NCBI GenBank assembly: GCA_030592345.1
Contig: JAUVJO010000005.1
Span: 1-33,086, forward strand
Reading direction: 5' to 3'
Origin: Deltaproteobacteria bacterium
GTDB taxonomy: Bacteria > Desulfobacterota > Desulfobacteria > Desulfobacterales > C00003060
Length of the DNA: 33,086 nucleotides
Shown here piece by piece: positions 1-33,086 of this stretch. The notes below the pieces were generated by a model. The model had not been told where the DNA came from, did not search any database, and saw only the letters and a list, made by a program, of their open reading frames with translations. The translations under genes were made by a program, and so were the position numbers. The stretch's first letter is position 1. Every line of letters starts with the position of its first letter.

Positions 1-126
1 GGCCATGAACATCAATAGCCGTGTTGCTCAGGCTTGCAATAGCCAGCTATTCCGCGCCTTCGCGCCTTGCTCTTGATGCTCATGACTCACCGAGAAAAGC
101 GCAATTTGTGACCTTCCGAGGTATAG
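1..126. repeat. Intergenic repeat, copy without MITE (paired with 28946-29173)
   Basis: ggccatgaacaYcaatagcYgtgttgctcaggcttgcaataRccagcta...gcgccttcgcgccttgctcttgatgctca...ccttccgaggtatag is shared with 28946-29173, which carries a ~103-bp insertion. Confidence 0.85.
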
Positions 127-365
127 CATCTGGTCACCAAAAAAGAGGACTGAGGGTTTATGCAAGGAGTATGTGTGGTCGACGAGACCGTTTCATGCTC
201 CTACGACCTCGAAACGCGGGTTGATTATTCATCGGTTTTGCACTAAATAGGGTCCACACCATTTGGATGAGATTGCCTACAAAAATTACGGGAGGGTTCC
301 TGTCACCTGAGAGGGGGAATGTCATGACCATAAAAAAACGTATTGCCATTGTTCGGGGAAGAAAC

Positions 366-875
366 ATGAGACGATTTTTCTCGGTTTTTGCGGTTTCGGG
401 CATTCTTTTTTTGTTGCCAGCTAGCCCTGTGTACTGTGAAGCTGTCACAGTATGGGGCGTAAACGTTGTTGAACATGGAATATACGTGGCTCAAATGCAG
501 CAGGGCGAAAAAATTGAACAGGCCCTTGGAGGCAGGCAACGTATCGTCGGACAAATGCACTTCCTGGAAGAAACTTACAAGATACCAGCAGTGCTTGGAA
601 CCCGGTTCGGGTTTACGTACACCATTAACGGCATGCCAAAACAGTCCGTGGTTCCTATTAAAATAATAAAACGTCATCCCGGTTTGAAGGACCCGGAAAA
701 AGGCCAGGAGGTTGTTAGCCAAGAATATGTGACACAACAAAAGATCGGTGAAGTCTGTGGCACTGGATACGGATTTGACCATAGTTGGGAGTTGGTCCCC
801 GGAAAATGGACTTTTGAGATATCTTACGAAGACAACATATTAGTAGATATCTCCTTTGATGTGTACAAGCCTTAA
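366..875 (+). CDS. Exported protein, possible DUF3859-like
   Basis: ORF 267-875; internal Met at 366 gives MRRFFSVFAVSGILFLLPASPVYC, a signal-peptide-like N-terminus. Family call from recalled sequence style only. Confidence 0.6.
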   Translation: MRRFFSVFAVSGILFLLPASPVYCEAVTVWGVNVVEHGIYVAQMQQGEKIEQALGGRQRIVGQMHFLEETYKIPAVLGTRFGFTYTINGMPKQSVVPIKIIKRHPGLKDPEKGQEVVSQEYVTQQKIGEVCGTGYGFDHSWELVPGKWTFEISYEDNILVDISFDVYKP

Positions 876-898
876 ATTGTCAAAACCCGAAGCTGTCC

Positions 899-1540
899 AT
901 GTATTCGCTAAAACTCAGCAAAGTACGCAAGTACTATTCCAGGACGCTGCTTTTTGATGGCATCTCCTTTGAGTTGTATCCGGGAGAGGTCCTGGCCATT
1001 TCCGGTTGGAACGGCTCCGGCAAGAGCACCTTGCTGCGCATCATTGCCGGTCTTGTGCAACCGTCAGCAGGCCAAGTTGAGATGTTCTTTAGAGATGAGC
1101 CCATACAAAGGGAATCCAGGCGGAGATTTCTAGGTATGGTCGCCCCGGCTCTCTCCCTGTATGAAGAGCTGACAGCCCTTGAGAACATGGAATTTTTCTG
1201 CAGGGTCAGGGGCGTCTCCTACGACCGTGGCAATTGCCTCAATATCATGGGTCGCGTTGGTTTGACTGAACACGCCCACAAGATATGCAGAAACTATTCC
1301 TCCGGCATGAAGCAGCGCTTGAAACTCGTTCAGGCGCTCCTGCACAAGCCCCCGCTGCTATTGCTGGATGAACCAGGATGCAACCTTGACACGAAAGGGA
1401 TGAAGATTGTAGAGAATATAGTTTCAGACCAGCGGCAGTTTGGGATAACTGTGATCGCATCTAACGAAAAGCGGGAGGTGGATTACGCAAACAGGGTCAT
1501 CAACTTATCTGAACGAAGCCATAGCAATCTGGCTGCGTGA
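899..1540 (+). CDS. ccmA: Heme exporter ATP-binding protein CcmA
   Basis: Walker A GWNGSGKST, signature YSSGMKQRLK, Walker B LLLLDEP; followed by ccmB, ccmC, ccmD, ccmE, ccmF. Confidence 0.9.
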   Translation: MYSLKLSKVRKYYSRTLLFDGISFELYPGEVLAISGWNGSGKSTLLRIIAGLVQPSAGQVEMFFRDEPIQRESRRRFLGMVAPALSLYEELTALENMEFFCRVRGVSYDRGNCLNIMGRVGLTEHAHKICRNYSSGMKQRLKLVQALLHKPPLLLLDEPGCNLDTKGMKIVENIVSDQRQFGITVIASNEKREVDYANRVINLSERSHSNLAA

Positions 1541-2177
1541 CCTGCGTAGCGAATTCAGGACGCGTTACGCCGTCAATGCCATCCTGATGTTTGCTGTGAC
1601 CACACTAATAGCAGTGAGTTTCTCAATAGGGTCGTTCCGTATCGCAGAAGCAGAGAAACCCTTCTTGTATGCGGTACTGCTGTGGATCATCCTGGTTTTC
1701 TCCGCGCTCTCCGGTCTTTCTCGCTCCTTTGTCAAAGAAGAAGAAGCAGGGACCATGGATGTATTAAGACTCTCTGCCCGTCCCCGGGCCGTATTCCTGG
1801 GGAAACTCTTTTTTAACTTAACGCTGTTGGGGGCCCTGGAGTTGATTATCGTGCCCTTGTTTATCCTCGTGATGAAATACAAGATAGAATTTCCCGGCTT
1901 TTTTGCGGCCATGCTCATCAGTGCCGGACTCGGTTTGGGTGCAGGCACCACCATCGTGGCGGCCATGATAGCCCAGGCCAGTGCCCGCGGCGCGCTGTTT
2001 TCCGCGCTTTCTTTCCCCCTCCTTTTACCCCTTATGATCACCGCCATAAAGGGATGTGAAAGGGCCGCCGTCGGCATTGACACAGCAGGCTGGCCTGAGG
2101 TCAGGATCGCTATTGCGTATGTGGTTATCATGGTTGTCATGTCGTTGTTCTTGTTTCCATTAATATGGGAGGAATAG
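1509..2177 (+). CDS. ccmB: Heme exporter membrane protein CcmB (start uncertain)
   Basis: Hydrophobic protein between ccmA and ccmC. The frame upstream of ATG 1587 reads LNEAIAIWLRDLRSEFRTRYAVNAIL, typical of a CcmB N-terminus, but has no ATG/GTG/TTG. Confidence 0.8.
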   Translation: MNEAIAIWLRDLRSEFRTRYAVNAILMFAVTTLIAVSFSIGSFRIAEAEKPFLYAVLLWIILVFSALSGLSRSFVKEEEAGTMDVLRLSARPRAVFLGKLFFNLTLLGALELIIVPLFILVMKYKIEFPGFFAAMLISAGLGLGAGTTIVAAMIAQASARGALFSALSFPLLLPLMITAIKGCERAAVGIDTAGWPEVRIAIAYVVIMVVMSLFLFPLIWEE

Positions 2178-2363
2178 ATAGAAGGATTGGGGAATCGGGG
2201 AATCAGTGAGCTAACGTCCCTAAAATGGCCAAGCCCAAAACTAGCTTTTTATAATTATTTTTTCAAGTCCTCAATTTTAGCTCACTTTAGACACTTTAGC
2301 TCACTTTAGGCACTCTATTGTGGCAAAATCTCCGATTGAGGCCGTGCTGATTATATTTCGATC

Positions 2364-3020
2364 ATGATATACAAAGTCTTTTTAACAATCTGGATGGCTG
2401 TTATCTTAGTGGCTGCATTCTTGTATACCGAAGCAGCCACAGGATTTCCTGGTGAGACATCCCGCATCTTGTTTTTTCACGTTCCTCAGGCATGGGTGGC
2501 AACGCTCTCTTTTCTGTTGTCTATGATAGCAAGCTGCGTCTATCTTGCCAGACGCAATGTCAAGGCAGACGATCTGGCGCTGTCGGCAGCAGAGTTAGGA
2601 TTTCTGTTCTGTGTACTTGCCACGGTAACTGGGTCAATATTTGCCAAGGCGAGCTGGGGGTCTTTCTGGAATTGGGACCCACGGGAAACCTCTATTGTCA
2701 TACTCCTTATGATCTACGGTGCCTATTTTGCCCTTCGTTCGGCAGTCGCTGACCCGGAAAAAAAACGTGTGTTTGCCGGGGTGTATGCTATCCTTGCCTT
2801 TCTTACCGTGCCTTTCTTGGTCTTTGTTATACCGCGGATAACAGCCTCGCTGCATCCTGAAGACACCATGAATCCCGCAAATCCCGGCATGGACCCGAAG
2901 ACCTTAAAGGTGTTTTTGGGCTCATTATTGGCCTACACGGCGCTATTTGTCTGGATGCTCCGGTTAAGGATGAGGATTCTGAGAATTGAGGGGAATAGGA
3001 TTGAGGGATTCAGGGATTGA
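2364..3020 (+). CDS. ccmC: Heme exporter/handling protein CcmC
   Basis: HVPQAW and WGSFWNWDPRETS tryptophan-rich heme-handling motif; multiple TM segments. Confidence 0.92.
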   Translation: MIYKVFLTIWMAVILVAAFLYTEAATGFPGETSRILFFHVPQAWVATLSFLLSMIASCVYLARRNVKADDLALSAAELGFLFCVLATVTGSIFAKASWGSFWNWDPRETSIVILLMIYGAYFALRSAVADPEKKRVFAGVYAILAFLTVPFLVFVIPRITASLHPEDTMNPANPGMDPKTLKVFLGSLLAYTALFVWMLRLRMRILRIEGNRIEGFRD

Positions 3021-3222
3021 GGGATTGAGGAATCGAGGGATTCTGGGATTCTGGGATTATAGATTTATGGATACCTAAATATTGCGGAGTGCGGAGTGCG
3101 GATTCAGGGATTATAGATTTTGGATACCTGATAGTATTGCGGAATTCGGATTGCGGAATGCGGCATTCAGAATGTAAGAAAAGATGAAACGAGTATTCCA
3201 CAACGAACTACGAACCACGGAG
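2966..3222. repeat. Degenerate 8-nt then 7-nt phrase arrays (gggattga / gcggagt / acgaact flavours)
   Basis: gggattca gggattga gggattga ggaatcga gggattct gggattct; then gcggagt gcggagt gcggatt; attgcgg aattcgg attgcgg aatgcgg; acaacga actacga accacgg. Confidence 0.85.
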
Positions 3223-3229
3223 AAAATAC

Positions 3230-3358
3230 ATGAAAGATGGTCTCGGTTTTGTCATGGGGGTCAATCTGGTTATTTGGTGTGGCATAGCCTTTTATCTTTT
3301 CGTTTTGGACCGAAAAATCAAGAAACTGGAAGAAACACACACGAATAAGGAAAGATGA
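3230..3358 (+). CDS. ccmD: CcmD-like small membrane protein (42 aa)
   Basis: MKDGLGFVMGVNLVIWCGIAFYLFVLDRKIKKLEETHTNKER: one TM followed by a basic helix, between ccmC and ccmE; ATGA overlap with ccmE. Below the 60-aa cutoff of the ORF track. Confidence 0.8.
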   Translation: MKDGLGFVMGVNLVIWCGIAFYLFVLDRKIKKLEETHTNKER

Positions 3359-3735
3359 AAAAATCTTACGTCATTGGTGGCGTTATCGTAATTCTGGCCA
3401 TGGTTATGGCCATGTATTCCTTTAAATCGACATTGACTGCCTATGTGACTGTTCAAGAGGCCAAGGCAAGCAAGAGGCCCGTGCAGGTGGCCGGCATTGT
3501 AGCCAAGGGCACTGCCAGGTATGACTTGAAGAGCAATGACTTGGTTTTTACTCTGCGCGAAGATGGTGGCGATGAGATGAAGGTGGAATATGATGGACCA
3601 GTGCCTGGAAATTTTGATGATGTAAACAAAATCGTGGTTATTGGAAAATACGAGCCGGAAAAGCAAGTGTTTGCAGCCAGGGAAGTGCTGGTCAAATGTC
3701 CCACAAAATATGAAGGGCGGGTTAAGGGAGAATGA
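3355..3735 (+). CDS. ccmE: Cytochrome c maturation protein CcmE, CxxxY variant
   Basis: N-terminal TM plus OB-fold-like domain, C-terminal LVKCPTKYEG where the classical protein has HxxxY. Confidence 0.9.
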   Translation: MKKSYVIGGVIVILAMVMAMYSFKSTLTAYVTVQEAKASKRPVQVAGIVAKGTARYDLKSNDLVFTLREDGGDEMKVEYDGPVPGNFDDVNKIVVIGKYEPEKQVFAAREVLVKCPTKYEGRVKGE

Positions 3736-5960
3736 ACAATTTCGGTCAGGTTACCATGTGGCTCGGACTGATTGCTGTAAGCATATCATCAATCTGTTAC
3801 CTGGTCCTGTGCTATAGAAAAGAAAACACCATCGCCAGAATCACCGCCCGGCTGAGCTTTCTTGGTTTTGCCGCTTTTGTGACTGTTGCCTCAGTCCTAC
3901 TGATGCACTTTATACTCAACAATGAGTTTGTGTATAGCTATGTGGCACGATATTCGTCCAGGGATCTCCCTTTGGAGTATTTGATCAGCTCTTTCTGGGC
4001 TGGCCAGGAAGGAAGCTTCCTGCTGTGGGTGCTGCTCGGGGCATGGCTCGGCATATTGCTTATGTTCAAGGCAGGGGACATGGAACCGCAGGTGATGCTC
4101 ATCTACAACCTGAACAACATCTTCCTTGCTATTCTCTTGATTAAGCAAAGCCCCTTTCTCCTGCTCCCAATGGCCCCTCCTGACGGCCATGGACTGAATA
4201 TGCTCTTACAGGATCCTTGGATGGTCATCCACCCACCGGTAGTATTTCTCGGTTATGCGGCATTTACCATCCCGTTTGCCTATTCGACCTCAGCCCTGTG
4301 GCGCAGGGAATATGATCAATGGATCAAGCCAGCCCTGCCGTGGACGGTTTTCGCTTTCGTCACCCTGGGCGCAGGAATCATCATTGGCGGGTATTGGTCG
4401 TACAAGGTGCTGGGCTGGGGTGGCTATTGGGGTTGGGACCCGGTGGAAAACGCATCCCTCTTGCCGTGGCTCGCAGGCATGGCCCTGATGCACGGCATGA
4501 TCTTGCAGCAGACGCGCAAGAAATTGCGAAAAACCAACTTTGTACTGGCGGCCTCTTCTTTTGTTCTCGTCATTTACTGTACGTTTCTTACCAGATCAGG
4601 TGTGCTGGCAGATTTTTCAGTTCATTCTTTTGTGGATCTTGGCATCACCGGCTGGCTGGTAGTCTTTATGTTCGCCTTTATTGCCATCTCACTGGGACTG
4701 CTGATCGCCAGGGCAAAAGAGATTCCCGTGTCCAAGAAGGGCGGAAGCATGAGCTATTTCTCCAGGGAATTCGGTCTTATCGCGGCCATAATCATCCTTT
4801 GCCTGTCCACCGTCATAATAGGCATGGGCACATCTGCACCTCTGATAACCAGGGTGCTTGAAAAAGCCTCAAAGGTGTCAACCCAGTTTTACGTGGACAC
4901 GAATCTGCCGCTGGCCATTCTTATGCTTTTCCTCCTGAGCTTTGTTCCACTGCTCGTTTGGGGAAAAAACAGCTTTTCGAGCCTCAGGCCGAAACTCCTC
5001 TGGGCGATTGCAGGCGCAATCGTGTCTGTAGCTGTAACCCTGCTAAATGGATATCCTGGCATGGGTGTGCTGCTCCTATCATTGCTTGCCGGTGCCGCTG
5101 CCGGCATAAACCTCTTGCTGGCCGCAAGGCTCGTCACAAAAAAAATCACCGTCTCAGGCGCTGCCATTGCGCATTTAGGAGTGGCCTTCATGTTTCTCGG
5201 CATAGTGGCCTCTTCTTCCTATGATCGGTCAGAAAAAGTGTTATTGCCTCAAGGCACTGTCAAAAGCGCCATGGGCTACGACATCAAATTCAATGGGCCA
5301 AGATACTCAAAAGAGGGGAAAGGGGTGCGTCTGCATATTCCTCTGGATATCAAAAAGGGAAAAAGTCAATTCGTCGCGTGGCCCGATATCTATACGGAAC
5401 GTACCCGCAATGGCCAGGTCAACCGGTTCATCCATCCCCATATTGGGCGGGGACTCATTGCAGACCTTTACATATCGCCTGTGGATTTCGATCCAGGCAT
5501 AGAAACGGCTTCGGAAAACGAGATTGTGTTGAAAAAAGGAAAGACAGGACAGTTCCATGACTACGAACTCACGTTTATGGCCTTTGACGTGTCAGGCATG
5601 ATGGGCAAAAAGGACGCCCAGCACATGAGCGTAGGTGCCACTATCGTAGTCTCGTACAAAGGCGGAGAACCTGTAACAATAAAACCGGTCATCACCATGG
5701 GAAAACCGGACAGCCCATCAAGCCGAGTCAAATTGCCTGGCGACCAAGAGGCCCACCTGACACTTAAGGGCATAGATGCAGGCGCTAAGACCATCGGTCT
5801 TGTCTATGAGGGGCCGGAATCTGCCCCAGAAAAAAGCGCTCAAAAAAGCCCGCCTGCCGTCATTGCAGAGGTCAGTATCAAACCAGGCATGACCATCCTG
5901 TGGCTGGGGACCTGCCTGATCCTTGTTGGCGGCAGCATCGCCATCCCCCGCCGCTGGTAG
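3732..5960 (+). CDS. ccmF: Cytochrome c maturation heme lyase CcmF
   Basis: GGYWGWDPVENASLLPWL WWD motif, many TM segments, ATGA overlap with ccmE. Confidence 0.95.
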   Translation: MNNFGQVTMWLGLIAVSISSICYLVLCYRKENTIARITARLSFLGFAAFVTVASVLLMHFILNNEFVYSYVARYSSRDLPLEYLISSFWAGQEGSFLLWVLLGAWLGILLMFKAGDMEPQVMLIYNLNNIFLAILLIKQSPFLLLPMAPPDGHGLNMLLQDPWMVIHPPVVFLGYAAFTIPFAYSTSALWRREYDQWIKPALPWTVFAFVTLGAGIIIGGYWSYKVLGWGGYWGWDPVENASLLPWLAGMALMHGMILQQTRKKLRKTNFVLAASSFVLVIYCTFLTRSGVLADFSVHSFVDLGITGWLVVFMFAFIAISLGLLIARAKEIPVSKKGGSMSYFSREFGLIAAIIILCLSTVIIGMGTSAPLITRVLEKASKVSTQFYVDTNLPLAILMLFLLSFVPLLVWGKNSFSSLRPKLLWAIAGAIVSVAVTLLNGYPGMGVLLLSLLAGAAAGINLLLAARLVTKKITVSGAAIAHLGVAFMFLGIVASSSYDRSEKVLLPQGTVKSAMGYDIKFNGPRYSKEGKGVRLHIPLDIKKGKSQFVAWPDIYTERTRNGQVNRFIHPHIGRGLIADLYISPVDFDPGIETASENEIVLKKGKTGQFHDYELTFMAFDVSGMMGKKDAQHMSVGATIVVSYKGGEPVTIKPVITMGKPDSPSSRVKLPGDQEAHLTLKGIDAGAKTIGLVYEGPESAPEKSAQKSPPAVIAEVSIKPGMTILWLGTCLILVGGSIAIPRRW

Positions 5961-6054
5961 AAATGATGAACCATTGGCTTTTCGTAGACGGATTATCGGG
6001 TAAACGCTTGTGGTAGTGATATTGTTTTGTCGGTTTATAGAATTTCCAAGATGT

Positions 6055-6297
6055 TTATCTACTGTGGGCAATAAATCCTATCATTGCAAGAAGAACAACG
6101 GCTACACCAAAACCCATATAAGCTGAATTGAACACATTCGCCTTTTTAACAGCATCAAAAAGATCTCCATTAAAAATATAGCCCCAATAAAGGACAAAAC
6201 CATAGTTCGTCAGCAAGGCCAGTTTGATTTGTCCAATAAGAAGTGCCGCCGTACTCAGCCCCAGAAGCAACATGATCTGCATCAGAGGCACATCCAA
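6055..6297 (-). CDS. Small hypothetical membrane protein (80 aa)
   Basis: Hydrophobic ORF with two to three plausible TM segments. Confidence 0.45.
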   Translation of the reverse strand: MDVPLMQIMLLLGLSTAALLIGQIKLALLTNYGFVLYWGYIFNGDLFDAVKKANVFNSAYMGFGVAVVLLAMIGFIAHSR

Positions 6298-6406
6298 TTG
6301 TGTTGTCTGGAAGAACTCTATGGTCTTACCTCCGCATGAAAAGTGCGAGTTTTCTATGGCCTTGTGGATGCTATCCGCATTAAGGTGCCTTATGGCTAAC
6401 CGTATT

Positions 6407-6543
6407 TATAGATTTCCAGATAAACAATTTCACTGCGTTATCGCTCGAAATCCTCGACAATGTACTCCCATGTACGCCTTACTCGGATTTCTCCCTCTGG
6501 TCCCGCTGAAAGCGGGATGAAATTATTTATCTGAAAATCTATA
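6407..6543. repeat. Palindromic element, diverged relative of the 105-bp MITE-like family
   Basis: Ends TATAGATTTCCAGATAAACAATTTCA / rc TATAGATTTTCAGATAAATAATTTCA (24/26). Shares CACYGCGTTATCG and CTCCCTCTGG with the other copies. Confidence 0.75.
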
Positions 6544-6974
6544 GCATAATTGATGCCAATTTCTTCCCGGACGGATATTTTCGAGAAAAGCCTTAAAAAT
6601 AAAGGTGTTATCCGTATCCTGCGCGCCATTTGGATGTTCGCATGTTGACAAAATGTGAAAATGCCTAATAAAAAGCACCAAAACCGATCCAATATCTCGT
6701 GACAAAGCAAAGAGCAGCCGCTGTTCCGGGTGTTGCGGTCACGGCGGACCGGCCCCTTTCTCTGCTTCAGACGGATCAACGGCTCAGCCCCATAAACCGG
6801 CTTGATAACCTCATGATTTTTCTGTTGATCTGAGTTTTGGTTGGAATAAGGATATCATCACCCCGATTTTTTGTTGACTTTTGCATGGTAATTGTCGATA
6901 ATCAAAAGAACTCACATAGTTGCGAATTTACTTCACATCCGCAAGCTACTTGCTTTGCCTTCTAAAGGAGCACA

Positions 6975-7274
6975 ATGTTCGTCATCGGCCATTTTCTCAA
7001 TGCCCTCACAACGGTTCTCGATTATGCTCTCCTCTTTTACATGTGGATTATCGTCGCTCGTGCCGTCCTTTCTTGGGTAAGCCCTGATCCTTATAATCCT
7101 ATTGTCCGTTTTATTAATAATGTCACTGAACCCGTGTTGTATCCTGTAAGGAAACGACTTCCGTTTGGCTTTAGCGGCATTGACTTCTCCCCCATGCTTG
7201 TGTTGCTTGCCATCATATTCTTACGTCTCTTTATCGTAAGCACCTTATCGGAATTGGCGCGAAGGCTATTGTAG
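6975..7274 (+). CDS. YggT family membrane protein
   Basis: VLSWVSPDPYNPIVRFINNVTEPVLYPVRKRLP motif, TM segments. Confidence 0.85.
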   Translation: MFVIGHFLNALTTVLDYALLFYMWIIVARAVLSWVSPDPYNPIVRFINNVTEPVLYPVRKRLPFGFSGIDFSPMLVLLAIIFLRLFIVSTLSELARRLL

Positions 7275-7321
7275 CAACCCCCAAAAAAGATAAGTATCTA
7301 AACACGTAGGGGAAAAAACCG

Positions 7322-8404
7322 ATGGCAAAGATAGATGCATTCTTCAAATTAATGCACGAGCAAGGGGCCTCTGACCTCCACCTCGCCGCAGGCGAACCAC
7401 CAATGGTGCGAATTGTTGGTGACATCGAGCGCATCAAGTACCCCGTACTCGACAATGACGCACTCAGAGCCATGCTCTACGAAATCACGCCCGAAGACAA
7501 GATAAAGGTCTTTGAAGAGACCGGAGATGTCGATTTTGGATATGAGATCCTTGGTCTTGCCCGCTACCGGGCAAATTTCTTCATGCAAAAAAACGGTATC
7601 GGGGCGGTCTTCCGGGAAATTCCCAGTATCATCTCGACTGTGCAGCAACTAGGGCTGCCGCAAGTTGTATCCAAGCTAGCGTCCCTTCCACGCGGTCTGG
7701 TGCTGGTCACGGGTCCCACTGGAAGCGGTAAATCTACAACACTGGCAGCTATTATCGACCAGGCCAACAGGATTCGAAAAGACCACATTATTACGATTGA
7801 AGACCCCATTGAATTCGTCCACAATAGTCAAGGGTGTATTGTGAATCAGCGGGAAATTGGCGTCCATACGAGGTCTTTTGAAGCGGCTCTTCGAGGCGCA
7901 CTTCGTGAAGATCCCGACATTATTCTTGTGGGTGAAATGAGAGATCTTGAGACCATTTCCTTGGCTATCGAGGCAGCCACAACCGGACATCTTGTCTTTG
8001 GCACTGTGCACACTACAAGTGCCATCAGCACCGTGGACCGCGTGGTCGAGGTCTTTCCTGCCGCCCAGCAAGAACACGTTCGATCAACCCTTGCAGATGG
8101 CTTGCGTGCCGTGTTGGCCCAGGTTCTTTTCAAACGGGTGGACAAGAAGGGCCGGTGTGTAGCACTGGAAATCATGATTGCCACCCCAGCGGTCCGCAAC
8201 CTTATTCGTGAGGGCAAATCCCACCAGATCCCCTCCATGATACAAGCAGGAAAAAAATACGGCATGCAGCTTTTAGACGATGCGATCATGGACCTATATA
8301 AGAGGCGATGGATCGGTGCGGATGAGGCGTATGCCAAATCGAATGACAAGAAGAGATTTCGGCCCCTTCTGAAGAGTGCCCCTGCTGATTTTACGGAAGT
8401 ATAA
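7322..8404 (+). CDS. pilT: Type IV pilus retraction ATPase PilT family
   Basis: GASDLHLAAGEPPMVRIVGD, GPTGSGKSTTLAAIID, EDPIEFVH, VGEMRDLETISLAIEAATTGHLVFGTVHT. Confidence 0.92.
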   Translation: MAKIDAFFKLMHEQGASDLHLAAGEPPMVRIVGDIERIKYPVLDNDALRAMLYEITPEDKIKVFEETGDVDFGYEILGLARYRANFFMQKNGIGAVFREIPSIISTVQQLGLPQVVSKLASLPRGLVLVTGPTGSGKSTTLAAIIDQANRIRKDHIITIEDPIEFVHNSQGCIVNQREIGVHTRSFEAALRGALREDPDIILVGEMRDLETISLAIEAATTGHLVFGTVHTTSAISTVDRVVEVFPAAQQEHVRSTLADGLRAVLAQVLFKRVDKKGRCVALEIMIATPAVRNLIREGKSHQIPSMIQAGKKYGMQLLDDAIMDLYKRRWIGADEAYAKSNDKKRFRPLLKSAPADFTEV

Positions 8405-8458
8405 GGAGCTGAAAGCTCAAAGCTGAAAGTGGAGAGTTGAAAGTGGAGAGTTGAAAGC
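8405..8458. repeat. Degenerate (T)GAAAGC-type 7-nt array starting right after the pilT stop
   Basis: ggagctgaaagctcaaagctgaaagtggagagttgaaagtggagagttgaaag; inverted counterpart at 8744-8785. Confidence 0.8.
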
Positions 8459-8501
8459 CAAAAAGGGAGGGCGGTTCTTTTTGGTTAAATTTTTGGTAAG
8501 C

Positions 8502-8730
8502 GTTCACAGGTTCAGGGTTCAACGTTCAGGGTTAGGGAAAAGACTGAAATTGGATCCCCGAAATCCTCGTAAAAAATGCGGGTTTTGCCACATCATTGCC
8601 AAGTGCCGTGTTCCGGATTTGTGGGGATTTGGAAGCGGTCGGTTTTCCCCTACAAAACGTTTACAAAATGGCGTATGAAGATGAGAATACAACCTTTGAA
8701 CCCCTGAACCTTTGAACCCGTGAACGGTTA
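8502..8730. repeat. Inverted-array cassette (GTTCAGGG left, CCCTGAAC right)
   Basis: Left gttcacaggttcagggttcaacgttcagggtt 8502-8533; right aacctttgaacccctgaacctttgaacccgtgaacggtt 8691-8729. Confidence 0.75.
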
Positions 8731-8743
8731 CAACTTTTGTTAC

Positions 8744-8785
8744 CTTTGAGCTTTCAGCTTTCAGCTTTCGGCTTTCATCCTTCAG
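8744..8785. repeat. 7-nt array (CTTTCAG), inverted relative to 8405-8458
   Basis: ctttgagctttcagctttcagctttcggctttcatccttcag. Confidence 0.8.
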
Positions 8786-8795
8786 GGAAGATGAC

Positions 8796-9977
8796 ATGAG
8801 AAAACAACAAGTAGATTATATCATGACCAGGATGCTAGACTCGCACAGCAATGTGTCCGATCTGAACATTACCGTGGGTAAACCGTTTCAAGTGGAAAGC
8901 GATGGCGAACTGTGCCCTGTGGAGTTGGAGCCCCCTTTTGCTGAACTGACCCCTTTTCAGGCGGAGACATTCGCCTTGAACCTCCTCAACGGTGACCGTC
9001 GTTTGATTGAAACCCTTGTCGAAGAAGGGTCCTGCGACATGTCGTATCATCTTCCGGGCAAGGCCCGCTTCAGGGTCAACATCTTTTCCCAAAAAAGCAA
9101 TTATGCTATCGTATTGAGAAGACTGGAGACCAAAATTCCCACGTGCAAGGACCTTCACCTTCCAGAGACCTTTTACAAGATGGCTGAGGAAAAAAACGGC
9201 CTTATTCTGGTCACAGGAGCGACCGGGACGGGCAAGACTACCTCCCTGGCAGCCCTACTGAATGAAATCAACGAAAAGAAATCGGTCCATATAGTGACCT
9301 TGGAAGACCCGATCGAATACGAGCATCCCCACAGAAAGGCCACCTTCAACCAACGGGAGATGGGCACTAACTTTGACACCTTTGCCAACGGGCTCCGGGC
9401 TGCTCTGCGACAAGCCCCCAAGGTCATCCTGGTGGGTGAAATGCGCGACCGGGAGACCGTGGAGATTGGGCTGAATGCAGCCGAGACCGGCCATCTTGTA
9501 TTGACCACTCTCCACACAGTGGATGCAGGACAAACCATCAATCGTATCATTGGCATGTTTAATACCGACGAGGAAAACCAGATCCGTGTCCGATTGGCCG
9601 ACTCCATCCGCTGGATCGTTTCGCAGAGGCTTCTTCCCAAGGTGGACGGTGGTCGTGTGCCCGCCTTTGAGATTATGGGGACAAACCTCAGGGTAAAGGA
9701 AGCCATCATCCACGGCGAGTCTGAAGGAAAAACCTTTTACGAGATGATAGAGGCTGGCGAGGCATTTGGAATGACCACCTTTGACAAATACATCACAGGT
9801 CTTTACGAACAAGGCCTGATCACCGAAGAAACCGCTTACGCCTATGCATCCCGCAAACCAATCGTGGGGCGGGGAATTGATCAAATAAAGAGCGCACGTG
9901 GAGAAAAAACCACGGACATTGAAGACCTGGAAGTCGATGTAGCTTATGGACGCCAACAAAAAAAAGGGGTTTGGTAG
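8796..9977 (+). CDS. PilT/PilU family type IV pilus ATPase (second copy)
   Basis: GATGTGKTTSLAALL, EDPIEYEHPH, VGEMRDRETVEIGLNAAETGHLVLTTLHT. Confidence 0.88.
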   Translation: MRKQQVDYIMTRMLDSHSNVSDLNITVGKPFQVESDGELCPVELEPPFAELTPFQAETFALNLLNGDRRLIETLVEEGSCDMSYHLPGKARFRVNIFSQKSNYAIVLRRLETKIPTCKDLHLPETFYKMAEEKNGLILVTGATGTGKTTSLAALLNEINEKKSVHIVTLEDPIEYEHPHRKATFNQREMGTNFDTFANGLRAALRQAPKVILVGEMRDRETVEIGLNAAETGHLVLTTLHTVDAGQTINRIIGMFNTDEENQIRVRLADSIRWIVSQRLLPKVDGGRVPAFEIMGTNLRVKEAIIHGESEGKTFYEMIEAGEAFGMTTFDKYITGLYEQGLITEETAYAYASRKPIVGRGIDQIKSARGEKTTDIEDLEVDVAYGRQQKKGVW

Positions 9978-9987
9978 ATACTGAACC

Positions 9988-10656
9988 ATGGAAATCGTTT
10001 GCCAGAATTGTCAAAGCAGGTTCAAGGTTGCCCGCGAAAAGCTACCGTCAGGACGCACTGTTTCCATAAAGTGCCCAAAATGTAAGGGCAAGATAGATAT
10101 TGAGACTGATACCGATCTTGAGGGAAAGGCAGCCACACGACCCGGCAATCCGGAGAGCATACTCAGCAAGGTCGACTCCGGGGCCTATGATCCCGCGGAA
10201 AGCCCCTTTGATTATGTTCAAGCAGGGATGCGAACGGCCCTGCTCTGTGAGTATGATCGGAAAATCAAACAAAAGTTTCGGGGTATCCTTGAAGGCATGA
10301 ACTATCAGGTTGTAGAAGCTGACTCAGCTCGTCATGCTTTGAAGTATATGCGGCTTCATATCTATGACATCGTCGTTGTGAATGAAACCTTTGAGGCCAC
10401 CAGTGCTGAATCAAACCACGTGGTTCAATATCTGGCCCTGCTTCCTATGCATATCCGGCGAAACATGTTTGTAGTCCTCCTTGGCAATAATTATAGGACC
10501 ACGGACAACATGATAGCCCTCAACATAAGTGTAAACCTCGTCGTGAACTCGCAATCCGCAGACGACATGAACAACATCCTGAAAGTCGCCTTGGCACAGC
10601 ACGAAGAGTTCTACCACGTCTTCAAGGAATTCCTGAAACAAGCAGGCCGTGCCTGA
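9988..10656 (+). CDS. Zinc-ribbon (MJ0042-type) protein with receiver-like C-terminal region
   Basis: MEIVCQNCQSRFKVAREKLPSGRTVSIKCPKCKGKI CxxC...CxxC; C-terminal region resembles a degenerate response-regulator receiver. Confidence 0.7.
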   Translation: MEIVCQNCQSRFKVAREKLPSGRTVSIKCPKCKGKIDIETDTDLEGKAATRPGNPESILSKVDSGAYDPAESPFDYVQAGMRTALLCEYDRKIKQKFRGILEGMNYQVVEADSARHALKYMRLHIYDIVVVNETFEATSAESNHVVQYLALLPMHIRRNMFVVLLGNNYRTTDNMIALNISVNLVVNSQSADDMNNILKVALAQHEEFYHVFKEFLKQAGRA

Positions 10657-10671
10657 TATCGGGTTATCGTA

Positions 10672-10760
10672 CCCGTTCACGGTTCACTGTTGTCCGTTAT
10701 TGGTTATTTGTTGTCTGTCCTCCGACCTCCGACCTCCGACCTCTGTCCTCCCCGTCGGTG
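10672..10760. repeat. Phrase arrays (gttcacg / ttgtccg / ctccgac flavours), overlapping the coaX 3' end
   Basis: cgttcacggttcactgttgtccgttattggttatttgttgtctgtcctccgacctccgacctccgacctctgtcctcc. Confidence 0.8.
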
Positions 10761-11563
10761 AACGGAAACGGAAAACTGTTAGAGGTTACACCATTGCCTT
10801 GCACGTTGCCGTAAATGATTCTAAGCCCTTCTAACGTGAGATGTGGCTCAACGACCTCAATGGTCTGTGCCACTTCTGCCATCAGCTCGGCCAGCCCACC
10901 TGTGGCAATAACCCTTGGCACGGATGTCATCTCCTCTTTGATGCGGTGCACGATTCCATCGATAAGTCCTGCGTAACCGAATATTATTCCTGCGTTCATG
11001 CTGCTGATAGTGTCCTTGGCAATCACGCACTTGGGTCGCATAAAGATCTCAACCCGTGGCAGCTTAGATGCCTTTTGGAAGAGTGCTTCCGAAGAAATCA
11101 AGATCCCGGGACTGATGGCACCGCCCAGATAGGCGCCTTCATCGGAGATGCAGTCAAATGTCGTTGCAGTACCAAAGTCAACCACGACCAGGCTTGTGCG
11201 GTATTTGTGAAAGGCTGCGACCGCATTCACAAGGCGATCTGCCCCAACCTCCTTTGGATTATCGTATAGAATGGGCATCTCCTTGAATGTAGCCGCATCG
11301 ACCCACACGGGTTTCTGATGAAGGTATTTCGTGCAAAAACTGTTTAGTATGTTTACCATAGGGGGTACGACACACGAGATGATGGTTCCTCTCACTGACT
11401 CGATGACCGCCCCCTCGGAAGAAAAGAGATTCCTGATCAACAGGTGAAACTCGTCCTCTGTCACGTCTTTTTCGGTTCTGACCCGCCAGTGATTAATGAG
11501 ATCTTCACCACGGTAGACCCCGATCACAGTGTTTGTATTTCCGACATCGATAGCGAGAAGCAT
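10697..11563 (-). CDS. coaX: Type III pantothenate kinase CoaX
   Basis: MLLAIDVGNTNTVIGVY, VDFGTATTFD, GGAISPGI, ATGGLAELM. Confidence 0.92.
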   Translation of the reverse strand: MLLAIDVGNTNTVIGVYRGEDLINHWRVRTEKDVTEDEFHLLIRNLFSSEGAVIESVRGTIISCVVPPMVNILNSFCTKYLHQKPVWVDAATFKEMPILYDNPKEVGADRLVNAVAAFHKYRTSLVVVDFGTATTFDCISDEGAYLGGAISPGILISSEALFQKASKLPRVEIFMRPKCVIAKDTISSMNAGIIFGYAGLIDGIVHRIKEEMTSVPRVIATGGLAELMAEVAQTIEVVEPHLTLEGLRIIYGNVQGNGVTSNSFPFPFTDGEDRGRRSEVGGQTTNNQ

Positions 11564-11604
11564 TCTTTTGTTTATCCTGCAAGGAAAAATGCGCCTATAG
11601 TGAA

Positions 11605-11811
11605 ACCTGGGTTGAGCGGTTCAGCGTTCAAAGTTCCGGGTTGAAACGCCCTAACTGGCTGTCATCAAAAGGAAAATAGGTTGATAGGTGCAAATGCCAT
11701 GTTTCACCCAATGGGTGAAAGAGGCTAATCTGAATCATGCCTCAAGCGCCATGAATAAAGTTAAGGATATCAGCAGACTATAACCTTTGAATCTTGAACC
11801 CTGAACCGCTC
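11605..11811. repeat. ~200-bp intergenic repeat with inverted ends, copy 1
   Basis: GAGCGGTTCAGcGTTCAA left (11614), CTTGAACCCTGAACCGCTC right (to 11811). Body tgcaaatg...ggtgaaagaggctaatctgaatcatRcctcaagcgcc is shared with copy 2 at 17843. Confidence 0.85.
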
Positions 11812-11896
11812 ATTTTAGGTGAAAGTTCAAGGCTGAAAGCTCAAAGCTGAAACAATCATAGAGGCATTTCTTTCCTCCCCTTTGGGCTTTCAGCTT

Positions 11897-12775
11897 TCAC
11901 TCCACAGGGACCATTGTCGGGTCCTTGATCGCATCAACCAGTTCTACGGTCAGCTTTGTCCGTCTCACATCATGGACCCGTACTATATGGGCACCGCTTA
12001 GAACAGCAGCAGCGACTGCAGCCTGTGTACCCGCTTCACGACACTCGTCTTCCGGACCCAATATTTTAATGATAAAGGATTTTCGTGAAGGCCCAATCAG
12101 GACGGGAACACCGAGGGCTTGGAACGCTGAAAGGTGTTTGATAAGAAGTAAGTTATGAGTGAGTGTTTTCCCAAAACCGAGACCAGGATCCACAATAATC
12201 TTTGTACGGTCAATACCCGCGTGTTCTGCCATTTGAATGGCATCTGCCAAAAAGCTTTTCACCTCTCCAACCACGTCTTCATAACGGGGATCGATCTGCA
12301 TGGCCTTTGGTGTCCCCTTCATGTGCATCAAGATAACCGGCACATCTGCCTCAGCCACCACGCCCGCCATGGCCGGATCAAGCTTGAGGGCCCCAATATC
12401 ATTGACTATGGAAGCGCCGGCTGAAATGGCATGGCCTGCCACTTCGGCCTTACTGGTGTCAATGGATATTGGAACCGAAAGGCGGGTGGAAAGTTCTTCA
12501 ATCACGGCAACGACACGGCGAATCTCCTCTTGTGCTGGTACCGACCCTGAAAATGGGCGCGATGATTCCCCTCCTACATCAATGATATCAGCCCCCTCTG
12601 CTGCCAGGGCTTCGCCGTGGGCAATGGCCTTTTCCTTGTCAAAAAAGAGACCGCCGTCTGAAAATGAATCGGGCGTCACATTCAGGACGCCCATGATTAA
12701 GGTACGTTTGCCTATGGTCAGCCAAAAGGGACCGCATTGAAGCTTGAATACCGATGCCTTGTCCATTCGGCTCAA
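11897..12775 (-). CDS. folP: Dihydropteroate synthase FolP
   Basis: [47 protein letters not shown]. Confidence 0.95.
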
Positions 12776-14658
12776 CTGGGAACTGGTCGGAGTTGCTGAG
12801 GTGCCTGACCCTTGGCTTCATCCCGGGCCTGGGCCTCGCCCTTTTCTTCCTTTGCTTCACCTGCCGCAGCAACATCTCCTGCCACGATGGCCTCTATATC
12901 GCTCAGTGTTAAGGTCTCCCTGTCAAGCAGGGCCTGTGCCACGGCGTGGAGGCTGTCAATATGCTTTGCGAGGATGTTCTTGGCCCTTTCGTAGGCATCT
13001 GAAACGAACTGTCTAACATCCTTGTCGATAAGCATTGCCGTCTCTTCGCTGTAGTCCCGATGTTGAGCAAACTCTCTGCCAAGGAAGATCTGCTCTTCTT
13101 TCTGACCAAAGCTCAACGGACCAAGTTCCTCACTCATGCCCCACTCGCAGACCATCTTGCGGGCAATTTCCGTGGCCCGCTCAATGTCATTGCCGGCACC
13201 GGTCGTCATCTCCTTGAGAACAAGCTCTTCAGCCGCCCGCCCCCCCATAAGCACGGCGAGATTGCCAAGGAGGTATTTTTTCGGATAGGTATGCTTTTCA
13301 TCCATAGGAAGTTGTTGGGTAAGCCCCAGGGCACGCCCCCTGGGTATGATGGTGACCTTGTGAATCGGGTCGGTTCCGGGAATCATCTTGGCAACCAGGG
13401 TGTGGCCTGCTTCATGGTATGCCGTATTTCTCTTTTCTTCTTCGGTGATGATCAGACTCTTGCGGGCTGTCCCCATCAGCACCTTATCTTTGGCCTCCTC
13501 AAAGTCAGCCATCTCCAAACGTTCCTTGTCAAACCGAGCCGCCAGAAGTGCTGCCTCATTGACCATGTTTTCAAGGTCAGCCCCGGAGAACCCGGGTGTG
13601 CCACGTGCAAGCACGGACAAATCAACATCTTCTGCCACTGGTGTCTTGCTGCTGTGGACCTTTAGAATCCCTTCACGACCCTTTATATCAGGGACAGGCA
13701 CGACCACCTGTCGGTCAAAACGGCCAGGCCGGGTAAGGGCCGGGTCCAGGATATCAGGTCGGTTTGTCGCCGATATCAGAATCACGCCTTCGTTTGATTC
13801 AAAACCATCCATCTCTACGAGCAGTTGGTTCAAAGTCTGTTCTCTTTCGTCGTGTCCCCCTCCCAGACCAGCACCCCTGTGTCGACCTACCGCGTCAATT
13901 TCGTCGATAAAAATAATGCAAGGGGCGTTTTTTTTCCCCTGAACAAAAAGATCCCTGACCCTGGAGGCCCCGACTCCTACAAACATCTCCACAAAATCCG
14001 AACCGCTAATACTGAAGAAAGGGACTCCCGCCTCCCCTGCAATGGCTCGTGCCAAAAGAGTCTTCCCGGTGCCTGGGGCTCCCATTAGAAGGACACCCTT
14101 TGGGATTCTGCCTCCTAAGCGGGTAAATTTCTTAGGGTCTTTCAAAAAATCGATGATCTCACTCAGTTCTTCCTTGGCCTCGTCAATCCCTGCAACATCT
14201 TCAAACGTTACCTTGGCAGACTGGTCTGAAAGGAGTCTTGCCCTGCTCTTTCCAAAAGACAGCGCCTTGCCCCCTCCCCCCTGCATCTGGCGCATAAAGA
14301 AGATCCACACGGCAATCAACAGAATCATTGGGAACCAGGAAACCAGGACCGTCATGTACCACGGGGATTCGACAGGCGGTTTGGCCTTAATGGTTACCCC
14401 GTGACTTCTCAAGATCTTGATCAAGTCTGCATCATGAGGTGCAAAGGTCTTGAAAGGCACTCCACTTGCGTTTGTGCCGGAGATCTGTTGGCCGCGAATC
14501 ACGACACCAGCAACTGCCCCCTTTTCCACCTCGGATATGAACTCGGTGTAGCTAATCTCTCTGTCCTGTACCCTCGACTGGTTGAACATATTGAAGAGCA
14601 AGATCATGACAAGACTTATGACCAGCCACAGGGCAAGATTTTTGTAAAAAGGATTCAA
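12772..14658 (-). CDS. ftsH: ATP-dependent zinc metalloprotease FtsH
   Basis: [31 protein letters not shown] second-region motif, HEAGH zinc site; 4-nt overlap with folP. Confidence 0.97.
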
Positions 14659-14748
14659 TAAAACGACCTCCTTAGAATAGTCTGGTATTGTTTTGCAATA
14701 AACTTATTGGAATATAATACACTATGAGTCCCTTTTCAATCTTTTTGA

Positions 14749-16161
14749 TCATGCCGGCAAGATCTCGGCTTTGAGCACCCTTTCTGTTTTTTCCGTCACC
14801 TTAACCGAATCGCTTATCCGGTATCCTCCCACCCATATGATAGTGCCACCACTGAGCAGCAGGGGGCATCGGTGCCTCTTTGACCTGGAAACCTTATGGT
14901 TGATGAAAAATGCCTTTAGCTTTTGCGAACCATGCATCCCCAGGGGCCTGAACCGGTCTCCGTCCCTAAAGTTTCTGACCATCAACGGAAATGATAACGT
15001 AGACAGGTCAAAAAACGCCGTGGTGGAAGGATATCTTCCAAACTCATCAACTCTTTTTGCCTCACACACCAAAAGGTTAATTAATGCACCGATCTCCCGG
15101 ATAAGGGTCGTCCCTGTCCCGGCTATGTGATACTCAAACCCGGGCCTTTTCGCGGGCGGTCCGAGCAAGAACACGACTTCATCCCAATCACGGACTACGC
15201 TAATGCCGTAGGGAAGATCCACCCGCCCTGATGGACAATCCCCCCTGGCAAGTCGAACCACCGCTTCTACGTGGTTATGCCCTAATCGCCTCAAGCTACC
15301 CTTTAATAACAACACGGCGTGGCGCACACATCGGCGCAAGAGCGCCGGGTGTAAATGAGCCAGGCCGTGGGCTGAAAGCGTTAGGTGGTCTGTTGTCTGC
15401 TCTAATACAAAATCCTGAAAAACGCCACCTACCTGCCGGGCCCAAAAATCCTCTTCTTCCCGCACAACAGAGGCGAGGCGGGTCAAGGCGTGAGCTGCCT
15501 TTGGGTTGAAATAATTAGTAATGAAAGGTAAGAGTTCGTGGCGAATCCTGTTCCGGAGGTATTTTGGATCGAGATTCGAATAATCCTCCACATATTCAAA
15601 GCCACCTTGTTTTAGAAACTCCAATACCTGTTCTCTTGTCAAATCTATAAGGGGCCGTATGACGCGCCCATCGCGTACTGGCGGGATACCGGCCAGGCCT
15701 GGTGGTCCTGTTCCTCGCAACAGGTGAATGAGAATTGATTCGGCATTGTCACTGGCTTGATGTCCAAGAGCAATCTTCTTTGCTCCATGCCTGGCCGACA
15801 CCTCATCGTAAAAGGCATAACGAAGCGCCCTGGCTGCCTCCTGAACGGACAACCGGTGCTCAGCACTATAAGAACCCACATCCCTTGAACCGATTTCGCA
15901 CGGGATCTGTAAATCTGAAGCTAGGCGCTTAACAAAAACGGCTTCCTGGTCTGCTCTTGCTCCTCGAAGCTGGTGGTTGAGGTGGGCCACCACCAGGCAA
16001 AGTGACCAATTAGCCCTCAGCGCGATAAGGCTGTGAAGGAGTGAGACAGAGTCGGGTCCACCAGACACACCGACCAGCACTGTGTCGCCAGGCTCCAGCA
16101 TGCGATAACGCCGGACAGTAGCCTCAACCGCTGCCACGAACGGGTTTTTGTTTCCAGACAT
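14749..16161 (-). CDS. tilS: tRNA(Ile)-lysidine synthase TilS
   Basis: VGVSGGPDSVSLLHSL PP-loop, HLNHQLRG, GHQASDNAESILIHLLRG. Confidence 0.93.
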   Translation of the reverse strand: MSGNKNPFVAAVEATVRRYRMLEPGDTVLVGVSGGPDSVSLLHSLIALRANWSLCLVVAHLNHQLRGARADQEAVFVKRLASDLQIPCEIGSRDVGSYSAEHRLSVQEAARALRYAFYDEVSARHGAKKIALGHQASDNAESILIHLLRGTGPPGLAGIPPVRDGRVIRPLIDLTREQVLEFLKQGGFEYVEDYSNLDPKYLRNRIRHELLPFITNYFNPKAAHALTRLASVVREEEDFWARQVGGVFQDFVLEQTTDHLTLSAHGLAHLHPALLRRCVRHAVLLLKGSLRRLGHNHVEAVVRLARGDCPSGRVDLPYGISVVRDWDEVVFLLGPPAKRPGFEYHIAGTGTTLIREIGALINLLVCEAKRVDEFGRYPSTTAFFDLSTLSFPLMVRNFRDGDRFRPLGMHGSQKLKAFFINHKVSRSKRHRCPLLLSGGTIIWVGGYRISDSVKVTEKTERVLKAEILPA

Positions 16162-16164
16162 GGG

Positions 16165-16443
16165 TAGAATTTGCGGTTAGCCGGTTTGGCCCCTTAGCCG
16201 GTTTAGCCCGTTAGCCGTTGACGGGTTCAGAGTTCATCGTTCAGAGTTATCTTTTTTTGCTGATTTTGATCATAGGCTAGTCCCGCCCCTGGCGGGAATG
16301 AAACCTCCTCGATTGACTGCACGCCCTATCAGAGTCCCCTAACAGGGTAAAGGTGCGTCCAGCATGATCATATACACATCCTGTAACTCAACGGTTCATT
16401 TTTTCGGTTAACCTGGAACCCTGAACCTCTGAACCTGTGAACG
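16165..16443. repeat. Intergenic phrase arrays with inverted GTTCAGAG / TGAACC flanks
   Basis: ttagccggtttggccccttagccggtttagcccgttagccg; gggttcagagttcatcgttcagagtt 16223-16248; aacctggaaccctgaacctctgaacctgtgaacg 16411-16443. Confidence 0.75.
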
Positions 16444-16567
16444 CCTACACCCGGCTAACCCATATTAGTAGGAACATTAAGGTATTCAAGAAAGTTGAGT
16501 CAAGGAAAAAGAAGTGTCGGCATCTTTTGCCGTTGATATTGAACGCCCTTTGCGCTATTTAATGGAG

Positions 16568-16837
16568 TTACTTGGTTGCGCTAGGCGGGGAGTTAGCGGT
16601 GTCCTGTCACCCGAAATCCGCTTATGCGGGGCTGAATTCCCTTTTGAGGGCTCATCACTCCATGTCCCAAGGGTTGTCCCTGGTCGGGCACCACGCAACA
16701 GGCGGTTACGAACCCCGTCAGATCCGGAAGGAAGCAGCGGTAAGTAATGCAGCCCGTGTCGTGGTTCGGCTTCGGCCAACTTATGACAACTTGAGGTACG
16801 GTGGAAAGGGTTCGACAAAGGGTGCGCAACCAAGTAC
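16568..16837 (+). ncRNA. ffs: Signal recognition particle RNA, bacterial large type (with Alu domain)
   Basis: gtcagatccggaaggaagcagcggtaa tetraloop/SRP54 site; Alu-like GCTAGGCGGGGAGTTAGCGGTGTCCTGT; exact terminal pairing ACTTGGTTGCGC (16570-16581) with GCGCAACCAAGT (16824-16835). Confidence 0.92.
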
Positions 16838-16889
16838 ACGACAACCGACGTACTGTTCTCAAGGCGCAAGCCGCAAACCGCAAACGATC

Positions 16890-17831
16890 ATGACAAAACG
16901 ATATAACGATTTTAACGGTTATCTCAGGCATCAGTTCGGCTGTAGGGTCCAGAAGATCACCATAGACGCTGGTTTTTCCTGCCCCAATCGGGACGGGACA
17001 CTATCAGCCACCGGTTGAATCTACTGCGACACCAAGGGCTCGGGTTCCGGCGCAGCGGGTAAAGGTCAATCGATTACAGACCAAATTCAACAAGGAAAGG
17101 CCCGATTGGCTGCCCGCTATAAAGCCAAAAAGTTTCTCTCCTATTTTCAGGCATTTACTAACACGTACGCCCCCTGTGACATCCTAAGGAAACGCTACGA
17201 TGAGGCCCTGGCTGATTCTGATATTGTGGGGCTTGCCATTGGGACAAGGCCGGACTGTGTTGATGAGGAAAAACTCAATCTTATTGAGCGATACACCACA
17301 ACCCACATGGTATGGATTGAATACGGGCTTCAATCCATACACGACAGGACCCTGAATCTTATTAATCGTGGTCATGCGTTTGAAGATTTTGTCCATGCCG
17401 TTCAAATGACCAGAGGCAGAAACATACTGATTTGTGCCCACGTGATCTTGGGGCTGCCCGGTGAATCCAAGCAGGATATCCTTGAAACAGCCACGGCCGT
17501 GGCAGACCTGGGCATCGACGGCATCAAAATACATAGCTTGTTTGTTCTCAAAGAGACACCCTTGGCACAGCTTTACAAGGATGGCGGTTGCACGATCCTT
17601 GATCAGCACACATACGTTGATTGGGTCGTGGCTTTTCTGGAACGTCTTTCACCTGACACAGTCGTACAGCGCCTTACCGGAGACCCCCTCCCCCCTGCCC
17701 TCCTCGCTCCGGCGTGGGCCTTGCACAAACAACAGACCCTTTCACAGATCAACAAAACACTTGAGCAACAAGATACCTGGCAGGGACGTATGGCTGAAAA
17801 AGTCAAAAAAAGTATGTGTTCACAGGCTTAG
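16890..17831 (+). CDS. Radical SAM protein, YhcC/TIGR01212-type, with in-frame TGA at 17016-17018 (candidate selenocysteine)
   Basis: MTKRYNDFNGYLRHQFGCRVQKITIDAGFSCPNRDGTLSATG-[TGA]-IYCDTKGSGSGAAG... continuing in the same frame to AIGTRPDCVDEEKLNLIE, WIEYGLQSIHDRTLNLINRGH, HVILGLPGES, DGIKIHSLFVLKETPLA. The TGA falls at the C of the family CPNRDGT-x(3)-GC-x-x-C pattern. Confidence 0.82.
17016..17055 (+). promoter_or_regulatory. Candidate bacterial SECIS element downstream of in-frame TGA
   Basis: TGA then CTGCG (17024-17028) pairing with CGCAG (17051-17055), CC/GG and GG/CC inner pairs, apical loop GCTCGGGTT beginning with G about 19 nt after the TGA. Confidence 0.5.
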
Positions 17832-17842
17832 AGGTAACTTCT

Positions 17843-18090
17843 ACCCGGGTTGAGCGGTTCAGCGTTCAAGGTTCAGGGTTGAAACGCCCTAATCCCGCTA
17901 AAAAGCGGGATCATCAAGAAAAAACGTTGATAAGTGCAAATGTCATTTATCACCCTATGGGTGAAAGAGGCTAATCTGAATCATACCTCAAGCGCCACGA
18001 ATAGGTTCAGGATATCAGTAGACTATAACCTTTGAACCCCTGAACCCCTGAACGATTGAACCCGTGAACGATTGAACCCGTGAACGGTTA
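17843..18090. repeat. ~200-bp intergenic repeat with inverted ends, copy 2, extended by TGAACCC array
   Basis: cccgggttgagcggttcagcgttcaaggttcagggttgaaacgccctaa ... tcaccctatgggtgaaagaggctaatctgaatcatacctcaagcgcc ... aacctttgaacccctgaacccctgaacgattgaacccgtgaacg. Confidence 0.85.
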
Positions 18091-18237
18091 CGAATACTTA
18101 TGCCTTGCACCATCGCAGTCTGGATAGCCCCTTTTGTCCGACCCCCCTTGACAAATGCTCCTGAGGTTCTTATTTTCTTTTCAAATTTTAAGTAGATACA
18201 AAAAGCAACAAGATCAACTCTATATCTGGAGATCACT

Positions 18238-18912
18238 TTGACTGACAGCAAGAACGGGCACATATCTTCGGAAGCGGCCGAAGAACCGGATAAGGATACT
18301 CCTAAACCGGCAAAGAAAAAAATTTTTCGAAAGCAAAGCCTTAAAGAACGCTTGGAAGCCGCAGAAAAAAAGGCGGAATCGAATTACGAACGTCTGTTGA
18401 GGATGACGGCCGAATTTGAAAACTACAAGAAACGTAGTGAACGGGAAATGAATGATTTTCGAAAATTTGCCAATGAATCCCTCATCAAGGAGATCTTGCC
18501 GGTTGTGGACAACCTGGAGCGGGCACTTGATACCCGAAACGAGACAAACAGGGATACGTTGGAAGGTATACGGGAAGGTGTCGAAATGACCCTAAAAGGG
18601 CTTAAGGACAGCCTCAAAAAGTTCGGGGTTGCCCCTATGGATGCCCTGGGAAAACCCTTTGACCCGAACTTTCATCAGGCGGTCTCGCAAGAAGAGCGCG
18701 AGGGGTACGCTGAAAACACCGTGTCCAAGGAACTTCAAAAGGGTTACATGCTTAGTGATCGACTCCTCAGGCCGTCTATGGTAGTTATCTCAAAAATGCC
18801 CGGGGTCAAAGTTGAGGTGAGACCACCGGCAGATGCAGATGAGGATGAGGATGAATCCAAAATAGAGATAAAAAATCGGTCGTTTCAACATAGATCGCAA
18901 GGAGGAAACTGA
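18238..18912 (+). CDS. grpE: Co-chaperone GrpE (TTG start)
   Basis: [38 protein letters not shown]; immediately upstream of dnaK. Confidence 0.92.
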
Positions 18913-20843
18913 TGAGTAAAGTGATAGGAATCGACCTTGGAACCACCAACTCGTGTGTGGCCATCATGGAGGGCAAAGACCCAAAGGTGATTACCAATCC
19001 GGAGGGTGGACGGACCACACCATCCATGGTTGCCTGGACCAGCAGTGGGGAACGGCTGGTGGGCCAATCGGCCAAACGACAGGCGGTGACAAATCCCGAA
19101 AACACCGTCTATGCAGTCAAGCGGCTCATCGGACGAAAGTATGCTTCGCGAGAGATCCAGCACGACAAAGATATCTGCCCATTCAAGATTACCCAGGCAG
19201 CCAATGGTGACGCACGGGTAGAGATTCAGGGCAAGACCAACAGCCCGGCAGAGATCTCATCGCATATACTGCAAGCAATGAAAAAGACGGCCGAAGAATA
19301 CTTGGGTCAGAAGGTGACCGAAGCGGTTATCACCGTACCTGCCTATTTCAATGACAGCCAGCGGCAGGCCACAAAAGCTGCGGGTAAGGTCGCGGGGCTC
19401 AATGTGTTAAGGATCATTAACGAGCCGACCGCGGCATCCCTGGCCTATGGGCTGGACAAGAAGAAAGATGAAAAAATAGCAGTGTTCGATCTGGGTGGAG
19501 GCACCTTTGATATCTCCGTGCTTGAGATAGGAGAAGGTGTCTTTGAGGTAAAGTCCACAAACGGTGACACCCACTTGGGGGGTGAAGACTTTGATCAAAG
19601 GATTATTGATTATCTTGCCGAGGAATTCAGGAAGGACCAGGGAATCGACATCCGTAATGACAAAATGGCATTGCAGCGCCTAAAGGAAGGTGCGGAAAAA
19701 GCCAAAATGGAGCTTTCCACTTCCATGGAGACTGATGTGAACCTCCCCTTTATTACGGCCGATGCCAGCGGGCCGAAACATCTGAACATAAAGCTCACAA
19801 GGGCCAAGCTGGAATCCCTGGTGGATGATCTCCTTGAAAATTTGGTAGGACCTTGCAGGACGGCCCTGAAAGATGCAGGCATGAATCCCTCAGACATCAA
19901 CGAGGTCATTTTAGTGGGTGGCATGACCCGGATGCCGGCCGTGCAACAGAAAGTAAAGGCCTTCTTTGATAAAGAACCTCACAAGGGCGTGAACCCTGAC
20001 GAAGTAGTGGCCCTGGGAGCCGCCATTCAAGCCGGAGTTTTGAAAGGTGACGTCCAGGACGTGCTTCTCCTTGATGTGACCCCGCTTTCTCTTGGTATTG
20101 AGACGCTCGGTGGCGTATCTACCAAATTGATTGAAAAGAACACCACTATCCCCACGAAAAAAAGCCAGATATTTTCCACGGCCGCTGACAACCAGCCTGC
20201 AGTGTCGATACATGTACTGCAAGGCGAACGTGAAATGGCCGAATACAACAAGACCTTAGGACGCTTTGAGCTCGTTGGAATCCCACCGGCACCTCGGGGT
20301 ATCCCCCAGATCGAGGTTGCCTTTGACATTGACGCCAACGGAATAGTCCATGTCTCGGCTAAAGACCTTGGAACAGGAAAGGAACAATCTATTCAGATAA
20401 CAGCCTCAAGCGGCCTGTCTGATGAAGAAATTGAAAGGCTGGTTAAAGAGGCCGAGGCTCACGCTGAGGACGACAAGAAGAAAAAAGATCTGGTTGAGGC
20501 CAGAAACCAGGCTGACAGCCTGATCTACCAGACAGAAAAGTCCATGAAGGAACTGGGTGACAAGATGGACCCATCGCTCAAGGAAAAAGTAGAAGGGGCA
20601 ATCGAACCGCTCAAGAAGGTCATGGAAGGGTCTGATACCGAAGAGATCAAGCGCTTGAGCGAAGAACTGATGCAAACGTCCCACAAATTGGCTGAGGCCA
20701 TGTATGCTAAGGCATCTGGTGCAGCCCAGGCAGGAGGAGAGCAAGCTGCCGGAGCCGAGCCGTCTGCCGAGCCCGAATCTAAGCCCTCTCAAGACGAAAA
20801 TGTGGTGGATGCAGACTTCGAGGAGGTAAAAGATAACAAATAG
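18912..20843 (+). CDS. dnaK: Chaperone DnaK
   Basis: [57 protein letters not shown]. Confidence 0.98.
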
Positions 20844-20886
20844 TTATCGGGTTAGCCTGTTGGCCCGTTTACCGGTTGCCCCGTTG

Positions 20887-20991
20887 TATAGACTTTCACA
20901 TATTTAATTTCACCGCGTTATCGGTCGTCGGCGTATTACAATACAGCCTCCTCCCTCTGGCCTTGTGAAGTTTAATATGTGAAAGTCTACA
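20887..20991. mobile_element. MITE-like 105-bp palindromic element, copy B
   Basis: TATAGACTTTCACATATTTAATTTCAC...GTGAAGTTTAATATGTGAAAGTCTACA, core GCGTTATCGGTCGTCGGCGTATTACAATACAGCCTCCTCCCTCTGGCCTT. Confidence 0.85.
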
Positions 20992-21049
20992 GGATGAAGT
21001 GGGTGGAGGAAACGGGTTACTGGTTACCACTGTAACGCGAAACTGTAAC

Positions 21050-21090
21050 GAATCCCGCAGCACAACCAGTGATGCGGGATTCTTTGTTTG
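21050..21090 (+). terminator. Probable intrinsic terminator
   Basis: GAATCCCGCA (21050-21059) / TGCGGGATTC (21073-21082), 10-bp stem, then TTTGTTTG. Confidence 0.65.
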
Positions 21091-21204
21091 GCGGCCATGA
21101 CGGATTTAACGATTTACAAGTTGACGAAGTCCACTGTTATGGCCTATGTGGAATGCGGAATGTAGTAAATTGCGGAGTCAAGCTTATCTGAGAGGCGACA
21201 GAAT

Positions 21205-21537
21205 ATGAAACAGTATCGCATTGACGAACTCCGGTACGAGGATTATGAAAAGCTTAAGGCCCATCTGGATGAACGTTTTGGTTCTTCCCGTGTGGAAAAC
21301 CTCTACTGGGTACCCGTAGAGGAACATCTGCTAGATGAGATTCAGGCCGCCCATACAAACTGTCAGCCATTTTATTTTGCTGTTGAACTCAACACTATGG
21401 CAATCTCCTTTGAACTCTTGATCCGAACCCGAAACAGGGTTCGGTGCGACTGTATTCATTACGCCAATACTGAACAAAGAGAGAGCATTATTCGATTTGC
21501 CGACACCATGTTTGAGACGCTAAAGATTCTGTCGTAA
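21205..21537 (+). CDS. Hypothetical protein (110 aa)
   Basis: Complete ORF, AGAGGCGAC upstream, no recognised domain. Confidence 0.65.
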   Translation: MKQYRIDELRYEDYEKLKAHLDERFGSSRVENLYWVPVEEHLLDEIQAAHTNCQPFYFAVELNTMAISFELLIRTRNRVRCDCIHYANTEQRESIIRFADTMFETLKILS

Positions 21538-21643
21538 AAAGGATCCCTGGAAATAATCCGCGTGGATTAAATATAACCATTATTAAGACATGTCATTTTG
21601 CCAATTTTGAATACAGAATTTATGAGACGCTGCACTAGATAAC

Positions 21644-22399
21644 GTGCAATCCAAATCCAAAATGTCCTGGCCTATGATACGAAATGTCCTTATTCCAATC
21701 TGGGTGGTCTTGGTCACCTTGTTTTGCTCCGTGGGTGCTATTGTCGCATCATTCTTAAAGGGTGGCGACATGGCCCACCTGGTGGGAAGGTTCTGGGCCA
21801 AATCGATCCTTCTTGTCAGTCAGGTTAAAGTAACTGTTGAAGGATTTGATCATATCAACCCCCGTACAACGTATATATACATGGCCAATCACCAGAGTAT
21901 GTTCGATATCCCGGTGCTTCTTGGATACTTGCCTGTCCAATTTCGGTGGCTGGCCAAGAAGGAACTCTTCCGGATTCCGGTTTTTGGACACGCCCTGGCC
22001 AGGGTCGGATATATCAGCATTGACAGGTCCGATCGGAAGGCAGCCCACAATAGCCTGTTGGAGGCAGCCCGAAAGATCGCCCAAGGGGTCTCTGTGGTGA
22101 TTTTCCCCGAGGGGAGCCGAAGTGAAAATGGTCAAATCAAGCCATTTAAGGCAGGGGGATTTCACCTTGCCGTCCGTGCAGGACGGCCTATTGTTCCGGT
22201 AGTAATTTGTGGGACCCGCTCCGTCATGCCTAAAGGGAGTCTTCGCGTCAACCCCGGTCAAATTATTGTCAGTATCAATCCCCCTATTGACACTGCCTCT
22301 TGCGACACCAAAACCAAGAAACTCCTCATGGATTCGATCCGCTCCATCATGAAAACAGAGCTTGAGAGGATTCGAGCAAGCTACCCATGTGGGCTCTAA
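21644..22399 (+). CDS. plsC: 1-acyl-sn-glycerol-3-phosphate acyltransferase (PlsC)
   Basis: NHQSMFDIPVLL (HX4D-type motif), FPEGSRSENG. Confidence 0.88.
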   Translation: MQSKSKMSWPMIRNVLIPIWVVLVTLFCSVGAIVASFLKGGDMAHLVGRFWAKSILLVSQVKVTVEGFDHINPRTTYIYMANHQSMFDIPVLLGYLPVQFRWLAKKELFRIPVFGHALARVGYISIDRSDRKAAHNSLLEAARKIAQGVSVVIFPEGSRSENGQIKPFKAGGFHLAVRAGRPIVPVVICGTRSVMPKGSLRVNPGQIIVSINPPIDTASCDTKTKKLLMDSIRSIMKTELERIRASYPCGL

Positions 22400-22441
22400 T
22401 AACGAGATCATGAGTCATCGTGGAGGTATGAATCAATCAAA

Positions 22442-24619
22442 ATGCGTAAGGAAATCCTCGGGGTTGTTCTTATTTTCACTCTCATCTTTACGGGATTATG
22501 CCTTGTTACATATCATCCATCAGATCCTTGTGTGAATCAAGTCCAGGCACAAGGAGAGGTGCACAATTTCTTCGGGCCGGCAGGAGCACACGTAGCCGGC
22601 TTTCTCGTGGCCGTCTTTGGGCTGGGTGCGTTCTGGGCACCTATCGTATTGTTTGTAATTACACTGTCTGTTCTCAACGACTCCTCCAGGCGTGTCATCC
22701 TCGTTGCCCTTGTTGGTGGGTTCCTCTTAATGGTAACAACAGCCGGGCTCCTGTCCGTCTACCGAACCAATTACCTTGTCTTTGGAAATCAGTTTTCAAG
22801 CGGCGGGGTACTAGGAATCCCTCTGGCCAGGATTGCTGTCAAGTACATCAATACAACCGGAGCCCTTATTTTTCTCTTCACGATTTGGACCATTGGGTTC
22901 ATTATGACCACCCGCCTGTCGCTCATGAGGCTGTTCCTGTGGGTAACCACTCTGTGTCGTAGCACATTCAACCGCATAAAGACTGCCCGTGTCATATCGA
23001 GAGAGCGTCATCAAAAAGCCAAGACGCGAGCGACAAAAGATCAAAAGCTATCATCAAGAAAGGATGCGCCTCTTAGAATCATAGAACACTCCCCCAAACA
23101 ACGCAAAGAAGTCCCTTCTGCCAGGCAGGAAGCCTTTGAGTTCATGACCGATGATCATTGGTTCAGACTTCCTTCGCTGAATCTCATGGAAGGGTCTGAA
23201 GCTGATGTGAAGGCCATGGACCGTGAAACGCTTCAAATGCAGTCCAGGTTGTTGGAAAAAAAGCTGAGCGACTTTGATGTCTACGGAAAGGTCGTAGCTG
23301 TATCTCCCGGCCCTGTAGTGACTATGTACGAGTATGAACCGGCACCCGGAGTCAAGATCAACAAGGTTGTCAACCTGGCAGACGATCTCTCCCTTGCCCT
23401 CCGGGCCGAGAGCATTCGTATCGTGGCCCCTATTCCGGGTAAGGCAGTCATTGGCATAGAGGTCCCAAACGCACAGCGCGAAACTGTTCGGCTCAAAGAT
23501 ATCATAGCTTCTCAAGACTTCCAAACATCCAAATCAAGTCTCACCCTGGCCCTGGGTAAGGATATTCTGGGCGGTCCTGTGACAGCCGATCTTGCAAAAA
23601 TGCCTCATCTTCTGATCGCCGGTGCCACGGGGTCTGGCAAGAGCGTTGCCTTAAACGCCATGATTTGCAGTGTGCTCTACAAGGCAACCCCTAAGGAAGT
23701 AAATTTGATGTTGATAGATCCAAAGCGGATTGAACTCTCCACGTATGAGGGCATCCCTCACTTGATTGTGCCTGTTGTCATCGATGCCAAGAAGGCAACG
23801 CGAGGCCTGCACTGGGCAGTCAACGAGATGGAACGCCGTTATGGCCTCATGGCTGAAAAGGGGGCGCGCAACATACACCAGTACAACAAAAAACTCGTCA
23901 AGGAAAAGGCAGACGTTGAGCATGCCGGCAAAGCACAAGACCCAGGGGCATCCGAAGAGAAGGCCACGCATGAGAATCTTCCACTTATCTTGATTGTCAT
24001 CGACGAACTGGCTGACCTTATGTTGGTGGCCTCGCGGGATGTAGAACTGGCCCTGACACGTCTTGCACAGATGGCCAGGGCGGCCGGGATACACCTGATC
24101 ATTGCAACGCAACGGCCTTCTGTGGATGTTTTAACAGGCATTATCAAGGCCAACTTCCCGACCAGGATATCTTTTCAAGTCTCTTCCAGAACGGATTCCA
24201 GAACAATTCTGGATTCCAATGGTGCCGAAGGTTTGTTGGGAAACGGCGATTTGCTCCTTTTGCCGCCAGGCACGGCCAAGCTTCAGCGCATCCACGGAGC
24301 CTATGTTTCGGAGCAAGAAATTCGCAGGATCATTGATTATTTGAAAGAACAGCAAAAGCCCCTTTACCAGGCAGAGATTTTGCAGGCCCGTCCTGAAGAA
24401 GAAACAGTACATGAGGACGAATACGATGAAAAATATGACGAGGCCGTGGCCCTGGTCACCGAAACCAGACAGGCATCCATCTCCATGGTCCAGCGTCGTC
24501 TCAGAGTTGGATATAATAGGGCCGCCCGCATGATCGAAGTGATGGAACGCGAAGGTATTGTCAGCGCTGGTGATGGAGGCAAACCCAGGGAAGTGCTGGT
24601 CAAGGGATATAAAGAATAA
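22442..24619 (+). CDS. ftsK: DNA translocase FtsK/SpoIIIE
   Basis: N-terminal TMs, MPHLLIAGATGSGKSVALNAMI, LMLIDPKRIELS, IDELADLM, C-terminal gamma winged helix. Confidence 0.95.
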   Translation: MRKEILGVVLIFTLIFTGLCLVTYHPSDPCVNQVQAQGEVHNFFGPAGAHVAGFLVAVFGLGAFWAPIVLFVITLSVLNDSSRRVILVALVGGFLLMVTTAGLLSVYRTNYLVFGNQFSSGGVLGIPLARIAVKYINTTGALIFLFTIWTIGFIMTTRLSLMRLFLWVTTLCRSTFNRIKTARVISRERHQKAKTRATKDQKLSSRKDAPLRIIEHSPKQRKEVPSARQEAFEFMTDDHWFRLPSLNLMEGSEADVKAMDRETLQMQSRLLEKKLSDFDVYGKVVAVSPGPVVTMYEYEPAPGVKINKVVNLADDLSLALRAESIRIVAPIPGKAVIGIEVPNAQRETVRLKDIIASQDFQTSKSSLTLALGKDILGGPVTADLAKMPHLLIAGATGSGKSVALNAMICSVLYKATPKEVNLMLIDPKRIELSTYEGIPHLIVPVVIDAKKATRGLHWAVNEMERRYGLMAEKGARNIHQYNKKLVKEKADVEHAGKAQDPGASEEKATHENLPLILIVIDELADLMLVASRDVELALTRLAQMARAAGIHLIIATQRPSVDVLTGIIKANFPTRISFQVSSRTDSRTILDSNGAEGLLGNGDLLLLPPGTAKLQRIHGAYVSEQEIRRIIDYLKEQQKPLYQAEILQARPEEETVHEDEYDEKYDEAVALVTETRQASISMVQRRLRVGYNRAARMIEVMEREGIVSAGDGGKPREVLVKGYKE

Positions 24620-24632
24620 GGAGGCCGACTAG

Positions 24633-25331
24633 ATGAAGACAGAAAACCCTGAATGGGAGCGGTTTTTCCCGTCGCCCGTCGCTTTAGCTCTCTTGATAAT
24701 GTTATTCACTTTTTTCTCCCATGGCCATTGCGGAGCGTCTAATCCCCTTTCAGTCTCTGAGATATTGGAGCGCGTCCAGCACAGGTATGGGGCAGCCGAT
24801 TTTGAGGCTGATTTCGTCCAGGAATCTCACTTAAAGGCCATGGGCATGGTCGACACTGCCAAGGGACATGTCTACTTTAAGCCACCGACAGGCATGCGTT
24901 GGCACTATAAGACGCCGGAGCAATATTTTATTATTACAGACGGAGACAGTGTGTGGATTCATCGGCCAGAGGAAAACCAGGTCATGGTAGGACGGGCTGC
25001 CGACTATTTTGGCAATGCAGAATGGACAAAGTTCTTCAACGAACCTGGCAAGCTTCTGGATGGCTTTGTTGTGCAGTTGGCAGGTAAGGTACTCGAGGAA
25101 AAAGATCGATATGTCCTGAAGCTCCTCCCCAAGACAAGGCAGCCGGATCTGGTAGATATTCTTTTGTATATTTCAAAAAACACCTTTGATATCGTCCAGT
25201 CGGTTACTCATAATGCTTTTGGCGACAAAACGACCATCCGATTTGAAGGATTTAGATTCAATCAGGGTCTTGATGATTCCTTATTTATATTCAAGATCCC
25301 CAAAGGAGCAGATGTAATGCAACTGGAGTGA
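24633..25331 (+). CDS. lolA: Outer-membrane lipoprotein carrier protein LolA
   Basis: ADFEADFVQESHLKAMGMVDTAKGHVYFKPPTGMRWHYKTPE. Confidence 0.85.
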   Translation: MKTENPEWERFFPSPVALALLIMLFTFFSHGHCGASNPLSVSEILERVQHRYGAADFEADFVQESHLKAMGMVDTAKGHVYFKPPTGMRWHYKTPEQYFIITDGDSVWIHRPEENQVMVGRAADYFGNAEWTKFFNEPGKLLDGFVVQLAGKVLEEKDRYVLKLLPKTRQPDLVDILLYISKNTFDIVQSVTHNAFGDKTTIRFEGFRFNQGLDDSLFIFKIPKGADVMQLE

Positions 25332-25386
25332 GAAGGTTGATATTGGATGCTGGTTCCTTGATGCCCGATATTGGAAGGGGAACCGG

Positions 25387-25779
25387 TCAAACGCTCTCGC
25401 CAATGACGTATTCTTCATAGTCGTCAGCAGTCATGAGTATGTCCAATTCCTCTATATGATGGAGCGTGGCACGAATGATCCAGCCACGTTCGTAGGGCGA
25501 GTGATTAATCAATGCGGGATTTTCAATCACTTCACGATTAACTGCGACAACAAGACCACAAAGAGGGGCGTAAAGATCGCTGACAAGATTTTCGCATTCG
25601 ACACTTCCAAAAGATTCGCAGATGACGATGATATCGCCTTCGTTGGGGAGTTCCACATAATTGAGTTCACCCAACGTTATCTGAGCATGATCGGTTATGC
25701 CAATGCTAACCGTATGATCACCTTCGCGTCGAACCCAGATGTGTTCTTCTGAATACCGCAAGTCATCCCGTACTAACAA
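25387..25779 (-). CDS. GcvH-like (glycine cleavage H) domain protein lacking the lipoyl lysine
   Basis: YSEEHIWVRREGDHTVSIGITDHAQITLGELNYVELPNEGD; canonical VESVKAVSDLYAP is here VECENLVSDLYAP. Confidence 0.85.
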   Translation of the reverse strand: MLVRDDLRYSEEHIWVRREGDHTVSIGITDHAQITLGELNYVELPNEGDIIVICESFGSVECENLVSDLYAPLCGLVVAVNREVIENPALINHSPYERGWIIRATLHHIEELDILMTADDYEEYVIGESV

Positions 25780-25802
25780 ACAGGCATCACCTTCCTTCTT
25801 GC

Positions 25803-25907
25803 TATAGACTTTCTCATATTAAATTTCACAGCGTTATCGGTCGTCGGCGTATTGCAATACAGCCTCCTCCCTCTGGCCTTGTGAAATTTAATATGTGAAA
25901 GTCTATA
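25803..25907. mobile_element. MITE-like element, copy C
   Basis: TATAGACTTTCTCATATTAAATTTCAC...GTGAAATTTAATATGTGAAAGTCTATA. Confidence 0.88.
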
Positions 25908-25971
25908 GCAGAAAAAACTCTTCGGTAAAACATTTATTCGAAAAAATCATCCGCAAGACACCCCAAAAAAC

Positions 25972-26724
25972 TTAGGCACTGTCCAGTTCTTCAAGGGCCT
26001 TGTCAGAAATATCAAAATTGGAATAGACCTTCTGAACATCGTCCGAGTCTTCTAAACCGTCGATGAGCCGAAGCATCTGTTCGGCCTCATTACCATCCAG
26101 TTTGACTGTACTGTTGGGCACCATCGTGATCTCGGCAAGGACATAACTCAGGGTCCTCTCATCCAAAGCAATCTTTACGGCCTCAAAATCTTCCGGGGAA
26201 GTAACCACTTCAAACGTCTCTTCCTCATCCCTGATATCTTCTGCCCCGGAATCCAGTGCCACTTCCATGAGCGTGTCTTCGTCTGTACCGTTCTTTTCGA
26301 AAACAAAGAGGCCCTTTTGGGCAAACATCCAGGAAACACATCCAGCCTCACCCAAGCTTCCCCCGGACTTGCTAAAGGCATAGCGAATATCAGCTACCGT
26401 GCGATTCTTATTATCGGTCAGTGACTCAACAAAAACAGCCGCCCCACCAGGACCATACCCTTCATAAAAGACCTCTTCATAAGTAGCGCCATCCAACTCT
26501 CCGGTCCCTTTTTTTACAGCCCTTTCAATGTTCTCCTTGGGCATGTTCTCTGATCTTGCTGTGGCAATAGCCGTGCGGAGGCGGGGATTGGCATCCGGAT
26601 CACCTCCACAAAAACGCGCGGCCACAGTAATCTCTTTGATCAACTTGGTAAAGATCTTGCCCCGTTTGGCGTCCGTAACGCCCTTCTTACGCTTAATCGT
26701 GCTCCACTTTGAATGCCCGGACAT
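25972..26724 (-). CDS. YebC/PmpR family protein
   Basis: [60 protein letters not shown]. Confidence 0.95.
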
Positions 26725-26752
26725 GCTTCCCCCTCATTTGCATGTTGTGTGA

Positions 26753-26850
26753 TATAGACTTTCACATATTTAATTTCACCGCGTTATCGGTCGTCGGCGT
26801 ATTACAATACAGCCTCCTCCGCCTTGTGAATTTAATATGTGAAAGTCTAT
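26753..26850. mobile_element. MITE-like element, copy D (short internal deletion)
   Basis: As copy B, but CCTCCTCCCTCTGGCCTTG is CCTCCTCCGCCTTG. Confidence 0.85.
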
Positions 26851-26865
26851 TACGGTGAACCAATA

Positions 26866-27453
26866 TTACTTCTTCCCCAATCCAACTATAAAGATCTCTT
26901 TGCTCCCCTTTTTGCTGCTCTTGGGCTTAAAATGTACGAGCCGGCCAAACAACCTCTTGGCCTGTTCTGAAAAATCTATAAAATCAGGCCCATGAAAAAT
27001 CTTGCACACAAATGCGCCCCTTGGCACCAGGACACGCGCGGCAATGGCCAACGCAGATTCACCAAGTTCAACGGACCTCAGAGCATCCACAAACTTACTC
27101 CCTGTGGTAGAAGGTGCCATGTCGCTCAGGACCGTATCAAAGGGACCGCCAACGGACTCCAGGAATGACGCGTCCCAACAAAGGACATCGTGCTTAACAA
27201 ATCGAACATTGGGTGGAAGCTGAACCGAAACCTGAGCGATGTCGACTCCAACAACCATACCATTATCTCCCACTATCCTGGAGGCAAAAAGCAGCCAAGA
27301 ACCAGGGAAACAGCCCAGATCAAGCACGCGGTCTCCCTTTTTCAGGATGTGAAATCTCTTCTGAATCTCCTCAAGCTTGTAAACCGATCGTGCTGGAAAC
27401 CCTTCCTTGCGGGCACGTATTGTGTAACAGTCGTGTGAGAAATAAGATTTCAC
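26866..27453 (-). CDS. rlmE: 23S rRNA 2'-O-ribose methyltransferase RlmE/FtsJ
   Basis: ARKEGFPARSVYKLEEIQKRF, VLDLGCFPGSWL, DTVLSDMAPSTTG, VCKIFHGPDF. Confidence 0.9.
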   Translation of the reverse strand: MKSYFSHDCYTIRARKEGFPARSVYKLEEIQKRFHILKKGDRVLDLGCFPGSWLLFASRIVGDNGMVVGVDIAQVSVQLPPNVRFVKHDVLCWDASFLESVGGPFDTVLSDMAPSTTGSKFVDALRSVELGESALAIAARVLVPRGAFVCKIFHGPDFIDFSEQAKRLFGRLVHFKPKSSKKGSKEIFIVGLGKK

Positions 27454-27499
27454 CAGGGGCAGTTAATGACACATACCGCAGTAAATGGGTCTTTTCAAG

Positions 27500-28882
27500 T
27501 CAAAACAAACAGTCAACGACCTCAGAAACTGTCTGTACGCCAATCAACGCTATGGAGTCCGGTCTATTGACGTGCTTTAAATTGTCGCCCGGAAGCAGAC
27601 AGCGCTCAAAGCCCATCTTTGCAGCCTCATAAACTCTCTGCTCAACCCTGCTTATTCCCCGAACTTCCCCGGTCAACCCGATCTCACCCAGCACTATCGT
27701 GCGCCCCTTGACAGGTCTATCAAAGAAACTCGAAGCAACCACCGATACGATCGCCAGATCTACCGCAGGTTCAACCACCCTCACGCCTCCGGCCACATTC
27801 ACAAAGATGTCCTCGTTCATCAACTGCAACCCAAGTTTTTTTTCCATGATAGCCACCAGAAGTGACACCCTGTTGTAGTCCACCCCAAGCACGGTTCGCC
27901 GCGGTGTGCCAAAGCTCGACCTTGAAACCAGGCCCTGGATCTCAAGCAATATGGGCCTGGATCCTTCTATGCTGGCTGTAACCACAGAACCGGGAACAAG
28001 ACAGGGACGCTCGGATAAGAAGACCGAAGAAGGATTGACAACCTGACAAAGTCCGTTATCCTTCATCTCAAATATACCGATTTCATTAGTGGAACCAAAA
28101 CGATTCTTGACCGCGCGCAAAATCCGAAACAGGTTATTCTCGCCACCCTCAAAATAGAGCACCGTGTCAACCATATGCTCCAATAGCCTGGGGCCGGCAA
28201 TGGCTCCGTCTTTGGTCACGTGGCCCACCAAAAAAATCGGAATACCTGTGCGTTTTGCCAAAAACATGAGATGCATTGTGGCTTCCCGAATCTGGCTAAC
28301 GCTTCCAGGGGCAGAGGTCAATTCATGGGTGAATATAGTCTGGATGGAATCTACCGCCAGCACATCCGGCATCATCTCATCTGTCATAGCCCTGATCGAT
28401 TCGAGGTCTGTCTCCGAGACGACCCACAAACCCCCGGACCCTGTGCCTAGGCGCTTGCTCCTGAGTTTGATCTGCTGAACCGATTCCTCACCAGAAACAT
28501 AGAGGACCTTGTGATCCTGAGATGCGAGCCGGTGTAATACTTGAAGCACAAGGGTAGATTTTCCGATGCCCGGATCACCACCTATCAAGATGACAGATCC
28601 CGGGACCAACCCGCCGCCGAGGACCCGATCAAATTCCTGTATCCCTGTGGCCATACGCCTTACGTGACTCATTTCCACTGTATCGATCGGAACTGGAGAA
28701 GAGACCCTGGATGAAAGCGCAGGCCCTGGATGGCGACTTTCTTCCACCAAGGTGTTCCACTCACCACAGTCAGGACATCTCCCCATCCATTTGGCAGCCT
28801 GGTATCCACAGTTTTGACACAAGAAAACCGTTTTGCCAGTTTTTTTCCCTTTCATCGTGAAAACTTGTATCATTGTGGGCAT
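27500..28882 (-). CDS. radA: DNA repair protein RadA
   Basis: CQNCGYQAAKWMGRCPDCGEWNTLVEE zinc finger, GDPGIGKSTLVLQV, VGHVTKDGAIAGPRLLEHMVD, KNRFGS, C-terminal Lon-like domain. Confidence 0.95.
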   Translation of the reverse strand: MPTMIQVFTMKGKKTGKTVFLCQNCGYQAAKWMGRCPDCGEWNTLVEESRHPGPALSSRVSSPVPIDTVEMSHVRRMATGIQEFDRVLGGGLVPGSVILIGGDPGIGKSTLVLQVLHRLASQDHKVLYVSGEESVQQIKLRSKRLGTGSGGLWVVSETDLESIRAMTDEMMPDVLAVDSIQTIFTHELTSAPGSVSQIREATMHLMFLAKRTGIPIFLVGHVTKDGAIAGPRLLEHMVDTVLYFEGGENNLFRILRAVKNRFGSTNEIGIFEMKDNGLCQVVNPSSVFLSERPCLVPGSVVTASIEGSRPILLEIQGLVSRSSFGTPRRTVLGVDYNRVSLLVAIMEKKLGLQLMNEDIFVNVAGGVRVVEPAVDLAIVSVVASSFFDRPVKGRTIVLGEIGLTGEVRGISRVEQRVYEAAKMGFERCLLPGDNLKHVNRPDSIALIGVQTVSEVVDCLF

Positions 28883-28945
28883 AGCAAATCAAGGCCCCAT
28901 ACTGGTTGTTATACCTCGAAAGGCCACAAATAACGATTTTTCGCT

Positions 28946-29173
28946 GGCCATGAACACCAATAGCTGTGTTGCTCAGGCTTGCAATAACCAGCTATAGATT
29001 TCCACATATTAAATTTCACCGTGTTATCGGTCGTCGGCGTATTACAATACAGCCTCCTCCCTCTGGCCTTGTGAAATTTAATATGTGAAAGTCTATGTTC
29101 TGCGCCTTCGCGCCTTGCTCTTGATGCTCATTGCTCACCGAAAAAACGCAATTTGCAACCTTCCGAGGTATAG
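28946..29173. repeat. Intergenic repeat interrupted by MITE (paired with 1-126)
   Basis: Flanks match window positions 1-126 with the MITE between them. Confidence 0.85.
28993..29096. mobile_element. MITE-like element, copy E (with apparent unoccupied site at 44-58)
   Basis: TATAGATTTCCACATATTAAATTTCAC...GTGAAATTTAATATGTGAAAGTCTAT. Confidence 0.88.
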
Positions 29174-29420
29174 TCCTGTGATTCTGTCGGAACTAAAAAC
29201 TCCCTACCCGTGCAATTAGAGATTTCGCAGTTGTGCCACCTAATCATAGCATTTCCGATGCTAACGCGTCCGTTGTGTTGTGTCAAGAGCTAGAAGCTGC
29301 GGGCAGCAATTCTGGCTATGGCACTCTCTCGGTTTCAAGGCCGTTGTGCTTTACGCACAACGCTAAAGCACGGCCCCTGTCCGCCAACGAAATAGTCTTG
29401 ACATGTTCATGCATTTGTAC

Positions 29421-29440
29421 AATATTTTCATGAGAATATT
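29421..29440. promoter_or_regulatory. Operator-like palindrome near a TTGACA box
   Basis: TTGACA 29398-29403; AATATTTTCATGAGAATATT is 18/20 palindromic. Confidence 0.35.
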
Positions 29441-29464
29441 CGATCTGTGAGGTAAGATATCATG

Positions 29465-29569
29465 TATAGACTTTCACATATTAAATTTCACTGCGTTATC
29501 GGTCGTCGGCGTATTACAATACAGCCTCCTCCCTCTGGCCTTGCGAAATTTAATATGTGAAAGTCTATA
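29465..29569. mobile_element. MITE-like element, copy F
   Basis: TATAGACTTTCACATATTAAATTTCAC...GCGAAATTTAATATGTGAAAGTCTATA; 25 terminal bases pair perfectly. Confidence 0.88.
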
Positions 29570-29628
29570 GGTTTTCAGGGTTCACCCGAAAACAGCACAC
29601 ATCGTAAAGGCATTGGAAAAGGGACGAA

Positions 29629-30408
29629 ATGATGAAAAACATATGGATTACTTCGCTGATTTCCTCTGAAGAGACAGTAAGGAAATTGATGTCTCAACTC
29701 AAAACCTATGGCCTCGAAGTCAATGGACATTTCTGGGAGGATGACCTGGAGAAGTTAGCGTGGGTCAAATCCAGGGATGAATTGCTCAATTCAAATATTG
29801 TGCTTTGGGCTATTTTGGCATCTGAAGAGGATTTGTGCGCCCCATCTCTTCGATACGGGCTTTCCCTTCTGACCATTACACTCCAGGCCCAAAAAGGAGT
29901 CAATTTTCCCATCGTGATATTGCAAACAGAAGGCAATCCTATCTTTTCTGATGTACTGCCCACTCCATTGAAGGGAGCTGACGTTTTATCTGCGTCGGTT
30001 CCCGGCTTAGGCGCAAAACTCGTGGCCAAAGCCCATGCTCCTGTGAAGGCAATACTGCCAGAGTATCGGCTAAATACCTACGGTAATGCCCAGATTGGGC
30101 AATGGTTTGAGGTTGGTCCCCGAAACACCGCATGGCTTGGGGCCATGTTTGGGGTGGAAGGTGCTGAGATTACCTTTCATGCTGTCGGCCCCAAGGGAAG
30201 CCTCCCGAGCGAATCAGTCCTCAACTATCCGCTGAAAGGCTTGAAATTGAATTTGGGTGAAAAAAAATACACAGCCTGGGCTGTGCAGAATGAGCTGCAT
30301 ACCGAGACGTCTTATTTTGTGAAGGTTGAAGGCTTTCCCAAATCAATTATATTTGGCTCTTATTCAACCGAGGAAGAAGCAGATGTATACGTCGTGGGGC
30401 TGAAGTAG
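29629..30408 (+). CDS. Uncharacterised protein (N-terminal alpha/beta, possibly TIR/SLOG-like)
   Basis: Complete ORF with GGGACGAA upstream; alternating hydrophobic strand/helix pattern in the first ~130 residues; fold guess only. Confidence 0.65.
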   Translation: MMKNIWITSLISSEETVRKLMSQLKTYGLEVNGHFWEDDLEKLAWVKSRDELLNSNIVLWAILASEEDLCAPSLRYGLSLLTITLQAQKGVNFPIVILQTEGNPIFSDVLPTPLKGADVLSASVPGLGAKLVAKAHAPVKAILPEYRLNTYGNAQIGQWFEVGPRNTAWLGAMFGVEGAEITFHAVGPKGSLPSESVLNYPLKGLKLNLGEKKYTAWAVQNELHTETSYFVKVEGFPKSIIFGSYSTEEEADVYVVGLK

Positions 30409-30492
30409 GCGTTTTAGATCTTTCAGATTGACTTCGTTCTAGGAAGCTGCTATACAACATACTAAAATTGCATAAAAATTAGGTTTGTTCCC

Positions 30493-31251
30493 ATGAATAA
30501 CGAAGAAATAGCGCGCAAGAGCTTGGACAGTCAGGAATTCCTGAAGCTACGTCAGGCCACGGAGAAGATTGCCAACGCTCTGAACAAGCGCCTCAAGGGC
30601 CACTTGACGGTTTTAAGGCCCCTTTTTACCCCAAGAAAGTTGTTTGGTACGTACATAAAAAGTGCGGTCATGCAAGAGGTGCCCGGGTCAGAAAAGGCAT
30701 TTGCCGAACTTCAGGAACGATATGCCGCGGTTTGTGAAAAACCGTTCGGTTTGCCCAAAAAGCTTCACCTGCCTTTGCCACCTATTTCAAACCAATTAGA
30801 AGGAACGCATCTGGAATACTCCCTTTATTCCGGAGACTCCACGGAAAAAGCAACCAGGATTACCTCTCCCACGAGGTGGATCCTTTCCTATCGAGGTGAG
30901 TGCCCTTTGAATCGCTTAAGGGCTATGGTCTCCGGGGCCGAATCCGGCCAGCCAGACGATATGAGACAGGCCATCATTGACCATCTGGCCATGGTTGTTT
31001 TCCTGAAGCATTATCCTGCCTTGACTCAGTTGATCGAAGACCTTCGCTACAAGGTGGAAACGAGGGATCTCACTGATTTGGGGGGCCTTCCGGTGATGGT
31101 CTTGAAGTCGCCGTTAGAGACCTTTCTCCCGCCGGATGATTTTATCCTTCAAGTGACCCAACTCTCTGGAATTCCGGCTTTCCAGGAAATTGTGGGTCTT
31201 GAGGCCGTCGAGAATATGCCTGACCCTTTAAGGGAATCTTTGTCCGCTTAG
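30493..31251 (+). CDS. Uncharacterised protein (252 aa)
   Basis: Complete ORF on the same strand as the previous gene; no recognised motif. Confidence 0.65.
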   Translation: MNNEEIARKSLDSQEFLKLRQATEKIANALNKRLKGHLTVLRPLFTPRKLFGTYIKSAVMQEVPGSEKAFAELQERYAAVCEKPFGLPKKLHLPLPPISNQLEGTHLEYSLYSGDSTEKATRITSPTRWILSYRGECPLNRLRAMVSGAESGQPDDMRQAIIDHLAMVVFLKHYPALTQLIEDLRYKVETRDLTDLGGLPVMVLKSPLETFLPPDDFILQVTQLSGIPAFQEIVGLEAVENMPDPLRESLSA

Positions 31252-31296
31252 CCGAATCTGCAGGACGTTACGATATATCACGCTCTTTCTTTCAAA

Positions 31297-32721
31297 CTAA
31301 TCTGCTCGACGGACCAAAGCAAGCAAGATTACGCATCCAAGAGCAAACGCAAGGTTAACGATTGGCATTGCAAAGCCGGGACGATTTGAGCCATAAGACG
31401 CCTTTCCGGAGCCGGGTGCGGCAGTAGCGATGAAGCAGCTTCCTCCTCCGTCATCCGACGATGACGGCTTCTCCTGATTCACATGGATACGTACCGTATC
31501 TGTATCTGTCATGTGTTCATTGTCGGTGACTGTCAACTCAAAGTCGAGGGCTTCGCCTTCAACACCAACCTCGGGCGCAGCAAAAGTCGGCCTTGACGAT
31601 GTGTCGTCAGACAACCATACAGAAGTGCCGGCGGTTTGAGTCCAGCTACAGGACTGAATTAAACCGGAAGACCCAGAGGCATCCAGAGTAACTGTAGCTC
31701 CTTTATCAACCCACTGGTCAGGGCCTGCATTTGCTTTGAGTTGGGATGTGTCAACGACACGGATAAGTACTGTATCTTTATCTGTCGTTTCGCTGTCGCT
31801 GACTGTCAACTCAAAGGTGAGCACTTCTCCTTCAATACCAACCTCGGGCGCAACAAAAGTCGGCTTTGGCGATGTAGTGTCAGACAAGCCCACAGGAGTG
31901 CCGGCGGTCTGGGTCCAGCTATAGGACTCAATATCTCCGGAAGACCGGGAACCGTCCAAAGTAACGGAAGTTACTTCATAGATGACCTGATCAGGCCCGG
32001 CATTGGCTCTGAATTGCGATAAATCCAAGACACGGATATATGCAGTATCGGTGTCCGTTATCTGTACTGTATTCCACACAGGGGGGCCGACGGTCACTGC
32101 GAAGTAGGTGACCGTTAACTGAAAGGCGAGGACTTCGCCTTTGGCCCCAACCTCGGGAGCTGTAAAAGTCGGCCTTGGTACTGTGGGGTCAGACAACCAC
32201 ACAGAAGTGCCGGCGGTCTGAGTCCAGCTATAGGACTGAATGTCACCGAAAAACCCGGAGCCCCCTAGAGTTACGGCAGCTCCTTCATAGACCTCCTGAT
32301 CAGGCCCGGCATCGGCTTCGAGTTGAGGCTCATTTGAGACACGGATGCTTACTGTATCGGTGTCTGTCCGGTCTGCAGAGTCGGTGACTGTTAGCTCAAA
32401 AGTAAGGACTTCTCCTTCGGCATCCACTTCAGGAGCCCCAAAAGCCGGCCTTTGTGATTCAGAGTTGGACAACTGTACAGGACTGCCGGCGGTCTGAGTC
32501 CAGCTATAGAACAGTCCTTCACCGGAAGACCCGGAGGCATCCAAGATAACGGTGGTTCCTTCATTAAGCCCCTGGTCAGGCCCGGCATCGGCTGTCGGTC
32601 CTGTTACGGATGGTGTGGTTTCACCTGAGGATGCCAGTGCGACTGCTGGAAGGAGAACCAATGCCATTAAACCTATAAACGCTAACATTTTGCTTTTCAT
32701 AAGACCCTCGTTGTGCAACAT
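31297..32721 (-). CDS. Secreted PKD/REJ-like tandem-repeat protein with CFIATAA-type C-terminal signal
   Basis: Signal peptide; four repeats of AxAGPDQ...VTLDxSxSSG...YSWTQTAGxxVxLSD...PTFxAPEVGxxGEVLxFELTVTD; GGGSCFIATAAPGSG + TM + RR tail. Start may be 32700 (MKSKMLAF). Confidence 0.85.
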   Translation of the reverse strand: MLHNEGLMKSKMLAFIGLMALVLLPAVALASSGETTPSVTGPTADAGPDQGLNEGTTVILDASGSSGEGLFYSWTQTAGSPVQLSNSESQRPAFGAPEVDAEGEVLTFELTVTDSADRTDTDTVSIRVSNEPQLEADAGPDQEVYEGAAVTLGGSGFFGDIQSYSWTQTAGTSVWLSDPTVPRPTFTAPEVGAKGEVLAFQLTVTYFAVTVGPPVWNTVQITDTDTAYIRVLDLSQFRANAGPDQVIYEVTSVTLDGSRSSGDIESYSWTQTAGTPVGLSDTTSPKPTFVAPEVGIEGEVLTFELTVSDSETTDKDTVLIRVVDTSQLKANAGPDQWVDKGATVTLDASGSSGLIQSCSWTQTAGTSVWLSDDTSSRPTFAAPEVGVEGEALDFELTVTDNEHMTDTDTVRIHVNQEKPSSSDDGGGSCFIATAAPGSGKASYGSNRPGFAMPIVNLAFALGCVILLALVRRAD

Positions 32722-33086
32722 ATTGGCGTAAGTTTATGTGAAAAGTCCCTTGTAACCCAAAACAACAAAAAAATATTTAGAGCCTGTACGTAAACTCCTC
32801 GGAGCAAAGGCCTGCCTTTGGAGTGGAAAGCGCTCTTGCCAGCCACAGCCACGGGAAACTTCAAAATTCGGTGTGCTGAACCGGTCCGCAAGAATGATTG
32901 AAGAATGATTGCACGCCTATATGAGATATGTCGAAAAGTCAAGTGAGGACCCAACTTGCTTGGTTCACGATTAGCCTCCGGCCTATAGGCTTCCGGCTCT
33001 GAGATGCCTACGCCCCATAAGCGCTAAGTTATTTTTGCACCGGATGGACTACTGAAAAAGATGAACATCGAACGTCCAACATCGAA

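Follow-up and report, generated by a model that had tools for sequence, protein, structure and literature searches.

Nested insertion of TA-targeting MITEs in a Desulfobacterales genome: MITE-A within MITE-B and its multi-copy composites

Among the closest described systems is the Correia element or NEMIS (CREE) of Neisseria, with a length of about 107 or 155 bp, terminal inverted repeats of 24-26 bp, TA ends and a target duplication, which is present in more than 100 copies per genome (PMC2229807, PMC10969869). In Streptococcus pneumoniae, RUP is 107 bp long, inserts at TA and reaches about 108 copies (PMC2229807, PMC3049150). Its ends match those of a resident helper, IS630-Spn1 (PMC2229807), and BOX, RUP and SPRITE are reported to insert into each other (PMC3049150, PMC10969869, PMC2229807). 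In addition, the Chunjie MITE of Geobacter uraniireducens is intergenic, measures 178-235 bp and has tens of copies (PMC10969869), and a dsrA-intron MITE family of Candidatus Thiomargarita nelsonii presents TATAG ends and a long hairpin, with no parental IS found (PMC4853749).

Here we analyzed a stretch of 33,086 nucleotides (the window), which is the whole of contig C14 (G000:C14) of a Desulfobacterales MAG of 3.26 Mb in 444 contigs, and whose position 1 is a contig end. The features located in it are collected in Table 1. A sequence-only reading of this DNA had pointed out two copies of a repeat, one filled and one unoccupied, and the pair proved to be real: both copies are as described, with 94% identity over the left 50 nt and 91-92% over the right 80 nt. 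At the junctions, the sequence is CAGC-TA-TAGATTTCC...GAAAGTCTA-TG-TTCTGCGCC in the filled copy and CAGC-TA-TTCCGCGCC in the empty one, with its single TA at 48-49. The claim built on this pair, that a MITE (here MITE-A, or A) had inserted at a TA with duplication of the TA, was supported by the alignment of multiple filled and empty copies, by a second, independent pair at locus L161 and by the same-genus genome G002. Furthermore, the 24 right junctions of A in its host found genome-wide read TATA in 16 cases and TATG in 8; the 16 TATA junctions show that the target duplication is TA. The two bases in which the earlier reading saw an ambiguity of the right junction are accounted for in this way: TG is the mutated second TA. 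The host had been taken for an intergenic repeat of about 126 bp starting at 28946. It is a repeat, but it corresponds to a TA-flanked mobile element of 157 nt (MITE-B, or B), which extends, flanking TAs included, from 28910 to 29172; likewise, the copy assigned to 1-126 is unoccupied but incomplete, its left arm being cut by the contig end.

Table 1. Mobile repeats and target duplications located in the window
Feature	Position	Strand	Basis or remark
Unoccupied MITE-B, left arm lost to contig end	1..123 (copy 1-125)	+	empty target TA at 48-49
Family D, TA-ended hairpin element related to A	6407..6543	+	26-nt arms 92% complementary; core GCGTTATCG common with A
Empty copy, third repeat family	11638..11744	-	TA at 11685-11686; filled by MITE-A at L161
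Second empty copy, third repeat family	17876..17990	-	TA at 17931-17932
Free MITE-A, right TA = CA	20889..20989	+	sequence match
Free MITE-A, TA/TA	25805..25905	+	sequence match
Free MITE-A, shortened to 95 nt	26755..26849	+	sequence match
Left TA flanking MITE-B (target duplication)	28910..28911	.	sequence
MITE-B split by MITE-A	28912..29170	+	imperfect terminal inverted repeats TACCTCG.../...CGAGGTA
Left TA target duplication of MITE-A	28993..28994	.	comparison with empty sites
MITE-A insert, 101 nt	28995..29095	+	26-nt terminal inverted repeats; same 101 nt elsewhere in genome
Right target duplication of MITE-A, TA decayed to TG	29096..29097	.	TG common to 8 composites, all with B1 right arm
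Right TA flanking MITE-B (target duplication)	29171..29172	.	sequence
Free MITE-A, TA on both sides	29467..29567	+	371 nt downstream of nested A

The arms of the nested MITE-A (28994-29019 and 29071-29096, one base of the target duplication included) are 92% complementary over 26 nt, and a long, strong hairpin is predicted for the element (z about -8.6). No ORF of at least 100 aa was found over the copies at 28910-29172 and 29465-29569. The terminal pattern of A gave 254+254 matches genome-wide and 0+0 with the reversed control, which excludes chance, and the copy number in the source genome is about 250. In 37 copies sampled in contig order, TA/TA flanks were present nearly always and the mean pairwise identity was 96%; when 84 distinct copies were considered, 71 had TA on both sides and most of the others were one base off. 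Since the 101-nt sequence with TA flanks occurs at many unrelated sites, A is no part of B but a unit of its own. A preference for TAG to the right of A, suggested by a first sample, was discarded: the query itself ended in TAG, which in part produced the effect, and the copies sampled in contig order presented only a mild TAG excess on that side.

The distribution of A is patchy: other genomes of the same genus nearly lack it, and some families elsewhere in the order have it in abundance, which possibly reflects horizontal spread. The search of a plasmid collection with A gave no match, and the search of Rfam returned only matches far below the gathering scores. Relatives of A with 75-95% identity were observed in G059, G053, G045, G057 and G036, all from other families of the order, and the matches in G059 and G061 are identical. 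Within the source genome, the TA-ended hairpin families D (Table 1) and C (L110:180-285) have the core GCGTTATCGGTCGTC in common with A and differ in their inverted repeats; A adjoins C in L171 and L178, and D in L038, in each case at a terminal TA. Elsewhere in the window (31511-32643), a 275-nt repeat is present in four tandem copies inside the gene of a predicted secreted protein (31297-32721, minus strand).

The host repeat measures 157 nt in uninterrupted full-length copies, plus the TA duplication, and its terminal inverted repeat is imperfect (37 nt, 78% complementary). TA or a one-base variant bounds each side in nearly all of 28 uninterrupted full-length and 7 filled copies, located at different loci, and therefore B is itself a MITE. 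Its own insertion is proved by L018 (G000:C397:1343-1503): here B interrupts an A copy at GGCGTAT-TA-CAATACAG, and the TA is duplicated. No other B-in-A case was found genome-wide. Both A and B are short and noncoding, with terminal inverted repeats and a target duplication visible from filled and empty sites; high copy number with near-identical copies was observed in the A data. Two subfamilies, B1 and B2, are well separated on the B tree, and loci L007 and L106 are B1/B2 chimeras, which indicates that B copies recombine.

Regarding which state came first, 85 B left arms could be scored, 18 filled and 67 empty. Every filled one carries A at the same TA, and no A-in-B junction at any other TA of B was found among the loci examined, while the empty sites hold exactly one TA and no footprint. 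In G002 there were 124 first-look B candidates and no match to A; the 14 best B matches scored all run full length (160-161 nt), and all 13 readable central sites are empty. The presence of uninterrupted B in a genome with no detectable A indicates that the empty state is ancestral. In the opposite order, A would be an ancestral part of B, and each empty copy, the one at 1-126 included, would have lost it by precise deletion; for the copy at 1-126, the sequence-only reading had named this as the outcome that would overturn it. Such an order could account for the filled copies in both B subfamilies and for the base change A86C, which is common to composites of both subfamilies and did not occur in any of the 37 free A copies sampled. 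However, B is uninterrupted in G002, A has the same ends at many unrelated loci, and the empty sites keep a single TA with no footprint; the shared A86C is explained by recombination, as in the chimeras L007 and L106. With A standing free at unrelated sites and about 79% of the B left arms empty, the deletion of an ancestral A is already largely refuted and we consider it very improbable.

Insertion of A was also looked for systematically: both flanks of each A copy were joined by one TA, and the resulting sequence was searched. This test found the second A host, L161, which belongs to a third repeat family and presents an exact TA duplication. The third repeat is long and intergenic, contains GAACC-type stretches in tandem and occupies 11605-11899 and 17843-18106 in the window. 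When the orthologous empty site upstream of radA was looked for in same-genus genomes, only the coding part could be aligned, the intergenic part having diverged so far that the site is unreadable.

The MAG is fragmented, with many contig ends inside A or B, and for this reason the assembly could have created some chimeric junctions, especially in five half-composites: in L100 and L103, B-left plus A is followed by unrelated sequence exactly at the A end, and in L113, L114 and L122, unrelated sequence is followed by A plus B-right. Such structures would result from any of three processes: chimeric assembly, mixed-end transposition or crossing over between A copies. The same contig ends, and the precise coincidence of the half-composite junctions with A ends, could be taken as a sign that the filled copies in general were created by the metagenome assembler when joining A and B repeats. 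This is very improbable: around the window copy, a single contig contains the two B arms and the two outer TAs, the subfamily features on the left match those on the right, and at least 7 complete composites exist, each with its own point changes.

Where the right half of a composite is visible (25 cases), the outer flanks all differ, and an outer TA is present in 24. The TG right junction shared by eight composites, all with a B1 right arm, indicates that at least that composite probably spread as a unit. Since the TG is derived and shared, and the composite exists in multiple copies, the one at 28910-29172 probably does not represent a fresh insertion. Filled copies fall in both subfamilies of the B tree, at least three changes are forced, and a single origin is rejected (AU p ~1e-59). 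The many independent insertions read from this tree were downgraded after the B1/B2 chimeras and the shared A86C were found, since recombination of B and a change shared across subfamilies make the tree test unsafe.

It can be proposed that A inserted into B only once, and that the other filled B copies arose by amplification of the composite and by recombination or gene conversion among B copies. In line with this, TG is common to eight loci, B1/B2 chimeras exist, every A-in-B junction among the examined loci is on one TA, and A86C, a change that none of the 37 sampled free A copies has, is present in B1 and B2 composites and in L098 (G000:C440). On the other hand, L098 carries A in the same TA in opposite orientation; as it shares A86C with the other composites, it may have arisen by internal inversion and not by an insertion of its own. 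L022 and L097 also speak against a single event: in them a consensus A, free of composite-specific changes, occupies a B haplotype that is characterized by CCTGCTA and a short right arm and that is unfilled in its siblings L006 and L019, and they constitute the cleanest separate A insertion. The rejection of one origin on the tree points in the same direction, weakened by recombination. A single insertion is possible but not the reading that we favor; at least two separate insertions of A into B are likely, their number being blurred by recombination between the B subfamilies.

Another aspect to mention is whether the near-palindrome AATAGC-CNG-GCTATT turns the central TA of B into a true hot spot for insertion of A. 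At least 25 composites on one TA and in both orientations, with none at other B TAs in the loci examined, argue for it, as does the G after the TA in the reverse-orientation case, which is also found in many free A copies. However, assuming about 250 A and 110 B copies, chance alone predicts between 0.2 (all TAs) and 1.0 (intergenic TAs only) hits at this TA, and P for two or more chance hits is 0.02-0.28, so that two or three separate insertions are no proof of a hot spot; moreover, L098 shares A86C and could be an internal inversion. We retain the hot spot as a tentative proposal. A broader scheme, in which the nested composite amplifies as its own unit, the inner B TA is a preferred landing site of A, and the mutually nesting families share an enzyme and can exchange ends, appears unlikely.

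As a whole, we have high confidence in an explanation in which MITE-A is a non-autonomous cut-and-paste-type DNA transposon of 101 nt whose insertion into the 157-nt, TA-targeting MITE-B used the TA of the central GCTATT and duplicated it, as seen in the filled/empty alignment. One composite, marked by the change of TA to TG in the right duplicate, would then have reached at least 8 loci, for which transposition via the B ends is the simplest route, and the other composites would derive from further A insertions at the same TA and from recombination between B copies. A transposase, probably of the IS630/Tc1-mariner kind in view of the TA target, would act in trans on the terminal inverted repeats. 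A TA duplication, terminal inverted repeats and a hairpin fit mobilization in trans by a transposase of this type, for which RUP and IS630-Spn1 offer a comparison (PMC2229807), and TA target duplication is what was found here. Neither an IS630 transposase (PF13358) nor an IS5/IS427-type DUF4096 transposase (PF13340) was found in the source genome; PF13340 copies occur in G045 and G053. Among the IS630-type loci of the 14 genomes searched with PF13358, no A or B terminal repeats were present at the loci of relatives. We did not file A and B as IS630-derived MITEs, as their ends match no IS630-family element of their own genome or of relatives; an origin from the IS5/IS427 group would likewise lack its DUF4096 transposase, which was not found in the host genome. 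Given that no resident transposase was found and that the IS630 genes of relatives lack A or B ends, current mobility is unproven; the mobilizing enzyme was lost, was missed in the fragmented assembly or is of another kind. The ends by which a helper element would be recognized are TATAGACTTTCACATATT or TATACCTCGAAAGG.

The exact ends and the TA duplication are now fixed for two abundant, apparently undescribed MITE families of Desulfobacterales; literature searches returned no report of MITE-A or MITE-B. About 250 copies of A and 85-160 of B interrupt the assembly of this MAG at many contig ends, and both families therefore matter for the assembly and annotation of such sediment bacteria. Furthermore, a single genome yields a rare layered record of the order of the elements and of which composite copied itself.

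In comparison with known systems, the insertion of a MITE into a MITE is basically a familiar kind of event. A and B resemble the Correia element in size, inverted-repeat length, TA ends, target duplication and copy number, a likeness that is structural only; unlike it, two dissimilar families nest mutually and the filled composites are multi-copy. By structural analogy they can also be placed with RUP, as short elements that insert at TA, are abundant and nest in each other, but no helper was found in the source genome, and the repeated use of one exact site, observed in A and B, is not among the features given for the pneumococcal repeats in the cited passages. Set side by side from their descriptions, Chunjie is also a MITE of the old Deltaproteobacteria, but longer (178-235 bp), and the family of Thiomargarita nelsonii is similar in its ends, its hairpin and the lack of a parental IS, but gammaproteobacterial. 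By this analogy, A and B would be new MITE families of the known Correia/RUP-like kind, with a well-documented nested composite.
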